Positions 1 through 64,000 of a stretch of 64,000 nucleotides of DNA are shown in pieces. Under the pieces are notes generated by a model. The model saw only the letters and a program-made list of their open reading frames with translations. It did no database searches and had not been told where the DNA came from. The number at the start of each line of letters is the position of its first letter. Within the stretch, counting starts at the first letter, position 1. The position numbers were made by a program, and so were the translations under genes. Source of the DNA: [Clostridium] saccharolyticum WM1 (GTDB taxonomy: Bacteria; Bacillota; Clostridia; Lachnospirales; Lachnospiraceae); NCBI RefSeq assembly GCF_000144625.1, contig NC_014376.1, positions 992,001-1,056,000 of the forward strand. The letters run 5' to 3'.

Positions 1-1020
1 AGAACCAATGCAGATACGCCGGCTGACGCTAAGAAAGCAAGAGAGCTGGGTGCAGAGGGAATCGGTCTTTGCCGTACGGAGCATATGTTCTTTGAAGGAG
101 ACAGAATCGACGCATTCCGTGAGATGATCTGTTCCGATACTGTGGAAGCGAGAGAAGCAGCTCTGGAAAAAATTCTTCCGGTACAGCAGGGGGACTTTGA
201 GGCATTGTATGAGGCTCTGGAAGGAAATCCTGTTACCATCCGTTTCTTAGATCCGCCTCTTCATGAGTTCGTTCCTACAGAGGAAGATGATATTAAGAAG
301 CTGGCAGACGCACAGGGCAAGACCGTTGCTCAGATCAGGAGCATCATTGACTCCTTGCACGAGTTCAATCCAATGATGGGACATCGTGGATGCCGTCTGA
401 CAGTCACCTATCCTGAGATTGCTAAAATGCAGACAAAGGCAGTGATCCGTGCAGCCATCAACGTACAGAAGGCACATCCTGACTGGAATGTTTGCCCGGA
501 GATCATGATTCCGCTGATCTGTGATGAGAAGGAATTAAAGTTTGTTAAAAAGATTGTTGTTGAGACAGCGGATGCTGAGATCGCAGCAGCAGGAAGCAGC
601 TTAAAGTATGAAGTAGGTACCATGATCGAGATCCCAAGAGCATGCCTGACCGCTGATGACATTGCAAAAGAAGCAGAATTCTTCTGCTTTGGTACCAATG
701 ACTTAACTCAGATGACCTATGGCTTCTCCCGTGACGATGCAGGCAAGTTCTTAAATGCTTACTATGATACCAAGATCTTTGAGAATGACCCATTTGCAAA
801 ACTGGATCAGACCGGTGTCGGCAAGCTTATGGAAACAGCAATCAAGTTAGGCAAGGGAGTTCGTCCGGAAATGCATGTTGGTATCTGCGGCGAGCACGGC
901 GGTGATCCTTCTTCCGTAGAGTTCTGCCATAAGATCGGTCTGGATTATGTGTCCTGTTCTCCATTCCGTGTTCCGATTGCAAAGCTTGCAGCAGCACAGG
1001 CGGCGCTTAGCGAGAAGTAA
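1..1020 (+). CDS. ppdK: Pyruvate, phosphate dikinase, C-terminal part (5' truncated by window edge)
   Basis: The frame is open from base 1 and ends with TAA at 1018-1020, giving about 339 residues of the C-terminal PEP/pyruvate-binding TIM barrel. Visible family motifs are GIGLCRTEHMF near the start, HEF-P-T, MMGHRGCRL, IEIPRACL, FGTNDLTQMTYGFSRDD, and near the end CGEHGGDPSS, whose cysteine is the catalytic acid/base of PPDK. The enzyme interconverts pyruvate, ATP and phosphate with PEP, AMP and pyrophosphate in the cytosol. Full-length family members are about 870-880 residues, so roughly the first 60 percent lies upstream of the window. The identity is firm; a PEP-utilising enzyme I would lack the GTNDLTQM-YGFSRDD pattern. 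Confidence 0.96.
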   Translation, partial: RTNADTPADAKKARELGAEGIGLCRTEHMFFEGDRIDAFREMICSDTVEAREAALEKILPVQQGDFEALYEALEGNPVTIRFLDPPLHEFVPTEEDDIKKLADAQGKTVAQIRSIIDSLHEFNPMMGHRGCRLTVTYPEIAKMQTKAVIRAAINVQKAHPDWNVCPEIMIPLICDEKELKFVKKIVVETADAEIAAAGSSLKYEVGTMIEIPRACLTADDIAKEAEFFCFGTNDLTQMTYGFSRDDAGKFLNAYYDTKIFENDPFAKLDQTGVGKLMETAIKLGKGVRPEMHVGICGEHGGDPSSVEFCHKIGLDYVSCSPFRVPIAKLAAAQAALSEK

Positions 1021-1083
1021 TTTTTGGTTTTGATCCAAATAGAATTATAGATAAACTGGAATCAACAGATTTTCAGTGGAGAC

Positions 1084-1123
1084 AAACAGGTCCATCAGCA
1101 TAGCTGATGGACCTGTTTGTTTG
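1084..1123 (+). terminator. Bidirectional terminator between ppdK and the chromate-transporter operon
   Basis: A perfect 16-bp stem (1084-1099 with 1103-1118) closes a three-base loop and is followed by a T-rich run. It lies between the convergent ppdK stop and the stop of the minus-strand gene, so it can serve both. Confidence 0.85.
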
Positions 1124-1154
1124 CACGTATTTTGTATGGTATTTATCATAATAT

Positions 1155-1682
1155 CTAGACAACGATAAGTTCGTTTTCCTGTTCCAAGTAGCGGCAGAAC
1201 ACAAAAATGCCGCAAAGTATTTCGGGGCTGAACTCTTCCCGGGAATCCAGATCCCAGCCGCCCATGCCCCCTCTGTGCATAACAGAAAGAATCCCCTGGC
1301 CCGAACCATCGGACAACAGGTAATTTTGGCTGTTGATCATTTTCAGATGAGCGGAAAGGTTTTGCAGTATCAGGTCAGCAGAATCTACACGAGGCATTCT
1401 GTAAACCGGCCATCCTGCAACAGAAGGATCTTCCCCTTCTGCATATTTTGGAAAACCGGTCATCAATATCTCCTCGTTCCTATTTTTTAATAAATACTTT
1501 TTAGGGCAAGCGTCCCTGCTATGTTCTCCCGTCGTCCGTTCCATAAAGGTGAGAAATTGTTTCTCTCCTACATAAATCTGCTTTTCAGAACCGCATAAGC
1601 GGTTTTTAATGCCTGCAAGGGCAGGGCTTAAGTTTTCTTTTTCTCTTTTGTAAAGGGTTCCGGATTTTATAAAATAGTTCAT
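1155..1682 (-). CDS. Hypothetical protein coupled to chromate transporter genes
   Basis: 175 residues. The start ATG (1682-1680) overlaps the stop of the upstream transporter gene as TAATG, and a GGGAGGAGGG ribosome site lies just before it; both support this start over a longer upstream frame. No transmembrane segment or signal peptide is visible. The N-terminal half is basic and cysteine-containing, while the C-terminal third has alternating short strand-like segments ending in IFVFCRYLEQENEL. I do not recognise the family with confidence; the C-terminal part vaguely recalls tubby/LURP-one-like beta-barrel proteins, which is only a guess. Translational coupling suggests co-expression with the two transporter halves, which is unusual for ChrA-type pairs. 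Confidence 0.7.
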   Translation of the reverse strand: MNYFIKSGTLYKREKENLSPALAGIKNRLCGSEKQIYVGEKQFLTFMERTTGEHSRDACPKKYLLKNRNEEILMTGFPKYAEGEDPSVAGWPVYRMPRVDSADLILQNLSAHLKMINSQNYLLSDGSGQGILSVMHRGGMGGWDLDSREEFSPEILCGIFVFCRYLEQENELIVV

Positions 1683-2257
1683 TATATCCCTCCTCCCGGG
1701 AAAAGTTGATAAAAGACCAGACCTAATATTCCGGAGCATGTCATAACAAGGATAGGGTTTGGTTTCCACCTGCGCAATACAGTGATTGCACTTAAAAATA
1801 TGAAAACGGCCACCCAGTCAGTCCTGGGAATGGAGATGATTCCATCATCTCCCCAAAACGATGAAAGCAGCAAGGTCACGCCGGCACTGGCGATCATGGC
1901 CACCACGGCGGGCCGCAGCCCGGAAAGAATTCCCTGGACCATTGTAAGGGACCTGTATTTATAATAGATATGGGCCAATACCGTCACTATGATACAGGAA
2001 GGCAAAACACAGCCCAAAGTCGCCGCCAATGCCCCCGGGAGGCCTCCTATCTGAATTCCCACAAAAGTTGCCGAATTGATGGCAATGGGACCGGGGGTCA
2101 TCTGGGAAATCGTGATAATGTCGCTGAACTGAGTCATGGTCAGCCAGGGATGAATCTCCACCACCTGCCGCTGGATAAGAGGCATAGAGGCATAACCGCC
2201 CCCAATACTGAAAAGTCCGATTTGAAAGAAACTCCAAAATAAATGAAAATAAATCAT
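1682..2257 (-). CDS. Chromate transporter family protein, second half-size subunit
   Basis: 191 residues, the usual length of the single-domain (short-chain) CHR family. The N terminus carries the hallmark FSIGGGYASMPLIQ, followed by the TMTQFSDIITISQMTPGPIAIN segment and several hydrophobic helices. Short-chain CHR proteins work as pairs encoded by adjacent genes and export anions such as chromate; the true substrate in an anaerobe is unknown. The start ATG overlaps the stop of the upstream half gene as TAATG, and the stop overlaps the next gene in the same way, so three genes form a tightly coupled chain. Confidence 0.92.
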   Translation of the reverse strand: MIYFHLFWSFFQIGLFSIGGGYASMPLIQRQVVEIHPWLTMTQFSDIITISQMTPGPIAINSATFVGIQIGGLPGALAATLGCVLPSCIIVTVLAHIYYKYRSLTMVQGILSGLRPAVVAMIASAGVTLLLSSFWGDDGIISIPRTDWVAVFIFLSAITVLRRWKPNPILVMTCSGILGLVFYQLFPGGGI

Positions 2258-2826
2258 TATCTTCTCCTCCTTGTCTGCCGTTCTCTATGCCATGTATCCA
2301 ATGCTCCCACAATACCGCAGACTAAGATAATCGGAATTACATTCACTTTGAAGATACAGGCTGCGGTAAATGCGCTGAGAAGCACTGCCAATAAAAGCAG
2401 ACGTTTTTCCTGCAATATTGGACGGGCCATGGTGATCACCACATCAAAAATAACGGCCACCACACCTGCGGCCATACCTCTCATGATGAGATTTACCATA
2501 AGGTTATTACGAAAGGCCACATAAAAGAAAGAGATCACAGACAATATAATCAGGGGGGGCAACACCGTACCTAGTACGGTTACAAGGGCTCCTATGATTC
2601 CTGCAATACGGTAGCCGATAAGTATGGATGCATTCACCGCAATGGCACCGGGGGCTGACTGGGCGATTGCCGTAAGGTCCAGCATTTCCTCCTCCTCCAG
2701 CCAATGGAGCTTTTCCACAAATTTTTTTCTCATCAGCGGAATGATTACAAAGCCGCCGCCAAAGGTAAATGCACTTAATTGAAAGGTTGAGGCAAATAAT
2801 TGCCAGTATATTCTGCTTTTTTTCAC
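2257..2826 (-). CDS. Chromate transporter family protein, first half-size subunit
   Basis: 189 residues, paralogous to the next gene downstream. It shows FTFGGGFVIIPLM, the EEEMLDLTAIAQSAPGAIAVNASI segment and multiple membrane helices. With its neighbour it should form the two-gene CHR antiporter in the cytoplasmic membrane. It is the first gene of the minus-strand operon and is transcribed divergently from a LysR regulator about 105 bases away, which is the usual arrangement for direct control. The ribosome site AGGAGG lies immediately upstream of the ATG. Confidence 0.92.
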   Translation of the reverse strand: MKKSRIYWQLFASTFQLSAFTFGGGFVIIPLMRKKFVEKLHWLEEEEMLDLTAIAQSAPGAIAVNASILIGYRIAGIIGALVTVLGTVLPPLIILSVISFFYVAFRNNLMVNLIMRGMAAGVVAVIFDVVITMARPILQEKRLLLLAVLLSAFTAACIFKVNVIPIILVCGIVGALDTWHRERQTRRRR

Positions 2827-2866
2827 GGTTTATCCTCCTGTTCCTTTAGTATAGCACTTGCAGATC

Positions 2867-2895
2867 TATAATAAAAATAGTATTATTTTATTATA
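2867..2895. promoter_or_regulatory. AT-rich dyad in the LysR/chromate-transporter divergent region
   Basis: Perfect 10-bp inverted arms (2867-2876 and 2886-2895) separated by nine bases lie between the two divergent starts. Position and symmetry fit a LysR-type binding site or overlapping promoters; a TATACT-like -10 for the minus-strand operon lies nearby, at the edge of the region. The operator role is inferred. Confidence 0.45.
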
Positions 2896-2931
2896 ATCAT
2901 AAGCAATAAAATATAAATGGGAGGTGATATC

Positions 2932-3846
2932 GTGACGCTTCGCCACATTAAGATATTTCTCGCAGTTTGTGAAAATGGGTATAATGTCACTAAGGCAGCA
3001 GACGCCTTATTTATGACCCAGCCTGCCGTAAGCCTGGCACTGAAAGAACTGGAAGGCTATTATGGTGTTCTGCTGTTTGAGAGAATGTCGCGGCAGCTTT
3101 TTATCACGGAAGCCGGAAAGCAGATGCGGGAATATGCCACGCATATTCTGTCATTGTTCGATCATATGGAAAAGGGATTGCGGGATTGGGATTCCTTGGG
3201 GATTTTGCGGGTCGGAGCCAGCGTTACAATCGGATCCCAGTTCATGCCAAGCTATATCAGTGCTTACAGCATTTTGCATCCAGGTATGGATGTTCGTGTC
3301 TGCATCAGCTCATCGGAGCTGTTAGAGGAAAAATTGCAGTCGAACAAGCTGGACTTTGCTTTTATAGAGGGCGCTGTTCAAACTCCGAATCTGATCAGTG
3401 AGGAATACATGGAGGATTCTTTGACTGCCATTTGTTCGGTCAATGGGCCATTTTCCTATGGAGAAAGGGTATCGGTTGAACAGTTTAAACAGCAGCGTTT
3501 TCTGCTGAGGGAAAGGGGCAGCGGTACCCGGGAGGAATTTGACAGTGCAACCCAGGCCGCAGGATTTTCCGTTGTTCCCGTTTGGGAAGCCACCAGTACC
3601 ACGGCGCTGGTTAATGCGGTCATTCATGGCCTGGGGATTGCAGTTCTGCCCCGAAGAATGATACTGGGTCCATTGAACCATGGATTGATCCTTGCATTTG
3701 ATGTGGATGGAATAAATTTTCAACGGAAGTTTTCGATTTTATATCACAAAAATAAGTTTTTAACCCAATCAGCCCGGGAATTCATTGAATTATGTAAAAA
3801 TTACGAGCTGGATTATCCCATTCCTAAATACAATGGCCTTTACTAG
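2932..3846 (+). CDS. LysR-family transcriptional regulator
   Basis: 304 residues if translated from GTG 2932, which follows GGGAGGTGAT at ideal spacing; an in-frame ATG at 2917 sits inside this ribosome site and is less likely. The N-terminal winged helix (about residues 1-60) reads LRHIKIFLAVCENGYNVTKAADALFMTQPAVSLALKELE, typical of LysR. The remainder is a substrate-binding domain of usual length with a conserved RERGSGTR effector-site motif resembling CysL/YwfK-type regulators. Divergent orientation to the CHR transporter pair suggests it controls that operon; its effector, possibly an oxyanion, is unknown. Confidence 0.93.
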   Translation: MTLRHIKIFLAVCENGYNVTKAADALFMTQPAVSLALKELEGYYGVLLFERMSRQLFITEAGKQMREYATHILSLFDHMEKGLRDWDSLGILRVGASVTIGSQFMPSYISAYSILHPGMDVRVCISSSELLEEKLQSNKLDFAFIEGAVQTPNLISEEYMEDSLTAICSVNGPFSYGERVSVEQFKQQRFLLRERGSGTREEFDSATQAAGFSVVPVWEATSTTALVNAVIHGLGIAVLPRRMILGPLNHGLILAFDVDGINFQRKFSILYHKNKFLTQSAREFIELCKNYELDYPIPKYNGLY

Positions 3847-3997
3847 TAATCTGGTAACAGACGGTTTTCTAAAACCCCGGACAGACAGGATCGGCTCCCT
3901 GCCGGCAATATATTTCCCTGATAAGAATTATGGAACGGAAAAAAGTGGCAATACTTTCTATAGATTTAAATAAGCAGGAAAAACGGAGGAAGCGTGT

Positions 3998-4621
3998 ATG
4001 AGAATTCCAAAGCACATCGGAATCATACCAGACGGAAACCGCCGCTGGGCCGTTGATAAGGGAATGGGAAAAGAGGCTGGGTATGAGAATGGTATATCTC
4101 CCGGAATGGTTCTTTATCATCTTTGCAGAAAGCTGGGGATAAAGGAAATGACCTTCTATGGATTTACGGTAGACAATACAAAGCGCCCTGCAGTCCAGAG
4201 AGATGCCTTTTCAAAGGCTTGTGTAAAGGCAGTGGAGGAGCTGTCAAAGGAGGATGCGGAACTGCTGGTATTGGGAAAAACAACGTCTGCCATGTTTCCT
4301 AAGGAACTGAAGCCTTATACCAGCAGGCACCAGTTCGGAAGTGGAGGGATAAAAATCAATTTTCTGGTGAATTACAGCTGGGAGTGGGATCTGGGACTGC
4401 ATGACGGAGCCATAGGACCTGCTTTAAAAACAGCGGATGTATCCAGGATCGATCTGGTGATCCGGTGGGGAGGACGCAGAAGGCTGTCCGGCTTTTTACC
4501 GGTGCAGTCCGTTTATTCGGATATGTATGTGATTGATGATTACTGGCCGGATTTTACGCCACAGCACGTATACGATGCCATTGAATGGTATTCCAGACAG
4601 GATGTAACCCTGGGAGGCTGA
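3998..4621 (+). CDS. Divergent, shortened undecaprenyl-diphosphate-synthase-family prenyltransferase
   Basis: 207 residues against about 230-260 for typical UppS. Family motifs are clear: HIGIIPDGNRRWA (catalytic Asp at residue 13 retained), FYGFTVDNTKRP in place of YAFSSENWNRP, and DLVIRWGGRRRLSGFLPVQSVYSDMYV near the C terminus. Key changes are tryptophan and arginine within the usual R-TGGE-R diphosphate-binding motif and Asp for the conserved Mg-binding Glu in the YSE-Y motif. The protein should bind prenyl diphosphates in the cytosol, but it is unlikely to be the housekeeping enzyme. GGAGGAAGCGTGT precedes the ATG. Its neighbour is a CO dehydrogenase, with no obvious biochemical link. 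Confidence 0.8.
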   Translation: MRIPKHIGIIPDGNRRWAVDKGMGKEAGYENGISPGMVLYHLCRKLGIKEMTFYGFTVDNTKRPAVQRDAFSKACVKAVEELSKEDAELLVLGKTTSAMFPKELKPYTSRHQFGSGGIKINFLVNYSWEWDLGLHDGAIGPALKTADVSRIDLVIRWGGRRRLSGFLPVQSVYSDMYVIDDYWPDFTPQHVYDAIEWYSRQDVTLGG

Positions 4622-4646
4622 GAGGACAGGTCCGGTCAGGAAGTAT

Positions 4647-4681
4647 GGAAATCCGTTTTACCGGAAACCATAGGGATTTCC
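4647..4681 (+). other. Hairpin-forming inverted repeat before the CO dehydrogenase gene
   Basis: Eight-base arms GGAAATCC (4647-4654) and GGATTTCC (4674-4681) flank a loop that also contains CCG/CGG pairing. There is no T tract, so it is not a clear terminator. It may be a leader structure or processing site for the downstream mRNA. Confidence 0.4.
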
Positions 4682-4760
4682 GGATCATGATACAAAATAG
4701 AATAGAGATTTCTAAAATTTGGCATACTACTGACTGAATCAAATTTTAATGGAGGTAATT

Positions 4761-6674
4761 ATGCCAGAAACGGTTTTAGAAAAAACAGAGGGACGGGTCA
4801 GCTATCATGATTCCGTAGAAGAAATGCTAGTAAGGATACGGGATGATGGCTTATCAAGCGTATTTTCCAGATGGGATGAACAGGAAAAGATACGGTGTAA
4901 ATTTTGTCTGCAGGGATTAAGCTGTCAATTATGTACCAACGGACCCTGCAGGCTTAACGGGCAGAAGGGACCGGATAAAGGTGTATGCGGAATCGGTCCG
5001 GATGCCATGGCCATGAGAAATCTGCTCATGAGAAATATCATGGGAGCAGCCACCTATGCCCATCATGCATATGAAGCTTTCCGGACTTTAAAGGAAACAG
5101 GAATGGGCAATACGGTTTTCCAGATCAAAGACGTTGATAAATTAAAATGGATGTGTGAAAAAACCGGAATCGGTACCAGCCAGGATGTAAACCAGATGGC
5201 CGTTCATCTGGCTGATTTTCTTGACCGGGAAATGAAACTGGGTCCTGATGAGGAAAGTATTATGGTGGAGGTCTTTTCCCCGAAGAAACGGAAAAAAATT
5301 TGGGAGGACTTACACATTTATCCCTCAGGCGTTGAACATGAAGTACAGAATAGCATCGCAAGCTGTCTTACGAATGTGGATGGAGATTATGTTTCCCTGG
5401 CAACAAAGGCTCTGCGTTTAGGGTTGTCCACCATTTATACCGCCCAGATCGGCCTTGAAATGACCCAGGATATTTTATTCGGAACGCCCATGCCTCATGA
5501 AGTGGATGTGGATCTGGGAATCATGGACCCTGATTATGTTAATATAGCATTTAATGGACATCAGCCATGGATTGGAGTAGCCGCTTTACAGATGGCAAAG
5601 AAGCAGGAGTTTCAGGATCTGGCCAAACAGGCCGGAGCAAAAGGAATTCATATTGTGGGATCCATTGAAACCGGACAGGAAATGCTCCAAAGATTTGAAG
5701 TGGATGATGTGTTTGTAGGCCTTATGGGTAACTGGCTGGCCATTGAGCCATTTTTGGCAACAGGAACTGTGGACGCATTTGTCATGGAGGAGAACTGCTC
5801 TCCGCCGGCCATTGACCAGTATGCAGAAAAATACCAGGTTGCCCTGGTTAGTGTCAGCACGATCATAGGCGTTCCAGGGACAGAACACAAGATGCCGTAT
5901 TATCCCAGGAAGGCAGAAGAGATGGCGGAAAAATGCATCCGCATTGCCATAGATAATTTTAAGAAAAGGCATAAACAAATCAAACCAATGGTGCCAAGGT
6001 ACAAACAAAAAGCCATTGCCGGCTTTTCTACGGAAGCGGTATTAGGTGCTATTGGAAATGATTTAAATAATCTGGTGGATGTGATTGCAAAAGGCCAGAT
6101 AAAAGGAATCGTTGCCTTAGCGAACTGTTCCACATTAAGAAACGGCCCCCAGGATTGGAATACAGTGAATTTAACGAAGGAACTGATTAAAAAAGATATC
6201 CTGGTAGTGGCAGGAGGCTGCGGAAATCATGGTCTGGAAGTTGCGGGAATGTGCAATTTAGATGCCATCGATCAGGCGGGGGAAGGCTTGCAGGGAGTTT
6301 GCAGAGCCCTGGGAATCCCTCCGGTGTTAAGCTTTGGAACCTGCACCGATACGGGAAGGATCTCCATGCTTGTAACGGCTCTGGCAGATCATCTGGATGC
6401 AGACATTGCCGACCTGCCGATTGCTGTAACTGCGCCGGAATGGATGGAACAAAAGGCAACCATAGACGGTTTGTTTGCAGTGGCATACGGGGCTTATACC
6501 CATCTTTCCCCCACACCATTTATCACCGGAGCACCAGAGCTTGTGAAATTGTTCACAGAAGATGTGGAGGGCTTAACCGGAGGAAAAGTGGCTTTGGGAG
6601 ATGATCCGGTACAGGTGGCCAGGGATATCGAAGACCATATCATGAAGAAAAGAAAGAAAATGGGCTTAAGTTAG
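4761..6674 (+). CDS. cooS: Anaerobic Ni-Fe carbon monoxide dehydrogenase catalytic subunit, divergent C-cluster
   Basis: 637 residues, full family length, starting at ATG 4761 behind GGAGGT; an in-frame ATG at 4749 overlaps that ribosome site. Compared from memory with Carboxydothermus CODH-II: C46/C49 form a CX2C-type D-cluster motif, C55/C58/C63/C76 match the B cluster, and H267, C346, C456, C487, C528 and K565 match C-cluster ligands and the catalytic lysine. The position of C-cluster Cys295 is Glu303 (GSIETG in place of GICCTG). The family oxidises CO to CO2 with ferredoxin. No cooF, cooC or acetyl-CoA synthase gene is adjacent, so the physiological role and even CO activity are uncertain. 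Confidence 0.93.
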   Translation: MPETVLEKTEGRVSYHDSVEEMLVRIRDDGLSSVFSRWDEQEKIRCKFCLQGLSCQLCTNGPCRLNGQKGPDKGVCGIGPDAMAMRNLLMRNIMGAATYAHHAYEAFRTLKETGMGNTVFQIKDVDKLKWMCEKTGIGTSQDVNQMAVHLADFLDREMKLGPDEESIMVEVFSPKKRKKIWEDLHIYPSGVEHEVQNSIASCLTNVDGDYVSLATKALRLGLSTIYTAQIGLEMTQDILFGTPMPHEVDVDLGIMDPDYVNIAFNGHQPWIGVAALQMAKKQEFQDLAKQAGAKGIHIVGSIETGQEMLQRFEVDDVFVGLMGNWLAIEPFLATGTVDAFVMEENCSPPAIDQYAEKYQVALVSVSTIIGVPGTEHKMPYYPRKAEEMAEKCIRIAIDNFKKRHKQIKPMVPRYKQKAIAGFSTEAVLGAIGNDLNNLVDVIAKGQIKGIVALANCSTLRNGPQDWNTVNLTKELIKKDILVVAGGCGNHGLEVAGMCNLDAIDQAGEGLQGVCRALGIPPVLSFGTCTDTGRISMLVTALADHLDADIADLPIAVTAPEWMEQKATIDGLFAVAYGAYTHLSPTPFITGAPELVKLFTEDVEGLTGGKVALGDDPVQVARDIEDHIMKKRKKMGLS

Positions 6675-6734
6675 ATTCCATATGGGAAATGAAAAACCAG
6701 GGAAGATAAAAAACAGACTTTAGTCTTTGAAGAA

Positions 6735-6772
6735 AGAAGGCTTCGGCAATTTTGCTGAGGCCTTCTTTTTAT
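6735..6772 (+). terminator. Intrinsic terminator after cooS
   Basis: A 15-bp stem with two G-U pairs (AGAAGGCTTCGGCAA against TTGCTGAGGCCTTCT) is followed by a run of T. It separates cooS from the two-component operon. Confidence 0.85.
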
Positions 6773-6867
6773 GCCCGCCGGATGGAATCTCTTATCCTTC
6801 ATAATAAATTATGATATAATAAAAATAAGAAGAAAATTGGAAGAATTTAACAAAGGGGGAACATAGC

Positions 6868-8694
6868 TTGATCAAATATTTGGTAAACAGATACAGAGGC
6901 TGGGGGATTGCCAAAAAGACATTGATCATCCTGCTTTTTGTCTCAATCGTCCCTGTCACGGTAATTGAAATCATAACCTGTATCATTGCGGCGAACACCT
7001 TAAAAAAGCAGATGGATATTCTGGTGGAAAGCAATATGAAATTATCCCAAAAAGGGCTGGAAGATTTTTTTTCCGAATATGACAGCATCATCATGTCAAT
7101 TTATACGGAGAATGAATATGCCCTGAAACTGGAAAAGCTGAATGTATGGGATTCCAGGAATTACTATCTGTTAAAGAAGGAGCTGGAGAACGATCTGGAA
7201 AATATTTCCTATCTTCATCCGGAAATACTGGGGATCGGGGTGGTGACACAGAAAAAGGAATGCATCCTGTATGATTCCGTTACCAACAGCACCATGGACA
7301 GCTATTGCTTTCCGGAAAAGGATAAAAGCTGGCTGGCAGTGACCGATGAGACCTTTCATAACACCCAGACCGTTTATTCCCGTGTCATAAACCGGGAGGC
7401 GGCAAACGGAACAAAGAGGAACCTCCTTTATCTGGGACACCGGATCGCGGATATTAATAATTACAGGCAAGGCACGGTTGGAAGCATATTAATCTGCCTT
7501 GACGAAACCAATATCCGGGAAACTTATTCCCAGGAAAACGAAAATGAAATCAATGTTTCCTTTCTTTGTGATGCCAATGGCAGCATCGTTTCCAGTACCA
7601 GGACAGATCTCATTGGGACAGGCATCTTTGAACAATGGGATGACAGCAGAGAGGAGCTGTTCTCCCAGCCGGAATTTAAGATCCGGCAGGCGGTGGAAGC
7701 CCATCAGATCATGAATAACGGATCCTACAGCATTTACACAAAGCCTGTGTTAAAAAACCAGTTTGTCCTGGTCAGCCTCCGGGATAACAGAGAGCCGCTA
7801 AAGGATTTTAAATACATCTTTGAGGTAATCATCCTGCTTACAATATTGATTATCATTACAAGCATTCTTATTATGATCCGGTTTGCTGGTTCCTTACAGT
7901 TCTGTGTTGCAAAGATCACCTCTGCCATGGACAGAGCCTATAAGGGGGATTATACGGTACAGATTGAGCATTCCTGGCAGGATGAGTTTGGAAAGATTGC
8001 AAGGCACTTCAATCACATGGTTCAGAAGATTGACCAGTCCGGAAAGATCGAAAAGGAAGCCCTTCTCCGTGAGAAAAATGCAGAATTAAAGGCTTTGGAG
8101 GCCCAGATCAACCCTCATTTTCTATATAATACCCTGGATGCCATCAACTGGATCGCTATCGAAAATGAACAGTTCTTAATCAGCAGGATGCTGAAAAATC
8201 TTGGGTCGATCCTGCGTTACAGCGTACATAAAAGCAATGGTGTGGTAAGTGTAAGAAGTGAGGTGGAATATTTAAAGCAATATATCTTTCTCCAGCAGCA
8301 AAGGTTTTCCTTTTCCTTTCACTGCATTATGGATGTGGATGAGGAAGTCCTGGATTTAAAAATGCACAAGCTGCTGTTCCAGCCCCTCATAGAAAATGCT
8401 ATCATCCATGGGTTTCCAGGCGGTACCGGACAGGATATGCTTATGGTTTCCATCAGAAAAAAGGGAGATAAGCATTTGATGGTTCAAGTGGAGGACAATG
8501 GGAAAGGCATGCACGAGGAGCTGGTCAGGGAGCTGAATCACTATGATTATTCAAGCAGTGCCGTTGAGGGGAGCATCGGAGTGCGGAATGTAATTATGAG
8601 GATCAAATACTATTATGGAGAAGAAGGACATTTCCTTATTGAATCAAATGACAGGGGAACCAGAATAACGGCAGAGATCTTATTTGAAGAATAG
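6868..8694 (+). CDS. YesM-type sensor histidine kinase (mannoside locus)
   Basis: 608 residues from a TTG start behind AAAGGGGGA. Order: a short cytoplasmic N terminus, TM1 around residues 18-42, a large extracytoplasmic sensor domain, TM2 around 312-335, HAMP, and a HisKA_7TM-like/His_kinase module with the phospho-acceptor in EAQINPHFLYNTLDAINW near residue 415, then the ATPase motifs PLIENAIIHG and DNGKGM. YesM kinases sense extracellular sugars or oligosaccharides, often through a solute-binding protein, and phosphorylate AraC-type YesN regulators. The next gene is such a regulator, followed by a binding protein, so the three probably form one sensory unit controlling the mannosidase transporter locus. 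Confidence 0.94.
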   Translation: MIKYLVNRYRGWGIAKKTLIILLFVSIVPVTVIEIITCIIAANTLKKQMDILVESNMKLSQKGLEDFFSEYDSIIMSIYTENEYALKLEKLNVWDSRNYYLLKKELENDLENISYLHPEILGIGVVTQKKECILYDSVTNSTMDSYCFPEKDKSWLAVTDETFHNTQTVYSRVINREAANGTKRNLLYLGHRIADINNYRQGTVGSILICLDETNIRETYSQENENEINVSFLCDANGSIVSSTRTDLIGTGIFEQWDDSREELFSQPEFKIRQAVEAHQIMNNGSYSIYTKPVLKNQFVLVSLRDNREPLKDFKYIFEVIILLTILIIITSILIMIRFAGSLQFCVAKITSAMDRAYKGDYTVQIEHSWQDEFGKIARHFNHMVQKIDQSGKIEKEALLREKNAELKALEAQINPHFLYNTLDAINWIAIENEQFLISRMLKNLGSILRYSVHKSNGVVSVRSEVEYLKQYIFLQQQRFSFSFHCIMDVDEEVLDLKMHKLLFQPLIENAIIHGFPGGTGQDMLMVSIRKKGDKHLMVQVEDNGKGMHEELVRELNHYDYSSSAVEGSIGVRNVIMRIKYYYGEEGHFLIESNDRGTRITAEILFEE

Positions 8695-8716
8695 ACTGGG
8701 GGAAGGTTACTTGGGT

Positions 8717-10234
8717 ATGAGAGTAGTAATTGTGGAAGACGAGCCAAATACAAGAAACGGGATCATAAAAATCATTGAAAAGTATACGTCCCACGAAGTG
8801 GTGGCAGGGGAATGTGATGGAGAGGCAGGATTTGAAAAAGTGTTATCTTTGCATCCGGATGTGGTTATAACGGATATCAATATGCCAAGGATGGATGGAC
8901 TGGCCATGATCCATAAGATCAGGGAAGCAGGAATTATAACGGCGGCAGTCCTTCTGACCGGGTATTCGGAGTTTGAATATGCCCAGCGCGCCATCCAGTT
9001 ATCGGTAGCCGAATATTTGCTGAAACCTCTGGATGTGGAGGACATCATAGAGGTCCTTGGGACTATCGAGAGAAAGTTAACGAAGAACAAGGCGGAACAG
9101 GTTTCTGCAGAACAGCTGCTGTTTTCCTTATTGACTGGAGACGGAAGCGATGAGGAAGCGGTTCAAAAGCAATTTGCTGAAAAGATACGGAAGCAAAAGG
9201 ATCAGGTTATTTCCATGTTTCTGATCCAGTCACAAAGCATTCTGGAGGATACAACAAACCAGATGACGGAAGTCCTGAAAGACAGCCTTGACGCAATCTG
9301 TCTCACCGGTTTTTACATCTTTAAGCTTCCTTATGAAAAGCAGATTCTCGTTATGATCACAGACGGCCAGAATTCCAGGTATTTAAAAACCATATTTAAA
9401 ACCCGGATCCTAAAGGAACTGAAGGAGAAGGGGGAATTTCTCATCAGCTACGGGGAGCTGGGAAGTCTTTGCAACCTCAAAGATACCTTAAGGCAGATGC
9501 AGGATTACCTTACCTATGCTTTTGTATTTCAGGAGCAGTGTGTCATTGACAGGGAACTGGTCCGGAATCTGTCCTTTGAAAGGGTGGAATATCCGGAATA
9601 TTTGGAGCGGGGAGTGAAAAGGGATATAAGAAATGGAAACAAGGAGGGAATCAGAAGAAATGCCAGGAAATTTGAGGAGACGGTCATTCAAAGCAGGGAA
9701 GAGCCTAAGGTGATTAAAAATCATACCGTCCGTTTTGTTATGGCAGCCTTAAATACTGCCAGGGATCTGATGAAAAATAAAGACATTGAGGCCCTTTACC
9801 AATACCTGTTAAACGATATGATGAAAACCGGAATCAGGGAGATTTTTTTGAACAATTACTGGAAGGTGATTGATATGGTTGCAGATGACAGGGAAAGAGA
9901 TGCCTTAACCGGCAATGGGATGATCTTAAATGTAATAGAATTCATAAGGCAGAATTACCATAAGGATGTTTCCCTTTCCGATGCGGCTGATCTGGTGGGG
10001 ATTACACCGGAATATTTAAGCAAGCTGTTTACCAGGGAAATGGGAATCAACTTTTGTACCTTTTTAGGGGAATTCCGTGTCAGTATTGCAAAAAAGCTGC
10101 TGGCAACCGGTAATTACAAGATCCATGAGGTAGCTGAAATGGTAGGGTACAAGGATACAAAATATTTTAACAAGGTATTTCGTTCCATTATGGGAGTGTC
10201 TCCCTCAGACTATAGAAAGGTATTCAAGATATGA
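8717..10234 (+). CDS. YesN-type response regulator with AraC DNA-binding domain
   Basis: 505 residues from ATG 8717 (MRVVIVEDEP); GGGGGAAGG precedes it, and TTG 8711 is an alternative start. The REC domain (1-120) has VEDEP, the phospho-acceptor Asp in VITDINMPRMDG and the LLTGYSEFEYA and YLLKPLD motifs. A long central linker of about 280 residues follows, and the last 100 residues are an AraC HTH pair with SLSDAADLVGITPEYLSKLFTRE and a VAEMVGYKDTKYFNKVFR motif. It begins about 20 bases after the kinase stop and overlaps the next gene as ATGA. It is expected to activate the downstream transporter/mannosidase genes. Confidence 0.94.
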   Translation: MRVVIVEDEPNTRNGIIKIIEKYTSHEVVAGECDGEAGFEKVLSLHPDVVITDINMPRMDGLAMIHKIREAGIITAAVLLTGYSEFEYAQRAIQLSVAEYLLKPLDVEDIIEVLGTIERKLTKNKAEQVSAEQLLFSLLTGDGSDEEAVQKQFAEKIRKQKDQVISMFLIQSQSILEDTTNQMTEVLKDSLDAICLTGFYIFKLPYEKQILVMITDGQNSRYLKTIFKTRILKELKEKGEFLISYGELGSLCNLKDTLRQMQDYLTYAFVFQEQCVIDRELVRNLSFERVEYPEYLERGVKRDIRNGNKEGIRRNARKFEETVIQSREEPKVIKNHTVRFVMAALNTARDLMKNKDIEALYQYLLNDMMKTGIREIFLNNYWKVIDMVADDRERDALTGNGMILNVIEFIRQNYHKDVSLSDAADLVGITPEYLSKLFTREMGINFCTFLGEFRVSIAKKLLATGNYKIHEVAEMVGYKDTKYFNKVFRSIMGVSPSDYRKVFKI

Positions 10235-11487
10235 ACAGGACCGTACAAAAACTTTTAATCGGTTTATGGCTGCTGATTTTCTTTTTATTGATCAGTGTGA
10301 TTTTTAAATATTACAGGGAATCCAATGAGGTGGCAGCTGAGGAGGAGAAAAGGGACAAGCTTGTGGTCATGGCTGTCTGCAAGGAGGATGAAAGCGGGGA
10401 TTATTTCAAAAGGCTTGTGGATGAATATTCTGAAATGCCGGGGAACCCGGAGGTCAGGATCCAGTATGTCTCACAGTCCGGCTTTCAAAAGCAGCTTTGC
10501 ATTGATAAGGATCAGAATAACCTTCCCGATCTGATCATCTGTGAGAACGTTATGACACCTGCCCTAGAGTCCATGGGAATCCTTAGAGATTTGTCCGATT
10601 ACATGACAGCGGAGAGAGCCTCCCTGTATTTAAAGAATGCTTACAGCAGTACAGTGGTAAACGGTATCTGCTATTCCGTACCCTTTACCAGCAACCCCTA
10701 TGTGGTATTTTATAATGAAGATCATTTGAGGAAGCATCATGCCGTCATACCAGATACTATGGATAAGCTTTATAAGCTGTGCAGGGAAACCAGTACCCTT
10801 GGCACCTATAATTTTGGCTTTGCCATGAAGAATAAAGAAGACATTACCTCCAGCTTTCTGCAGATGATCTATTCTGCCGGAGGAACCCTGCGGAGCTTAG
10901 ATTCGGAAAACTGCATGATACTGTATGAAATGCTTGGTAATATGAGGGATGAAGGGATCATAGACCAGGATGTGATCAACTGGAACCAAAAGGAGCTGAT
11001 GAAGGCATTTTCCAAGGGATATGTAAAGATTGCCATTGCAGAGCTAAGCTCCATGTCCATATTGGAGAATTCGGACAGAACGTGCAGGTATAAAATCGCA
11101 GAAATCCCTTATATCCAGAAGCAGACCTATCTGCTGCAGGGAGACAACATCGGGATTACGGTAACGGCGGACATGGAAGAATCCATAAAACTGCTGGACT
11201 ATCTTACATCCAGGGATGTGATAAAAAGCTACTACGAAAACACCTACTGCCTTTCCGTAAGAACGGATGTAAAGGTTAATCCCGGACAGGTAAGAGGTCT
11301 GCCCGATGAATTCGTGGAACGGGAGAGGAACCAGAGCATTTTAAAGAATGCCTACACCACATGGTTCATTATATCAGACGGAATTGCAGGGAATCTAACG
11401 GACTTTTTTGGAGATAAGACCGTGACACCCAGGGAGGTTTCGAAAAGACTTCAGGGGGACATCAGGAACGCTATTTTGGAAAGGTAG
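10231..11487 (+). CDS. Membrane-anchored extracellular sugar-binding protein linked to the two-component system
   Basis: 418 residues. A basic start is followed by a single hydrophobic segment (about residues 7-26), then a family-1 solute-binding fold with LVVMAVCKEDESGDYFKRLVDEY, a PDLIICENVMTP segment and YSVPFTSNPYVVFYNEDHL. There is no lipobox cysteine after the hydrophobic segment, so it is probably an uncleaved membrane-anchored protein rather than a free lipoprotein. The ATG overlaps the regulator stop (ATGA). Because a second, typical lipoprotein binding protein follows before the permeases, this one may present ligand to the sensor kinase rather than to the transporter; that role is inferred. 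Confidence 0.88.
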   Translation: MNRTVQKLLIGLWLLIFFLLISVIFKYYRESNEVAAEEEKRDKLVVMAVCKEDESGDYFKRLVDEYSEMPGNPEVRIQYVSQSGFQKQLCIDKDQNNLPDLIICENVMTPALESMGILRDLSDYMTAERASLYLKNAYSSTVVNGICYSVPFTSNPYVVFYNEDHLRKHHAVIPDTMDKLYKLCRETSTLGTYNFGFAMKNKEDITSSFLQMIYSAGGTLRSLDSENCMILYEMLGNMRDEGIIDQDVINWNQKELMKAFSKGYVKIAIAELSSMSILENSDRTCRYKIAEIPYIQKQTYLLQGDNIGITVTADMEESIKLLDYLTSRDVIKSYYENTYCLSVRTDVKVNPGQVRGLPDEFVERERNQSILKNAYTTWFIISDGIAGNLTDFFGDKTVTPREVSKRLQGDIRNAILER

Positions 11488-11568
11488 ACAAAAAGGTTAA
11501 ATTTATACCCCTTTTCTAAAATTTTGGAATATTCTGTAAAACTTTCTTATGCTATCATTTTCTTAATA

Positions 11569-11600
11569 CCATAAGGAACACGCTTACGGGTTCCTTATGG
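11569..11600 (+). other. Hairpin in the leader between the sensory genes and the transporter genes
   Basis: Eleven-base perfect arms (11569-11579 and 11590-11600) enclose a ten-base loop. No T run follows, so it could be a transcript-stabilising or processing hairpin rather than a terminator. Confidence 0.5.
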
Positions 11601-11667
11601 TTCCCGCGGCGGCAGTCGGATCAACATGCAGGCATCGTTGTCCGGATCGTTGCCCGCGCAGGTAAAA

Positions 11668-11691
11668 ATACCTTACAGGTATACGTTTTTT
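11668..11691 (+). terminator. Short hairpin plus T6 upstream of the main binding-protein gene
   Basis: Arms ATACCT and AGGTAT surround TAC and are followed by ACG and six T. The stem is only six base pairs, so it may be a weak terminator or attenuator. Its CCTTACAGG core also occurs in the tandem repeats before the permease gene. Confidence 0.4.
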
Positions 11692-11732
11692 CCCAGGAAG
11701 TCTGGGAAGCGAATAAGAGATGGGAGGGTTTT

Positions 11733-13154
11733 ATGAAGAAAATGAAGAAAGTTGCAGCAGCGGTGATCGCATCAACCATGGTTCTTTCCCTGGCAGCATG
11801 CCAGGGATCCGGGGCAACGGCGGTAACAACCGCTGGGGGGAAGACGGAAGCTGGTTCCGGGGAAACCGGAAAAACAGCGGAAACCCAAGGCGCAGGCGGA
11901 AAGGTGAAAATTTCCATTACGTTCCGGGATGGAGGAAGCGATGCCTTAAAAAACTGGTTTGAGCATGCATATGAGACATACGAGAAAAAGGATTCTATGG
12001 AACTTGATATTGCCCCCATTACTGCTTCAGAAGGAGATTATTTTGCAAAGGTGGCGCTGGCACTTCAGTCGGCGGATACGGCTCCGGATATTGTCTGCGA
12101 AGATACGTTCCAGCTTCCTTCTGACGTGGCAGCCGGTTATCTTACGGATCTTTCTGACTACTTAAAGGATTATAAGGAATGGAATGACGGGACCTTCTAT
12201 GGGCCGCTGGTGGACGGTGTCACATACAGCGACGGCAGCGTGTACGGAATCCCTTACTGTACCGATACCCGCGGGCTGTGGTATAACAAAGACATATTTA
12301 AGGCAGCCGGTCTGGATACGGAATGGCAGCCAAAAACATGGCAGGAGGTCCTGGATACCTGCAAGGTCATCAAGGAGAAATGTCCGGACGTGGTGCCCTT
12401 CTGGTGCAATTCAGGCGTAGCAAGCGGAGAAGCCACCTCCATGCAGACCTATGAGATGCTTCTTTACGGGACCGGTGAGCAGCTATTGGATGAAAATGAC
12501 AAATGGATCGCATCCAGCGGCAATATTTTGAAATCCCTGAATTTTATTAACACCATATATAAGGAAGGATACGGGCCATCCTTATCCAAGGTATTAAACG
12601 GAGAAGCAGGAAATATTGCTTCCAGAGAATACTTACCGGGAGGCAAGCTTGCCATATCCTTAGACGGGTATTGGATGACCGGAAATTACAAGGAAACAGG
12701 ATCGGCTCCATGGCCGGAATACAAGGATAAGCTTGGCATTGCAGCCATGCCCACCTCTGAGGGGCAGGAACCGGGCAGCATCACCATGTCAGGCGGCTGG
12801 GCATTATCCATACCACAGCTTTCGGATCAGAAGGATGTGGCAATGGACTTTATCAAGCACTGCATGAGTTATGATATTTACTTAGATACCATCATTGCCC
12901 AGGGGAATATTGCAACCAGAACTGATATTGCCTCAGATCCTACCTATTCTTCCCAGCCCTTTATGGAAAAATGCACCAGCTTCTTATCCGGAGCCTTTTA
13001 CCGGCCCAGAAACAGCCAGTATTCAACGGTTACCACCCACATTCAGACCATGGTGGAATCCGTTGTATCAGGAACGAGCCCGGAGGATGCAATGGCGCAA
13101 TATAAATCAGACGTAACAAACAGCGTTGGCGCAGAAAATACCGTGACAAAATAA
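11733..13154 (+). CDS. Sugar ABC transporter substrate-binding lipoprotein
   Basis: 473 residues from an ATG behind GGGAGG. The signal peptide ends in the lipobox LSLAAC, so the mature protein should be lipid-anchored at about Cys23, followed by a Gly/Thr/Ala-rich linker to about residue 55. The rest is a family-1 binding protein with VCEDTFQLPSDVAAGYLTDLSDYL, YGIPYCTDTRGLWYN and an AISLDGYWMTG segment near the ligand-closing helix. It would deliver mannose-containing oligosaccharides, inferred from the linked GH38 enzyme, to the two permeases encoded downstream. No ATPase gene is present; such CUT1 importers usually share a genome-wide MsmK-type ATPase. Confidence 0.94.
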   Translation: MKKMKKVAAAVIASTMVLSLAACQGSGATAVTTAGGKTEAGSGETGKTAETQGAGGKVKISITFRDGGSDALKNWFEHAYETYEKKDSMELDIAPITASEGDYFAKVALALQSADTAPDIVCEDTFQLPSDVAAGYLTDLSDYLKDYKEWNDGTFYGPLVDGVTYSDGSVYGIPYCTDTRGLWYNKDIFKAAGLDTEWQPKTWQEVLDTCKVIKEKCPDVVPFWCNSGVASGEATSMQTYEMLLYGTGEQLLDENDKWIASSGNILKSLNFINTIYKEGYGPSLSKVLNGEAGNIASREYLPGGKLAISLDGYWMTGNYKETGSAPWPEYKDKLGIAAMPTSEGQEPGSITMSGGWALSIPQLSDQKDVAMDFIKHCMSYDIYLDTIIAQGNIATRTDIASDPTYSSQPFMEKCTSFLSGAFYRPRNSQYSTVTTHIQTMVESVVSGTSPEDAMAQYKSDVTNSVGAENTVTK

Positions 13155-13231
13155 ACGTTCTGGATTTAATGGGGAGGGCAATCGTGCAACAGCAAGGCAC
13201 CTGGCTCTCCCTGTTCTTATCTAAACGAAAG

Positions 13232-13439
13232 AACCCCTTACAGGGATACCTTTATGCCCTGAAAAACAGGGCGGGAATGAGGAAACCCCTTACAGGGATA
13301 CCTTTATGCCCTGAAAATCAGGGCGGAAATGAGGAAACCCCTTACAGGGATACCTTTATGCCCTGAAAAACAGGGCGGAAATGAGGAAACCCCTTACAGG
13401 GATACCTTTATGCCCTGAAAAACAGGGCGGAAATGAGGA
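13232..13439 (+). repeat. Tandem array A: four 52-bp units ending in the ribosome site of the permease gene
   Basis: Units begin at 13232, 13284, 13336 and 13388 with near-perfect identity. Each contains CCCTTACAGGG, ATACCTTTATG, the perfect hairpin GCCCTG-AAAAA-CAGGGC (unit 2 has a changed loop) and ends in GAAATGAGGA. The last unit is followed by AACC and the ATG of the permease gene, so the GAGG of the final unit is its ribosome site. CCCTG and CAGGG segments can pair in alternative, mutually exclusive ways. A related four-unit array lies at 49963-50166. There are no spacers, so it is not CRISPR. Function unknown. Confidence 0.95.
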
Positions 13440-13443
13440 AACC

Positions 13444-14322
13444 ATGAATAAAAATAGCAGCCGGCTGTTGGCGGAAGCAAGAAAGTCCGTATTCATTCTG
13501 CCTTCTATGGCCCTTTTACTTGTGTTTTTTGTAATGCCGATTTTATTGACTGTTTATTATTCCTTTACAAATCTGGCTTTATCTGGGGAGAATGCAAAAC
13601 AGCTTAAATTTATCGGCTTCTCCAATTATATCAGCATGTTTAAGGACCGTACCGTGCGTATCAGCATTGTCAACACTCTTGTATTTCTCCTTGGAAGTCT
13701 TATGGGTCAGCAGGTACTGGGGTTTCTCATTGCCCTTAACATGAGGAACCGAAATAGGATCTTCCGGGGAATCGTAGGGCCTGTTTTCCTGGCAGGCTGG
13801 ATTATGCCGGAGGTGGTTGTGGCCTTATGCTGCAGCACCTTTTTCGGAGATGAGGGTACCTTAAACCAGATCTTTTCCTTTTTCCATCTTCCCACCGTGG
13901 AATTCTTGTTTGCCATTCCCATGGCAACGGTTATTTTAGCAAACATATGGCATGGGACTGCATTTTCCATGATGAACTTTCAGTCAGCCTTAGATGGGGT
14001 ACCGGCGGATATTGAGGAAGCCGCAAAGGTGGATGGGGCAGGTCCTTTTCAGACCATGATCAGGATTATACTACCCTGCATCAAGAACACCATAGCCACA
14101 AATACCATGCTGAATACCTTATCCACCCTTGGCGTATTCGGCCTGATTTACATGATGACAGGCGGGGGACCAGGAACCAAGACCCTGACCCTGCCCATCT
14201 TTATGTACCGGCAGGCATTTATTTCCCAGCAGCTGGGATACGGTACGGCGATTTCCATGATTTTACTTGTGATCGGGATTGTGCTCAGTGTTTTCTATAC
14301 GAGAGTCATGAGAAAGGACTAA
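13444..14322 (+). CDS. Sugar ABC transporter permease, MalF/UgpA type
   Basis: 292 residues with six predicted membrane helices. ATG 13444 follows the GAGG of the last tandem repeat; the frame is also open upstream through that repeat, but that extension is low-complexity repeat translation. The cytoplasmic EAA loop reads ALDGVPADIEEAAKVDGAGPFQTMIRIILP, the contact site for the ATPase. The C terminus contains MTGGGPGTKTLTLPIFMYRQAF, typical of CUT1 permeases. It pairs with the MalG-type permease 11 bases downstream and with the upstream lipoprotein in an importer for the locus substrate. Confidence 0.94.
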   Translation: MNKNSSRLLAEARKSVFILPSMALLLVFFVMPILLTVYYSFTNLALSGENAKQLKFIGFSNYISMFKDRTVRISIVNTLVFLLGSLMGQQVLGFLIALNMRNRNRIFRGIVGPVFLAGWIMPEVVVALCCSTFFGDEGTLNQIFSFFHLPTVEFLFAIPMATVILANIWHGTAFSMMNFQSALDGVPADIEEAAKVDGAGPFQTMIRIILPCIKNTIATNTMLNTLSTLGVFGLIYMMTGGGPGTKTLTLPIFMYRQAFISQQLGYGTAISMILLVIGIVLSVFYTRVMRKD

Positions 14323-14333
14323 GGAGGTGCTTC

Positions 14334-15155
14334 ATGTATTGGAAATTGAGAAAAACGGTGCCCTATGGGGTGCTGACTTTATTAGCAATTATGTTTGTCC
14401 TTCCCCTGCTTTGGATCCTGCTGGCCTCCTTTGACGGCAATGCCTCTCAGGCGGTGAAGGTGCCCGCCCAGTGGACCCTTGATAATTACAAGGTGATCTT
14501 ATCCAGCCAGACCAATCAGCGGGCATTTGCCAACGGACTGTTCATATCCTTTGGACAGTCGGTCCTGGTGGTGCTTTTTGCAGGTCTTGCCGCCTATCCC
14601 CTGTCAAGATATGAACTTCGTTATAAAAGCCTGTTTTTATATACGATTTTATTTATGACCTCTCTTCCCATAACGGCAGTCATGGTCCCGGTGTATAAGA
14701 TGTTCCTGACCATTGGCTTATATGACAAGACTTTGGGGCTCATCTTGTTTTTAACAGCAACTTCCATGCCTTATGGGATCTGGCTCATGAAAAACTTTAT
14801 GGACAATGTCCCCATAGAGCTGGAGGAAGCAGCCTGGGTGGACGGTGCCTCCCCATTGGACAGCATACGCAGGATCATCGCACCCTTAATGTTTCCGGGG
14901 ATCTGTGTGGTTTTCATATTTACTTTTTCCGGAAGCTGGGGCAACTTTTTTATTCCCTATATTCTGCTGCAGACTTTGAATAAATTACCGGCATCGGTAA
15001 CCCTATACCAATTTTTCGGACAGCATGGTATGATAATATACGGACAGTTGGCCGCATACTCAGCTGTCTATGCCATTCCATCCATATTACTTTATATTCT
15101 GTCGCAAAACTATATGTCTAAGGGCTTTAATATGGCCGGGGCTGCCAAAGGCTGA
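14334..15155 (+). CDS. Sugar ABC transporter permease, MalG/UgpE type
   Basis: 273 residues with six membrane helices and the EAA loop VPIELEEAAWVDGASPLDSIRRIIAPL. The ribosome site AAGGAGG precedes ATG 14334. Second permease of the CUT1 importer, co-directional with and closely spaced to the first permease and the GH38 gene. Confidence 0.94.
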   Translation: MYWKLRKTVPYGVLTLLAIMFVLPLLWILLASFDGNASQAVKVPAQWTLDNYKVILSSQTNQRAFANGLFISFGQSVLVVLFAGLAAYPLSRYELRYKSLFLYTILFMTSLPITAVMVPVYKMFLTIGLYDKTLGLILFLTATSMPYGIWLMKNFMDNVPIELEEAAWVDGASPLDSIRRIIAPLMFPGICVVFIFTFSGSWGNFFIPYILLQTLNKLPASVTLYQFFGQHGMIIYGQLAAYSAVYAIPSILLYILSQNYMSKGFNMAGAAKG

Positions 15156-15175
15156 CGCAAAAGGAGGAGATTACC

Positions 15176-18100
15176 ATGATACAGATCAAAGAACGGATTG
15201 GAAAACTGGTGGAGGATTTAAAGGGTCTGACCTATTCCAAGGAAGTTCCTGTCACCAGATACCGGATGTTAAAATCCGGAGAACGCTTTTTAAATGTTCA
15301 GGACCTTAATACCGATGACTGGGAGGAACTAACTAGTGCAGAACTGTGGGGGGGCCACAGGGAATATTTCTGGTTTGAAACAGTCATTACCATTCCCGAG
15401 GGGTTTAAGGATCAATGGGTGGTGTATGAGTTAAAAACCGGAAGAGAAGGTCAGTGGGATGCCACGAATCCCCAGTTTACCATTTACATCAATGGCATCA
15501 GACGGCAGGGGCTTGACGTCAATCACAGGGATGTCCTGCTGACGGAAAAGGCAGAGCCAGGTGAGACGTTTCGAATCGTTTTATCCGCATTTACCGGGGA
15601 TCAGAATTTTAAGCTTGTTATGGATTCCAGGATAAAGGTGTTAGACAGGGAAACAGAACAGTATTATTATGATATTTCCGTTCCCTATCAGGTCGCCAGG
15701 CTTCTTCCTGACAGTGACAGTGCCTATCTCTCCATCATTCATGCAGTGAATGAATCCTTAAATCTTCTGGACTTAAGAAAGGAATATTCGGAAGAATATT
15801 ATGAAAGCCTGAAAAAAGCCAGGCAATATATGAAGGAAGAATTCTATGATAAATATAGCGGAAGCAGCAAAGAAACGGTTTACTGCGTGGGTCATACCCA
15901 CATTGACGTAGCCTGGTTATGGACCCTTGCGGTTACGGAGGATAAGGCGGTAAGAAGCTTTTCCACGGTGCTGGAGCTGATGAAGCAGTACCCGGAATAC
16001 ATCTTTATGTCAAGCCAGCCCCAGCTTTATAAATATGTTAAGAAGCATGCTCCTGAGGTTTACCAGGAGATTAAAAAACGAGTTGCAGAAGGAAGATGGG
16101 AGACAGAAGGCGGCATGTTTGTGGAAGCAGACTGCAATCTTTCCTCCGGGGAGTCTCTTGTTCGCCAGTTCCTGCATGGCAAGGAATTCTTTAAGGAAGA
16201 ATTCGGGAAGGATAATGAAATCTTATGGCTTCCCGATGTATTCGGATATTCCGCCGCACTTCCCCAGATCATGAAAAAATGCGGCATCAAATATTTTATG
16301 ACTACAAAAATCAGCTGGAATGAATTTAATAAAATGCCTTATGACACCTTTGAATGGGAAGGAATTGACGGAACAAGAATTTTAACCCACTTCAGCCCAA
16401 GTCGTGATTATCATAAGGCGGCTGAGGAAGGCGGAACAGAAACCGAGCATTTTACCACCTATAACGCATACATAAACCCATCCCAGGTAAAGGGGGCCTG
16501 GGCCAGATACAGCCAGAAATATTTAAATGATGAGGTTTTAATGTCCTTTGGCTACGGGGACGGAGGCGGAGGTCCTACCAAGGACATGCTGGAAAACCAG
16601 CGGAGGCTTGAAAAAGGGCTTCCGGGATGTCCAAGGACCGTAATGACCACGTCCAAGGCATTTTTTGAAACACTGGACCAGAACGTGAGAGGGGAAAAAT
16701 ATCTGCCTTCCTGGGTGGGAGAGTTATACCTGGAGTACCACAGGGGCACCTATACCTCCATGGCCAGAAACAAGAAGTACAACAGGAAATCAGAGTTTCT
16801 GTTTGAAAATGCCGAATTCTACGGAATGCTTGATGGGATATTAAATCAGAATCCTTACCCCAGGGAGGAGATCCGGGATGCCTGGGAAGTGATTTTAAGA
16901 AACCAGTTTCACGATATCCTTCCGGGATCCTCCATAAAAGAAGTCTATGAGGATTCCAGAAAGGAATATGAAGCAATCGGGAAGACCGGAAGAGAACTGG
17001 TAAAACGCGCCCTGATCCATATTGCAGAAGGAGTGGATGCCCGTAAGAATGATCTTGTGGTATTCAATCCCAACAGTTATGAGGGGGAAGGAACCGCAGA
17101 TTTTCAGGCTCCGGAACAAATGGATAACCTTACGGTAATGGATGGGGAGGTGATGCTGCCAGCTCAGAAAACCGGAAGCGGCGCCTGGCTGTTTTGTCCT
17201 TCCAAGGTTCCTTCCAAGGGTTACAAGACCTTTACATTAAAGCCTGGAAGATGTGACACCGGTTTAAGAGCGGATGAAAGGCATCTGGAAAACGATTACG
17301 TCTGTGTGACCTTTCATGAAAATGGACAGATTTCTTCAATTTATGATAAGGGAAATGACCGGGAAGTCCTTCAGGAAAACAGGTGTGCCAATGTGCTTAT
17401 GACTTATGAGGACCGGCCCCATAATTATGACGCCTGGGATGTGAACAATTATTACGTAGAAAAATCCTGGGAGATTACCCAAGTAAGCGGCATGGAGCTT
17501 GTGGAAAACGGACCGGTCCGGGCTACCATATGTGTAAAGAGAAAGTATCTGGATTCCACCATAGAGCAGTATATTTCACTTCTATATAACAGTTCTGAAA
17601 TCCTTATAAGAAATGAAATTGACTGGAAGGAAAACCATATTTTCTTAAAGTCCCTGTTCCCGGTTGATATTCATACGGATGAAGCCACTTATGAAATCCA
17701 GTATGGAAATGTAAAACGGAAAACCCATTTTAATACCATGTGGGATTATGCAAAATTTGAGGTATGCATGCATAAGTGGATTGATGTTTCCGAGGATGAT
17801 TACGGGGTCAGTATGATCAATGACTGTAAATACGGCTGCCACGTCCATAATGGTGAAATTGGAATTTCCATGCTGAAATCAGCATCCTACCCGAATCCGG
17901 ATGCTGATAAGGAACACCACAGCTTCGTATTTTCCATCTATCCCCATAAGGGTGACTGGAAAAAGGCAAATACAATACAAAAGGCGTATTCCATGAATAA
18001 CCCAATGACAGCCCTTGTGAAAGAGAATGACGGAGGACGGCTTCCCGGAGAATATTCTCTGGTAAAGGCGGATGCCCATAACGTTGTCATTGAGGTGGTA

Positions 18101-18316
18101 AAGCAGTCACAAAAAGGGACTCAAATGATCCTGCGTTTTTATGAGACAAACAACAAACGGACCAGGGGGAATATGACCTTTGGCATGAACGTTCAAAGAA
18201 TTGTGGAATGCAATATGCTGGAGGAGGAGGAAGCAGAAGTAAGCTGTCAGGACAGAACAGTTCCATTTCTACTTCACCCTTACGAAATCAAAACCTGGAA
18301 GGTCACGTTCCAGTAA
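15176..18316 (+). CDS. GH38 alpha-mannosidase
   Basis: 1046 residues, the long bacterial/2C-like form. An N-terminal beta-sandwich-like region (about 1-230) precedes the catalytic GH38 domain, which opens with VGHTHIDVAWLWTL (zinc ligands His and Asp) and continues with SSQPQLYKYV, GMFVEADCNLSSGESLVRQ and LWLPDVFGYSAALPQ, whose Asp near residue 354 is the nucleophile. NQFHDILPGSS marks the helical middle domain with another zinc-binding His. The C-terminal third is beta-rich. No signal peptide, so it should hydrolyse imported alpha-mannosides in the cytosol. AAGGAGG precedes the ATG; spacing to the permease gene is about 20 bases. Confidence 0.96.
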   Translation: MIQIKERIGKLVEDLKGLTYSKEVPVTRYRMLKSGERFLNVQDLNTDDWEELTSAELWGGHREYFWFETVITIPEGFKDQWVVYELKTGREGQWDATNPQFTIYINGIRRQGLDVNHRDVLLTEKAEPGETFRIVLSAFTGDQNFKLVMDSRIKVLDRETEQYYYDISVPYQVARLLPDSDSAYLSIIHAVNESLNLLDLRKEYSEEYYESLKKARQYMKEEFYDKYSGSSKETVYCVGHTHIDVAWLWTLAVTEDKAVRSFSTVLELMKQYPEYIFMSSQPQLYKYVKKHAPEVYQEIKKRVAEGRWETEGGMFVEADCNLSSGESLVRQFLHGKEFFKEEFGKDNEILWLPDVFGYSAALPQIMKKCGIKYFMTTKISWNEFNKMPYDTFEWEGIDGTRILTHFSPSRDYHKAAEEGGTETEHFTTYNAYINPSQVKGAWARYSQKYLNDEVLMSFGYGDGGGGPTKDMLENQRRLEKGLPGCPRTVMTTSKAFFETLDQNVRGEKYLPSWVGELYLEYHRGTYTSMARNKKYNRKSEFLFENAEFYGMLDGILNQNPYPREEIRDAWEVILRNQFHDILPGSSIKEVYEDSRKEYEAIGKTGRELVKRALIHIAEGVDARKNDLVVFNPNSYEGEGTADFQAPEQMDNLTVMDGEVMLPAQKTGSGAWLFCPSKVPSKGYKTFTLKPGRCDTGLRADERHLENDYVCVTFHENGQISSIYDKGNDREVLQENRCANVLMTYEDRPHNYDAWDVNNYYVEKSWEITQVSGMELVENGPVRATICVKRKYLDSTIEQYISLLYNSSEILIRNEIDWKENHIFLKSLFPVDIHTDEATYEIQYGNVKRKTHFNTMWDYAKFEVCMHKWIDVSEDDYGVSMINDCKYGCHVHNGEIGISMLKSASYPNPDADKEHHSFVFSIYPHKGDWKKANTIQKAYSMNNPMTALVKENDGGRLPGEYSLVKADAHNVVIEVVKQSQKGTQMILRFYETNNKRTRGNMTFGMNVQRIVECNMLEEEEAEVSCQDRTVPFLLHPYEIKTWKVTFQ

Positions 18317-18317
18317 T

Positions 18318-18533
18318 GTGAGACGCCAGGCTGCAAAGCCCATAGGAAACATCGACCACATTGCCCTGACCTGTGAGAATCTGGAAGAAGCATATGAAGA
18401 AATCGTGGCTCAGGGACATAAACTCATTTCAGAAGGAATAGAATCCAACCAGATGTTTGCACCTCTCACCAACCGTTTCTTTCTTTTTCAGGGTCCCAAT
18501 GGGGAGAAGATCGAATTTTGCAAAGTTGGCTAG
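18318..18533 (+). CDS. Small VOC (glyoxalase-fold) protein or remnant
   Basis: 71 residues from GTG 18318, one base after the mannosidase stop. It reads GNIDHIALTCENLEEAYEEIV at the start and FFLFQGPNGEKIEFCKVG at the end, one complete beta-alpha-beta-beta-beta module of the vicinal oxygen chelate fold. Typical members have two modules (about 120-130 residues), so this is either a half-length protein that must dimerise or a truncated gene. The HIA and KIEF motifs retain possible metal ligands. No ribosome site is clear; translation may be coupled to the mannosidase. Confidence 0.65.
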   Translation: MRRQAAKPIGNIDHIALTCENLEEAYEEIVAQGHKLISEGIESNQMFAPLTNRFFLFQGPNGEKIEFCKVG

Positions 18534-18567
18534 TTTTAAATAAATCAAATATTTAAGGAGAATTGCC

Positions 18568-19221
18568 ATGAGATTTTTTATCGATACAGCAAATACGGAT
18601 GAAATAAAGAAAGCAAACGACATGGGCATCATTTGCGGTGTTACTACCAATCCTTCCCTGATCGCCAAGGAAGGCCGTGATTTTGCCCAGGTGATCAAAG
18701 AGATCACTTCCATCGTGGACGGACCCATCAGCGGAGAAGTGAAAGCCACAACAGTGGATGCCCAGGGCATGATTATGGAAGGCCGTGAAATTGCAGCAAT
18801 TCATCCCAATATGGTTGTAAAGATCCCTATGACCGTGGAAGGTTTAAAAGCCGTTAAGGGATTGACTGCAGAAGGGATCAAGACCAATGTGACTCTGGTA
18901 TTTTCTGCTGCCCAGGCACTTTTGGCCGCCCGCGCAGGAGCAACCTATGTCTCTCCGTTTTTAGGCCGTCTGGATGATATCTCCATGCCGGGCATTGATC
19001 TGATTTGCGATATTATGGATATTTTTAAGGAACATGGAATTGAAACGGAAATTATTGCTGCAAGTGTCCGCAATCCGGTTCATGTGATCGACTGTGCAAA
19101 GGCAGGGGCAGACATTGCTACCGTACCCTATGGTGTACTGGTACAGATGACAAAACATCCGCTGACCGATCAGGGAATTGAAAAATTCAAGGCGGATTAT
19201 AAAGCGGTGTTCGGAGAGTAA
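18568..19221 (+). CDS. fsa: Fructose-6-phosphate aldolase / transaldolase-like protein
   Basis: 217 residues, the length of the small TalC/FSA family. It begins [17 protein letters not shown], with [13 protein letters not shown] and the Schiff-base lysine in [11 protein letters not shown], then [29 protein letters not shown]. These proteins act as transaldolases or cleave fructose 6-phosphate to dihydroxyacetone and glyceraldehyde 3-phosphate in the cytosol. AAGGAGAATTGCC precedes the ATG. As last gene of the locus it could process sugar phosphates downstream of mannose catabolism. Confidence 0.93.
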
Positions 19222-19234
19222 TCCCATAATTCAG

Positions 19235-19262
19235 GCGAAGTCTTTAAGACTTCGCTTTTTTT
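19235..19262 (+). terminator. Terminator after the aldolase gene
   Basis: Eight-bp perfect stem GCGAAGTC/GACTTCGC with loop TTTAA and a following run of T. Confidence 0.9.
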
Positions 19263-19276
19263 CTATAAAAAATAAC

Positions 19277-19305
19277 TTGAAATAACCGGTCCGGAAAAAT
19301 ATAAT
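19277..19305 (+). promoter_or_regulatory. Sigma-A-type promoter for the winged-helix gene
   Basis: TTGAAA at 19277-19282 and TATAAT at 19300-19305 are separated by exactly 17 bases. The start codon is about 75 bases downstream. Confidence 0.7.
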
Positions 19306-19385
19306 AGTAGCATCAGGAAAATCACCAGAAACATCCCCTTTGATTTCATAAAGAAATCATAGAATACACAGATGGAGGAACCGGC

Positions 19386-20012
19386 ATGAAAAAAGAGATA
19401 CTTGCAAGCAAGCACTGTCCATACTGCAAAAGGCACTGTTCTTTCTCAGATCCCCATTGCGGTAAGGGGAGAGCTTTGGCAGAAAAGTTTAAGGAAGAAA
19501 AGAGATTTAAGGAAGAAAAGAAGCGTAAGCCAGAGATTAAGCGAAAGGCTGAACTTCTAACCGAGGAGTCCCGGACGGCAGAGGAACCTGCTTCGGAACC
19601 GGTAAAGGCTCCTGAAAAGAATGAGTGGAAAGGTATCCTGTCTGAAATCAGGCTTCTGCGCCTTTGTTACAACGGAATGAAGCAGCTGTCTGACAGAAAG
19701 GCAGGAAAACAGTTTTACATACTGGCAGTGTTGGCGGAAAAAGGCAGCCTGATACAAAAGGAGCTAAAGGTTCATACAGGGCTGCATTCCGGGGAGTTGG
19801 AAGAGGCTTTGGAAAAGCTGGAGAAAAAGGCATGCATCAGCCGGAAGCGAACGGAAGACAAAACCATATATATTTCCCTTACCTCAAAAGGGGCTGATTC
19901 GGCAAAAGAACTTGCCCGGGACTGGAAGAAAGATAACGGCAGTATATTTGCTTCGCTTACGGAAGAAGACAAGAACGTTCTGGAAGGTATTTTAAATAAA
20001 ATCATAAAGTAA
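19386..20012 (+). CDS. MarR-like winged-helix protein with N-terminal cysteine motif
   Basis: 208 residues. Residues about 9-28 form a compact cysteine/histidine cluster (HCPYCKRHCSFSDPHCGKG), suggestive of a metal site. A highly charged Lys/Glu-rich, probably disordered linker of about 60 residues follows, then a MarR-type wHTH with KQFYILAVLAEKGSLIQKEL, GELEEALEKLEKKACISRK and a TIYISLTSKG wing. Proteins of this shape occur in Lachnospiraceae but I know no assigned function. It has its own promoter, and a short hydrophobic peptide gene follows in the same direction. A metal- or redox-sensing regulator is a reasonable inference. Confidence 0.85.
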   Translation: MKKEILASKHCPYCKRHCSFSDPHCGKGRALAEKFKEEKRFKEEKKRKPEIKRKAELLTEESRTAEEPASEPVKAPEKNEWKGILSEIRLLRLCYNGMKQLSDRKAGKQFYILAVLAEKGSLIQKELKVHTGLHSGELEEALEKLEKKACISRKRTEDKTIYISLTSKGADSAKELARDWKKDNGSIFASLTEEDKNVLEGILNKIIK

Positions 20013-20050
20013 TGATTTTTTATCATGCGGTTTCCGCAGAAGGAGTACCA

Positions 20051-20182
20051 TTGGGATACCAGTTTAAAAGGGCCAGGGCTTTGAGCCGGCTGCTGGCGTT
20101 GTTATGCTGCATTGCATTACTTCTCACGGAGCGTAATATATCGGGTGGCAGGCACGCTTTGGGCTATGTGGGAGAAGATTAG
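20051..20182 (+). CDS. Small hydrophobic peptide, 43 residues (or 56 from an upstream ATG)
   Basis: TTG 20051 lies seven bases after AAGGAG and opens a 43-residue frame. An in-frame ATG at 20012 overlapping the previous stop (TAATG) would give 56 residues but lacks a ribosome site. The peptide has a basic N terminus (YQFKRARALSR), one hydrophobic stretch LLALLCCIALLL with two cysteines, and a polar end HALGYVGED, the profile of a single-pass membrane peptide. No family recognised. A weak hairpin follows at 20217-20265. Confidence 0.4.
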   Translation: MGYQFKRARALSRLLALLCCIALLLTERNISGGRHALGYVGED

Positions 20183-20216
20183 TGAAATGAAGTAATAATT
20201 GATTGCTATGTATTGA

Positions 20217-20265
20217 GAGGCTGCTGTACTGTTCCTGAACATTCAGAGACGGAACAGCGGCTTCT
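20217..20265 (+). terminator. Possible terminator after the small peptide gene
   Basis: CTGTTCC (20229-20235) pairs with GGAACAG (20251-20257), with further partial pairing outside and a T-rich tail CTTCTTTCTT. Confidence 0.5.
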
Positions 20266-20434
20266 TTCTTGCCGAAACGGCAAAAGACATCGAATCTTTG
20301 CAAGATCCATAAACATGCGGCATGAGAAGGTGTTATTATCAGACGTTATGAGAAATAAAATATTTTTATTACACCATTGAATAATTTGGTAAAAAATGTT
20401 AGAATATAATATATCATTTTTAGGGAGGTGTTAT

Positions 20435-20590
20435 TTGCAGAAATACGAGTGTCCCTGTGGTTATATATATGATCCGGAATTAGGTGACCCGGATAATGGA
20501 ATTGAACCAGGTACTGCCTGGGAGGATGTCCCTGATGATTGGACATGCCCTGTATGCGGTTTAGAAAAAGATGCATTTAATGCAATCTAA
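20435..20590 (+). CDS. Rubredoxin with a CxC first knuckle
   Basis: 51 residues from TTG 20435, which lies behind GGGAGGTG; the upstream in-frame ATG would add a leader not seen in rubredoxins. Motifs [33 protein letters not shown] are classical. The second iron-binding pair is CPVCG, but the first is CPCG (CxC) in place of the usual CxxCG. Rubredoxins pass electrons one at a time, commonly to flavodiiron proteins; a ferritin gene follows 41 bases later and an FprA gene lies convergently downstream, so the trio fits oxygen and iron detoxification. Confidence 0.92.
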
Positions 20591-20631
20591 TATTAATTTA
20601 CAGACTAACAAGGTTAAAGGAGGCGAAGATT

Positions 20632-21144
20632 TTGTTAAATAAAGAAATTGTTGCTAAGTTAAACAAACAGATTAATTTTGAACTGTATTCGGCATACATC
20701 TATCTGGATATATCCAATTATTATGCTGACAGTAATTTAAACGGCTTTGCGAATTGGTTTAAGATTCAGACTCAGGAAGAGCGGGATCATGCCATGCTCT
20801 TTATGGATTATTTACTTAACAATAGCGAGAAGGTTGTGCTGGAAGATATTAAGGCTCCCGATTTTGTTTACACGGATTTCCGCCAGCCGGCTATGACCGC
20901 CTATGACCATGAGATAAAAGTAACGGCTTCCATTCATGATATTTATGGAACCGCTTACGAATTAAAAGACTTCCGTACCATGCAGTTCCTTGACTGGTTT
21001 GTAAAAGAACAGAACGAGGAAGAGAAAAATACGGATGAGATCATAAAAAGATACGATTTATTCGGAAATGATGCAAAGGGACTGTATTTGCTGGATTCAG
21101 AGCTGGCGGCCAGAGTTTATACGCCACCTTCTCTTGTTCTTTAA
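20632..21144 (+). CDS. ftn: Non-haem ferritin
   Basis: 170 residues from TTG 20632 behind AAAGGAGGCG. Ferroxidase ligands are visible in NFELYSAYIYLDIS (first Glu), TQEERDHAMLFMDYL (Glu and His) and VKEQNEEEKNTDEII. The protein should form the 24-subunit iron-storage shell in the cytosol. It shares a transcript with rubredoxin, which links iron storage to electron transfer under oxidative stress. Confidence 0.95.
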   Translation: MLNKEIVAKLNKQINFELYSAYIYLDISNYYADSNLNGFANWFKIQTQEERDHAMLFMDYLLNNSEKVVLEDIKAPDFVYTDFRQPAMTAYDHEIKVTASIHDIYGTAYELKDFRTMQFLDWFVKEQNEEEKNTDEIIKRYDLFGNDAKGLYLLDSELAARVYTPPSLVL

Positions 21145-21175
21145 TCTCTATGGTATCATAACCGTAATTCAAAAG

Positions 21176-21227
21176 AAGAGCATTCCCCGCCATGATGGAA
21201 CTATTGTTCCAGGCGGGGAATGCTCTT
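21176..21227. terminator. Large bidirectional terminator between ferritin and FprA genes
   Basis: A 16-bp perfect stem (21176-21191 with 21212-21227) is capped by an inner hairpin TGGAAC-TATT-GTTCCA, and T runs flank it on both strands. It lies between convergent genes. Confidence 0.85.
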
Positions 21228-21288
21228 TCATTCTGGCCTTTGCCATCGGGAATGGGGATATCATTCACATGGGAGGCCCAGTCTGATA

Positions 21289-22491
21289 TTAGTTGAAAGT
21301 GTCTGCAATGGCATTTGCCATAGCAGCAATTTCCGCCAACTGGTCCTCTTTTACAGAAGACTTTATGGTAATGGTCTGATCCAGTATGGTCATATTTTTC
21401 ATTTCAGATAGAATTTCCGTCATCTTTTTGCCTGCCATGACACCCCAGGAACCGTTTTCCATAAGGGCGACTGTACGGTTTTGTACATTGTGGGCCTTCA
21501 TATCCAGAAGCAGATGTTCCATGCTGGAGAAGATTCCGCCGTTATAGGTAGCCGAAGCAAATACCAGATGGCTGCAGCGGAAGGCTTCTGAAAGGATCAC
21601 AGAGGGATGGGTGGAAGATACGTCATACATGACGATGTTGCGGATGCCCCGTTCTGCAAGGCGGCAGGCCAGGATGTTGGCTGCATTTTCCGTGTTTCCA
21701 TATATGGAGCCATAAGCGATCATAACGGCATGTTCTTCCGGAGTGTAGCTGCTCCATTTAAAATACTTGTCCATATACCAGCAGATCTGGTCACGCCACA
21801 CAGGTCCGTGGAGCGGACAAAGAATCTGGATGTCTAATTCCTTGATCTTCTTTAAAAGGGTCTGGGTGGACGGACCGTATTTTCCTACGATATTGGAATA
21901 GTATCTTCTGGCTTCGTCAAGCCATTCCCGTTCAAAATTCACTTCATCAGCGAACAGGTTTCCGTTCATGGCGCCAAAGGTACCGAAGGCATCGGCGGAG
22001 AAAAGGATCTTGTCCGTTGTGTCGTAAGTAACCATTACTTCCGGCCAGTGGACCATGGGAGCCATATAAAAGGTAAAGGAATGCCTGCCGGAGGAGAAGG
22101 TATCCCCTTCTTTCACGATCACAGCCCGGCAGTCAACGCCGAATTCGTAAAACTGATTGATGATGGGGACTGTTTTGGTATTGCAGATGATTTTTACATC
22201 AGGATATCTTCTTACCATTTCCCCCAACGTGGCACAGTGGTCCGGCTCCATGTGATTTACAATGATGTAATCCAGATTCCGTCCCCCAAGGACTGCCTCC
22301 ACATTTTCCATGAACTGTCCGGTGATTGCCCGGTCAACGGTATCAAAAAGAACGGTTTTCTCGTCTAGCAGGACGTAGGAGTTATAGGATATCCCCTTCG
22401 GTATGGGATAGGCGTTTTCGAACAGGGCCAGACGGCGGTCACTTCCCCCAACCCAGAACAAGTCGTCTTTGATATTTTTTACACAATACAT
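21289..22491 (-). CDS. FprA-family A-type flavodiiron protein
   Basis: 400 residues, standard length. The N-terminal metallo-beta-lactamase-like domain (to about 250) carries the diiron motif HMEPDHCATLGE and further ligands in MVHWPEVMVTYD and LFSADAFGTFG. The C-terminal flavodoxin domain starts at MIAYGSIYGNTENAA and contains ATYNGGIFSSMEHLL and ENGSWGVMAGKKM. It reduces dioxygen to water or nitric oxide to N2O with electrons from rubredoxin, here encoded convergently 0.7 kb away. AAGGAAGGCAGC precedes the ATG on the minus strand. Confidence 0.95.
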   Translation of the reverse strand: MYCVKNIKDDLFWVGGSDRRLALFENAYPIPKGISYNSYVLLDEKTVLFDTVDRAITGQFMENVEAVLGGRNLDYIIVNHMEPDHCATLGEMVRRYPDVKIICNTKTVPIINQFYEFGVDCRAVIVKEGDTFSSGRHSFTFYMAPMVHWPEVMVTYDTTDKILFSADAFGTFGAMNGNLFADEVNFEREWLDEARRYYSNIVGKYGPSTQTLLKKIKELDIQILCPLHGPVWRDQICWYMDKYFKWSSYTPEEHAVMIAYGSIYGNTENAANILACRLAERGIRNIVMYDVSSTHPSVILSEAFRCSHLVFASATYNGGIFSSMEHLLLDMKAHNVQNRTVALMENGSWGVMAGKKMTEILSEMKNMTILDQTITIKSSVKEDQLAEIAAMANAIADTFN

Positions 22492-22606
22492 GGTGCTGCC
22501 TTCCTTTCTTTCGTTGGTGCATTCTAGTCCATCGTATGAAGTATACTATATTTTCAGGAAAATGTCATTGTGTTTTTTAACCGAAACAAGCGAACCCGGT
22601 TATGCC

Positions 22607-23629
22607 TCATACCGGCTCTATATAGACCTCTACGATTCCTCCGCATACCATTCCCTCATCCTCTGCGTTGTCCGGAGTCATGTCAACCTTTTTCAACACC
22701 GGTGTTTTATCCCTGGCAACTTCTCTTGCAATGGCACACACCTCGGCCTCCACGCAGCCGCCTCCAATGGTCCCCATGGTGCTTCCGTCAAGCATCACGA
22801 TCATTTTTGAACCCACATCCCGGGGAGCGGAGCCCTTTCTGGATACAATGGTGACAAGAGACCTTGGTATGTCATCCGACTCCCGGGAAATGAGTCCCTC
22901 AAGGATCTCCTTAGGATATCCAAAGGTTTTTCTGCTTCCGTTTTTGATTTGAATAATCTCTGCCATAATGGCTACGGCGATTTCTTCCGGGGTCTGGGCA
23001 TTGATTTTTAAGCCGATAGGAGTGTAGATTTTGTCTAACAGCACTCTGCTTACTCCTTCGCTTTCCAGAAAATCCTTTACCAGTTTTACCCGGGCTCTGC
23101 TGCCGATCATGCCGATGTAGGCATTTTTCTTGCCTATGATCTGGGATAAGCAGTCCTGGTCATGACGGTGACCCCTGGTAACGATGATAAAATAATGGCC
23201 TGTACTTCCGCTGATCTCTTCCAAGGCTTCCCGGAAGGGCTTGCAGATTACTGCGTCGGCCCCCTCTTTTCTTGCGGTATTGGCAAAGGATACTCTGTCA
23301 TCAATTACCGTAACATGAAAGCCCAGCATTTTTCCGATTCTGATGATGGGAATAGAAATATGTCCGGCTCCGCATACCACCATGTATTTTTCCCCTGTCA
23401 CCAATTCGCAGAACAGAGTGCTGTTTTGAATCTTAATGGTCTGGGTTTTATCAAGGTTTTTTAATTCCTCGGAAAAATCGTCAAAAATCGTTTCATCTCC
23501 CTGCTTTAAAATAAATTCCCCGTCGGACCAAAGGGCTTTGGATCCCATTCCCTGTCCGCTGATGATTGTCAGGCTGATTAAGCTCTTGTTTTTATCAGCA
23601 TTCGATAATTCTTCATAATAACCTGCCAT
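22607..23629 (-). CDS. XdhC/CoxI-family maturation protein with unusual domain order
   Basis: 340 residues. Residues about 15-70 look like a degenerate CoxI-type module (LISLTIISGQGMGSKALWSDGEFI). A Rossmann domain follows with VVCGAGHISIPIIRIGKMLGFHVTVIDDR and GMIGSRARVKLV. A second, canonical CoxI module is at the C terminus: LVTIVSRKGSAPRDVGSKMIV, GTIGGGCVEAEV and DEGMVCGGIVEVYIE. In standard XdhC that module is N-terminal. XdhC proteins bind and sulfurate the molybdenum cofactor before insertion into xanthine dehydrogenase; the fused dehydrogenase gene lies directly upstream in the same direction. Confidence 0.9.
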   Translation of the reverse strand: MAGYYEELSNADKNKSLISLTIISGQGMGSKALWSDGEFILKQGDETIFDDFSEELKNLDKTQTIKIQNSTLFCELVTGEKYMVVCGAGHISIPIIRIGKMLGFHVTVIDDRVSFANTARKEGADAVICKPFREALEEISGSTGHYFIIVTRGHRHDQDCLSQIIGKKNAYIGMIGSRARVKLVKDFLESEGVSRVLLDKIYTPIGLKINAQTPEEIAVAIMAEIIQIKNGSRKTFGYPKEILEGLISRESDDIPRSLVTIVSRKGSAPRDVGSKMIVMLDGSTMGTIGGGCVEAEVCAIAREVARDKTPVLKKVDMTPDNAEDEGMVCGGIVEVYIEPV

Positions 23630-23740
23630 GATATGATAACCCCCTTTTTGCTGTTGTAGGTTGAAAGAAAAAAGGGCGGGATTCGCTCCGCCCTTTTTAC
23701 GTATTCTGCCTGTAAAGGAATCTTTACCGTTTGAATCCTT

Positions 23741-26359
23741 TTATTTTGCTGGTTTCGGCTTGCGGTAGAATGTATTTTCCAATGGAAGACTGTACCGGAA
23801 TACGCCATCCTTCTTATAATAAGCATTCTGCAAAGCAGGTGCTCCCATAACGCAAACGATCTCACCGACTCCCTTTGCTCCGAATGCTACATCAGAAGGA
23901 TTCTTTTCAATGAACCGTATGTCAACAGGGGGCATCTGAGGTGCTTTAAAGATACCTAACGTACCTAACTTAGCCTGGGGAATGCCGTCCTTTAATGGGA
24001 AATCCTCTGTCAGTCCATAACCCAGCCCCATAGCTACGCCGCCTTCTACCTGTCCTTCTGCGGCCAGAGGGTTGATGGCTTTGCCTATGTCATGAGCTGC
24101 GATTACCTTTACAACCTTTCCTTCCTGGTCAATAACAAAAAGCTGTGTACCATATCCATAAGCAATATGGCTCACTGGATTTGGCTTATCACTGCCGATA
24201 GGATCTGTTTTAAAGTCAAATTCGCCGTAGTATTCTTTGCCTTCCAAATCACTTAAAGAATGTCCTGCATCCAAATCTTCTTTCAGCTTCAAGGCTGCAA
24301 TGTGGATCGCTTCGCCTGTAAATACGGTCTGACGGGATGCGGTGGTAGTTCCGGAGTCTGGTGTGTATTTTGTATCCGGATGTCCAACCACTACCTGTTC
24401 CGGCGTAAGACCTGTGGTCTGACAGACCATCTGTAAGGTTATGGTCTGAAGTCCCTGGCCGATAGCAGCAGCGGAAGAGCCTGTAATTACCTTTCCGTCA
24501 CGTATTCTTAAGATACAGCGGCCTACGTCTGCAAGGCCCACACCGATACCGGCGTTCTTCATGGCAGATGCAATCCCTACGAAATAATTAGGATCTGCTT
24601 CATATTTTTCAAAATCTTCTTTAACTGCTTCCAGGGTTTCCACCATACCGGTGCCTTCGTCAGCGATCTGTCCGTTAGGCAGGGACTGGCCTGGTCTGAT
24701 GGCATTGCGGTAACGGATCTCCCAACCGGAAATTCCTACCTTCTCTGCTAACTGGTTGATCAAAACTTCCGTTGACATACAGGACTGGGTCACACCGAAT
24801 CCACGGAATGCGCCTGCTGGCGGATTGTTGGTATAATAAGCATCCCCTTCAATGTCCACGTTCTGGTAATTATACGGTCCGCCGGCATGAGTGCAGGCTC
24901 TTTGAAGCACTGGTCCGCCCAGAGAAGCATAGGCTCCTGTATCTGAGAGAAGCTTTGCCTTCATTCCCTGTATAATACCGTTTTCATCACAGCCGATCTT
25001 GCAGTAGATTTCCATGGCGTGGCGCTTAGGATGATAATTAATGCTTTCCTGACGGGAGAAGGATACCTTTACAGGTCTCTTTGATAAATAAGCACAAAGA
25101 GCCGCCTGATGCTGTACGCTCATATCTTCCTTTCCGCCGAAGCCGCCGCCGACAAATGCGCTCTGTATTCTTACTTTCTCCAAAGGGAGGCCAAGATATG
25201 CACTTAATTCGTGGTGTTCATCATAAATACCCTGTGATCCGGTAATTACCTTTACCCCGTCACCGTCAGGAATACCTACAGCAGTTTCCGGTTCCATAAA
25301 AGCGTGCTCTGTGGGCGGAACATAGAAGGTGCCCTCTGCAATATATTTGGAATTTGCAAGAGCCTTCTCTGCATCACCGCGTTTTACTTCTTCATGGTCA
25401 AAAAGGTTGTTTTCCGGTATTCTGAATTTGCCAAAATGCATAAAGCCTTCGCCATGAACCTGAGGGGCGCCTGGTACCATGGCTTCTTTTGGAGAGCGGA
25501 TGGGCTCTAGTTCTTCATAATCTATTTCTACGGCTTTCACTGCTGCTGCTGCCTGTTCCGGTGTTTCAGCAACGACCATGGCAAGGGTGTCGCCGCAGCA
25601 CTTTGTTTCTTCGCCAACATCGATCATTCCGGGCCAGTCATGTGCCAGATGGCCGATGTACCTGTCTCCAGGTATGTCTTTTGCCGTATAAACAGCGACA
25701 ACGCCCGGCATTGCAAGAGCCTTGCTGGTATCAATCCCGTTAATTTTAGCACGTGCATACTTGCTGAACACGTTCTTTCCGTAAAGCATGCCTTCCAGAT
25801 AATAGTCATCGGCATATTTGGCAGTACCCAGGGTTTTTGCTTCCGCATCCACCCGGCAGGTTCTTTCGCCCACGTTACCGGTCTGCTTTAATTCAGGTAC
25901 CTCTGTATTTTCCCTAAGCATTTTTGCCGCCAGCAAAATGCCGTCTTCTATTTTCGTATAACCAGTACACCGGCAGATATTGGTACGGATCGCCTGCTTT
26001 ACATCTTCCCTGGTTGGATCAGGATTCTGATCAATGAGACACTTGCCGCTGATCACCATGCCTGGAATGCAAAAACCGCACTGAACGGCTCCTGCTGCCG
26101 CAAAGGCATAAACAAAGACATCTCGTTCTCTCTGTGTAAACCCTTCGATGGTCTGAACCTTTTTCCCCTCCAGCTTGGATAATTTAAGTACGCATGCCCG
26201 GACCGTCTTTCCATCTACAATTACGGTACATGTTCCGCAGGCTCCTTCCTTACATCCGTTTTTAACGGAGGTGATACCAAGCTTGTAACGGAGAAAATCC
26301 ATTAATGCCATATCTTCTTCTGATTGGTAATCCTTACCGTTGACATTTACTACAAACAT
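23741..26359 (-). CDS. Selenium-dependent-type xanthine dehydrogenase, FeS and molybdenum domains fused
   Basis: 872 residues. The N-terminal 2Fe-2S ferredoxin motif CKEGACGTCTV and the second cluster motif CGFCIPGM with CRCTGY occupy about residues 1-150. The molybdopterin domains follow with GGFGGKEDMSVQ, RGFGVTQ, GSSAAAIGQGLQT and a C-terminal GAKGVGE motif holding the active-site glutamate. There is no FAD domain, and the length fits the fused Se-dependent xanthine dehydrogenase family of clostridia, in which selenium is a labile cofactor rather than selenocysteine. Likely reaction is hydroxylation of xanthine or related purines in the cytosol. XdhC is encoded next. Confidence 0.92.
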   Translation of the reverse strand: MFVVNVNGKDYQSEEDMALMDFLRYKLGITSVKNGCKEGACGTCTVIVDGKTVRACVLKLSKLEGKKVQTIEGFTQRERDVFVYAFAAAGAVQCGFCIPGMVISGKCLIDQNPDPTREDVKQAIRTNICRCTGYTKIEDGILLAAKMLRENTEVPELKQTGNVGERTCRVDAEAKTLGTAKYADDYYLEGMLYGKNVFSKYARAKINGIDTSKALAMPGVVAVYTAKDIPGDRYIGHLAHDWPGMIDVGEETKCCGDTLAMVVAETPEQAAAAVKAVEIDYEELEPIRSPKEAMVPGAPQVHGEGFMHFGKFRIPENNLFDHEEVKRGDAEKALANSKYIAEGTFYVPPTEHAFMEPETAVGIPDGDGVKVITGSQGIYDEHHELSAYLGLPLEKVRIQSAFVGGGFGGKEDMSVQHQAALCAYLSKRPVKVSFSRQESINYHPKRHAMEIYCKIGCDENGIIQGMKAKLLSDTGAYASLGGPVLQRACTHAGGPYNYQNVDIEGDAYYTNNPPAGAFRGFGVTQSCMSTEVLINQLAEKVGISGWEIRYRNAIRPGQSLPNGQIADEGTGMVETLEAVKEDFEKYEADPNYFVGIASAMKNAGIGVGLADVGRCILRIRDGKVITGSSAAAIGQGLQTITLQMVCQTTGLTPEQVVVGHPDTKYTPDSGTTTASRQTVFTGEAIHIAALKLKEDLDAGHSLSDLEGKEYYGEFDFKTDPIGSDKPNPVSHIAYGYGTQLFVIDQEGKVVKVIAAHDIGKAINPLAAEGQVEGGVAMGLGYGLTEDFPLKDGIPQAKLGTLGIFKAPQMPPVDIRFIEKNPSDVAFGAKGVGEIVCVMGAPALQNAYYKKDGVFRYSLPLENTFYRKPKPAK

Positions 26360-26395
26360 ATCAATACCTCTCTCTCTTTATTTTTTGGTTGATAT

Positions 26396-26424
26396 TATAT
26401 AATCCCGCACATTTTATTTTACAA
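26396..26424 (-). promoter_or_regulatory. Probable promoter for the xanthine dehydrogenase gene
   Basis: On the minus strand TTGTAA (26424-26419) and TATATA (26401-26396) are 17 bases apart, about 40 bases before the ATG. A TATAAT also overlaps this -10. Confidence 0.5.
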
Positions 26425-26709
26425 TACTATTTTATATATTTTAGTTAAAAATGGCGTTTTTTATTTCTTCTATCCCATACATATTAACATATAAATGAAT
26501 CAAAAACAATTCATATTCCATGAAAATATAAAAATTTTTTAGCCATACACAAAAAAAGTTAGAATATGCCATTTTCCGCTTAAACAGGCGGTTTCTCTCT
26601 GGTTACTTATAGATAATATCTATAAATATAATTGGGAAATAAGGTTGTTGCATAGTGTTTTCAAACCAGTTTGAAATATCCTGGTAATATTTTTAAAAGA
26701 TTAAAAATA
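26425..26709. other. AT-rich intergenic stretch with no gene
   Basis: This part of the 507-base gap between the divergent xanthine dehydrogenase and DUF523 genes is strongly AT-rich. I see no frame with a ribosome site, no purine riboswitch core and no molybdenum-cofactor riboswitch signature in it. Confidence 0.6.
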
Positions 26710-26737
26710 TTGCATAATTTGCTGCTTATGGTATAAT
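26710..26737 (+). promoter_or_regulatory. Promoter in front of a short leader terminator
   Basis: TTGCAT (26710-26715) and TATAAT (26732-26737) are separated by 16 bases. Transcription would begin about 26744 and meet a terminator within 20 bases. Confidence 0.65.
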
Positions 26738-26758
26738 AAAAAGAGACGATGAAACGGT

Positions 26759-26792
26759 GTCCTCCGGGCTTTTGCCTGGAGGATGTTTTTTT
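26759..26792 (+). terminator. Promoter-proximal intrinsic terminator
   Basis: An 11-bp stem GTCCTCCGGGC/GCCTGGAGGAT (G-U closing and one internal G-U) with loop TTTT and seven T. It lies about 15 bases after a predicted start site and 75 bases before the next gene, like an attenuator. Confidence 0.75.
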
Positions 26793-26866
26793 ACACAATG
26801 GTGTGGAAAATCTTTTGGCGGGGAAGAATACAGGAATATTTTAATTTCTTTATAAGGAGGCGTAAG

Positions 26867-27328
26867 ATGAAAAAAGAAAACATTCTGGTGAGTGCCTGTC
26901 TGCTGGGCATTAACTGCCGCTATGACGGCGGAAACGGCTTACAGGAAGATTTGATTGGCCTAATGGAGAAATACAACTTAATACCGGTCTGTCCGGAGCA
27001 GCTTGGAGGTCTGGAAACGCCAAGGGAGCCTGCAGAACAGCTTAACCGGGATGACACAGGGAACCTTCCTGGAATCCGTGTGGTGAACCGGTCAGGAAAG
27101 GACGTAACGGACAGCTTTGTAAAGGGAGCAGAGGAGACTTTAAAACTGGCCGGGCTTTACGGCTGCAAGAGGGCCATTTTAAAGGAACGGAGCCCATCCT
27201 GCGGACATGGGATTATTTACGATGGGACGTTTTCGGGGACAAAAGTTCCTGGGAGCGGTGTGACAGCAAGGCTTTTGGAGGAAAATGGAATCAAGGTATC
27301 AGGAGAATCCGCCATAGGGTCCTTTTAA
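26867..27328 (+). CDS. DUF523 family protein
   Basis: 153 residues from ATG 26867 behind AAGGAGG; a longer upstream frame overlaps the terminator hairpin and is rejected. The family signatures are VSACLLGINCRYDGG near the start, PVCPEQLGGLETPREPAE, and KERSPSCGHGIIYDGTFSGT near the end, with conserved cysteines that may bind a metal or act in thiol chemistry. The biochemical function of DUF523 is not established. It is followed by an HD hydrolase gene after about 55 bases, probably one transcript. Confidence 0.93.
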   Translation: MKKENILVSACLLGINCRYDGGNGLQEDLIGLMEKYNLIPVCPEQLGGLETPREPAEQLNRDDTGNLPGIRVVNRSGKDVTDSFVKGAEETLKLAGLYGCKRAILKERSPSCGHGIIYDGTFSGTKVPGSGVTARLLEENGIKVSGESAIGSF

Positions 27329-27382
27329 AACAAAGGAAGGATTGAAAAAATATCAATAAAAAATGGAGAAAGAGGAAAGGCT

Positions 27383-27964
27383 ATGAACACAGCAATCACA
27401 AGACAACAGGCATTGGAATTACTTATGAAATATAATAAGGAACCGTTTCATCTGCTTCACGGTCTGACTGTGGAAGGGGTGATGCGCTGGTACGCAGGAG
27501 AAATGGGATTTGGTGAGGAGGAAGAATTCTGGGGGATCGCAGGGCTTCTTCATGATGTGGATTTTGAACAGTTCCCTGAGGAGCACTGCAAGAGAGCACC
27601 GGAACTTCTTGCTGAAATAGGGGCAGAGGAAGAACTGGTCCGGGCTGTCTGCAGCCATGGCTATGGCATCTGTTCCCATGTAAAGCCGGAGCATATGATG
27701 GAAAAGATCTTATTTGCAGCAGATGAACTGACCGGGCTCATCGGAGCGGCAGCCAGGATGCGTCCCTCCAAAAGCGTCATGGATTTAGAAGTCACCAGCT
27801 TAAAAAAGAAGTTTAAGGACAAGCGCTTTGCGGCAGGCTGCTCCAGGGAAGTGATTGCCGCAGGTGCTGAGAACATGGGGTGGACGCTTGATGAGCTGTT
27901 TGAGAAAACCATTCTTGCCATGCGTTCCTGCGAGGATCAAGTAAACCAGGAAATGAGAGAGTAA
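27383..27964 (+). CDS. HD-domain hydrolase
   Basis: 193 residues. Motifs HLLHGLTVEGVMR, LLHDVDFEQFPEEHCKRAPELL, CSHGYG and ADELTGLIGAAARMRPSK form the metal-dependent HD phosphohydrolase pattern of the small HDIG-type proteins, here with no additional domain. Substrate unknown, probably a nucleotide or phosphate ester in the cytosol. Related short HD proteins are common in Clostridia. Confidence 0.88.
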   Translation: MNTAITRQQALELLMKYNKEPFHLLHGLTVEGVMRWYAGEMGFGEEEEFWGIAGLLHDVDFEQFPEEHCKRAPELLAEIGAEEELVRAVCSHGYGICSHVKPEHMMEKILFAADELTGLIGAAARMRPSKSVMDLEVTSLKKKFKDKRFAAGCSREVIAAGAENMGWTLDELFEKTILAMRSCEDQVNQEMRE

Positions 27965-28010
27965 GTTTATGCATGAGAATGGAAAATTATGCACAAATAA
28001 AGAAAAATAC

Positions 28011-28039
28011 TTGACAGCTGAATGCAATTAGGATATTAT
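28011..28039 (+). promoter_or_regulatory. Sigma-A promoter for aspartate kinase
   Basis: Consensus TTGACA (28011-28016) and TATTAT (28034-28039) with 17-base spacing, about 45 bases before the start codon. The leader is too short for a lysine riboswitch. Confidence 0.8.
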
Positions 28040-28085
28040 TTCCGTTAAATATGTAATAATAACCTGTATCAGAGGAGATAAGCGT

Positions 28086-29405
28086 ATGAAAAAAGTTGTA
28101 AAATTCGGAGGAAGTTCTTTGGCCAGCGCAAAGCAGTTTAAAAAGGTTGGCGATATCATCCGCGGGGATAAAAGCAGACGTTTTGTGGTTCCGTCAGCGC
28201 CGGGCAAACGGAATGACAAGGATGAAAAGGTTACGGATCTGTTATACCAGTGCTATGATGCAGCAGCAGATGGAAAAAGCTATAAAAAGATTCTGGAGAA
28301 GATTAAGGAACGCTATGCAGAGATTATAGACGGCCTTGACTTAAACTTAAATCTGGATCATGAGTTTGAAACCATTGAAGAAAACTTCCTTAAAAAGGCA
28401 GGCCGGGATTATGCAGCTTCCAGGGGAGAGTATTTAAATGGACTGGTGATGGCAGAGTACTTAGGCTTCGAATTTATAGATGCGGCAGAAGCGATCTTCT
28501 TTGATGCAGATGGAACGTTTAATGCGGAACTTACCAACAAGGAGCTTGGGGAGCGGCTGGAGCATGTGGAACGGGCAGTGATTCCCGGCTTTTACGGATC
28601 CAGGCAGGATGGCACCATAAAGACCTTTTCCAGAGGCGGTTCCGATGTGACAGGCTCTATTGTGGCAAAGGCCATTCATGCGGATATGTATGAAAACTGG
28701 ACGGATGTTTCCGGTTTCCTGGTGGCTGATCCCAGGATCATCAAGAATCCTGAGGTCATTGAGACCATTACATACCGGGAGCTGAGAGAGCTGGCTTATA
28801 TGGGAGCCAGTGTCCTCCATGAGGATGCCATTTTCCCGGTGAGAAAAGAAGGGATACCCATTAATATCAGGAATACCAATAAGCCTGAGGACAAGGGGAC
28901 CCTGATCGTGGAAAGCACCTGCAGGAAGCCTAATTATACCATAACCGGAATCGCAGGGAAGAGAGGCTTTTGCTCCATTAACATTGAAAAGGCCATGATG
29001 AACGCTGAGGTGGGGTTTGGGAGAAAGGTACTGGAGGTATTTGAAAAATTCGGAATCTCCTTTGAGCATATGCCGTCGGGAATCGATACCATGACCGTAT
29101 TTGTCCATCAATCGGAATTTGTGGAATTTGAGCAGTCTGTCATCGCAGGGATCCACAGGGCGGTGGAGCCTGATTTCCTTGAGATGGAATCAGATCTTGC
29201 GCTGATTGCCGTGGTGGGCCGGGGGATGAAGGCCACCAGAGGAACTGCCGGTAGGATCTTTTCGGCTCTTGCCCATGCCAGAGTCAATGTTAAGATGATT
29301 GACCAGGGCTCCAGCGAGCTTAATATCATCATCGGCGTGAAGAACGGAGATTTCGAAGAAGCAATCAAGGCGATTTATGATATATTTATTATGACTGAGG
29401 TTTAA
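28086..29405 (+). CDS. lysC: Aspartate kinase
   Basis: 439 residues. The kinase domain (about 1-290) shows VKFGGSSLASAKQF at the N terminus, TFSRGGSDVTGSIVAKAI, ENWTDVSGFLVADPRI and YMGASVLHEDAIFPV. Two ACT domains follow (IAGKRGFCSINIEKAMM and LIAVVGRGMKATRGTAGRIFSALA). It phosphorylates aspartate in the first step of lysine, threonine and methionine synthesis, and the ACT pair suggests feedback by an amino acid. AGAGGAGATAAGCGT precedes the ATG. Monocistronic between its own promoter and a strong terminator. Confidence 0.95.
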   Translation: MKKVVKFGGSSLASAKQFKKVGDIIRGDKSRRFVVPSAPGKRNDKDEKVTDLLYQCYDAAADGKSYKKILEKIKERYAEIIDGLDLNLNLDHEFETIEENFLKKAGRDYAASRGEYLNGLVMAEYLGFEFIDAAEAIFFDADGTFNAELTNKELGERLEHVERAVIPGFYGSRQDGTIKTFSRGGSDVTGSIVAKAIHADMYENWTDVSGFLVADPRIIKNPEVIETITYRELRELAYMGASVLHEDAIFPVRKEGIPINIRNTNKPEDKGTLIVESTCRKPNYTITGIAGKRGFCSINIEKAMMNAEVGFGRKVLEVFEKFGISFEHMPSGIDTMTVFVHQSEFVEFEQSVIAGIHRAVEPDFLEMESDLALIAVVGRGMKATRGTAGRIFSALAHARVNVKMIDQGSSELNIIIGVKNGDFEEAIKAIYDIFIMTEV

Positions 29406-29470
29406 GATAAAAGTATCCGGCCAAGTAATCAGGTATTAAGAGTATCTTGAATTATCAAGGCTTTGCAGAC

Positions 29471-29519
29471 AAAAACAGACGGTATGACCCTTTTTCCAGG
29501 CCATGCCGTCTGTTTTTAT
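29471..29519. terminator. Bidirectional terminator between aspartate kinase and the sulfur module
   Basis: A 16-bp stem with one G-U pair, arms beginning AAAAACAGACGG and ending CCGTCTGTTTTT, lies between convergent genes. Confidence 0.9.
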
Positions 29520-29528
29520 CCTTAGCTT

Positions 29529-31226
29529 TTACAGAAAATTATATTCCGTAAGTATCTTTTCCCGTCCTGTAGTCATATCTGTAAAATATTCATAATAACT
29601 GATTCCAAGGAAGGAGCCGGATATATTCAGGACATTGTCAAAACCGCGGCCCTTTAACGCCATGGCCGCATTATAGCTTCTCTGGCTGGTCCTGCAGTGC
29701 AGGAATACCGGCCTGTCATGAGGAATCTCTGATATACGCTGCCTCAATTCACCTAAGGGGATATTTACAGCTCCAATAAGATGTCCCATCTCAAACTCGT
29801 CCCGGCTTCTTACATCAATGATGCAGGCTTTGCTCTCCACCAACTCCCGCACGTTACTTACAGGAACCTGTTTAACGACTCCGTGCAGGACATTGAGTGC
29901 CACCAGTGCAGCCAGATTAACCACATCTCTTGCAGTGCCGAATACCGGTGAGTAGCAGAGTTCCAAATCTTTTAAATCCTCCAGTGTTCCGTTCATGGCA
30001 ATCAGAGTTGCGATCACGTCGATTCGTTTGTCCACGCTGCCTTTGCCGATGGCCTGGGCTCCCAGAATCCTACCTGTGGGTACTTCGAATACCAGCTTAA
30101 AGTGCATGGGAGAACTGCCGGGCATTAAGCCTACCTTATCCATGGCTATGGTGTAGACAAAATCACATGGTATGTTATTTGCTTTTGCGGTTCTCTCATT
30201 TAAGCCTGTGGCTGCAGCGTTTAACCGGAACAGCCTGACCGCACAGGAGCCGATGACGCCGTTATTTCTGGAGGGCATGCCATACATGGCATCAGCAGCA
30301 GCCCTTGCCTGCCGCAGAGCCGGACCGGCTAACGGGAGCTTAATTGGTTTGTGGGTCAGACGCTGGTAGACTTCGATGGCATCGCCCACTGCATAGATAT
30401 GCGGATCGCTGGTGCGGTAATCCGGTGCCACCTTGATGGCACCGGTTTCACCGGTTTCCAGACCGGCCTGCTTTGCCAGTTCTGTCTCCGGCAGTACGCC
30501 AATGGAGAGCACCACTGCATCGCAGGGCAGCTCCCTGCCTGAGTTTAAGATAACCTTATCCTCAGTGATGGCCTTAACACCGTCACCCACAGCCAGTTCC
30601 ACGCCCTGATCATAAAGCTCTTTTTGCAGAATCTGGCTCATATCATAATCAAAAGGTGCCATGATCTGGTTTGCAGCTTCTGCCACAGCTACCTGCTTTC
30701 CAGCTGATTTCAGATTTTCTGCCACCTCCAGGCCGATAAAGCCGCCTCCGATTACAACCACCCTGCGGACTTCTTCCCTGGAAATATACTGATCCAGCGT
30801 TTCAATATCTTTCACATTGCGCACGGTAAATACATGAGGGAGAGTCACCCCTTCGATTGAATTGGGACGGATAGGATAGGATCCCGGTGAAAGCACCAGT
30901 TCATCATATGATTCTTCATATTCCCGGCCGGATACACGGTCCTTGATACGAATTTTCTTAAGGGTGCGGTCAATGCCGCACACCTCACTGTTAACACGTA
31001 CCTCAATATCATACGAATTCTTAAATCCCTCCGGCGTCATCAGCACCAGCTCGTCTTTATCCTCTACGGTTCTGCTTAAATAATAGGGAAGTGAGCAGTT
31101 GGAGAAGGATACATGTTCGCCCCGTTCCAATATGGTTATGGAAGCATCTGCATCCAGACGCCTGATTCTGGCTGCCGCGGACGCACCGCCCGCAACACCT
31201 CCAACAATAAGAACCCGTTTACCCAT
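29529..31226 (-). CDS. CoA-disulfide/persulfide reductase with C-terminal rhodanese domain
   Basis: 565 residues from ATG 31226 (MGKRVLIVGG), nine bases after AAAGGA; GTG 31232 is an alternative. FAD-binding GGVAGGASAAARIRRL, the redox Cys in FSNCSLPYYLS, the NAD-binding VVIGGGFIGLEVAENL and YAVGDAIEV are followed by a dimerisation domain and a rhodanese domain (about 465-560) with active-site HCRTSQRS. This architecture matches CoADR-Rhd proteins, which reduce CoA-disulfide, CoA-persulfide or polysulfide with NAD(P)H, releasing sulfide. It is last in an operon with a cystine importer and a C-S lyase, so cysteine persulfide is a likely sulfur donor. Confidence 0.93.
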   Translation of the reverse strand: MGKRVLIVGGVAGGASAAARIRRLDADASITILERGEHVSFSNCSLPYYLSRTVEDKDELVLMTPEGFKNSYDIEVRVNSEVCGIDRTLKKIRIKDRVSGREYEESYDELVLSPGSYPIRPNSIEGVTLPHVFTVRNVKDIETLDQYISREEVRRVVVIGGGFIGLEVAENLKSAGKQVAVAEAANQIMAPFDYDMSQILQKELYDQGVELAVGDGVKAITEDKVILNSGRELPCDAVVLSIGVLPETELAKQAGLETGETGAIKVAPDYRTSDPHIYAVGDAIEVYQRLTHKPIKLPLAGPALRQARAAADAMYGMPSRNNGVIGSCAVRLFRLNAAATGLNERTAKANNIPCDFVYTIAMDKVGLMPGSSPMHFKLVFEVPTGRILGAQAIGKGSVDKRIDVIATLIAMNGTLEDLKDLELCYSPVFGTARDVVNLAALVALNVLHGVVKQVPVSNVRELVESKACIIDVRSRDEFEMGHLIGAVNIPLGELRQRISEIPHDRPVFLHCRTSQRSYNAAMALKGRGFDNVLNISGSFLGISYYEYFTDMTTGREKILTEYNFL

Positions 31227-31255
31227 GTTCACACATCCTTTATCAATTATTTTCG

Positions 31256-32644
31256 TTATAAATCCTCTTTAGCGGAAGCCTGTTTCTTTTCCAGGTTCAG
31301 AGACTTGTCATTATACACCTTCATATCAATATTATTCGTCAGCTTTGCGGCCACCAAACCGGTTATCATACCGTCACTTACATTCAGGGCGGTTCTGGCC
31401 ATGTCGATCACAGGCTCAATTCCTACCAGAAGACCTGCGATACCAACCGGGAGTCCAAGTGCGGATAATACGGTGATGCCTGCAAAGGTAGCGCCGCCGC
31501 CGACACCGGCGATGCCGATGGAAGCAAACGTGATGATAACTACCATCAGGAGAAAGAAGGAAGGGGTTATGGGCTGGCCCACGGCAGGAGCCACCATGAT
31601 TACCAGCATGGCAGGATAAATCGCCGCGCATCCGTTTTGTCCGATGGAGGTACTAAGGGAACCGGCCAGGTTGGAAACTCCGTTATCTACGCCCATCTCA
31701 TCGGTCAGGGTTCTGATGGTCAGCGGCAGGGTTCCTGCGCTGGTACGGGAAGTAAATGCAAATACCAGGGTTGTCATAGCCTTCTTAAAATATGTGAGCG
31801 GGCTGACTCCTACGGCAGCCAGTATCAGTCCGTGAATGATGAACATGATAAAAATAGCTGTATAAGAGGCAAGAACGAAGGTTACTAGCCTCAGGATACT
31901 GGTGTAGTCACTTCCGGCAATGGTTTTGGTCATCAAAGAGAAGATACCGAATGGGGTCAGCATGATAATCATCATGACCACTTCCACAACCAAGGTGTTC
32001 AGCGAATTCATTATTTTTCCGAAAAACTCCGCCTGTTCCGGCGCATATGTCCGAACACCGATAACTCCGATTCCAAGGAATGCCGCAAAGAGCACCACGG
32101 AAAGGGTTGCATTGTTCCCCTGTCCGGTCAGGGCAAAGATTGGGTTGGATGGAATGATATCAATAATGGTTTCCTCAATAGAAAGACCCTCTTTCGCCTT
32201 CTCCTCCAGCTGGGAAGTCTTCTTACTTTCCGCTTCGCCGATCTCCAGTCCCTCTGCGCTGACACCAAATGCCGTAGCAGTAACACCGCCAACCACTGCT
32301 GCAACTGCTGCCGTGGACAGGAGGATGGCCAGTACAAGAGCTGTTATCTTGCCGAGGTTCTTGCCTGATTTCTGGTTAATGATAGCACAAACGATGGATA
32401 CAAATATCAATGGGATAACCATCATCTTTAATAGCTTGGTATAAGCAGTACCCACCAGGCTGATCCAGCGGAGGCTCTCAGATACCGCCGCATCATCTGC
32501 GACTGTCTTTAAAATTGCACCAAATATAATACCGCCGAACAAACCGGCAACGACACGTACATTAAAAGATTTTCCTTTTTTCTGCAATACAAACAGAACA
32601 CCCAGATAAATTAAAAAACAGATTACACTAATCGAAACAGCCAT
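31256..32644 (-). CDS. tcyP: Sodium/dicarboxylate-symporter family transporter, TcyP-like cystine importer
   Basis: 462 residues with 8-10 hydrophobic segments. DAACS signatures include LLKMMVIPLIFVSIVCAI, FTSRTSAGTLPLTIRTL, a serine-rich LAGSLSTSIGQNGCAAIYPAM loop and GVGGGATFAGITVLSALGLPVG. The overall pattern, including the insertion with charged residues around 135-160, resembles B. subtilis TcyP, the sodium-linked L-cystine importer, more than glutamate carriers. GGGAG precedes the ATG, which directly abuts the stop of the lyase gene (TAA-ATG). Its neighbours support a sulfur amino acid substrate. Confidence 0.88.
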   Translation of the reverse strand: MAVSISVICFLIYLGVLFVLQKKGKSFNVRVVAGLFGGIIFGAILKTVADDAAVSESLRWISLVGTAYTKLLKMMVIPLIFVSIVCAIINQKSGKNLGKITALVLAILLSTAAVAAVVGGVTATAFGVSAEGLEIGEAESKKTSQLEEKAKEGLSIEETIIDIIPSNPIFALTGQGNNATLSVVLFAAFLGIGVIGVRTYAPEQAEFFGKIMNSLNTLVVEVVMMIIMLTPFGIFSLMTKTIAGSDYTSILRLVTFVLASYTAIFIMFIIHGLILAAVGVSPLTYFKKAMTTLVFAFTSRTSAGTLPLTIRTLTDEMGVDNGVSNLAGSLSTSIGQNGCAAIYPAMLVIMVAPAVGQPITPSFFLLMVVIITFASIGIAGVGGGATFAGITVLSALGLPVGIAGLLVGIEPVIDMARTALNVSDGMITGLVAAKLTNNIDMKVYNDKSLNLEKKQASAKEDL

Positions 32645-33838
32645 TTATTCTCCCACCTTTTCTTTGATGTTTTTGATAATGCTTTCAACAGCAGTAACAA
32701 CATTCTTTGTATCTGTAGCCAGATTGATCCGGATAAATCCATGAGCCATGAGGCTGAACCATTCCCCGACGTCACAGGCAAGACGGCACTTGTTCTGGAT
32801 AAATCCGGCGGTTTCTTCCCCTGTGAGATAGCCCCTTAAGTCAATCCAGGACAGATAGGTTCCTTCAAGAGGCGTAACAATGATCTCCGGAAGCTCCCTT
32901 GCAAACTCCTGCTTCATATAATTATAATTGTGAATAATCAATGTCTTCACGTTCTCCAGCCATTCTTCCCCTCCCCGGAAAGCGGCCTCCACGCCTACAA
33001 TCCCCATGAGGTTAACTTCCGGGGAACCAATGCCTTTGATGTATGCATCATAGGCAGCCATCAACTGTTTGTCAAATATGATTACATGGGAGTGAATCAG
33101 CCCGGCTAAGTTAAAGGTCTTGGAACCTGCATTCAGAGTAATGAGAATATCCTTATACTTCCCGTTGCTGACCAGTGCGGATGATACGAACTTCTTCCCT
33201 TCATAGGTAAAATCCTGATGAATCTCATCGGAGACCACCAATACCCCATGCCTGTGGCAGATGTCAAACATGGTATCCAGCTCTTCCTCTGACCATACCC
33301 GGCTTACAGGGTTATGGGGAGAACACAGGATGAACATCTCTACCTTGTTGTCGATGATTTCCTTCTCAAACTTTTCAAAATCCAGGGTGTAATAACCGTT
33401 GTGATTATCAAGTTCACAGGTTACCAGCTTTCTGCCAGTGTTCAGTATGGCATCATAAAATGGATAGTATACAGGGGGGCAGATAATCACAGACGCTTCC
33501 TCTTGGGTATATGCCCTTACCGCCGCATACAGGGATCCCACCACTCCGGTGGCAAATCTTACATTTTCCCTGGCAAGATCTACCTTATGATGCTTCTTCT
33601 GCCATGCAAAGAAATAATCAAAATAGGAATTCTCAACGGCGCCATAGCCAAACACGCCGTGCTCCACGCGCTTTACCAGCGCCTCCCTTACTGCTGCCGG
33701 CGACTGGATCTCCATATCAGCAACCCAGAGCGGAAGCAGGTCTGAATCTCCGAAAATTTCCTGAAGTGAGTCCCACTTTAAGGTGCCTGTTCCCCGACGT
33801 TCCACACAATTTTCTCTACAGAACTTCTCAATGTCCAT
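32645..33838 (-). CDS. PLP-dependent C-S lyase, MalY/PatB family
   Basis: 397 residues from ATG 33838 (MDIEKFCREN); the in-frame ATG 33850 sits on the ribosome site. Fold-type I aminotransferase motifs: LPLWVADMEIQSP, FATGVVGSLYAAV, CSPHNPVSRVWSEEEL, VSDEIHQDFTYEGKKF, and the PLP lysine in NAGSKTFNLAGLIHSHVII. Family members cleave cystathionine, cysteine or cystine by beta-elimination to pyruvate, ammonia and a thiol or persulfide. As first gene before the cystine importer it most likely acts on cystine or cysteine in the cytosol. Confidence 0.92.
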   Translation of the reverse strand: MDIEKFCRENCVERRGTGTLKWDSLQEIFGDSDLLPLWVADMEIQSPAAVREALVKRVEHGVFGYGAVENSYFDYFFAWQKKHHKVDLARENVRFATGVVGSLYAAVRAYTQEEASVIICPPVYYPFYDAILNTGRKLVTCELDNHNGYYTLDFEKFEKEIIDNKVEMFILCSPHNPVSRVWSEEELDTMFDICHRHGVLVVSDEIHQDFTYEGKKFVSSALVSNGKYKDILITLNAGSKTFNLAGLIHSHVIIFDKQLMAAYDAYIKGIGSPEVNLMGIVGVEAAFRGGEEWLENVKTLIIHNYNYMKQEFARELPEIIVTPLEGTYLSWIDLRGYLTGEETAGFIQNKCRLACDVGEWFSLMAHGFIRINLATDTKNVVTAVESIIKNIKEKVGE

Positions 33839-33880
33839 GAAAAATACCATCCTTTTTCTAGAATAAGCAAGATGTCACTA

Positions 33881-33891
33881 AATATTGTTTA
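33881..33891. promoter_or_regulatory. Candidate regulator half-site near the lyase operon start
   Basis: AATATTGTTTA is the inverse of the TTAACAATATT found at 34012, with one difference. It lies downstream of the lyase promoter start region, where a MarR repressor could block transcription. The operator role is inferred. Confidence 0.35.
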
Positions 33892-33904
33892 CTTACTGAA
33901 CTAT

Positions 33905-33933
33905 ATTATAAAATAATTAGTGCATACTGTCAA
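33905..33933 (-). promoter_or_regulatory. Full-consensus promoter for the cystine/persulfide operon
   Basis: On the minus strand TTGACA (33933-33928) and TATAAT (33910-33905) have exactly 17 bases between them. Such a strong promoter implies that a repressor holds it down when not needed; the MarR gene is divergent. Confidence 0.85.
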
Positions 33934-34011
33934 TATATATTTAATAATAATTTTATAAATAGGGCAGTTTATACACAAAAATTTGATTTTCCATTTTTAT
34001 AGTTAATTTGC

Positions 34012-34022
34012 TTAACAATATT
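34012..34022. promoter_or_regulatory. Candidate regulator half-site upstream of marR
   Basis: TTAACAATATT, inverse-related to the element at 33881, lies before the predicted marR promoter. Confidence 0.35.
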
Positions 34023-34046
34023 TTCATCTTTGAATGAAATATAATA

Positions 34047-34075
34047 TTGAAGCCCTATTCTATATATGGTACTAT
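34047..34075 (+). promoter_or_regulatory. Promoter for the MarR-family gene
   Basis: TTGAAG (34047-34052) and TACTAT (34070-34075) with 17-base spacing, about 40 bases before the ATG. Confidence 0.55.
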
Positions 34076-34113
34076 TACATATAAGACATTACCAATAGAA
34101 CAGGAGCATCTAT

Positions 34114-34596
34114 ATGAGTCATATTTCAGATATAAACAGCGCATATCAAAAGTTGAATGCGCGGGCAGATAAGCTGTATGAATTTATCATTTTATATCAT
34201 AACTACATCTATGCCCATCACACATATGAGAATGAAAACTTTAACATGATGGAGATCCACACCCTTACCTACATTGACGATTCTCCCGGGATTACTGCCA
34301 CTGAGCTATCAAAGATATGGCATAAAAGCAAAAGTGCCATATCCCAGGTCATTAAAAAGCTGGTTGACTCCGGATATATAGAAAAACGCTACAAGGAGAA
34401 TAATGAAAAGTCAGTATGCCTATACGTGACAGAAAAGGGACAGAGACTCTCCTCGGTTCATAAAGCTTACGATGTTGCAGACATCACACAGACAACCTCT
34501 TATCTGATTGAACAGTGCGGAGAGTCAGATTTGGACGCCTTTTACAGGATTATTGAGAAGTATAATGAACTTTTGAAATCTGATTTGGAATTATAG
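34114..34596 (+). CDS. MarR-family regulator of the sulfur module
   Basis: 160 residues. The winged helix is in HTLTYIDDSPGITATELSKIWHKSKSAISQVIKKLVDSGYIEKRYKENNEKSVCLYVTEKGQ (spread over about residues 48-110), flanked by dimerisation helices. AGGAGC precedes the ATG. It is transcribed divergently from the lyase-importer-reductase operon across a 275-base region holding two strong promoters and two inverse-related 11-base elements, so it most likely represses that operon. It contains a single cysteine near the wing and others near the C terminus; a thiol- or persulfide-sensing role is possible but unproven. Confidence 0.92.
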   Translation: MSHISDINSAYQKLNARADKLYEFIILYHNYIYAHHTYENENFNMMEIHTLTYIDDSPGITATELSKIWHKSKSAISQVIKKLVDSGYIEKRYKENNEKSVCLYVTEKGQRLSSVHKAYDVADITQTTSYLIEQCGESDLDAFYRIIEKYNELLKSDLEL

Positions 34597-34637
34597 ATCC
34601 CAGCCCTGTCATTGAATAATCATTGTAAGGAGAATAA

Positions 34638-34711
34638 AGAGAGCCGTCATCGGCTCTCTCAGAAAGACAAATCGGTGCTCAGGACGCAAGTCCGGGCACC
34701 GATTTCCTTTT
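34638..34711. terminator. Double hairpin terminator between marR and the alpha-glucosidase operon
   Basis: First hairpin AGAGAGCCG-TCAT-CGGCTCTCT (34638-34659). Second, AAATCGGTGC (34669-34678) with GCACCGATTT (34696-34705) around an inner GGAC-GCAA-GTCC, then a T-rich tail. The genes converge here, so it may work both ways. Confidence 0.8.
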
Positions 34712-34737
34712 AGAACATAAATTTCTTTGTATTGATA

Positions 34738-36357
34738 TCACCCGATCAGATACATTCTGGCTTCATAGGGCCTGAGCTCATTCGGCAGGCCCTCATCCGT
34801 ATAGGAACTGGCCAGCAGCTTTTTCTCACAGTCAAATTCTTTGGGAAGCGGAAGCAAGACCTTGTTGCTGTAAAAGTTGCATACCACCAGCAAGACAGTT
34901 TTTTCCAGTGTACGGGTATAGGCAAAGATGTCAGGATCCTCAGGCAGCAGAAGCCGGTATTTCCCGTCTGCGAATACATCGTAGGTTTTCCTTAACTCAA
35001 TCAGCTTCTGGTAAAGGTAAAAAATAGAAGTATCATCTGCCAGAGCAGCCTCTGCATTGATTTTTGTATAGTTTGGATTCACCTTGATCCAGGGAGTTCC
35101 CTCTGTAAACCCAGCTTCTTTGCCCTGATTCCACTGCATGGGCGTTCTGGCATTATCCCTCCCTTTTGTATAGATTGACTCCATGACATCGGATTTTTTA
35201 TATCCGGCTTCGGTTCTTTCCCGGTATAAATTTAAAATCTCTATATCCCGGTAATCTTCTATATGATATCTTACGTTGGTCATCCCAAGTTCTTCGCCCT
35301 GGTAGATATAGGGGGTGCCTTGCATTCCATGAAGGAGTATTGCAAACATCTTGGCTGATTCCACCCGGTATTCCTTATCATTTCCCCAGCGGGATACGAT
35401 TCTCGGCAGGTCATGGTTGTTCCAGAACAGGCTGTTCCAGCCCTTGCAGAAAAGGGCTTCCTGCCAGGCGGATAGGACACGCTTTAATTCCGGAAATGGA
35501 AGAGGTGCCAAATCCCATTTTTCTCCGCCCTTTTTCTGGTCAAGGCAGATATGCTCAAACTGGAATACCATGGAAAGTTCCCTGCCATCCGGATTGCTGT
35601 AAAGCAGGGCACTTTCCGGATTTGCACTCCATGCTTCCCCTACGGTGACAAGATCTCCTTTCTGAAAGGTCTCCCTGCTTAACTCCTGTATATAGGTATG
35701 GAGCTTTGGCCCGTCTGCTGTGATCAGCCGGTCAGGATCCTTTGCCACACAGTCGATGACATCCAGCCGGAATCCGCCGATTCCTTTCTCCATCCACCAA
35801 AGAATCATATCCTGGATTTCCCGGCGTACCTTCGGATTTTCCCAGTTAAGATCCGGCTGCTTTACTGAAAACTGATGAAAATAGTATTGCCCAAGTTCCG
35901 GAACCCATTCCCAGGCCGGGCCGCCAAAACAAGCCCTTAACCCATTGGGCACAACTCCTGCAACCCCATCCTTCCATACATAATAATCGTGATAGGGGTT
36001 ATCCTTACTTTTTTTCGCTTCTTTGAACCATGGATGTTCATCCGAAGTATGATTTAAAACGAGGTCCATGATGATGCGGATCCCCTGCTTTCCTGCCTTT
36101 TCTATCAGCTCATCCATGTCCTCTAAATTCCCGAACATGGGATCGATATCCTGATAATCCGATATATCATACCCATTGTCATCCTGAGGCGAACAACAGA
36201 CTGGGGAGAGCCAGAGAGCATCTGCTCCCAGCTTTTTCAAATAGTCAAGTCTGGAGATAATCCCTTGAAGATCTCCGATTCCATCCCCGTTGCTGTCCTG
36301 AAAGCTTTTGGGATAAATCTGATAGATAACCGCTTGTTTCCACCATTTACTGTTCAT
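34738..36357 (-). CDS. GH13 alpha-glucosidase (oligo-1,6-glucosidase/trehalose-6-phosphate hydrolase group)
   Basis: 539 residues, standard for GH13 subfamily 31-like enzymes. Starts WWKQAVIYQIYPKSFQDSNGDGIGDLQGI. Conserved regions: DLVLNHTSDEHPWF, GGFRLDVIDCV (nucleophile Asp), VGEAWSA (acid/base Glu) and WNNHDLPR (stabilising Asp), with TPYIYQGEELGMTN. No signal peptide, so it hydrolyses imported alpha-glucosides or isomaltooligosaccharides in the cytosol. It is the last gene of the minus-strand operon with the ABC importer, 16 bases after the permease stop. Confidence 0.95.
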   Translation of the reverse strand: MNSKWWKQAVIYQIYPKSFQDSNGDGIGDLQGIISRLDYLKKLGADALWLSPVCCSPQDDNGYDISDYQDIDPMFGNLEDMDELIEKAGKQGIRIIMDLVLNHTSDEHPWFKEAKKSKDNPYHDYYVWKDGVAGVVPNGLRACFGGPAWEWVPELGQYYFHQFSVKQPDLNWENPKVRREIQDMILWWMEKGIGGFRLDVIDCVAKDPDRLITADGPKLHTYIQELSRETFQKGDLVTVGEAWSANPESALLYSNPDGRELSMVFQFEHICLDQKKGGEKWDLAPLPFPELKRVLSAWQEALFCKGWNSLFWNNHDLPRIVSRWGNDKEYRVESAKMFAILLHGMQGTPYIYQGEELGMTNVRYHIEDYRDIEILNLYRERTEAGYKKSDVMESIYTKGRDNARTPMQWNQGKEAGFTEGTPWIKVNPNYTKINAEAALADDTSIFYLYQKLIELRKTYDVFADGKYRLLLPEDPDIFAYTRTLEKTVLLVVCNFYSNKVLLPLPKEFDCEKKLLASSYTDEGLPNELRPYEARMYLIG

Positions 36358-36373
36358 TTTCTTCTTCCTTCCG

Positions 36374-37204
36374 TTAAGCTTTTACAGAACCGCTGGTCAC
36401 TCCTGCGATGATCCATTTCTGACAAAATACATATACCGCTAAAACTGGCAGCAGCACCATTAAATATGAGGCAAATGCAAGATTATACTGCGTAGAGAAC
36501 TGGCCTTTAAACACATACTGGGCCAACTGCAGGGTTTGCTGGCTTGCATCGCTTAACAAAACCAGGGGCATCAGGAAGTCATTCCAGGTCCACATAAAGG
36601 ACAGGATTGCCACCGTAGCGCTCATCGGCTTAAGAAGCGGAAATAGAATGCTCCAAAAGGTCTGGAACGTATCCGCCCCGTCAATCCTTGCTGCCTCCTC
36701 TAATGCCACAGGCAGGGATTTGATGTAACCTGAATAAAGAAACGTATTCATGGGCAGTCCGAATATAATATAAATGAATGTGATGCCATAGATGTTATCC
36801 AGATGAAAGGATGAGGCCTGTTTTACCAGGGGAAGCATAATCACATTGAAAGGGATAAACATGGCGCTGATAAAATAATAATACATGAGATTAAAAAATC
36901 TGCTTTTCTCCTTATTCCTTATAATGGCATAAGCTGCCATGGAATTGGTCAGGATGGTAAACACCAGATTGATGCTTGTGATAAAAAATGTATTTAAGAA
37001 CTTCTTTGGATAGTCGGTAAGCACCCATGCCCTGGAAAAATTCTCGAAGTGCAGGGAAGTGGGAAGTGCCAGTACATGTTCCATGTCTGACGGTGATTTC
37101 AAAGCGATTACCACCGTAAGATAAAGGGGGCCCAGGATCACGAAAACAGCGATTGCTGACAGAAGGATTGTCAGGAGCCAGTTGGTCTTTTCTTTCTCTT
37201 TCAT
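36374..37204 (-). CDS. Sugar ABC transporter permease, MalG type (alpha-glucoside locus)
   Basis: 276 residues with six membrane helices and the EAA loop PVALEEAARIDGADTFQTFWSILFPLLKP. Its ATG overlaps the end of the upstream permease gene, indicating coupling. Part of a CUT1 importer with the genes at 37204 and 38107. Confidence 0.95.
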   Translation of the reverse strand: MKEKEKTNWLLTILLSAIAVFVILGPLYLTVVIALKSPSDMEHVLALPTSLHFENFSRAWVLTDYPKKFLNTFFITSINLVFTILTNSMAAYAIIRNKEKSRFFNLMYYYFISAMFIPFNVIMLPLVKQASSFHLDNIYGITFIYIIFGLPMNTFLYSGYIKSLPVALEEAARIDGADTFQTFWSILFPLLKPMSATVAILSFMWTWNDFLMPLVLLSDASQQTLQLAQYVFKGQFSTQYNLAFASYLMVLLPVLAVYVFCQKWIIAGVTSGSVKA

Positions 37205-38082
37205 CAGTTGATTTTCGCCTCCCTTTTTTCTAAGATCTTCAGCTGGAATACGGAAATTGACGCCACAACCAGGAATAAAATAACGGCATTGGCTGACTGG
37301 TAAGCAAACTGTCCGCCGTCAAATCCCCGCTTATAAATCAACATGGAGATCGTAGTGGTCGCAGTTCCGGGCCCTCCCCCAGTCATCGCCATAATCTGGT
37401 CAAAGGCCATAAGAAAGCTCTTCACACTTAATACCATATTGATGGTAAAAAAAGGAGCGATCAGCGGGAAGGTGATCTTGATAAACCGCTGGAGGCCAAC
37501 GGCACCGTCAACGGATGCCGCGTCATAAATATCCTTATCCACCGTCTGAAGGCCGGAGAGATAGATCATGGTGTTAAAGGCCATGGATTGCCAGACGGTA
37601 ACGAACAAAACCCCCAGCCATGCTTTGCTGGTACCAAGGATATTGACACTCAGCCCATCGATACCCGCCAATTTTCCAAATCCCGGAATGATATTTCCAA
37701 AGATAAAGTTAAATACAAAACCGATGATCAGAGTACCCAGCATATATGGAAGGAAATACAGCGCCTTTAAAATATTCTTTCCACGAATTTTCCCATTGAG
37801 CCCGCATGCCAGCGTCAGACTTAATACGTTGACAAGGACAGTGGCGGAAAGTGCAAACTGAAAGGTAAAGCCATAGGCCTGCTTTATGGAAGGATCCTTA
37901 AAAAACTGCAGGAAATTTTTAAAACCGATAAATTCCCAGTTCCCATAGCCCTTCCAGTTGGTAAAGCTGTAATAGATACCTTTTAGAAAGGGAACCGTAT
38001 GAAGTAAAAAGAACAGTGCTGCCACGGGAACCACCATAAGATAGAACGCTGGACTGATATGGTTACTTTTATGTTTATTCAA
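37204..38082 (-). CDS. Sugar ABC transporter permease, MalF type (alpha-glucoside locus)
   Basis: 292 residues with six membrane helices. EAA loop around KDIYDAASVDGAVGLQRFIKITFPLIAP and the C-terminal MTGGGPGTATTTISMLIYKRGF. AAGGAGGATAAGGC precedes the ATG on the minus strand. It follows the binding-protein gene after 24 bases. Confidence 0.95.
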   Translation of the reverse strand: MNKHKSNHISPAFYLMVVPVAALFFLLHTVPFLKGIYYSFTNWKGYGNWEFIGFKNFLQFFKDPSIKQAYGFTFQFALSATVLVNVLSLTLACGLNGKIRGKNILKALYFLPYMLGTLIIGFVFNFIFGNIIPGFGKLAGIDGLSVNILGTSKAWLGVLFVTVWQSMAFNTMIYLSGLQTVDKDIYDAASVDGAVGLQRFIKITFPLIAPFFTINMVLSVKSFLMAFDQIMAMTGGGPGTATTTISMLIYKRGFDGGQFAYQSANAVILFLVVASISVFQLKILEKREAKIN

Positions 38083-38106
38083 TGCCTTATCCTCCTTTTA
38101 CCAGGT

Positions 38107-39393
38107 CTAACGGGTATTGAGGATATCATATTGTTCATCGCACTTTTTCAGTGTTGCAGCTATGTTTTCGCTTTCATCCATGCCATTTGCCTTGTTTAAG
38201 AAAAACTCGGATAAAATAGCGGACAGATTATAACCGTTGGGATAATAATGGTCTACAAAATCCGTAACCTTTCCATCACCAATATCCTTTGCCAGGCCGG
38301 CCACCGAAGCATCCTCCTGTACAACACCTTCCACCGGAGAAAATGCAAACTGCTCGTTTATATAAAGCTGACTGTTTTCCGGTTCCAGCATAAATGCCAC
38401 AAAACGCTTGGCAGCTTCCGGGTTTTTGCATTGGTTTGTCACCATAAGCATGACATCGATTCCGGATACAACCTTGTTTTTACTCTTATCATTGGTTGCC
38501 GGATAAGCAAACATATCAAGATTAATGGATTCATTGGTTTTTTTGATTTCAGGTACGGTCCACACGCCGTTAATCAGCATTGCGGCTTCGCCATTTGCAA
38601 AGCTTCGGTTGCCGTCATCATAGGAAGTTCCCATAAAATCTGTCTGGGCATAATTCACCAGCTTGCTGTACTTTTCCAAAACTTCTTCATGGGTGCCTAA
38701 AAAGGTTGCCGTACCTTCTCTCTTTGCATCTAAAAAGCCTTCGGGCTGTGTTGCCGGAGCCAGGGAGTTCCAGGATGGAAGGATGGTCCAGTTATCCTTA
38801 AAGCTTAACTCAAAGGGCTGGATGCCTGCTGCGGACAGCTTCTCGCATACCTCAATGAGCTCATCCCAGGTCTCCGGTATCTTAACTCCTGCTTTTTGAA
38901 ACAAATCCACATTATAGATAATTCCGGAAGCATTGGCAGCAAATGGGATGCCGTATGCTTTTTCTTCTTTATCCCCATTGATATCATAGACCATCTGCAT
39001 ATAAGAATCGTTTATGGTCTTTAATACCTCCTGGTCACTTAAATCCAATAAGATCCCTGCTTCCGTAAGTTCCGTATAGATGTTATCGCCGCCATAGGCG
39101 ATGATATCCGGCAGATCATCCTTGGTCATCCTGGTTTTTAATACAGTTCCCGCATCTGCCGGGGAATTTAAGGTGATCTGAACATCGGTATTCTGTTTGT
39201 TGAATTTATCCACGAGCTTTTGCATGGTGGATACATTTTCCATCTTTGAAGAGAAAAATTCCAGTTGAGTCACTCCGGAATCAGAACTCTTGCCTGAAGT
39301 TTTTCCTGTTCCGCTGCATCCGGCGGCCACTGTCGCTGCCAGGGAGCAGGCCAAACCAACTGCCAACATTTTTTTTGTTTTCATATTCATCAT
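38107..39393 (-). CDS. Sugar ABC transporter substrate-binding lipoprotein (alpha-glucoside locus)
   Basis: 428 residues, starting at clustered ATG codons (39393, 39390 or 39384) behind AAAGGACGAG. The signal peptide has lipobox TVAAGC, so Cys about 26 is lipidated. The mature protein is a family-1 binding protein: LEFFSSKMENVSTMQKLVDKFNKQ, DLPDIIAYGGDNIYTELTEAGILLDLS, YGIPFAANASGIIYNVDLF and MLINGVWTVPEI. Likely ligand is an alpha-glucoside, inferred from the two GH13 genes. It is separated from the regulator gene upstream by about 97 bases, which may hold a separate promoter. Confidence 0.94.
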   Translation of the reverse strand: MMNMKTKKMLAVGLACSLAATVAAGCSGTGKTSGKSSDSGVTQLEFFSSKMENVSTMQKLVDKFNKQNTDVQITLNSPADAGTVLKTRMTKDDLPDIIAYGGDNIYTELTEAGILLDLSDQEVLKTINDSYMQMVYDINGDKEEKAYGIPFAANASGIIYNVDLFQKAGVKIPETWDELIEVCEKLSAAGIQPFELSFKDNWTILPSWNSLAPATQPEGFLDAKREGTATFLGTHEEVLEKYSKLVNYAQTDFMGTSYDDGNRSFANGEAAMLINGVWTVPEIKKTNESINLDMFAYPATNDKSKNKVVSGIDVMLMVTNQCKNPEAAKRFVAFMLEPENSQLYINEQFAFSPVEGVVQEDASVAGLAKDIGDGKVTDFVDHYYPNGYNLSAILSEFFLNKANGMDESENIAATLKKCDEQYDILNTR

Positions 39394-39490
39394 CTCGTCC
39401 TTTCTGTTTCCTTATAATTGGTAGTACCAGTATACGAAACAAACCGTGGCCACCCGTATAAGGTATCTGAGATGTTTTGTAAAACATTTT

Positions 39491-41026
39491 TTACCTTTTT
39501 TCCGCCTGGGCACGATATTGCTCGGGAGTCATGTGGTAAAAGCGTTTAAAGGTATGGATAAAATAGGAAGTGTCGTTGTAGCCTACATAATCGGCAATTT
39601 CGCTTATTTTGAATACCGTATTCTTTAAAAGCTCCTTTGCCCGTTCCATGCGGCAGGTAATTAAGTATTTGGAAAAGTTCATCCCTGTTTCAGACTTAAA
39701 CAGACGGCTTAAGTAACTGGAATTCATAAAATATTTGTGGGCTGCCAGTTCATTTAAGGAGATCTCGTACCGGAAGTTAAGGGATACATAATTCTTGATT
39801 TCCTCGATAATGCTTCCTTTTTCCTCCTGGGAGCCGCAGGTGTTTTCCAGGATTTTAAACATATACCGTTCAAGCTCCTGCCTGGTCCGGAACTGGTATA
39901 GGTCAGTTTTAAAGGAAAATAAAAGATAACGGTTTACCTCTTCTGATTCGGAAGAGGCCTCCCTGCTGCAATAGGCTCTGCTGATCACGGAAAAAATCTG
40001 CATGATTCCGCTGTATAGGGAATAAACATTCCAACTGGCCGTTTCACATTTTTCAAAAAACTGTCGGAGAGCAGCTTCTGCCTGGGGGTAGCTGCCCTTT
40101 AACACACTTTCATAAATCGCCAGTTCCTCCTGCTGGGTCACAATCTGTTCCATGGAAAGCTCCGGTTCATATTCAAACACTCTGGTTGTTTGGTCAAGCA
40201 ATCTTCCATTGATGGCATAAACACAGTCCCGGTAAGCGTCCCCAAGTGATCCCTCTCCTTTATAAATCCTGCTGATCCCGCAGGTGACCTCTGTTTCCCA
40301 TTGGGGCAGTTTCCGTTTTAACCGGTACAAAAGCCTTTGATCCGGGGGCACTTCCTGCAGATCAAACTTCATGGCAATCACTTCGTCCGGCTGTTGGAAA
40401 TAAAAGACCTGGACATTGCCGTGATGGGATGGGGATTCCAGAAAATCTGACAGCCTTTTTGCCTCTTCCCGGCTCAGACAATGCTTCCCCTGGAATAAAA
40501 GCATTTGGTAGAAGCACTCCTTTAGCTGTCCGCCGCATAAATCACAGAAGGTATCCATCAAGGCCCGGTTTGCCAGGATGCCGGAGATATTTACATATTG
40601 GAGGGATTCCTGCAACAGCCTCCGGTCCACCTGCTTTTCAAGCAGCATGTTCTTTTCTTCTCTGGCCTTTGTAATATCTCCAATAGCCTTTTCCAGTTCT
40701 TCAGGCTTTACCGGTTTGGTAAGGTAATACCGGACTCCGTACTTCATGGCTTCCCTGGCATAATTAAAATCCGAATAGCCGCTTACGATCATTACATCCG
40801 TTGCCGGACAGTGTTCTTCCACATATTTTGCAAGGGAAAGCCCGTCCATCTCCGGCATGCGGATATCGGTGATCACAAGATCTGCGTCCTGGCCGGCAAG
40901 ATAATCAGCAGCCTGTTTCCCTGTTTCGGCTTCCAGACATACGGTTATATCCATAGTACTATTAGTTAAAAGCTTAACGAGCATTTTTTTTGCATAATAT
41001 TCATCCTCTGCAACAATGACCTTCAT
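39491..41026 (-). CDS. YesN-type response regulator with AraC domain (alpha-glucoside locus)
   Basis: 511 residues from ATG 41026 (MKVIVAEDEYY) behind GGAGGGG; a longer upstream frame overlaps the kinase gene and is rejected. The REC domain has VAEDEYYAKK, the phospho-acceptor Asp in LVITDIRMPEMDGL and YLTKPVKPEEL. A long linker precedes the C-terminal AraC HTH pair with SLNELAAHKYFMNSSYLSRLFKSETG and ISEIADYVGYNDTSYFIHTFKR. It begins two bases after the kinase stop. Confidence 0.94.
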   Translation of the reverse strand: MKVIVAEDEYYAKKMLVKLLTNSTMDITVCLEAETGKQAADYLAGQDADLVITDIRMPEMDGLSLAKYVEEHCPATDVMIVSGYSDFNYAREAMKYGVRYYLTKPVKPEELEKAIGDITKAREEKNMLLEKQVDRRLLQESLQYVNISGILANRALMDTFCDLCGGQLKECFYQMLLFQGKHCLSREEAKRLSDFLESPSHHGNVQVFYFQQPDEVIAMKFDLQEVPPDQRLLYRLKRKLPQWETEVTCGISRIYKGEGSLGDAYRDCVYAINGRLLDQTTRVFEYEPELSMEQIVTQQEELAIYESVLKGSYPQAEAALRQFFEKCETASWNVYSLYSGIMQIFSVISRAYCSREASSESEEVNRYLLFSFKTDLYQFRTRQELERYMFKILENTCGSQEEKGSIIEEIKNYVSLNFRYEISLNELAAHKYFMNSSYLSRLFKSETGMNFSKYLITCRMERAKELLKNTVFKISEIADYVGYNDTSYFIHTFKRFYHMTPEQYRAQAEKR

Positions 41027-41027
41027 T

Positions 41028-42845
41028 CTACCCCTCCTTATTCCTCCTGATCCGCATATGAATGCAGGTAAAGCTTCCGTACCGGCTTTCCACCACAATG
41101 CCGCAATCTTCCCCATAAAAGTTTTTTAGCCTGGCATTTACATTGGCTAACCCGATGCCAGAACCATCCTCTCCCAAAAGAGTGTTGGTTTTTGTACTGC
41201 ATAATGCCCGGTTTAATTCAGCCGCCTTTTCTTCCGGCATACCGCATCCGTCATCGTACACAGAAATCATAAGATAATCTTCCGAATCCGGTGACACTGA
41301 AATTTTTAAACAGTCCTGGTTCCGTTTTGCCTTAAACGCATGGTGTATGGAATTTTCCACAATGGGCTGGAGGATGAATTTAATCACTCCATGATTTTCG
41401 TATTGGGCAGGGATATCATACTCCACCGAAAAACGCCCGGGAAAGCGGATGGACTGGATGCGGATATAGTTCTTTAGCTGAATCACTTCATCCTTGATCG
41501 TTACAAAATCAGTCCCTTTGATGTTATAGCGGAACATGTCTGACAGACTTTCGGTGATTGCAGGGATTTCTTCAATTTCCTCCAGCCGGGCAATGGCTGT
41601 AACCGTGTTTAAGGCATTATACAAAAAATGGGGATTGATCTGGAACTGAAGCATTTTAAGCTCTGTCTGCTTTTGGTTCAGCTGCATAATATACAGCTTG
41701 GTAATGCTGTCGTTGATCCGCTTTCCCATTTCATTGTAGATTTCAATCAAGTTGCCGATTTCATCCTCTCTGGGCTTTAATCCATGGAAAAGCTTTACTT
41801 CCCCCTGTCTAGCCTGGCTCATGGTCTCTGCCAGCGCCTTAATGGGCCAGCTGACCTGCTTGGATAATAGAAAGCTTAAGATCCCGGCTGCAGTCAGAAT
41901 CAGCATCACCCATGCCATGACATTCAGCATGCTTTCCATACTGGTGCTGATCAGCAGGTGCTTAGGGATATACTGCACCAGATACCAGCCGGTGGATTCG
42001 TTTTTTAAAACAGCGGCAATGCAGAGGGTGTCATTGAGAAAAAGTTCTCCGGAACCTTGGCCCGATGCTTCGATCTGTTCCAGATCAGGAAAGGCTTTCT
42101 GCTTTTCTTTTTCTGAAAGATCGGTTTCCAGATTGATATAAGCGTTTCTGGAGTTATAGATGACCTGGTTTTTATATACGATGGCAAAGGAAGAGGCCAG
42201 ACCGTCGGCAGCATCAGTGGAATTGAAATCTTTTGCAAGGGAGCCAAAATCCAAGTCTGCCATAAGGTATCCATAGGTTTTATACTGGCCGATATCCGAA
42301 AGCTGGTGGTAGACCGTTACCAGGGAATAGCCGGTATTTCCAATTTTCTGGGGATAAGGAATCGTATAGTATTTCTGGCTCTTTGTTTTCCACTGGATAC
42401 TTTTGATGGTCTTCCAAGCATTTTCAATATAATCCTCTGATATATTGTTAATGCTGCAATAGGTGTCTCCTTCAGATGTCAGGATGGTCGTTCTTTGTAC
42501 ATGGGGATTGATGACCGTGAGCATTTTAAGAACGGTCTGCATATAATAATCTCTTTCATAACGATCATTTGCGGACATATCGCTGACTTTTTCATGGAGT
42601 ATGACATTGACCTTTGGATCGATCAGATGAAGAAGGTTTAAGGAGCTGTTATTTCCCATGGCAATATCCAAATTCATGTTTTTCTGCTGGTTTGACTGTT
42701 TCATGTACTCAATGTTGTAGGTAAGGGCCGAAGAGACTCCCTGTATATAGCAGATGGCAAAAATAACCACGGTAAACAGCAGTAAGAGCAAATAGGTTAG
42801 CAGTATTTTAGACTGAAAGGATAATTTGCGGAATCGTCTGAGCAT
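41028..42845 (-). CDS. YesM-type sensor histidine kinase (alpha-glucoside locus)
   Basis: 605 residues. TM1 about residues 13-35, an extracytoplasmic dCache-like sensor domain, TM2 about 300-322, HAMP, then LQFQINPHFLYNALNTVTAIARL with the phospho-acceptor His, and ATPase motifs QPIVENSIHHAF and YDDGCGMPEE plus GSGIGLANVNARL. It should sense an external sugar signal for the adjacent YesN regulator. GGAGGAATACT precedes the ATG. Divergent from an AraC regulator 210 bases away. Confidence 0.94.
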   Translation of the reverse strand: MLRRFRKLSFQSKILLTYLLLLLFTVVIFAICYIQGVSSALTYNIEYMKQSNQQKNMNLDIAMGNNSSLNLLHLIDPKVNVILHEKVSDMSANDRYERDYYMQTVLKMLTVINPHVQRTTILTSEGDTYCSINNISEDYIENAWKTIKSIQWKTKSQKYYTIPYPQKIGNTGYSLVTVYHQLSDIGQYKTYGYLMADLDFGSLAKDFNSTDAADGLASSFAIVYKNQVIYNSRNAYINLETDLSEKEKQKAFPDLEQIEASGQGSGELFLNDTLCIAAVLKNESTGWYLVQYIPKHLLISTSMESMLNVMAWVMLILTAAGILSFLLSKQVSWPIKALAETMSQARQGEVKLFHGLKPREDEIGNLIEIYNEMGKRINDSITKLYIMQLNQKQTELKMLQFQINPHFLYNALNTVTAIARLEEIEEIPAITESLSDMFRYNIKGTDFVTIKDEVIQLKNYIRIQSIRFPGRFSVEYDIPAQYENHGVIKFILQPIVENSIHHAFKAKRNQDCLKISVSPDSEDYLMISVYDDGCGMPEEKAAELNRALCSTKTNTLLGEDGSGIGLANVNARLKNFYGEDCGIVVESRYGSFTCIHMRIRRNKEG

Positions 42846-43055
42846 AGTATTCCTCCTGGTATTCTGGCTTAGGTTATATTTTTAAGTGTACTATAAACAC
42901 AACCGCTTGAACAGTATGCTTTTACTTGAATCCTTTTCCATCCCTGTGATATGATACATTTAGAATACCGTATTTGAAACGAATCAGGCAGCGGAGCGGA
43001 TTGGGAATATCCGCTTGACTTCAAGGCATAAAAGCGCCGGGAAATGAGGATAATC

Positions 43056-43970
43056 ATGAATCCAGAGATAAAATCCAAATTAAAAGAGGGGCGTCCCCAT
43101 GGTACCAGTTCCTTTCCCTGCGGGATCTACCGGACACAATCAGCCCAAAAGGGTATGATAGTGAAGCACCACTGGCACGAGGAAATTGAAATGATCCACT
43201 TTCTTAAGGGCCACTTCCGCTTACTAGTCAACATGGAATCTTACGAAATCCAGGAAGAATGTATTTATTTTATCAATCCAGGGGAGCTTCATGGAATCAT
43301 CAGTGAATCCAAAAGTTATCATGAGGAGCATGCCATTGTATTCCAGCCGGGAATTCTCAGTTTTGAAACTTATGACTCGGCTCAGATGTACCTGATTAAT
43401 CCCCTGAGGAATCAGGAGCTTTCCTTTCCAAGGTGCCTTCAGCCAGATCATCCGTCCTATGCTTCCATTCTGGCTTGCTTTACCAGTGTGACCGATTTCT
43501 TTGGAGAAGAGGAACTCCCTGTCATGGAGGGCGGTACTGCAGAAGCCGTTATTTCCCAGCTTCATATCAAAGCCTCCCTTCTTAAAATGCTGGCTATTTT
43601 ATTCCAGTTCCACCTTTATTCCGATTCTCACCGCAACACCGATGCACGGGTAGAGCTGATCAAAGCCTCCATGATCTTTATTAGAAACCATTACAGAGAA
43701 AAGATTTATATCCGTGACCTTGCTTCCCTTGCCAACATGAACGAGCAGTATTTCTGCCGATTTTTTAAAAAAGCCCTTGGCAGGACTCCCACGGAATACA
43801 TCAATGATTACCGGATCCGGAAGGCAATTTCCCTTCTGGAAACCACAGATCTTCCGGTCATGAACATATGTCTGGACTCCGGTTTTTTTAACCTTGGGAA
43901 CTTTTTGAAAATATTCCGAAGGTATACCGGGACGACTCCCTTGCAATATCGGAAAGAAAAGTCAAAATAG
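43056..43970 (+). CDS. AraC-family regulator with cupin sensor domain
   Basis: 304 residues from ATG 43056 behind GAGGATAATC; an in-frame ATG at 43044 is possible. The N-terminal AraC_binding cupin shows KHHWHEEIEMIHFLKGHF and ECIYFINPGELHGI. The C-terminal HTH pair contains IYIRDLASLANMNEQYFCRFFKKALGRTP and ICLDSGFFNLGNFLKIFRRYTG. It lies between two sugar transcription units and before the second GH13 gene, so it likely controls one or both. Confidence 0.93.
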   Translation: MNPEIKSKLKEGRPHGTSSFPCGIYRTQSAQKGMIVKHHWHEEIEMIHFLKGHFRLLVNMESYEIQEECIYFINPGELHGIISESKSYHEEHAIVFQPGILSFETYDSAQMYLINPLRNQELSFPRCLQPDHPSYASILACFTSVTDFFGEEELPVMEGGTAEAVISQLHIKASLLKMLAILFQFHLYSDSHRNTDARVELIKASMIFIRNHYREKIYIRDLASLANMNEQYFCRFFKKALGRTPTEYINDYRIRKAISLLETTDLPVMNICLDSGFFNLGNFLKIFRRYTGTTPLQYRKEKSK

Positions 43971-44055
43971 TGAATTTTTTAATCATAGAAGTGTAAGACA
44001 AATCTTTTTCTCCGAGGTAGAATAAGGCTACTACAGAAAAGAGAGGTCACTTACG

Positions 44056-45720
44056 ATGATTAAGAAATGGTGGCATGATAAAACCGCTTATCAGATTTAT
44101 CCAAAGAGTTTTCTGGATTCCAATGGGGACGGCATTGGGGATCTAAGAGGGATTATCCGTAAATTAGATTATTTAAAAGACTTGGGGGTGGATATCCTAT
44201 GGCTGTCTCCGATCTATGTTTCCCCGTTTGCGGATCAGGGATATGACATTGCTGATTATTATAACATAGACCCCAGGTTCGGGACCATGGAGGATATGGA
44301 GGAGCTTATTAAAAAAGCGAAAGAACGAGAGATGGATATCGTCATGGATCTGGTGGTGAACCACTGCTCCGACGAGCATAAATGGTTTCAATTAGCGTGC
44401 GCCGATCCGGAGGGTGAATATGGAAAATACTTTTATATCCGCGAAAAAAAAGACGGGAAATCCCCTACCAACTGGCGTTCTTACTTTGGAAATTCGGTGT
44501 GGAGCGATATACCCGGTACCAATAAGCAGTATCTCCACTCGTTCCATAAAAAACAGCCGGACTTAAACTGGGAAAATCCGGCAGTCCGGGAGGAGATCTA
44601 TAAAAATATCAACTGGTGGCTGGATAAGGGCCTGGGTGGTTTCCGGATCGATGCAATCATCAATATCAAAAAGGCTCTCCCTTTTGAGAGCTACCAGCCA
44701 GACCGGGAAGACGGTTTATGCAGTATCCAGGAAATGCTGTCCCATGCCAATGGAGTAGGTGAATTTTTAAGCGAGATGAGAGACCGCTGCTTCAAGCCTC
44801 ATGATGCTTTTACCGTTGGGGAGGTCTTTGATGAAAAGCCGGAGGAATTAGAAGACTTCATCGGTGAAAACGGATACTTTTCCAGTAAATTTGATTTTAA
44901 TGAAACCGTATTCGGCAAAAGTGAATTGGGCTGGTACGATGCCAGGGAGATTACTCCGGAGGATTATAAGCACTGCTGCTTTGATGCCCAAAGGCATGTG
45001 GGAACCTCAGGCTTTTTATCCAACATCATTGAAAACCATGATGAGCCAAGGGGAGTCAGTCATTACATTCCTGCAGGAGAATGTACCATGGAAGCGAAAA
45101 AGATGCTTGGCGGCCTGAATTTTATGCTCCGGGGCATCCCATTTCTCTATCAGGGACAGGAAATCGGAATGGAAAATACTGTTTTTTCCAGTATTGATGA
45201 GGTGGATGACATTGCCACTCTTGACCAATATAAGACCGCCCTGGAGGCAGGGTACACGCCGGAAGAAGCGCTTGGCATTGTAAGCCGCTACAGCAGGGAT
45301 AATGCAAGAACTCCCATGCAGTGGGAGGCAACGGCCAATGCAGGATTTACGGAAGGCACCCCCTGGCTGAAGGTGAATCCGAATTATAAGGATATCAATG
45401 TGGCTGACCAGATTTCCCGGGATGATTCGGTATTCATGTTCTATAAAAGGCTGATTCAGTTAAGGAAGGATCCCCGGTGGAAGGAAACCATTGTTTATGG
45501 AACCCTGGAACCAGTGCTTGAGGGAGAGAAGAATATAATGGCTTACTACCGGAAAGGGCCTAAAACACTCCTTATCATTGGGAATTTTCAAAAAGATGCA
45601 CAGGAAGCGATTCTGCCCTGCGTACCAAAATCAGTTTTGATCAATAACGGTCCGGAGGTATGTTTAGACCAGAACAAGATTACTTTAAAAGGCTGGCAGT
45701 TCCTTGTATTGGAAATTTAA
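44056..45720 (+). CDS. GH13 alpha-glucosidase, second copy
   Basis: 554 residues. Starts KWWHDKTAYQIYPKSFLDSNGDGIGDLRGI. Catalytic regions: DLVVNHCSDEHKWF, GGFRIDAIINI (nucleophile Asp), VGEVFDEKP (acid/base Glu) and IIENHDEPRGV (stabilising Asp). The first loop SPIYVSPFADQGYD and the length fit the oligo-1,6-glucosidase/alpha-glucosidase group. No signal peptide. It differs clearly from the paralogue at 34738, suggesting complementary linkage or chain-length preferences. GAGAGGTCACTTACG precedes the ATG. Confidence 0.95.
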   Translation: MIKKWWHDKTAYQIYPKSFLDSNGDGIGDLRGIIRKLDYLKDLGVDILWLSPIYVSPFADQGYDIADYYNIDPRFGTMEDMEELIKKAKEREMDIVMDLVVNHCSDEHKWFQLACADPEGEYGKYFYIREKKDGKSPTNWRSYFGNSVWSDIPGTNKQYLHSFHKKQPDLNWENPAVREEIYKNINWWLDKGLGGFRIDAIINIKKALPFESYQPDREDGLCSIQEMLSHANGVGEFLSEMRDRCFKPHDAFTVGEVFDEKPEELEDFIGENGYFSSKFDFNETVFGKSELGWYDAREITPEDYKHCCFDAQRHVGTSGFLSNIIENHDEPRGVSHYIPAGECTMEAKKMLGGLNFMLRGIPFLYQGQEIGMENTVFSSIDEVDDIATLDQYKTALEAGYTPEEALGIVSRYSRDNARTPMQWEATANAGFTEGTPWLKVNPNYKDINVADQISRDDSVFMFYKRLIQLRKDPRWKETIVYGTLEPVLEGEKNIMAYYRKGPKTLLIIGNFQKDAQEAILPCVPKSVLINNGPEVCLDQNKITLKGWQFLVLEI

Positions 45721-45798
45721 ACCGAGCGATGACCCTAAACCAATGTAAGCGGAAAGCTCATAAATAAAAGCAGGAAGCCAGTTTAGAGAGGAAATAAC

Positions 45799-46410
45799 AT
45801 GAATCAGAAAGAAAGAATGCTTGCCGGACTGCCCTATAAGGCATGGCTGGATGGATTGTCCGGGGAGCGGCTGGAAAACAAGAAGAAAATCCATGCTTAT
45901 AATTTGTTAAGTCCGGAAGAAGAAAATAAGATGGATGAACTGATCCGGCAGATCCTGGGAAAAGCAGGGGAAAATACCCATATAGAACCGCCTTTCCATT
46001 GTGATTATGGAAAAAATATTGAGGTAGGAAAGAATTTTTACGCCAATTACAACTGTACCATTCTTGATGTTGGCAAGGTGGTGATCGGTGACAATGTCAT
46101 GTTAGCTCCAAACGTATCCATCTATACCGCAGGCCACCCGGTTCATCCGGAATCCAGAAATTCAGGCTATGAGTATGGAATCCCCATTACCATTGGGAAT
46201 CATGTTTGGATCGGGGGAAATGCAGTCATTAATCCAGGTGTGAAGATCGGCGACAACGTGGTGATCGGTTCCGGCAGTGTGGTGACAAAGGATATACCGG
46301 ATCATGTCATTGCTGCGGGAAATCCCTGCAGGGTGATCCGGGAAATCGGGGAAGAAGACAGAAAGTATTATTTTAAGGACAGAGAATTTGATGTGGATGA
46401 TTACCGGTAG
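45799..46410 (+). CDS. maa: Maltose O-acetyltransferase-type sugar acetyltransferase
   Basis: 203 residues, standard. N-terminal Mac domain MNQKERMLAGLPYKAWLDG, then left-handed beta-helix hexapeptides such as GKNIEVGKNFYANYNCTILD, NVMLAPNVSIYTAGHPV (catalytic His), IGNHVWIGGNAVINPG and VIGSGSVVTKDIPD. It transfers acetyl groups from acetyl-CoA to maltose, glucose or related sugars in the cytosol. Location after the GH13 gene fits removal or marking of excess intracellular sugar. GAGAGGAAATAAC precedes the ATG. Confidence 0.94.
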   Translation: MNQKERMLAGLPYKAWLDGLSGERLENKKKIHAYNLLSPEEENKMDELIRQILGKAGENTHIEPPFHCDYGKNIEVGKNFYANYNCTILDVGKVVIGDNVMLAPNVSIYTAGHPVHPESRNSGYEYGIPITIGNHVWIGGNAVINPGVKIGDNVVIGSGSVVTKDIPDHVIAAGNPCRVIREIGEEDRKYYFKDREFDVDDYR

Positions 46411-46438
46411 ACTGCCGGGAATCCCAACGGAAAGGGTG

Positions 46439-46477
46439 GCGTTGATGCTCATTAGTTAATGAGCATCAACGCTTTTC
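46439..46477 (+). terminator. Terminator after maa
   Basis: Sixteen-base perfect arms GCGTTGATGCTCATTA/TAATGAGCATCAACGC around GT, followed by TTTTCT. Confidence 0.9.
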
Positions 46478-46608
46478 TATGGAACGGCAGGTGATAGATT
46501 TTCTCCTTTCTGGGGTATGATATCATGTACAAGACAATCAGTATATTGTTTGTGCGATAGCCTATGTGGCTTATACCGTATAATGTCAATGGCAGGGAGG
46601 GGACTTTA

Positions 46609-47163
46609 TTGGATGTTATTAATTCCATCGTTGCAGAAAATATAAAGAGACTGAGAACGCAGAGAAAGATGAGCCTGGATGCTGCAGCAAAGGCATCGGG
46701 AGTCAGCAAAAGCATGCTGGGGCAGATCGAACGGGGAGAGGTGAACCCCACCATTGCCATGGTTTGGAAAATCGCATACGGATTTAAGGTCCCCTTTACG
46801 GAGCTGGTAAGCTGTCCGGAGCCAGCGTACGAGGTGGTAGATACGGCGAAAATGCAGCCCCTTCTTGAGGATAACGGACGCTGCCGTAATTACCCTGTTT
46901 TTTCCTTTGACAGTACCAGACGCTTTGAAATGATGTACCTCGAGCTTGATCCTGGCAGCCGCTTAAAGGCTGATCCTCACCTGGAAAATACCCAGGAGTT
47001 TATCATGGTTTTTTCAGGGGAGCTTAGGCTCCAGGCAGGCGAAGCCCGGTTTACGGCGGTCCGTGGAGGCGGGGTCCGTTTTCAGGCAGACTGTCCTCAT
47101 GAGTATCACAACAGCAGCGAGGAAATCTGCCGCTTAAGCGTGGTGATTTATTACCCAAATTAA
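46609..47163 (+). CDS. XRE-family regulator with C-terminal cupin domain
   Basis: 184 residues from TTG 46609 behind GGGAGGGGAC; the upstream ATG in frame would overlap the ribosome site and is less likely. The HTH (about residues 8-62) reads NIKRLRTQRKMSLDAAAKASGVSKSMLGQIERGEVNPTIAMVWKIA across that span, followed by a cupin domain with MYLELDPGSRLKADPHLENTQEFIMVFSGELRL and CPHEYHNSSEE. This is the SinR/PuuR-like single-ligand regulator type. Target unknown; the next gene in the same direction has its own promoter. Confidence 0.92.
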   Translation: MDVINSIVAENIKRLRTQRKMSLDAAAKASGVSKSMLGQIERGEVNPTIAMVWKIAYGFKVPFTELVSCPEPAYEVVDTAKMQPLLEDNGRCRNYPVFSFDSTRRFEMMYLELDPGSRLKADPHLENTQEFIMVFSGELRLQAGEARFTAVRGGGVRFQADCPHEYHNSSEEICRLSVVIYYPN

Positions 47164-47174
47164 GAAAAAAGACT

Positions 47175-47202
47175 TTGGCTGGAACGTGAATTATGGTACA
47201 AT
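47175..47202 (+). promoter_or_regulatory. Promoter for the aldo-keto reductase gene
   Basis: TTGGCT (47175-47180) and TACAAT (47197-47202) with 16-base spacing, about 55 bases before the ATG. Confidence 0.5.
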
Positions 47203-47255
47203 AAAGAGAAGGATGGCCTGCAGGAAGGCTGTAAGAATTGTATTGGAGGATAATT

Positions 47256-48371
47256 ATGCAGTATCGTGATTTTGGAAAAACAGGAATCAAGGTATCGGCT
47301 CTTGGTTTTGGAGCCATGAGGCTTCCGCTCCATCAGGATGAACAGGTGGATGAAAAACGGGCGGTATCCATGATCCGCCATGCCATTGATGAAGGCGTGA
47401 ACTACATCGATACGGCATATCCTTACCATCAGGGAGAAAGCGAAAGGATCGTAGGAGAAGCCTTAAAGGATGGTTACCGGGAAAAAACGTACCTGGCAAC
47501 CAAATGTCCGGTATGGAAGCTTGAGAAGCCGGAAGACTTTGATGAGATTTTAGAAGGTCAGCTGAAAAAGCTTCAGACAGACCATGTTGATTTTTACCTC
47601 CTTCACGCCTTAAGCAGGGACCGTTTTGAAGACAAGGTTAAAAAATTTGATCTTGTAAAACGTATGGAAAAAGCACGGGATGAAGGAAAAATAAAATACC
47701 TTGGTTTTTCCTTCCATGATTCATATGATGTATTTCAGGATATCCTAACTTATTATGATGGATGGGATTTTTGCCAGATTCAATATAATTACGTGGACTT
47801 AGAGCATCAGGCAGGAGTGAAGGGATTAAAAGCTGCTGCGGATAATGGGCTTGCAGTTGTGATCATGGAACCACTGTTAGGCGGTAAGCTGGCAGATCCT
47901 GCGGACCATGTGAAAAAGGTATTTCCTGAGGGAAAAACCATCGTGGAATATGCCCTTGATTTTTTGTGGGACCAGCGTCCGGTGAGTCTTCTCTTAAGCG
48001 GAATGAGCGATGAGAAGCAGCTTGAGGAAAACCTTAAGTTTGCTGACCGCAGCAGTGTGGGAATGGTAAGGCCGGAAGAAAAGCAGGTTTATAAAAAGGC
48101 CAAGGAACTGTTTGATTCCATGGCCCTGGTGGGCTGCACCGGATGCCGCTACTGCCTTCCCTGCCCCTTTGGTCTGGAGATTCCGGAGATCTTTTCTTAT
48201 TACAACATGACGGCTGCCCATAAGGAAAGTGAGGCAAAGGCCGGATACGGGGCTTTGTCAGTAAATGCAAAAGGCTGCAGGGCATGCCGCCGCTGCGAAA
48301 AAGCATGTCCCCAGATGATAAAGATCAGTCAGGTCATGCCGGAGGTTGCAAAGGTGTTTTCGAAACTATAA
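47256..48371 (+). CDS. Ferredoxin-type aldo/keto reductase with C-terminal 4Fe-4S motifs
   Basis: 371 residues from ATG 47256 behind TTGGAGGATAATT. The AKR barrel carries LGFGAMRLP, VNYIDTAYPYHQGESERIVGEAL, with catalytic Asp, Tyr, Lys and His in YIDTAYPY, ATKCPVW and DFYLLHAL. The last 90 residues have CTGCRYCLPCPFGLEIP and GCRACRRCEKACPQMIKIS, enough for two 4Fe-4S clusters. This clostridial subfamily is of unknown substrate, probably an iron-sulfur-linked oxidoreductase. The PPK2 gene follows after about 30 bases in the same transcript. Confidence 0.93.
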   Translation: MQYRDFGKTGIKVSALGFGAMRLPLHQDEQVDEKRAVSMIRHAIDEGVNYIDTAYPYHQGESERIVGEALKDGYREKTYLATKCPVWKLEKPEDFDEILEGQLKKLQTDHVDFYLLHALSRDRFEDKVKKFDLVKRMEKARDEGKIKYLGFSFHDSYDVFQDILTYYDGWDFCQIQYNYVDLEHQAGVKGLKAAADNGLAVVIMEPLLGGKLADPADHVKKVFPEGKTIVEYALDFLWDQRPVSLLLSGMSDEKQLEENLKFADRSSVGMVRPEEKQVYKKAKELFDSMALVGCTGCRYCLPCPFGLEIPEIFSYYNMTAAHKESEAKAGYGALSVNAKGCRACRRCEKACPQMIKISQVMPEVAKVFSKL

Positions 48372-48402
48372 GCTTAACTGTTTAGGCGAAGGAGGACGGT
48401 TC

Positions 48403-49902
48403 ATGCTGGAAAAACTTGATTTATCAAAAAGGATAGACAAAGAAACCTATAAAAGCACAAGGAAGGAGCAGAGCGAAAGGCTGGGCCTTTTGCAGAGGAA
48501 TTGCAAGGAAGCTAAAATTCCTGTCATGATTGTGTTCGAGGGTATGGGAGCGTCGGGAAAAGGCACCCAGATCAACCGCCTGATTCAGGCATTGGACCCT
48601 AGAGGCTTTGATGTATATGCCAATGATAAATCAACGGAAGAGGAGCAGATGCGCCCGTTTTTATGGCGTTTTTGGACCAAGCTTCCGGCCCAGGGAAGAA
48701 TCGCCCTCTTTGACAGAAGCTGGTACAGGCAGGTGACCATTGAGCGGTTTGAGGGTAAGATCCCGGAAACGGCTCTGCCGGAGGCCTTCCATGATATTCA
48801 AAGCTTTGAACGGCAGCTTACAGATGACGGCATGGTCATTATAAAGCTGTTTCTCTATATTTCAAGGGAAGACCAAAAGAAACGTTTTAACAAGCTTGAA
48901 AGCTCCGGGGAGACAGAATGGCGGGTGACAAAGGAAGACTGGCGCAGGAATAAGGAGTATGGCCGATATCTGGCAGTCTGTGAGGAAATGCTTGAAAAGA
49001 CTGACATGGACTATGCCCCATGGACCATCATTGAGGCTTCTGACAGGGATTTTGCTTCCGCAAAGATCATAACCCAGGTGGCGGACTGCTTAGAGGATGC
49101 TTTAAAGCATCGGCTGCTAAGGGGGGAGAGAAAGGAAAAGGAAGTGCCGGTCCGTTCCGGGAAATACCAAAACGGAGTTCTGTCCGGTGTGGATCTGACA
49201 AAGTCCATATCAAAGGAAGCTTATAAGAAAGAGATGGAGAGGCTTAAGGAAAAGCTGGAATCTCTCCATAGCCAGATATACCGGCTAAGGATTCCCGTAG
49301 TCTTAGGCTTTGAGGGATGGGATGCAGCCGGAAAGGGCGGAGCCATTAAACGCCTTACCAGCCATTTAGACCCAAGAGGATATAAGGTTTACCCCACATC
49401 GGCTCCCAATGATCTGGAGCGAGTCCATCATTACCTGTGGCGTTTCTGGAACCATGTTCCAAAGGCAGGTCATATCGCCATCTTTGACCGGACCTGGTAT
49501 GGCCGGGTCCTGGTGGAGCGGATTGAGGGCTTTTGTACGGAAGCCCAGTGGAAGCAGGCTTATCAGGAAATCAATGAAATGGAAAACCATATGGCTAATG
49601 CCGGAGCCGTTGTGATTAAATTCTGGCTCCATATTGATAAGGCTGAACAGGAAAAACGCTTTAAGGAACGTCAGGTGGATCCAGCCAAGCAGTGGAAAAT
49701 CACAGAAGAGGACTGGAGAAACCGGGAAAAATGGGAACAGTATGAATCTGCGGTCAATGAGATGCTGGTGCGAACCTCCACATCCTATGCTCCCTGGGTG
49801 GTCGTAGAAGGGAACTGCAAGTATTATGCCAGGATTAAGGTTTTAAAAACTGTTGTGGAAGCTCTGGAAGCAAAGATAAAAGAAAAAAAGATTGATCCTT
49901 GA
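48403..49902 (+). CDS. pap: Polyphosphate:AMP phosphotransferase (two-domain PPK2)
   Basis: 499 residues from ATG 48403 behind GGCGAAGGAGG. Two PPK2 domains in tandem, each with a Walker A (EGMGASGKGTQIN near residue 45; EGWDAAGKGGAIKR near residue 305), a Walker B-like FDRSWYRQVTIERFEG / FDRTWYGRVLVERIEG and LDPRGFDVYAN / LDPRGYKVYPTSAPND lid region. This is the PAP architecture that phosphorylates AMP to ADP using polyphosphate in the cytosol. The first domain lacks the second Asp of the GMDASGKG consensus, as in inactive-half variants; the second is canonical. Confidence 0.92.
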   Translation: MLEKLDLSKRIDKETYKSTRKEQSERLGLLQRNCKEAKIPVMIVFEGMGASGKGTQINRLIQALDPRGFDVYANDKSTEEEQMRPFLWRFWTKLPAQGRIALFDRSWYRQVTIERFEGKIPETALPEAFHDIQSFERQLTDDGMVIIKLFLYISREDQKKRFNKLESSGETEWRVTKEDWRRNKEYGRYLAVCEEMLEKTDMDYAPWTIIEASDRDFASAKIITQVADCLEDALKHRLLRGERKEKEVPVRSGKYQNGVLSGVDLTKSISKEAYKKEMERLKEKLESLHSQIYRLRIPVVLGFEGWDAAGKGGAIKRLTSHLDPRGYKVYPTSAPNDLERVHHYLWRFWNHVPKAGHIAIFDRTWYGRVLVERIEGFCTEAQWKQAYQEINEMENHMANAGAVVIKFWLHIDKAEQEKRFKERQVDPAKQWKITEEDWRNREKWEQYESAVNEMLVRTSTSYAPWVVVEGNCKYYARIKVLKTVVEALEAKIKEKKIDP

Positions 49903-49962
49903 CCGCTTGTTTTTTTCCTCTTTTTCGTGTAAAGTAGAAAACGCCGGCAGGGCATACTGATA

Positions 49963-50166
49963 GGACCCTTACAGGGATCCCTTGATGCCCTGGGAAACGG
50001 GCAGAAAAGAGGAAACCCCTTACAGGGATCCCTTGATGCCCTGGGAAACGGGCAGAAAAGAGGAAACCCCTTACAGGGATCCCTTGATGCCCTGGGAAAC
50101 GGGCAGAAAAGAGGAAACCCCTTACAGGGATCCCTTGATGCCCTGGAATACGGGCAGAAAAGAGGA
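49963..50166 (+). repeat. Tandem array B: four 51-bp units ending in the ribosome site of the flavoprotein gene
   Basis: Units begin near 49963 (degenerate start), 50014, 50065 and 50116. Each has CCCTTACAGGG, ATCCCTTGATG, CCCTGGGAAACGGG (last unit CCCTGGAATACGGG) and ends AAAAGAGGA. The array is directly followed by AACGGG and the ATG of the next gene, so the final GAGG is its ribosome site. It is the same repeat family as array A at 13232, with period 51 rather than 52. Because 51 is divisible by three, one frame stays open and would encode a repeated 17-residue peptide. Function unknown. Confidence 0.95.
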
Positions 50167-50172
50167 AACGGG

Positions 50173-51441
50173 ATGAATACGGTTTTGATCGTGGGCGGTG
50201 GCGCTGCAGGGATGCTGGCTGGGATAGCAGCAGCCATGAAGGGCAGTACCGTCCACATTTTTGAAAAGAATGAAAAACTTGGCAAAAAAGTCTATATCAC
50301 CGGCAAGGGGCGCTGCAATGTTACCAATGCCTGTGATACTGAAGAGCTGTTCGGTCATGTAGTAACCAATGCAAAGTTCCTTTACAGCAGCTTTTACGGC
50401 TTTACCAATTTTGATATGATGCACCTTTTGGAAGAGTTGGGCTGCCCTTTAAAAATAGAGAGAGGGAACCGGGTATTTCCGGCTTCCGACAAATCTTCGG
50501 ATGTAATAAAGGCTCTTACAAAAAGACTTCTGGAGCTTGGCGTCTCCATTCATTACCGAACCCAGGTGGAAAGACTTCTGGTGGAGGATGGGATTCTCCG
50601 GGGACTGGTTTTAAAAGATGGCGGGAAAAAGACAAAGGTGTATGGAGATTCTGTGATCGTAGCCTGCGGCGGCTTGTCCTATCAGGCCACCGGTTCCACT
50701 GGAGACGGCTATGAGATGGCAAAGGAAGCCGGCCATAGTGTCACCTCCTTATCTCCGGCCCTGGTTCCATTTTTAGTGGAAGAACCGGTGGTAAAGGAGC
50801 TGCAGGGCCTGTCTCTTCGCAATGTGGAGGCCGTGGTATTAAAAGGGAAAAAGGTGATTTATAAGGAGTTTGGGGAAATGCTGTTCACCCATTACGGAGT
50901 CAGCGGGCCGGTCCTTTTAAGCGCCAGCAGCTATGCGGTTAAAGAGTTAAAGAAAGGGCCTTTGACCCTTTCCATTGATTTAAAGCCGGCTCTTTCCGAG
51001 GAGCAGCTTGACTCCAGGATTCTGCGGGATTTTGAAGAGGCTGTCAACAAGCAGTTTAAAAATTCCCTGGATCATTTATATCCTTCCAAGCTGGTTCCTG
51101 TTATGGTGGATGCAAGCGGAATATCACCGGAGAAAAGGGTCAATGAGATCACCAGGGAGGAGCGTCAGAGGCTGGTCCGGGTGACCAAGGACTTTCGTTT
51201 GACCCTTACGGGACTTCGGGGGTATCATGAGGCCATTATTACCCAGGGAGGCATTTCCGTCAAAGAGGTGAATCCTTCCACCCTGGAATCAAAGCTTCTT
51301 CCCAGCTTGTATTTTGCTGGGGAAGTGCTGGATCTTGACGGGGTGACAGGAGGGTTTAATCTGCAGATCGCCTGGTCTACCGGTTGGGCGGCCGGAAGCG
51401 CTGCCGGAGAGGAGAATTCAAAGGATGAAAAAAGTTTATAA
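50173..51441 (+). CDS. FAD/NAD(P)-binding oxidoreductase, HI0933/YhiN family
   Basis: 422 residues. ATG 50173 follows GAGG at the end of tandem array B. Rossmann start MNTVLIVGGGAAGMLAGIAAA, then KNEKLGKKVYITGKGRCNVTNA, ACGGLSYQATGSTGDGYEMA, and the C-terminal ITQGGISVKEVNPSTLESK and GEVLDLDGVTGGFNLQIAWSTG. These flavoproteins are widespread, of undefined substrate, often placed before cmk-ispH. The stop overlaps the start of cmk by 17 bases, so it heads a coupled operon. Confidence 0.94.
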   Translation: MNTVLIVGGGAAGMLAGIAAAMKGSTVHIFEKNEKLGKKVYITGKGRCNVTNACDTEELFGHVVTNAKFLYSSFYGFTNFDMMHLLEELGCPLKIERGNRVFPASDKSSDVIKALTKRLLELGVSIHYRTQVERLLVEDGILRGLVLKDGGKKTKVYGDSVIVACGGLSYQATGSTGDGYEMAKEAGHSVTSLSPALVPFLVEEPVVKELQGLSLRNVEAVVLKGKKVIYKEFGEMLFTHYGVSGPVLLSASSYAVKELKKGPLTLSIDLKPALSEEQLDSRILRDFEEAVNKQFKNSLDHLYPSKLVPVMVDASGISPEKRVNEITREERQRLVRVTKDFRLTLTGLRGYHEAIITQGGISVKEVNPSTLESKLLPSLYFAGEVLDLDGVTGGFNLQIAWSTGWAAGSAAGEENSKDEKSL

Positions 51442-52120
51442 TATAGCTGTGGATGGACCGGCAGGAGCGGGAAAAAGCACCATTGCCAGATCGGTTGCAG
51501 AAAAGCTTAACTTTGTTTATGTGGACACAGGAGCAATGTACCGGGCCATGGCCCTGCATTTTTTAAGAAACGGGATACCGGCAGCCGACGAAGCAGCCAT
51601 TTCGAAGTCGGCGGAAGAGGTGGACGTGACCATATCCTACGAAAATGGGATGCAGCAGGTGATTCTAAACGGAGAAAACGTTTCAGGACTTATCAGGAGG
51701 CCGGAGGTCAGCTCCATGGCTTCTGCTGTTTCCATCTATATGCCGGTCCGAAGAAAGCTGGTGGAGCTTCAAAAGAATCTGGCCTCAAAGGAAAATGTCA
51801 TCATGGATGGCCGGGACATTGGTACCTGTGTCCTTCCCCATGCGGATCTTAAAATATATTTAACAGCCAGCAGCCAGGTCCGGGCCAAAAGACGTTATGA
51901 GGAGCTTACGGCAAAAGGAGAGGAGTGCAGTCTCAAGAACATTGAGTCGGATATCATTGAACGGGATTACCGGGATATGAACCGGGAGCATTCTCCCTTA
52001 AAGCAGGCAGAGGATGCCGTTCTTGTAGATACCTCCGCCATGACCATTCCTCAAGTTGTGGACCGGATCCTTCAACTGTTTTATGAAAGGAATATGGAAG
52101 GAGGCAGCCCATGGAAGTAA
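51425..52120 (+). CDS. cmk: Cytidylate kinase
   Basis: 231 residues. P-loop VDGPAGAGKSTIARSVAEKL at the N terminus, YVDTGAMYRAMAL, MDGRDIGTCVLPHADLKIYLTAS and RRYEELTAKGE are diagnostic. Phosphorylates CMP and dCMP with ATP in the cytosol. GAGAGGAGAATTCAA precedes the ATG inside the flavoprotein gene, and the 3' end overlaps ispH by ten bases. Confidence 0.96.
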   Translation: MKKVYNIAVDGPAGAGKSTIARSVAEKLNFVYVDTGAMYRAMALHFLRNGIPAADEAAISKSAEEVDVTISYENGMQQVILNGENVSGLIRRPEVSSMASAVSIYMPVRRKLVELQKNLASKENVIMDGRDIGTCVLPHADLKIYLTASSQVRAKRRYEELTAKGEECSLKNIESDIIERDYRDMNREHSPLKQAEDAVLVDTSAMTIPQVVDRILQLFYERNMEGGSPWK

Positions 52121-52962
52121 TTGTTGCCAAAACCGCCGGATTCTGTTTTGGAGTAAAGCGGGCGGTGGATCAGGTATATGAACAACTGAAACGGGATGAT
52201 AAGCCAATCTGTACTTACGGACCCATCATCCACAACGAGGAAGTGGTCCGTGATCTGGAGGAAAAAGGAGTCAGGGTGATCCGTTCGGAGGAAGAGCTTG
52301 AGATGATCCGGGACGCAGTGGTGGTCATAAGATCCCATGGAGTGGGGAGGCGTATTTATGAGATCATGGAAAAAAATGGAATCGAAATTGTAGACGCTAC
52401 CTGCCCTTATGTAAAGAAAATCCACAGGATCGCTGAGGAGCAGAATCGGGCGGGAAGAAGGCTCATTATCATCGGAAATGAATCCCACCCGGAGGTGGAA
52501 GGTATTAAAGGCTGGGGAAATGACAATACTTTAGTGGTGGAAACACCCGAGCAAGTGGAAAGATTACCTCTGTCGGAAGGGGAAAAGCTGTGTATTGTAT
52601 CACAGACGACATTTAATTACAATAAATTTCAAGATTTAGTTGAAAAAATTTCGGAAACGAGGTATGATATACTTGTTTTAAATACGATTTGCAATGCAAC
52701 ACAGGAAAGACAGGTGGAAGCAAAGCGGATAGCTTCAGAAGTGGATGCCATGATTGTCATTGGCGGAAAAAGTAGTTCCAATACCCAGAAGCTGTACGAT
52801 ATATGCCGAAGGGAGTGTAAGAATACTTACTATATCCAGACACTAGGTGATTTAGATCCTGATTGTGGAAATTCTGTGCGCAGCGTAGGTATTACAGCCG
52901 GGGCTTCAACCCCGAATTATATTATCGAGGAGGTTCATACTAATGTCAGAGTTAAGTTTTGA
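52111..52962 (+). CDS. ispH: 4-hydroxy-3-methylbut-2-enyl diphosphate reductase
   Basis: 283 residues. [16 protein letters not shown] gives the first cluster Cys; [56 protein letters not shown], and [11 protein letters not shown] and [11 protein letters not shown] complete the IspH pattern, including the conserved Cys ligands and catalytic Glu region. Makes IPP and DMAPP in the MEP pathway with a 4Fe-4S cluster. Its 3' end overlaps rpsA by 20 bases. In many clostridia ispH and rpsA are one fused gene; here the frames differ. Confidence 0.96.
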
Positions 52963-54043
52963 ACAAATGTTAGAAGAATCATTGAAAACTATACGTACAG
53001 GAGAGATCGTCACTGGTAAAGTCATCGACGTAAAGGAAGATGAAATCGTCTTGAATATAGGTTACAAGTCCGACGGCATCATTCCGCGTAGTGAATACAC
53101 GGATAACCAGAATTTAGATCTTACAACCGCTGTACAGGTTGGAGAGGAAATGGAAGCCAAAGTCATAAAGGTAAACGATGGCGAAGGCCAGGTTGCCCTG
53201 TCTTACAAGAGACTGGCAGCAGACAGAGGCAATAAGAGATTGGAAGAAGCATTTGAAAACCACGAGGTACTTACTGCAAAAGTTGCGCAGGTACTTGACG
53301 GTGGTTTAAGTGTGGTTGTAGAGGGTGCAAGAGTTTTCATTCCTGCAAGTCTGGTTTCTGATACTTATGAGAAGGATTTATCCAAGTATGCAGACAAGGA
53401 AATTGAATTCATCATTACCGAGTTTAATCCAAAGAGAAGAAGAATCATCGGCGACAGAAAGCAGATCATGGTTGCTAAGAGAGCCGAGCTTCAGAAAGAA
53501 TTATTTGATAGAATCCATACAGGTGATGTAGTAGAAGGTACCATCAAGAATGTAACTGATTTCGGTGCATTCATTGACCTTGGCGGTGCTGACGGCCTGC
53601 TTCATATATCTGAAATGAGCTGGGGCAGAGTAGAGAGCCCGAAGAAAGCATTCAAGGCCGGAGAGAAAATTAAGGTTCTGGTTAAGGATATCAACGGAGA
53701 TAAAATTGCTCTTAGCTTAAAGTTCCCGGAAACCAATCCGTGGAAGGATGCATCTTCAAAATATGCAGTAGGAAACGTAGTAAGCGGAAAGGTTGCACGT
53801 ATGACTGATTTCGGCGCATTCGTTGAGCTGGAGCCAGGGGTTGATGCACTGCTTCACGTATCCCAGATTTCTAAGGAGCATGTTGATAAGCCGGCAGATG
53901 TTCTGGCAATCGGCCAGGAGATCGAGGCAAGAGTCGTTGATTTCAACGAAGGCGACAAGAAGATCAGCTTAAGCATCAAGGCTCTTCAGTCACAGGAAGA
54001 GACATTTACAGAGGATGCACCGGTATATTCTGACGAAGTTTAA
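52943..54043 (+). CDS. rpsA: Ribosomal protein S1-type protein with four S1 domains
   Basis: 366 residues. Four OB-fold S1 motifs at about 15-85 ([26 protein letters not shown]), 100-165, 183-253 ([34 protein letters not shown]) and 268-340 ([31 protein letters not shown]). It binds mRNA and supports translation initiation, or acts as the general S1-like protein. The ATG at 52943 lies inside ispH, behind GGAGG at about 52928, so it can be translated by its own site. The reading frame is shifted by one relative to ispH. Confidence 0.95.
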
Positions 54044-54070
54044 GCATAATAGATCATAGATCCAACAGTT

Positions 54071-54100
54071 AAGGAAGTGGAGAGATCCGCTTCCTTTTTA
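54071..54100 (+). terminator. Terminator after rpsA
   Basis: GGAAGTGGA-GAGA-TCCGCTTCC stem with one G-U pair, followed by a T run. Confidence 0.85.
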
Positions 54101-54134
54101 TGTTGTAAAAATGCCAATGGAAGAGAGGGATAAT

Positions 54135-56195
54135 ATGAAACACAGGATCAATTTCTGTCTGGCAGCCATTGTGATGCTGTCTTTTCTCATATCCGGGTGC
54201 GGGAAGACAAAGGAGGCACAGCCGGAACAGACGGCGGCCCAGCCTGCCAATGTAACGGGAGAAGCAAAAAGCGCCCCGGAGGAAACATCAGACGAGGGAA
54301 GGCTGGAGGATGATTACTATGGTTATGTAAACCGGAATCTGCTGGACCATACGGAGATACCAAAGGATTCCAACAGCTGGAGCTATTTTTATCAGTTGAA
54401 AAAGGAGTCCTATGAAGTTCTCAATGAGGTGCTGAATGAGGCGGTAAAAAACCGTCAGGAGGCGGAGCCTGATTCCCTGGAACAGAAGATAGCGGACTTA
54501 TATTTAACAGCTATGGACATGGAAGCCCGGAAAAAAGCCGGTTTTGGACAGCTTAAGCCTTATATGGATCAAATAAAAAATGCTTCCAGCATCAATGATT
54601 ATTTAAAAGGCATAGGAACCACCTATAGGGATCTGGGAGTGAGCAGCATCATTACGGTACAATGGATGGAAGATTTAAGAGATTCCAGCCGGTATTCCCT
54701 GTATGTGGATGGAGCAGATCTGGGTCCGGGAAAGGAGACCCTGGAGGATAAGACCCAGGAAAAACTGATTGATCATTACAAAGGCTATATTGCCAGGACC
54801 CTGTTGTATACCGGCATGAGTAAGGAAGAGGCAGAAAAAGCTGCCGCTGATATCCTTGCCTTTCAGAAGGATCTGGCAGAAAGCGCCCTTTCCTTAAGCC
54901 AGCAGAATGATCCTGATGTGATCTATAATCCTTACTCCTCAGAAGAAATTAAGAGTATGCTTCCGGAAGGTGCCGTAGATTCCTATCTTGCGTCAGCGGG
55001 GCTGACAGGAACGGATACCTTTGTGGTAACCCAAAAGGAGCAGATGATAAAAATCGGCCGATATCTGACGGAGGAACATCTCCCTGTTTTAAAGAACTAT
55101 TCCATCTTCAGCCTGGTAAATGATTTTGCTCCTTATCTTACCCCTGAGATCAGAGATAATTATCTGGACTGGAATAATGCACAGAGCGGCATTAAGGAAA
55201 GAAAAACCGATGAGAAGCTGGCCAGTGAAATGACTCAGGACATACTTGGTTTTGAATTTGGCAGGCTTTATGTAGAAAAGTGTTTTCTACAGGAGGATAA
55301 GGCCGCCATCCAGGAGATGGCCCGACGGATCCTTGAGGCCTATAAAAAGCAGATCATGGCCCTTAACTGGATGGGGGATGAAACAAAGGCGGAAGCTGTT
55401 AAGAAGCTGGACAACATGACCCTTAAGATCGGATATCCTGATAAATGGCCTGATGTTTATGGGAAGGCCTCTGTCACGCCGGCTGAAAAAGGAGGAAATT
55501 TAATCGACAATGTTCTTTCTCTGACGAAAGCTCTGAATGCCGTAAACAGAGAAAAAGTCCGTAAACCGGTGGATAAAGGTGAATGGGCCATGACGCCCCA
55601 GACGGTCAATGCTTATTATAATCCCACAGGAAACGAAATTGTATTTCCGGCCGCCATTTTACAGGCACCTTTTTATGATGCTGACGGAGACTATGCCTCC
55701 AATCTGGGTGGGATCGGTACGGTCATTGCCCACGAAATCAGCCATGCGTTTGATTCCTCAGGATCCCTTTATGATGAAAAGGGCAATTACCATATATGGT
55801 GGACCAGCGGGGACAGAGCCAAATTTAACGAGCTGGCAGGCCGGGTAGTGGCTTACTATGACGGACAGGAGGGCTATGAAGGCCGTCATGTAAACGGAAC
55901 ACAGACGTTGAATGAAAACATCGCAGATCTGGGCTCCATGGCCAGCATTACTTCTATTGTAGGAGACGATGTGGAAAGCCTTAAGAAGGTCTTTCAACAG
56001 TATGCCACCATATGGGCGGCTAAATATACGCCGGAAACTATGATCAAAAGGCTGAACACGGATGTTCATTCTCCGTCCAAGGTAAGGGTCAATGCAGTTC
56101 TAGGCGCCACAGATGCTTTTTATAAGGCGTATCCGGAAATTAAGGAAGGAGATGCTATGTATGTGGCTCCTCAGAAGCGTGTAAAGATTTGGTAG
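54135..56195 (+). CDS. M13-family metallopeptidase lipoprotein (PepO/neprilysin-like)
   Basis: 686 residues from ATG 54135, just after AGAGAGGGA; an upstream in-frame ATG is less likely because the signal peptide starts here. Lipobox SFLISGC places Cys about 19 as lipid attachment, so the enzyme should face outward. The domain opens DDYYGYVNRNLLDHTEIP, has zinc motif VIAHEISHAFDSSG near residue 530, a downstream NENIADLGSMAS Glu motif and ends near YVAPQKRVKIW. M13 enzymes cleave peptides and act in peptide use or signalling. Monocistronic between two terminators. Confidence 0.93.
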   Translation: MKHRINFCLAAIVMLSFLISGCGKTKEAQPEQTAAQPANVTGEAKSAPEETSDEGRLEDDYYGYVNRNLLDHTEIPKDSNSWSYFYQLKKESYEVLNEVLNEAVKNRQEAEPDSLEQKIADLYLTAMDMEARKKAGFGQLKPYMDQIKNASSINDYLKGIGTTYRDLGVSSIITVQWMEDLRDSSRYSLYVDGADLGPGKETLEDKTQEKLIDHYKGYIARTLLYTGMSKEEAEKAAADILAFQKDLAESALSLSQQNDPDVIYNPYSSEEIKSMLPEGAVDSYLASAGLTGTDTFVVTQKEQMIKIGRYLTEEHLPVLKNYSIFSLVNDFAPYLTPEIRDNYLDWNNAQSGIKERKTDEKLASEMTQDILGFEFGRLYVEKCFLQEDKAAIQEMARRILEAYKKQIMALNWMGDETKAEAVKKLDNMTLKIGYPDKWPDVYGKASVTPAEKGGNLIDNVLSLTKALNAVNREKVRKPVDKGEWAMTPQTVNAYYNPTGNEIVFPAAILQAPFYDADGDYASNLGGIGTVIAHEISHAFDSSGSLYDEKGNYHIWWTSGDRAKFNELAGRVVAYYDGQEGYEGRHVNGTQTLNENIADLGSMASITSIVGDDVESLKKVFQQYATIWAAKYTPETMIKRLNTDVHSPSKVRVNAVLGATDAFYKAYPEIKEGDAMYVAPQKRVKIW

Positions 56196-56204
56196 AATCC
56201 AAAG

Positions 56205-56248
56205 AACGTCTTGAAACGGCTTAAGCGGCTGAATCAAGGCGTTTTTCT
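56205..56248 (+). terminator. Terminator after the M13 peptidase gene
   Basis: AACGTCTTGA pairs with TCAAGGCGTT (one G-U) across an 18-base loop, followed by TTTTTC. Confidence 0.8.
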
Positions 56249-56305
56249 TGTGCACCATTTTACGAACGCTCTTTTAAAATGATTAGAAAAGATTTCATAA
56301 AAATC

Positions 56306-56334
56306 TTGACAACCGCTATTGGTTAGTGTATACT
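56306..56334 (+). promoter_or_regulatory. Promoter of the feo operon
   Basis: TTGACA (56306-56311) and TATACT (56329-56334) with 17-base spacing. The operator-like palindrome at 56322-56337 overlaps the -10, and a Fur-box-like element follows just downstream. Confidence 0.8.
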
Positions 56335-56337
56335 AAC
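56322..56337. promoter_or_regulatory. Palindromic operator-like site 1 (GTTAG-N6-CTAAC) on the feo -10
   Basis: GTTAGTGTATACTAAC has arms GTTAGT/ACTAAC around GTAT, overlapping the TATACT -10. Two further copies occur at 56936 and 59936. The shape is similar to DtxR/MntR-type sites; a repressor site is inferred. Confidence 0.55.
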
Positions 56338-56345
56338 TATTGTGT

Positions 56346-56364
56346 AATGGGAATGATTCTCATT
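56346..56364. promoter_or_regulatory. Fur-box-like element before the first feoA
   Basis: A 9-1-9 dyad AATGGGAAT-G-ATTCTCATT with eight of nine pairs matching, located about +10 of the predicted transcript. Confidence 0.6.
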
Positions 56365-56369
56365 AATAA

Positions 56370-56448
56370 AAAGTGCGAACCAGTTTACAGGTGTATCGAT
56401 ACGCCCGGTAACGGGACGGGGTCCTGCCTGACAGGCATGGGTAATTTA
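56370..56448 (+). other. Structured 5' leader of the feo mRNA
   Basis: Three adjacent hairpins can form: around GTATCGATAC (56392-56401), CCCG-GTAA-CGGG (about 56404-56415) and TGCCT-GAC-AGGCA (about 56424-56437), in a leader of about 125 bases. A NiCo (czcD) type metal riboswitch is conceivable because such RNAs occur before feoB in related bacteria, but I cannot match its consensus by eye. Ordinary leader structure is equally possible. Confidence 0.35.
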
Positions 56449-56467
56449 AAAAGAAAGAAGATGATGG

Positions 56468-56683
56468 ATGATGCCTCTGACAATGGTGAAAACAGGTGAA
56501 GCCAATGTGATCCGCAAGGTGGGCGGCAAGGAAGAAACAAGACGTTTTTTAGAGAATCTGGGCTTTGTATCCGGAGGAGTTGTAACGGTTGTTTCCGAAA
56601 TAGGCGGAAATATGATCGTAAATGTTAAGGATTCCAGAGTGGCGATTGGAAAGGATATGGCCAATAAGATCCTGGTGGAATAG
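56468..56683 (+). CDS. feoA: FeoA-type SH3-like iron transport protein, first copy
   Basis: 71 residues from ATG 56468 (ATG 56471 is an alternative). Short FeoA fold with VGGKEETRRFLENLGFVSGGVVTVVSEIGGNMIVNVKDSRVAIGKDMANKI across most of its length. FeoA proteins are cytosolic partners of FeoB. The gene is first after the promoter/operator region and 17 bases from a second feoA. Confidence 0.93.
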   Translation: MMPLTMVKTGEANVIRKVGGKEETRRFLENLGFVSGGVVTVVSEIGGNMIVNVKDSRVAIGKDMANKILVE

Positions 56684-56700
56684 AGAGGGAGAAAAAGACA

Positions 56701-56919
56701 ATGACATTAAAGGAAATTCCATGCGGAAAAACAGTGAAGGTAACAAAGCTCACCGGGGAAGGCCCGGTTAAGAGGCGGATCATGGACATGGGGATCACAA
56801 AAGGCGTAGATATTTTTGTGAGAAAAGTCGCTCCCTTTGGAGACCCGGTGGAAGTGACCGTAAGAGGATATGAATTGTCTCTGCGGAAAGCGGATGCGGA
56901 AATGATTCTTGTGGAGTGA
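56701..56919 (+). CDS. feoA: FeoA-type iron transport protein, second copy
   Basis: 72 residues. CGKTVKVTKLTGEGPVKRRIMDMGITKGVDIFVRKVAPFGDPVEVTVRGYELSLRKADAEMI spread over the sequence is the classical FeoA pattern, more canonical than the upstream copy. GAGAGGGAG precedes the ATG. Two FeoA proteins before FeoB are common in clostridia. Confidence 0.95.
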   Translation: MTLKEIPCGKTVKVTKLTGEGPVKRRIMDMGITKGVDIFVRKVAPFGDPVEVTVRGYELSLRKADAEMILVE

Positions 56920-56935
56920 TTTTTTTTACAAATGA

Positions 56936-56951
56936 GTTAGGTATGACTAAT
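56936..56951. promoter_or_regulatory. Operator-like site 2 between feoA and feoB
   Basis: GTTAGGTATGACTAAT matches the consensus of site 1 except the last base. It lies 41 bases before the feoB ATG in a short gap that also contains TGATAAATCA. Confidence 0.4.
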
Positions 56952-56992
56952 ACCTGATAAATCAGGTGCTGACAGGCGGAAAGAGGTAGAGT

Positions 56993-59176
56993 ATGTCAAT
57001 TAAGATTGCATTAGCAGGTAATCCAAACTGCGGAAAGACAACGCTGTTTAACGCGCTTACAGGATCCAATCAGTTTGTGGGGAACTGGCCGGGCGTAACG
57101 GTAGAGAAGAAAGAAGGAAAGCTGAAGGGCCATAAGGATGTGATCATCATGGACCTTCCCGGCATTTATTCCCTTTCTCCCTATACCCTGGAGGAAGTTG
57201 TGGCCAGAAATTATCTGATCACAGAGCGGCCGGATGCGATTTTGAATATTGTAGATGGAACCAACATTGAGCGTAACTTATATTTGTCCACTCAGCTTAT
57301 GGAGCTTGGAATTCCGGTGATCATGGCGGTCAACATGATGGACATTGTGGAGAAAAACGGAGACAAGATACATATTCAAAAGCTGAGCCAGAAACTGGGC
57401 TGCGAAGTAGTGGAGATTTCCGCATTAAAGGGAACCGGAATCCAGGAGGCGGCAAAAAAGGCCGTAGCCGTGGCAAATCAGAAAAACAAGGGAGTTCCGG
57501 TTCATAAATTTGCACCGGAAGTGGAATCAGTTCTGGATTCCGTTGAAGATAAGCTGGGAAATGAGATTCCCCAGGAGCAGAAACGCTTCTTTGCCATCAA
57601 GCTGCTGGAAAAGGATAATAAAATCCAGGCTCAGATGAAGCATGTTCCGGATGTGTCAGAAGAAATCAACCGGATTGAGAAGGAAATGGATGACGATACG
57701 GAGAGTATTATCACCAATGAGCGTTACGTATACATCTCTTCGATAATCCATGAGTGCTTTACCCGCAATAAAACGGAAAAACTGACAATATCCGACAAAA
57801 TCGACCAGATCGTCACAAACCGTTTTCTGGCTCTGCCCATATTTGCCGTGGTCATGTACATCGTGTATTATGTGTCTGTTACAACCATTGGAACCTGGGC
57901 GACAGACTGGGCCAATGACGGAGTATTTGGAGAAGGATTTTCCCTCTTTGGCTTAAATGTTCCAGGTGTTCCTGTGGTGATGGAAGGAATCTTAACTGCG
58001 GTTGGATGTGCGGACTGGCTCCAGGGCCTGATCCTTGACGGAATCGTGGCAGGTGTAGGTGCAGTTCTTGGCTTTGTACCACAGATGCTGGTACTTTTCA
58101 TCTTCCTGGCATTTTTGGAAGCCTGTGGTTATATGGCAAGAGTGGCGTTCATTATGGACCGTATTTTCCGTAAATTCGGCCTCTCCGGCAAATCCTTCAT
58201 TCCGATGCTGATCGGAAGCGGCTGCGGCGTTCCGGGCATTATGGCCTCCCGTACCATTGAAAATGACCGTGACCGTAAAATGACCATTATGACAACCACG
58301 TTCATCCCCTGCGGAGCAAAGCTTCCCATCATTGCTTTGATTGCGGGCGCATTGTTCGGTGGAGCATGGTGGGTAGCTCCAAGTGCTTATTTCGTTGGTG
58401 TGGCAGCTATTATCTGCTCCGGCATCATTTTGAAAAAAACAAAAATGTTTGCAGGCGATCCGGCTCCCTTTGTTATGGAGCTTCCTGCATACCATATGCC
58501 TACGGTTATAAATATCTTAAGAAGCATGTGGGAAAGAGGCTGGTCCTTTATTAAGAAGGCCGGAACTATTATCCTGCTTTCTACCATCGTGGTATGGTTT
58601 GCTTCCTATTTTGGCTGGATAGACGGCCAATTCCAGATGCTGGAAAGCGGGCAGCTTGACCATAGCATTCTGGCAATGCTGGGAAGCAGCATCAGCTGGA
58701 TCTTTACTCCACTTGGCTGGGGGGACTGGAAATCTGCAGTGGCTGCGATTACCGGACTGGTTGCCAAGGAAAATGTGGTAGGCACCTTCGGCATTCTCTT
58801 CGGTTTTGCAGAAGTGGCAGAAGATGGCTCTGAGATCTGGGGGACTCTGGCAGGAAGCATGACCCCTGTTGCCGCTTATTCCTTCCTGGTATTTAATCTT
58901 TTGTGTGCCCCTTGCTTTGCCGCTATGGGGGCAATCAGGAGAGAGATGAACAATGCCAGATGGTTCTGGTTTGCTGTGGGATATCAGACTCTGCTGGCTT
59001 ATGTGGTATCCCTTTGTGTTTACCAGATCGGTACATTGGTGACTACTGGTACTTTTGGAATCTTTACAGTGGCAGCCTTTGCTCTGATCGCAGGATTCAT
59101 TTACCTGCTGGTTAAACCATCAAAGGAAGAGAAAATGTCAAACATTCATTTAAGCAGCGTGGCTGGAGCGAAATAA
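56993..59176 (+). CDS. feoB: Ferrous iron transporter FeoB
   Basis: 727 residues. Cytosolic G domain with G1 AGNPNCGKTTLFNALTG, G2 T in WPGVTVEKKEG, G3 DLPGIYSLSPY and G4 MVNMMD-like (AVNMMD), then a helical domain to about 270. The membrane part has about nine helices with GCGVPGIMASRTIEN and IPCGAKLPIIALIAG gate motifs and CAPCFAAMGAIRRE near the end. Imports Fe(II) across the cytoplasmic membrane. GAAAGAGGTAGAGT precedes the ATG. Confidence 0.96.
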   Translation: MSIKIALAGNPNCGKTTLFNALTGSNQFVGNWPGVTVEKKEGKLKGHKDVIIMDLPGIYSLSPYTLEEVVARNYLITERPDAILNIVDGTNIERNLYLSTQLMELGIPVIMAVNMMDIVEKNGDKIHIQKLSQKLGCEVVEISALKGTGIQEAAKKAVAVANQKNKGVPVHKFAPEVESVLDSVEDKLGNEIPQEQKRFFAIKLLEKDNKIQAQMKHVPDVSEEINRIEKEMDDDTESIITNERYVYISSIIHECFTRNKTEKLTISDKIDQIVTNRFLALPIFAVVMYIVYYVSVTTIGTWATDWANDGVFGEGFSLFGLNVPGVPVVMEGILTAVGCADWLQGLILDGIVAGVGAVLGFVPQMLVLFIFLAFLEACGYMARVAFIMDRIFRKFGLSGKSFIPMLIGSGCGVPGIMASRTIENDRDRKMTIMTTTFIPCGAKLPIIALIAGALFGGAWWVAPSAYFVGVAAIICSGIILKKTKMFAGDPAPFVMELPAYHMPTVINILRSMWERGWSFIKKAGTIILLSTIVVWFASYFGWIDGQFQMLESGQLDHSILAMLGSSISWIFTPLGWGDWKSAVAAITGLVAKENVVGTFGILFGFAEVAEDGSEIWGTLAGSMTPVAAYSFLVFNLLCAPCFAAMGAIRREMNNARWFWFAVGYQTLLAYVVSLCVYQIGTLVTTGTFGIFTVAAFALIAGFIYLLVKPSKEEKMSNIHLSSVAGAK

Positions 59177-59192
59177 GCTCTGGTCCTGGCGG

Positions 59193-59219
59193 GGAGCCTG
59201 TATCTTCCATGCAGGCTCC
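59193..59219 (+). other. Intra-operon hairpin between feoB and its small partner
   Basis: Perfect 8-bp arms GGAGCCTG/CAGGCTCC around an 11-base loop, without T run. It may stabilise the mRNA or cause partial termination. Confidence 0.5.
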
Positions 59220-59239
59220 AATAATAAGGAGGTACTTAT

Positions 59240-59377
59240 ATGGGAACACTGGTAGTTTTAATTGTGGTAGCCGGTCTGGCTGCATTGGCAGTAAGAAGCA
59301 TGATCCGTGATAAAAAGAACGGAAAGTCCATTCAGTGCGGTGGTGAATGTAAAAATTGCGGAGGGCACTGCCATTAA
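59240..59377 (+). CDS. FeoB-associated Cys-rich membrane protein
   Basis: 45 residues from ATG 59240, eight bases after AAGGAGG. One N-terminal transmembrane segment (TLVVLIVVAGLAALAV), then RDKKNGKSIQ and the cysteine-rich tail CGGECKNCGGHCH with four Cys and two His. This is the FeoB-associated Cys-rich family, proposed to bind iron near FeoB. It is too short for most gene finders but is fully supported by its ribosome site, context and motif. Confidence 0.93.
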   Translation: MGTLVVLIVVAGLAALAVRSMIRDKKNGKSIQCGGECKNCGGHCH

Positions 59378-59437
59378 TGAGGCGGCCGCCGGAAAAGATG
59401 TCTAACCCCCAATATACCTGTAAACGGAGGCATGCAA

Positions 59438-59950
59438 GTGGAGAAACAAACGAACATCAATGAGAAAAGAAAAGTGCCTGACTCCAGAAGCTATCACAGG
59501 ACAAAAATGCAGAAAGAGCTGATCATTGAAAAGCTGAAGGAAAGAGGCTGCAGGATCACAAAGCAGCGCTGCACGCTGTTGGATGTCATACTGGAACACG
59601 AATGCTCCAGCTGCAAGGAGATCTATTATAAGGCAACAGGCGTGGATGATACCATCGGTGCCGCGACCGTTTACCGGATGGTCAATATCCTGGAAGAGAT
59701 CGGAGCCATCAGCCGGAAAAATATGTACAAAATCGTCTATTCGGAAACCTGCCCGATGGAAGAGGCCTGTACCGTGGTTCTGGACGATGAAACGACTTAT
59801 CAGCTTTCGGCTAAAAACTGGAACCAGGTGGTTCAGGCAGGGCTTACTGCCTGCGGATATCTGGAAGGCCAGAAAATTTCTTCTATAATAGTAAAACCCT
59901 GTGAATGTGAAAAAGCTGATTGCATTTCGCATGGAGTTAGCTATAACTAA
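59438..59950 (+). CDS. Fur-family regulator with divergent metal sites
   Basis: 170 residues from GTG 59438, seven bases after GGAGG; ATG 59432 is too close to that site. The winged helix ITKQRCTLLDVILEHECSSCKEIYYKATG, ATVYRMVNILEEIGAISR is clearly Fur. The dimerisation half is unusual: the HHHH-type Fur ligands are not recognisable, while Cys pairs (SETCPMEEAC and KPCECEKADC) are present. It sits after feoB and its small partner, so a role in iron control of this operon is likely. The TAA stop is within operator-like site 3. Confidence 0.9.
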   Translation: MEKQTNINEKRKVPDSRSYHRTKMQKELIIEKLKERGCRITKQRCTLLDVILEHECSSCKEIYYKATGVDDTIGAATVYRMVNILEEIGAISRKNMYKIVYSETCPMEEACTVVLDDETTYQLSAKNWNQVVQAGLTACGYLEGQKISSIIVKPCECEKADCISHGVSYN

Positions 59951-59951
59951 C
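59936..59951. promoter_or_regulatory. Operator-like site 3 at the end of the fur-like gene
   Basis: GTTAGCTATAACTAAC shares the GTTAG-N6-CTAAC pattern with sites at 56322 and 56936. It spans the last codons and stop of the Fur-like gene and precedes the HD-GYP gene by about 20 bases. Confidence 0.4.
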
Positions 59952-59973
59952 TTAAGAAACGAGAATAGAAACT

Positions 59974-60612
59974 ATGGATAGCGGACCAGAATATGAATTA
60001 TGCACAGGCGGCGTGGATTATCATGAAATCATCCAATGCATTGTAAGCGCATTGGATGCCAAAGACCCCTATACCGCGGGGCATTCTCAAAGGGTGAGCG
60101 ATATGGCGCTTGCCCTTTTGGAGTTTTTAAGTCTTGATAAAAATGAGATAGAAAAGATACATATCGCTGCCCATCTTCATGATATCGGGAAGATCGGAAT
60201 TCCGGATTCGGTATTAAATAAGCCGGATAAGCTTTCTGAGGTAGAGTGGGAGGCCATGAAAAAGCATCCCAGGATTGGTGCTGATATTCTAAGTAAATCC
60301 CGGCATTTAAAAGAACTGAAGGATATTGTCCTGTATCATCATGAACGCTTTGACGGAAAAGGATATCCGGAAGGCCTGAAGGGAGATGAGATTCCTCTGG
60401 GAGCGAGGATCATCGCTGTCTGCGATTCCATTGATGCCATGACTTCAGACCGGGGATATCGGAGGGCTTATTCTCTGGAACACTGTTATGAAGAAATCAA
60501 AAAAAATCTGGGAGCAATGTATGATCCGGTTCTTGGGAATCTGGCACTGATGCATTGGGATCAGGTGACTGAAACCATACGCAGATTAGAAGGGAAACTA
60601 TCGCCTCAGTAA
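59974..60612 (+). CDS. Stand-alone HD-GYP domain protein
   Basis: 212 residues. Motifs AKDPYTAGHSQRVSDMAL, AAHLHDIGKIGIPDSVLNKPDKLSEVEW (HD), HPRIGADIL, YHHERFDGKGYPEGLKGDEIPLGARI (GYP) and DSIDAMTSDRGYRRA are complete. HD-GYP enzymes hydrolyse cyclic di-GMP. No receiver or sensor domain is attached, so activity would be set by expression or a partner. It starts 23 bases after the fur-like stop and may be co-transcribed with the iron genes. Confidence 0.92.
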   Translation: MDSGPEYELCTGGVDYHEIIQCIVSALDAKDPYTAGHSQRVSDMALALLEFLSLDKNEIEKIHIAAHLHDIGKIGIPDSVLNKPDKLSEVEWEAMKKHPRIGADILSKSRHLKELKDIVLYHHERFDGKGYPEGLKGDEIPLGARIIAVCDSIDAMTSDRGYRRAYSLEHCYEEIKKNLGAMYDPVLGNLALMHWDQVTETIRRLEGKLSPQ

Positions 60613-60644
60613 CTTGGAGCATCTGCTGTTCCGGGAAGGCGGGA

Positions 60645-60673
60645 TTGACATTCCTGATTCCCTGATGTATACT
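60645..60673 (+). promoter_or_regulatory. Sigma-A promoter of the thiamine transport operon
   Basis: TTGACA (60645-60650) and TATACT (60668-60673) with exactly 17-base spacing; the riboswitch begins about 12 bases downstream. Confidence 0.85.
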
Positions 60674-60684
60674 TGCTATGAAAA

Positions 60685-60781
60685 CTGAAAGGGGTGCTGG
60701 AGAAAGTCCGGCTGAGAGTAAGCAGAATTGCTTTAAACCCTCTAACCTGATCTGGATAATGCCAGCGTAGGAAGCCTTCAG
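60685..60781 (+). ncRNA. TPP (thi-box) riboswitch
   Basis: Conserved elements in order: closing arms CTGAA/TTCAG, GGGGTGC, GGCTGAGA, ACCCTCTAACCTGATCTGGATAATGCCAGCG broken by the usual loops, then TAGGAAG. These are the thi-box signatures. It is followed by an intrinsic terminator at 60796, giving a transcription-termination OFF switch when thiamine pyrophosphate is bound. Confidence 0.97.
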
Positions 60782-60795
60782 GCTAAGCCTGTTCA

Positions 60796-60824
60796 CCCGC
60801 CCGGATATCCGGGCGGGTTTTCTT
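60796..60824 (+). terminator. Riboswitch expression-platform terminator
   Basis: CCCGCCCGGAT/ATCCGGGCGGG perfect dyad followed by TTTTC, just after the thi-box aptamer. Confidence 0.9.
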
Positions 60825-60857
60825 AGTTTATATCATCACACAAAAGGAGAGAAAATT

Positions 60858-61154
60858 ATGAATGCAAGCGTAGCGATCCAGACACTGCCGGAGGCAAAGA
60901 ACGACGAGGAGCTGATCCGCATCGTTGACCAGGTGATCGATTATATCCGGAGTACCGGACTGAACTATTATGTAGGGCCTTTTGAAACTGCCATTGAAGG
61001 AGATTACGATGAGCTGATGGATATTGTCAAGGAATGCCAGCACATTGCCATCCGGGCAGGAGCGCCTTCTGTTGCCGCCTATATTAAAGTTACCTACCGG
61101 CCGGAAGGAGAGGTGCTAACGATTGAAAAGAAAGTCACAAAGCATCACAAGTAG
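60858..61154 (+). CDS. Thiamine-binding protein, MTH1187/YkoF-like (DUF77)
   Basis: 98 residues. MNASVAIQTLPEA, VDQVIDYIRSTGLNYYVGPFETAIEGDYDELMDIVKECQ and GAPSVAAYIKVTYRPEGE match the small ferredoxin-like MTH1187/YkoF family, which binds thiamine or its HMP moiety. First gene after the TPP riboswitch. AAAAGGAGAGAAAATT precedes the ATG. Its end overlaps the permease gene by 32 bases. Confidence 0.92.
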   Translation: MNASVAIQTLPEAKNDEELIRIVDQVIDYIRSTGLNYYVGPFETAIEGDYDELMDIVKECQHIAIRAGAPSVAAYIKVTYRPEGEVLTIEKKVTKHHK

Positions 61155-61881
61155 GCTTTGGTCCTGGTCTGCGGTCCTTGGGCTTTTGATCCTGTGGCAG
61201 GGGATCACCGCTTTTGGTCTTGTGGACCGCTTTCTCCTCCCGTCTCCCATAAGCGTTGGAAAGGCCTTTGTAACGGAATTTCCCATACTGGCCTGCCATG
61301 GGGGAATTACCCTTCTTGAAGCGTTTTTAGGGCTGTTTCTGGGTGTGGCGACGGGCTTTGTAATCGCCGTAGTCATGGATCATTTTAATGGTCTTTACCG
61401 GGCCTTTTATCCGCTGATCGTCCTGACCCAGACGGTTCCAACCGTTGCCATTGCACCCCTTCTCGTATTATGGTTCGGATACGGCATGGTCCCAAAGGTG
61501 ATCCTGATCATTCTGACCACCTTTTTCCCCATTACCGTAGGCCTGCTTACGGGATTTAAGTCGGTAAATCCCGATGCAGTGAATCTTTTAAGATCCATGG
61601 GAGCCGGAAAAATGAAAATATTCCGGTATATCAAGCTTCCCGGAGCCATGGGGCAGTTTTTTGCAAGCCTGAGGATATCCGTTTCCTACGCAGTGGTGGG
61701 GGCGGTCATCTCCGAATGGCTGGGAGGCTTTGGCGGACTGGGGGTTTACATGACCAGAGTGAAAAAATCCTTTGCCTTTGATAAGATGTTTGCGGTCATT
61801 TTTCTAATATCGGCTGTCAGCCTTCTCCTCATGAAAGGCGTGGACTTGCTTTCAAGAAAATGTATGCCATGGGAAGAGTGA
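61123..61881 (+). CDS. thiX: ABC transporter permease for HMP/thiamine precursor (ThiX)
   Basis: 252 residues from TTG 61123 inside the preceding gene, behind AAGGAGAGG about 12 bases upstream. Six membrane helices, with the BPD loop KSVNPDAVNLLRSMGAGKMKIFRYIKLPGAMGQFFASLRISVSYAVVGAV in the middle. Pairs with the NMT1-type binding protein and the ATPase downstream. Substrate is probably a pyrimidine thiamine precursor. Confidence 0.92.
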   Translation: MKRKSQSITSRLWSWSAVLGLLILWQGITAFGLVDRFLLPSPISVGKAFVTEFPILACHGGITLLEAFLGLFLGVATGFVIAVVMDHFNGLYRAFYPLIVLTQTVPTVAIAPLLVLWFGYGMVPKVILIILTTFFPITVGLLTGFKSVNPDAVNLLRSMGAGKMKIFRYIKLPGAMGQFFASLRISVSYAVVGAVISEWLGGFGGLGVYMTRVKKSFAFDKMFAVIFLISAVSLLLMKGVDLLSRKCMPWEE

Positions 61882-61968
61882 AATATAAATCAAACATAAG
61901 AAATATTGGAAGAATCCCCTTCCTGGGATTTTCTTGCGCTTTAAGAAGCTGAAAGGAAAGAAGAAATA

Positions 61969-62979
61969 ATGAAAAATACAGGTTTGGCAATTTTAACTGC
62001 GGCAGTCTTGGCCGCTTCCCTGACTGCCTGCGCAGGAAATGGGAATCAGGCAGTAAATATGGAAACATCGGATTTGAAGAAGGTGACCTTTGTCCTGGAC
62101 TGGACTCCCAATACCAATCATACAGGGCTTTATGTGGCAAAGGAAAAGGGATATTTTAAGGATGCAGGGCTTGAGGTAGACATCGTCCAGCCGCCGGAAG
62201 ACGGAGCCGAGGTACTGGTAGCTTCCGGAAAAGCCCAGTTTGGCATGTCCTTTCAGGATTCCATGGCACCGGCCCTTGTAGGGGAAAATGCTCTTCCCAT
62301 TACAGCGGTAGCTGCAGTTATACAGCATAATACTTCCGGTATTATTTCCAGAAAAGGAGAGGGATTGGCATCTCCAAAGGGAATGGAAGGAAAGAATTAT
62401 GCCACCTGGGATCTTCCGGTGGAAAAGGCCATGGTCAGGGACGTGGTAGAGGCCGACGGAGGTGATTTTTCCAAGGTACAGCTGGTTCCCAGCACTGTCA
62501 CGGACGAGGTTTCCGCCTTAAAGTCAAAAACAGTGGATGCCATCTGGATCTTCTATGCATGGGCAGGCGTGAAGATGGAAGTAGAAGGCCTTGAAACGGA
62601 CTATTTTAAGTTTGCTGATTTAAATCCGGTCTTTGATTATTATACTCCTGTGGTTATCGCCGGAAATGAATTTCTAAAGGAGGATCCGGAGACTGCCAGG
62701 GCCTTTTTAAGCGCCTTGAGCAAGGGGTATGAAGATGCCCAAAAGAATCCGCAAGAGGCTGCACAAATCTTGCGGAAGGCTGCTCCGGAGCTTGATGAAA
62801 AGCTGGTGATGGAAAGTCAGAAATACCTGGCGGACAAGTATCAGGATGACGTAGATGTATGGGGATACATTGACCCGGTACGGTGGAACCGGTTTTATGA
62901 ATGGCTGAATGAAAACGGCCTTTCAAGCCCTGAAATTCCGGAAAATACCGGTTTTACCAATGATTTTCTGCCTCAGTAA
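61969..62979 (+). CDS. thiY: NMT1/THI5-type substrate-binding lipoprotein (ThiY)
   Basis: 336 residues. Signal peptide with lipobox ASLTAC, Cys about 21. The mature N terminus KKVTFVLDWTPNTNHTGLYVAKEKGYFKDAGLEVDIVQPPEDGAEVLVASGKAQFG is spread over the THI5/NMT1 fold, with the WTPNTNHTG pyrimidine-binding motif. Binds N-formyl-aminomethylpyrimidine or HMP outside the membrane. GAAAGGAAAGAAGAAATA precedes the ATG. Confidence 0.93.
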   Translation: MKNTGLAILTAAVLAASLTACAGNGNQAVNMETSDLKKVTFVLDWTPNTNHTGLYVAKEKGYFKDAGLEVDIVQPPEDGAEVLVASGKAQFGMSFQDSMAPALVGENALPITAVAAVIQHNTSGIISRKGEGLASPKGMEGKNYATWDLPVEKAMVRDVVEADGGDFSKVQLVPSTVTDEVSALKSKTVDAIWIFYAWAGVKMEVEGLETDYFKFADLNPVFDYYTPVVIAGNEFLKEDPETARAFLSALSKGYEDAQKNPQEAAQILRKAAPELDEKLVMESQKYLADKYQDDVDVWGYIDPVRWNRFYEWLNENGLSSPEIPENTGFTNDFLPQ

Positions 62980-63008
62980 GCAGGGAAAGCCATTCACTGT
63001 TCGTCAGA

Positions 63009-63048
63009 TGCAGGAATGCCGCATTCCTGTCAATGGTTTATTTTTTAC
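63009..63048 (+). other. Hairpin between thiY and thiZ
   Basis: GCAGGAATG and CATTCCTG-type arms (about 63010-63030) lie in the 95-base gap and are followed somewhat later by TTTATTTTTT. Possibly partial terminator or stability hairpin. Confidence 0.4.
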
Positions 63049-63074
63049 GAAATAGAAAAATTCAGGAGGTACCC

Positions 63075-63818
63075 ATGGCACAGCTTAAGGCAGAAGGCAT
63101 TACAAAATCCTTTGAGACAAGAACAATACTTAAGGGAGTATCCCTGGAGCTTGGGGAGGGGGAACTGGTATCACTTCTGGGAGTCAGCGGTGGTGGTAAG
63201 ACTACCTTGTTTCATATCATCGCCGGCCTTTCCCTTCCAGATGAAGGACATGTGTATCTGGATGGAGAAGAGATCACCGGAAAGCCGGGGTATGTCAGCT
63301 ATATGCTGCAAAAGGATCTTTTGCTGCCCTACCGCACCATTGTGGATAATGTTGCGCTTCCTCTTCTCATCAAAGGCATGAAGAAAAAGGAGGCTAGGGA
63401 AAAGGCAGGAGAATATTTTAAGCTCTTTGGCCTGGAAGGGACGGAAAGACAGTACCCTTCCCAACTGTCCGGCGGGATGAGACAGAGGGCGGCCCTATTA
63501 AGGACCTACCTGTTTTCAAACTCCGTGGCTCTCCTTGACGAACCTTTTTCTGCCCTTGACATGCTGACAAAGAGAGGCGTTCATGAGTGGTATTTAAAGG
63601 TTATGGAGGATATCCGTCTTTCCACACTTTTTATCACCCATGATATTGATGAAGCCATTCTTTTGTCAGACCGCATCTGCCTGCTGACCGGGTCTCCAGG
63701 CCGGATTACAAAGGAAATCATCATTAATGAACCAAAACCCAGAACAAAGGATTTTAATATTTCGGAAGAATTTTTAAGGTATAAAAGAGAGATATTAAAG
63801 CATTTGGAAGGAATATGA
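63075..63818 (+). CDS. thiZ: ABC transporter ATP-binding protein (ThiZ)
   Basis: 247 residues from ATG 63075 behind TTCAGGAGGTACCC; a longer upstream frame is not needed. Walker A LLGVSGGGKTTLFHIIAG, signature QLSGGMRQRAALLRTY, Walker B VALLDEPFSALDMLTK and switch His ITHDIDEAILLSDRI are all present. Energises import with ThiX and ThiY. The nitrate/taurine/thiamine-precursor (SsuB-like) subfamily. Confidence 0.93.
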   Translation: MAQLKAEGITKSFETRTILKGVSLELGEGELVSLLGVSGGGKTTLFHIIAGLSLPDEGHVYLDGEEITGKPGYVSYMLQKDLLLPYRTIVDNVALPLLIKGMKKKEAREKAGEYFKLFGLEGTERQYPSQLSGGMRQRAALLRTYLFSNSVALLDEPFSALDMLTKRGVHEWYLKVMEDIRLSTLFITHDIDEAILLSDRICLLTGSPGRITKEIIINEPKPRTKDFNISEEFLRYKREILKHLEGI

Positions 63819-63822
63819 GATT

Positions 63823-63852
63823 CGGCGGGCTTTTTGAGTCCGCTGTTTTTTT
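63823..63852 (+). terminator. Terminator after thiZ
   Basis: GCGGGCT-TTTTG-AGTCCGC stem with one G-U pair followed by seven T. Confidence 0.85.
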
Positions 63853-63886
63853 ATCCTGTCATGTGAAGAAATTGTCAAAAACCTTA

Positions 63887-63915
63887 TTGTAAGTATCCAG
63901 TTTATTTTGTATAAT
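63887..63915 (+). promoter_or_regulatory. Promoter for the gene running off the window
   Basis: TTGTAA (63887-63892) and TATAAT (63910-63915) with 17-base spacing. Confidence 0.7.
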
Positions 63916-63951
63916 AAATACAGAAACAATCATGGTTTACTGCGGAGATTG

Positions 63952-64000
63952 ATGGATATGATAAAATTGACAAATTTTAATGTTAAAAAAATGACGATTG
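63952..64000 (+). CDS. Start of an unidentified gene (3' truncated by window edge)
   Basis: ATG 63952 or the in-frame ATG 63958 follows GCGGAG. Only about 16 residues are visible (MDMIKLTNFNVKKMTI), with a basic, partly hydrophobic start. Not enough to name a family. Confidence 0.5.
   Translation, partial: MDMIKLTNFNVKKMTI

Follow-up and report, generated by a model that had tools for sequence, protein, structure and literature searches.

Why should a tandem array of short units end directly before the first gene of one operon, and a similar array before a different gene, within the same window (the whole 64,000-nucleotide stretch of the [Clostridium] saccharolyticum WM1 genome that was analyzed)? 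Tandem Repeats Finder (TRF) places the array in question at 49966-50169 (period of 51, 4.0 copies, 98% matches); the span of 49963..50166 given in a preliminary description of this DNA captured a real array but began about 3 bases early. Its four units, all on the plus strand and delimited by TRF together with a covariance model, occupy 49966..50016, 50017..50067, 50068..50118, and 50119..50169, and the first of them displays the succession of hairpin 1, CCC spacer, hairpin 2, and GAGGAAAC. Unit 4 terminates in GAGGAAAC, which is followed by GGG and then by the ATG at 50173, for which the GAGGAAA of unit 4 probably serves as a Shine-Dalgarno-like sequence. This ATG begins the first gene 3' of the array, encoding an FAD-binding, YhiN-like flavoprotein (50173..51441, plus strand; TIGR00275, to which we presume the name YhiN to apply), and the genes after it are cmk, ispH, and that of 30S protein S1, rpsA (NCBIfam), so that TRF and NCBIfam agree with the earlier report of a four-unit, 51-bp array before a YhiN-cmk-ispH-rpsA operon. 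The gene upstream of the array is that of polyphosphate:AMP phosphotransferase. By eye and in comparison with orthologs, a probable degenerate fifth unit without hairpin 2 lies at about 49942..49965 (plus strand), and a promoter-like stretch at 49901..49940 (plus strand) is, again by eye, conserved in 25 ortholog sequences, such that the array probably falls within the 5' leader of the operon. All 200 shuffles fold less well than the array (z = -3.96), in part owing to the repetition of a single strong hairpin.

The sister array at 13232..13443 (TRF period of 52, 4.1 copies) consists of four 52-bp units on the plus strand and abuts the ATG (13444) of an ABC transporter permease-like gene, for which all ten permease models score below their cut-offs. 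The covariance model matches both arrays, which are related as proposed, and the window also contains a diverged single copy of the family (11668..11721, plus strand, 36.2 bits), 11 nt 5' of a long open reading frame (ORF). A TPP riboswitch occurs in the window at 60680-60793.

Both arrays belong to a family whose unit of ~52 nt is composed of hairpin 1, a conserved ACC/CCC spacer, hairpin 2, and a purine tail ending in (G/A)AGGAAA. Searching the genome at the DNA level returned 19 matches at an E value of ≤1, 10 of them at ≤1.2e-4, and each of these ten clear loci is positioned in sense directly 5' of an ORF; the sequence elements that the preliminary description saw in both arrays recur by eye, with variation, in the ten best loci (the first hairpin of one, L010, is by eye poor). 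A covariance model seeded with eight units, for which 150 of 1563 first-look candidates were scored, detects 144 units at an E value of ≤5, distributed over the 4.66-Mb genome in 101 clusters (74 single, 15 double, 8 triple, and 4 quadruple). An evenly spaced 400-kb sample, which by chance included the window array, contains nine units at an E value of ≤0.011, eight of which were already among the 144; the sample rate corresponds to ~105 per genome, so the list of 144 is near complete.

The position of these clusters relative to genes is far from random. Examination of 100 of the 101 (cluster 4603616 was left out) reveals, in sense, an ATG ORF of ≥80 aa that begins -10 to +40 nt after the array in 82, compared with 5/100 in antisense, 644/4000 at random positions (16%), and 479/2136 after GGAAA; 18 clusters have no qualifying start. 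A same-strand stop codon is present within 100 nt upstream of 75/100 clusters versus 79/213 control gene starts. By eye, among the copies listed, part end in GAGGAAAC, seemingly used as a Shine-Dalgarno sequence, and others end in GGAAAGGAG, with a native-looking motif after it. Three arrays, at G000 701722-701927, 1092833-1092932, and 1100066-1100117, are degenerate and without a clear downstream start. There is also a longer variant of ~78 bp with an extra TTACACCCGGTAAAACGGGGYGGGCACTGCC-like hairpin, recognized by eye at G000 3138-3216, 1620831-1620885, 2261022-2261102, and 3719229-3719305 and at the clpX site of G009, G002, G013, and G014, which may be a fuller ancestral form. At one locus (L004, 256-430), the gene preceding the unit has a lysine riboswitch upstream.

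The family extends beyond this genome, and we encountered it only in the Lachnospiraceae. All 25 genus genomes searched (Lacrimispora, judging by the named relatives) match at an E value of ≤0.1, with 4 to 142 hits each; in a family sample for which only 19 candidates per genome were scored, 32/299 genomes match at ≤0.001, the present genome included; and in a class-wide sample, 3/291 match at ≤1e-4, all three from the same family. Hits per genome in these genus, family, and class-wide searches are lower bounds, since either 141 or 19 candidates were scored. In the order, 16 genomes representing 16 further families yielded no matches, and no unit was found outside the family in the samples searched. 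Most of the flavoprotein's named relatives at 79-91% identity belong to Lacrimispora.

Proximity to start codons, as claimed from the window alone, is the rule in this genome and also elsewhere: of 20 loci, each from a different other genus, 17 precede an ORF start, rplB and atpD included, as do 6/7 loci of a separate other-genus set (L099 of which was shown at the wrong place). Copies precede gyrA, clpX, rplB, ispF, and cysS in this genome or its congeners, and dnaK is abutted by a unit in another genus. In G154, a further genus, a unit precedes rplB, but the covariance model finds none at 29 rplB loci from other genera, and we reject the idea of an rplB site conserved across genera. By eye, the rplW-rplB spacer of many other genera has a different hairpin, ACGC-AACAAAA-GCGTGATAATAAAT before GAAAGGAG, about 30-90 nt before rplB (L413-L441), which is possibly another conserved intercistronic RNA.

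That the repeat itself has spread, as the preliminary description argued, is evident from orthologous sites that are filled in some species and empty in others. The flavoprotein site is empty in 17/25 congeners, where AGGAGGA is found in a short leader, 6 nt from the ATG, and filled with one to four units in 8/25. These eight are precisely those genomes that have 100 or more hits, and a tree of the congeners other than G023 (24 of 25) unites them in one clade (support of 1.000), so the window array was most simply gained on that branch. When this site is filled, the unit's own tail occupies the place of the native Shine-Dalgarno sequence, and in G002 the left side shows the native CAGGAGG and the right side the AAAAGAGGAAAC of the unit; by eye, G008, G013, G006, and G014 have short units with hairpin 1 only, too. 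Units are likewise present in some species and absent from others at ispF, cysS, rsmE, and clpP (18, 18, 16, and 17 species shown, respectively), and at filled sites the units lie 3' of a purine-rich stretch upstream of the start codon. The left junction at ispF, reading TAGAAGAAA up to the boundary and CACC beyond it, recurs in all seven clade members for which it is shown, and outgroups have TAGAAGAAAGG or TAGGAAAGG at the junction; at clpP, the unit sits in a purine stretch, a few nucleotides 5' of the native motif. Because G008 is empty at cysS within the filled clade and four sister species are empty at rsmE, loss is likely as well. Leaders of ispF diverge less than four-fold sites in 21/21 species pairs, and those of clpP are not consistently below them, which makes selection on individual copies likely but not general.

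Compensatory changes, which the preliminary description expected if the hairpins were real, support both of them over 62 loci and 24 genera. In an alignment made from sequence only, with one unit per locus (62 units hand-chosen from 98 matches and from the last units of arrays, weaker and odd-length ones being left out), the cells changed on both sides number 34 in hairpin 1 versus 13.3 shuffled and 21 in hairpin 2 versus 5.5, with 0/500 shuffles as high in either case, these shuffles leaving the relatedness among sequences in place; pairings slid from the hairpin registers score lower. Across 24 genera (23 others plus the window; L392, L394, L403, and L099 were left out), there are 33 compensated cells versus 12.2 in shuffles of the same kind (0/500 as high), and an unpaired CC spacer is conserved. 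The eight-unit seed shows no excess of changed pairs (375/500 shuffles as high), and RNAalifold applied to the 62 units predicts only hairpin 2. One of the six pairs of hairpin 1 is mostly C-A (39/59 cells). The cells of hairpin 2 include 24 G-U and 5 A-C, as expected for the sense strand, and the mismatches of hairpin 1 comprise 46 A-C and 16 G-U, so it is hairpin 2, and not hairpin 1, that carries the argument for the sense strand.

Compensation is also seen within a single orthologous site, that of clpX, where the arms read GCCC/GGGC, GCUC/GAGC, GUUC/GAAC, or UGUUUA/UAAGUA according to species (four compensated stem states, 18 species). Here, 82/90 cells are paired versus 77.7 permuted (6/2000 as high), in a count that searches for the arm anew in each sequence and thus leans toward structure, a procedure used because sequence-only alignments misregistered some rows. 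This count leaves out G014, G009, and G002 (long variant), G001 (deletion), G015 (N run), and G012 (degenerate), and for G011 an ortholog was not at hand. On the evidence of these sequences, compensation in hairpin 2 at one site suggests that the structure is kept after insertion.

How units arrive at their sites can be judged in part from their flanks. Over 69 clusters, the 5' flank has the column majority RGAA^A, and its match to the unit's own 3' end is slightly above that of permutations (7.03 of 12 versus 6.55; 0/2000 as high), which could reflect target duplication or old tandem remnants. The RGAA^A flank and the junctions at the flavoprotein site fit insertion 3' of a fixed target by an element that brings its own right end, as in IS200/IS605, and a short target duplication fits too. 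G002 carries a further unit (24.4 bits; placed by eye) within the upstream coding sequence, at its 3' end, suggesting that what is targeted is a sequence and not the start codon. Identity between units has a median of 0.93 within arrays and of 0.61 between loci, with a best value of 0.91; arrays thus seem to grow and homogenize in place, and with no near-identical units at different loci there is no sign of recent movement in this genome.

A source of mobility was sought among the 19 matches of this genome to PF01797 (Y1 transposase), several of which are two pieces of one element. The Y1 copies are IS200-like, and the 11 with ends shown have ends that are alike and differ from those of the unit, so we rejected them as its source; nor do the PF01797 loci of this genome include an autonomous partner with the unit's ends (six loose motif matches occur elsewhere in them). 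One diverged copy that was shown whole, L190 (G000 about 603552-603908), is IS200-like, its transposase being interrupted by one in-frame stop; L197, a partial copy, was included only in the alignment. The possibility of a phage vector was approached with one strict pattern, a weak test, which occurs in 0 viral contigs.

Several other accounts of the array can be weighed against these data. An ATG inside hairpin 2, present in 44/57 loci, could mark leader peptides or alternative starts, but the three frames relative to the start of the gene are about equally represented (15, 15, 14), 13/57 loci are without it, and unit lengths vary regardless of multiples of three, so we reject this reading as barely credible. 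Neutral satellite DNA, generated by slippage only and without insertion preference or structural constraint, would explain why units are nearly identical within arrays, why their number varies between species, and why no recent dispersal is seen in this genome. The preliminary description had conceded that copies with neither a preference for gene starts nor compensatory changes would be such a satellite; the genome-wide copies, collected, aligned, and covariance-modeled, exhibit both, and, as far as the controls reach, this contradicts the satellite reading and makes it very improbable. We also consider quite unlikely an RNA thermometer or switch that would hide the Shine-Dalgarno sequence through pairing of CCU(U/C)U with (A)AGAGG. 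Seven of ten single units fold with the Shine-Dalgarno sequence paired, and the site is less open than in shuffled leaders, if only slightly (0.59 versus 0.63; p = 0.04, 57 loci). The helix that includes it is 79.0% paired in its register versus 54-68% in slid ones, but shuffling gives 79.1% (62 loci), and over 24 genera the values are 74.7 paired versus 73.8 shuffled, a lack of excess covariation that is a weak and not a decisive result because the core pairs are nearly invariant. Many of the copies listed have by eye a further Shine-Dalgarno-like GGAG 3' of the unit, and the suggestion that the array exerts control by hiding this sequence was not borne out.

A translational regulon, in which a protein or RNA acting in trans would bind the double hairpin, a portable RNA leader, and so co-regulate 100 or more genes through translation or mRNA decay, is a doubtful reading, yet one with more in its favor: the start-adjacent, sense placement of clusters, the covariation of the hairpins and the compensation within the clpX site, the unpaired CC spacer shared by 24 genera, and the genes that copies precede, namely gyrA, clpX, rplB, ispF, and cysS in this genome or its congeners and, elsewhere among the genera, dnaK, atpD, and rplB. 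Against it, sister species differ in the presence of a unit at the same gene, the genes have by eye no functional theme, and hits per genome range from 4 to 142 within one genus. An extended version, in which the element targets Shine-Dalgarno sequences, re-creates them with its own end, and so enters essential operons nearly invisibly, after which its hairpins would place 100 or more genes under a single factor that acts in trans on translation or decay, we likewise think unlikely.

The explanation that we favor, and regard as moderately probable, is that the unit is an old dispersed element of a REP/MITE-like kind, which would insert at sites resembling a Shine-Dalgarno sequence, increase in number as tandem copies, and be retained as a hairpin leader. 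This explanation builds on the presence and absence of units at orthologous sites, their position, and their two hairpins, all of which are observed. The mobilization process would recognize the purine stretch, and the unit, in entering a purine-rich Shine-Dalgarno-like site, would bring its own copy of the motif, rendering entry nearly silent. Copies would persist because the tail of the unit keeps the downstream gene translatable, and arrays would then grow by slippage. More speculatively, the hairpins might act mildly in cis in the mRNA, by influencing its stability or processing or as a ribosome standby between cistrons, and such a role would account for the compensation within one old site. 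Modulation of essential genes by the array, as put forward in the preliminary description, is likewise conjectural. If this old dispersed element is what we take it to be, a widespread structured element that is absent from Rfam stands at the starts of core genes (the rpsA operon, clpP, clpX, ispF, cysS, and gyrA, and in other genera dnaK, atpD, and rplB). A natural experiment on leader structure and translation is then offered by sister species that differ in whether a site is filled or empty, and what moves the unit becomes a testable question.

The unit does not correspond to a standard feature class, as had been supposed, in that no Rfam family reaches its gathering score in the window arrays or in 20 of the 27 other-genus loci; at an E value of ≤5 in ten loci of this genome, a unit is overlapped only at L005, by a human lncRNA model whose match (E = 3.3) falls far short of its cut-off. 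We found no description of such a repeat in the literature searched, which was confined to open-licence papers, so that absence from print is not thereby shown. IS200/IS605 elements and the MITEs derived from them have subterminal hairpins and insert 3' of a short fixed target that resembles their right end. The unit is like these MITEs in its hairpins and perhaps in inserting 3' of a short target resembling its end, but no gene-bearing element with the unit's ends was found, and the IS200-like copies of this genome end differently. The BOX elements of pneumococcus are intergenic repeats with a tandem-variable middle part, set apart by description through another sequence and modular layout and by having no Shine-Dalgarno end.

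REP/REPIN sequences are described as small hairpin-forming intergenic repeats, often with >100 copies per genome, that form persistent populations (PMC2817692, PMC8049555), and the unit is similar in size, copy number, and persistence. REP/REPIN sequences are, however, inverted pairs associated with RAYT (TnpA-REP) transposases, whereas the unit forms direct tandem repeats in one orientation, is start-adjacent with its own Shine-Dalgarno motif, and has no GTAG or CGTC foot of the REP type apparent in its consensus; no RAYT-like gene was noticed among the Y1 matches of this genome. A parallel in location is with the TAACTGA direct repeats of Beggiatoaceae, heptamers from other phyla that likewise lie just before start codons, in genomes in which canonical ribosome binding sites are reportedly rare (PMC4679880). 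Compared with that account of the heptamers (PMC4679880), the present family is distinguished by a unit of ~52 nt, two covarying hairpins, and a Shine-Dalgarno motif of its own.
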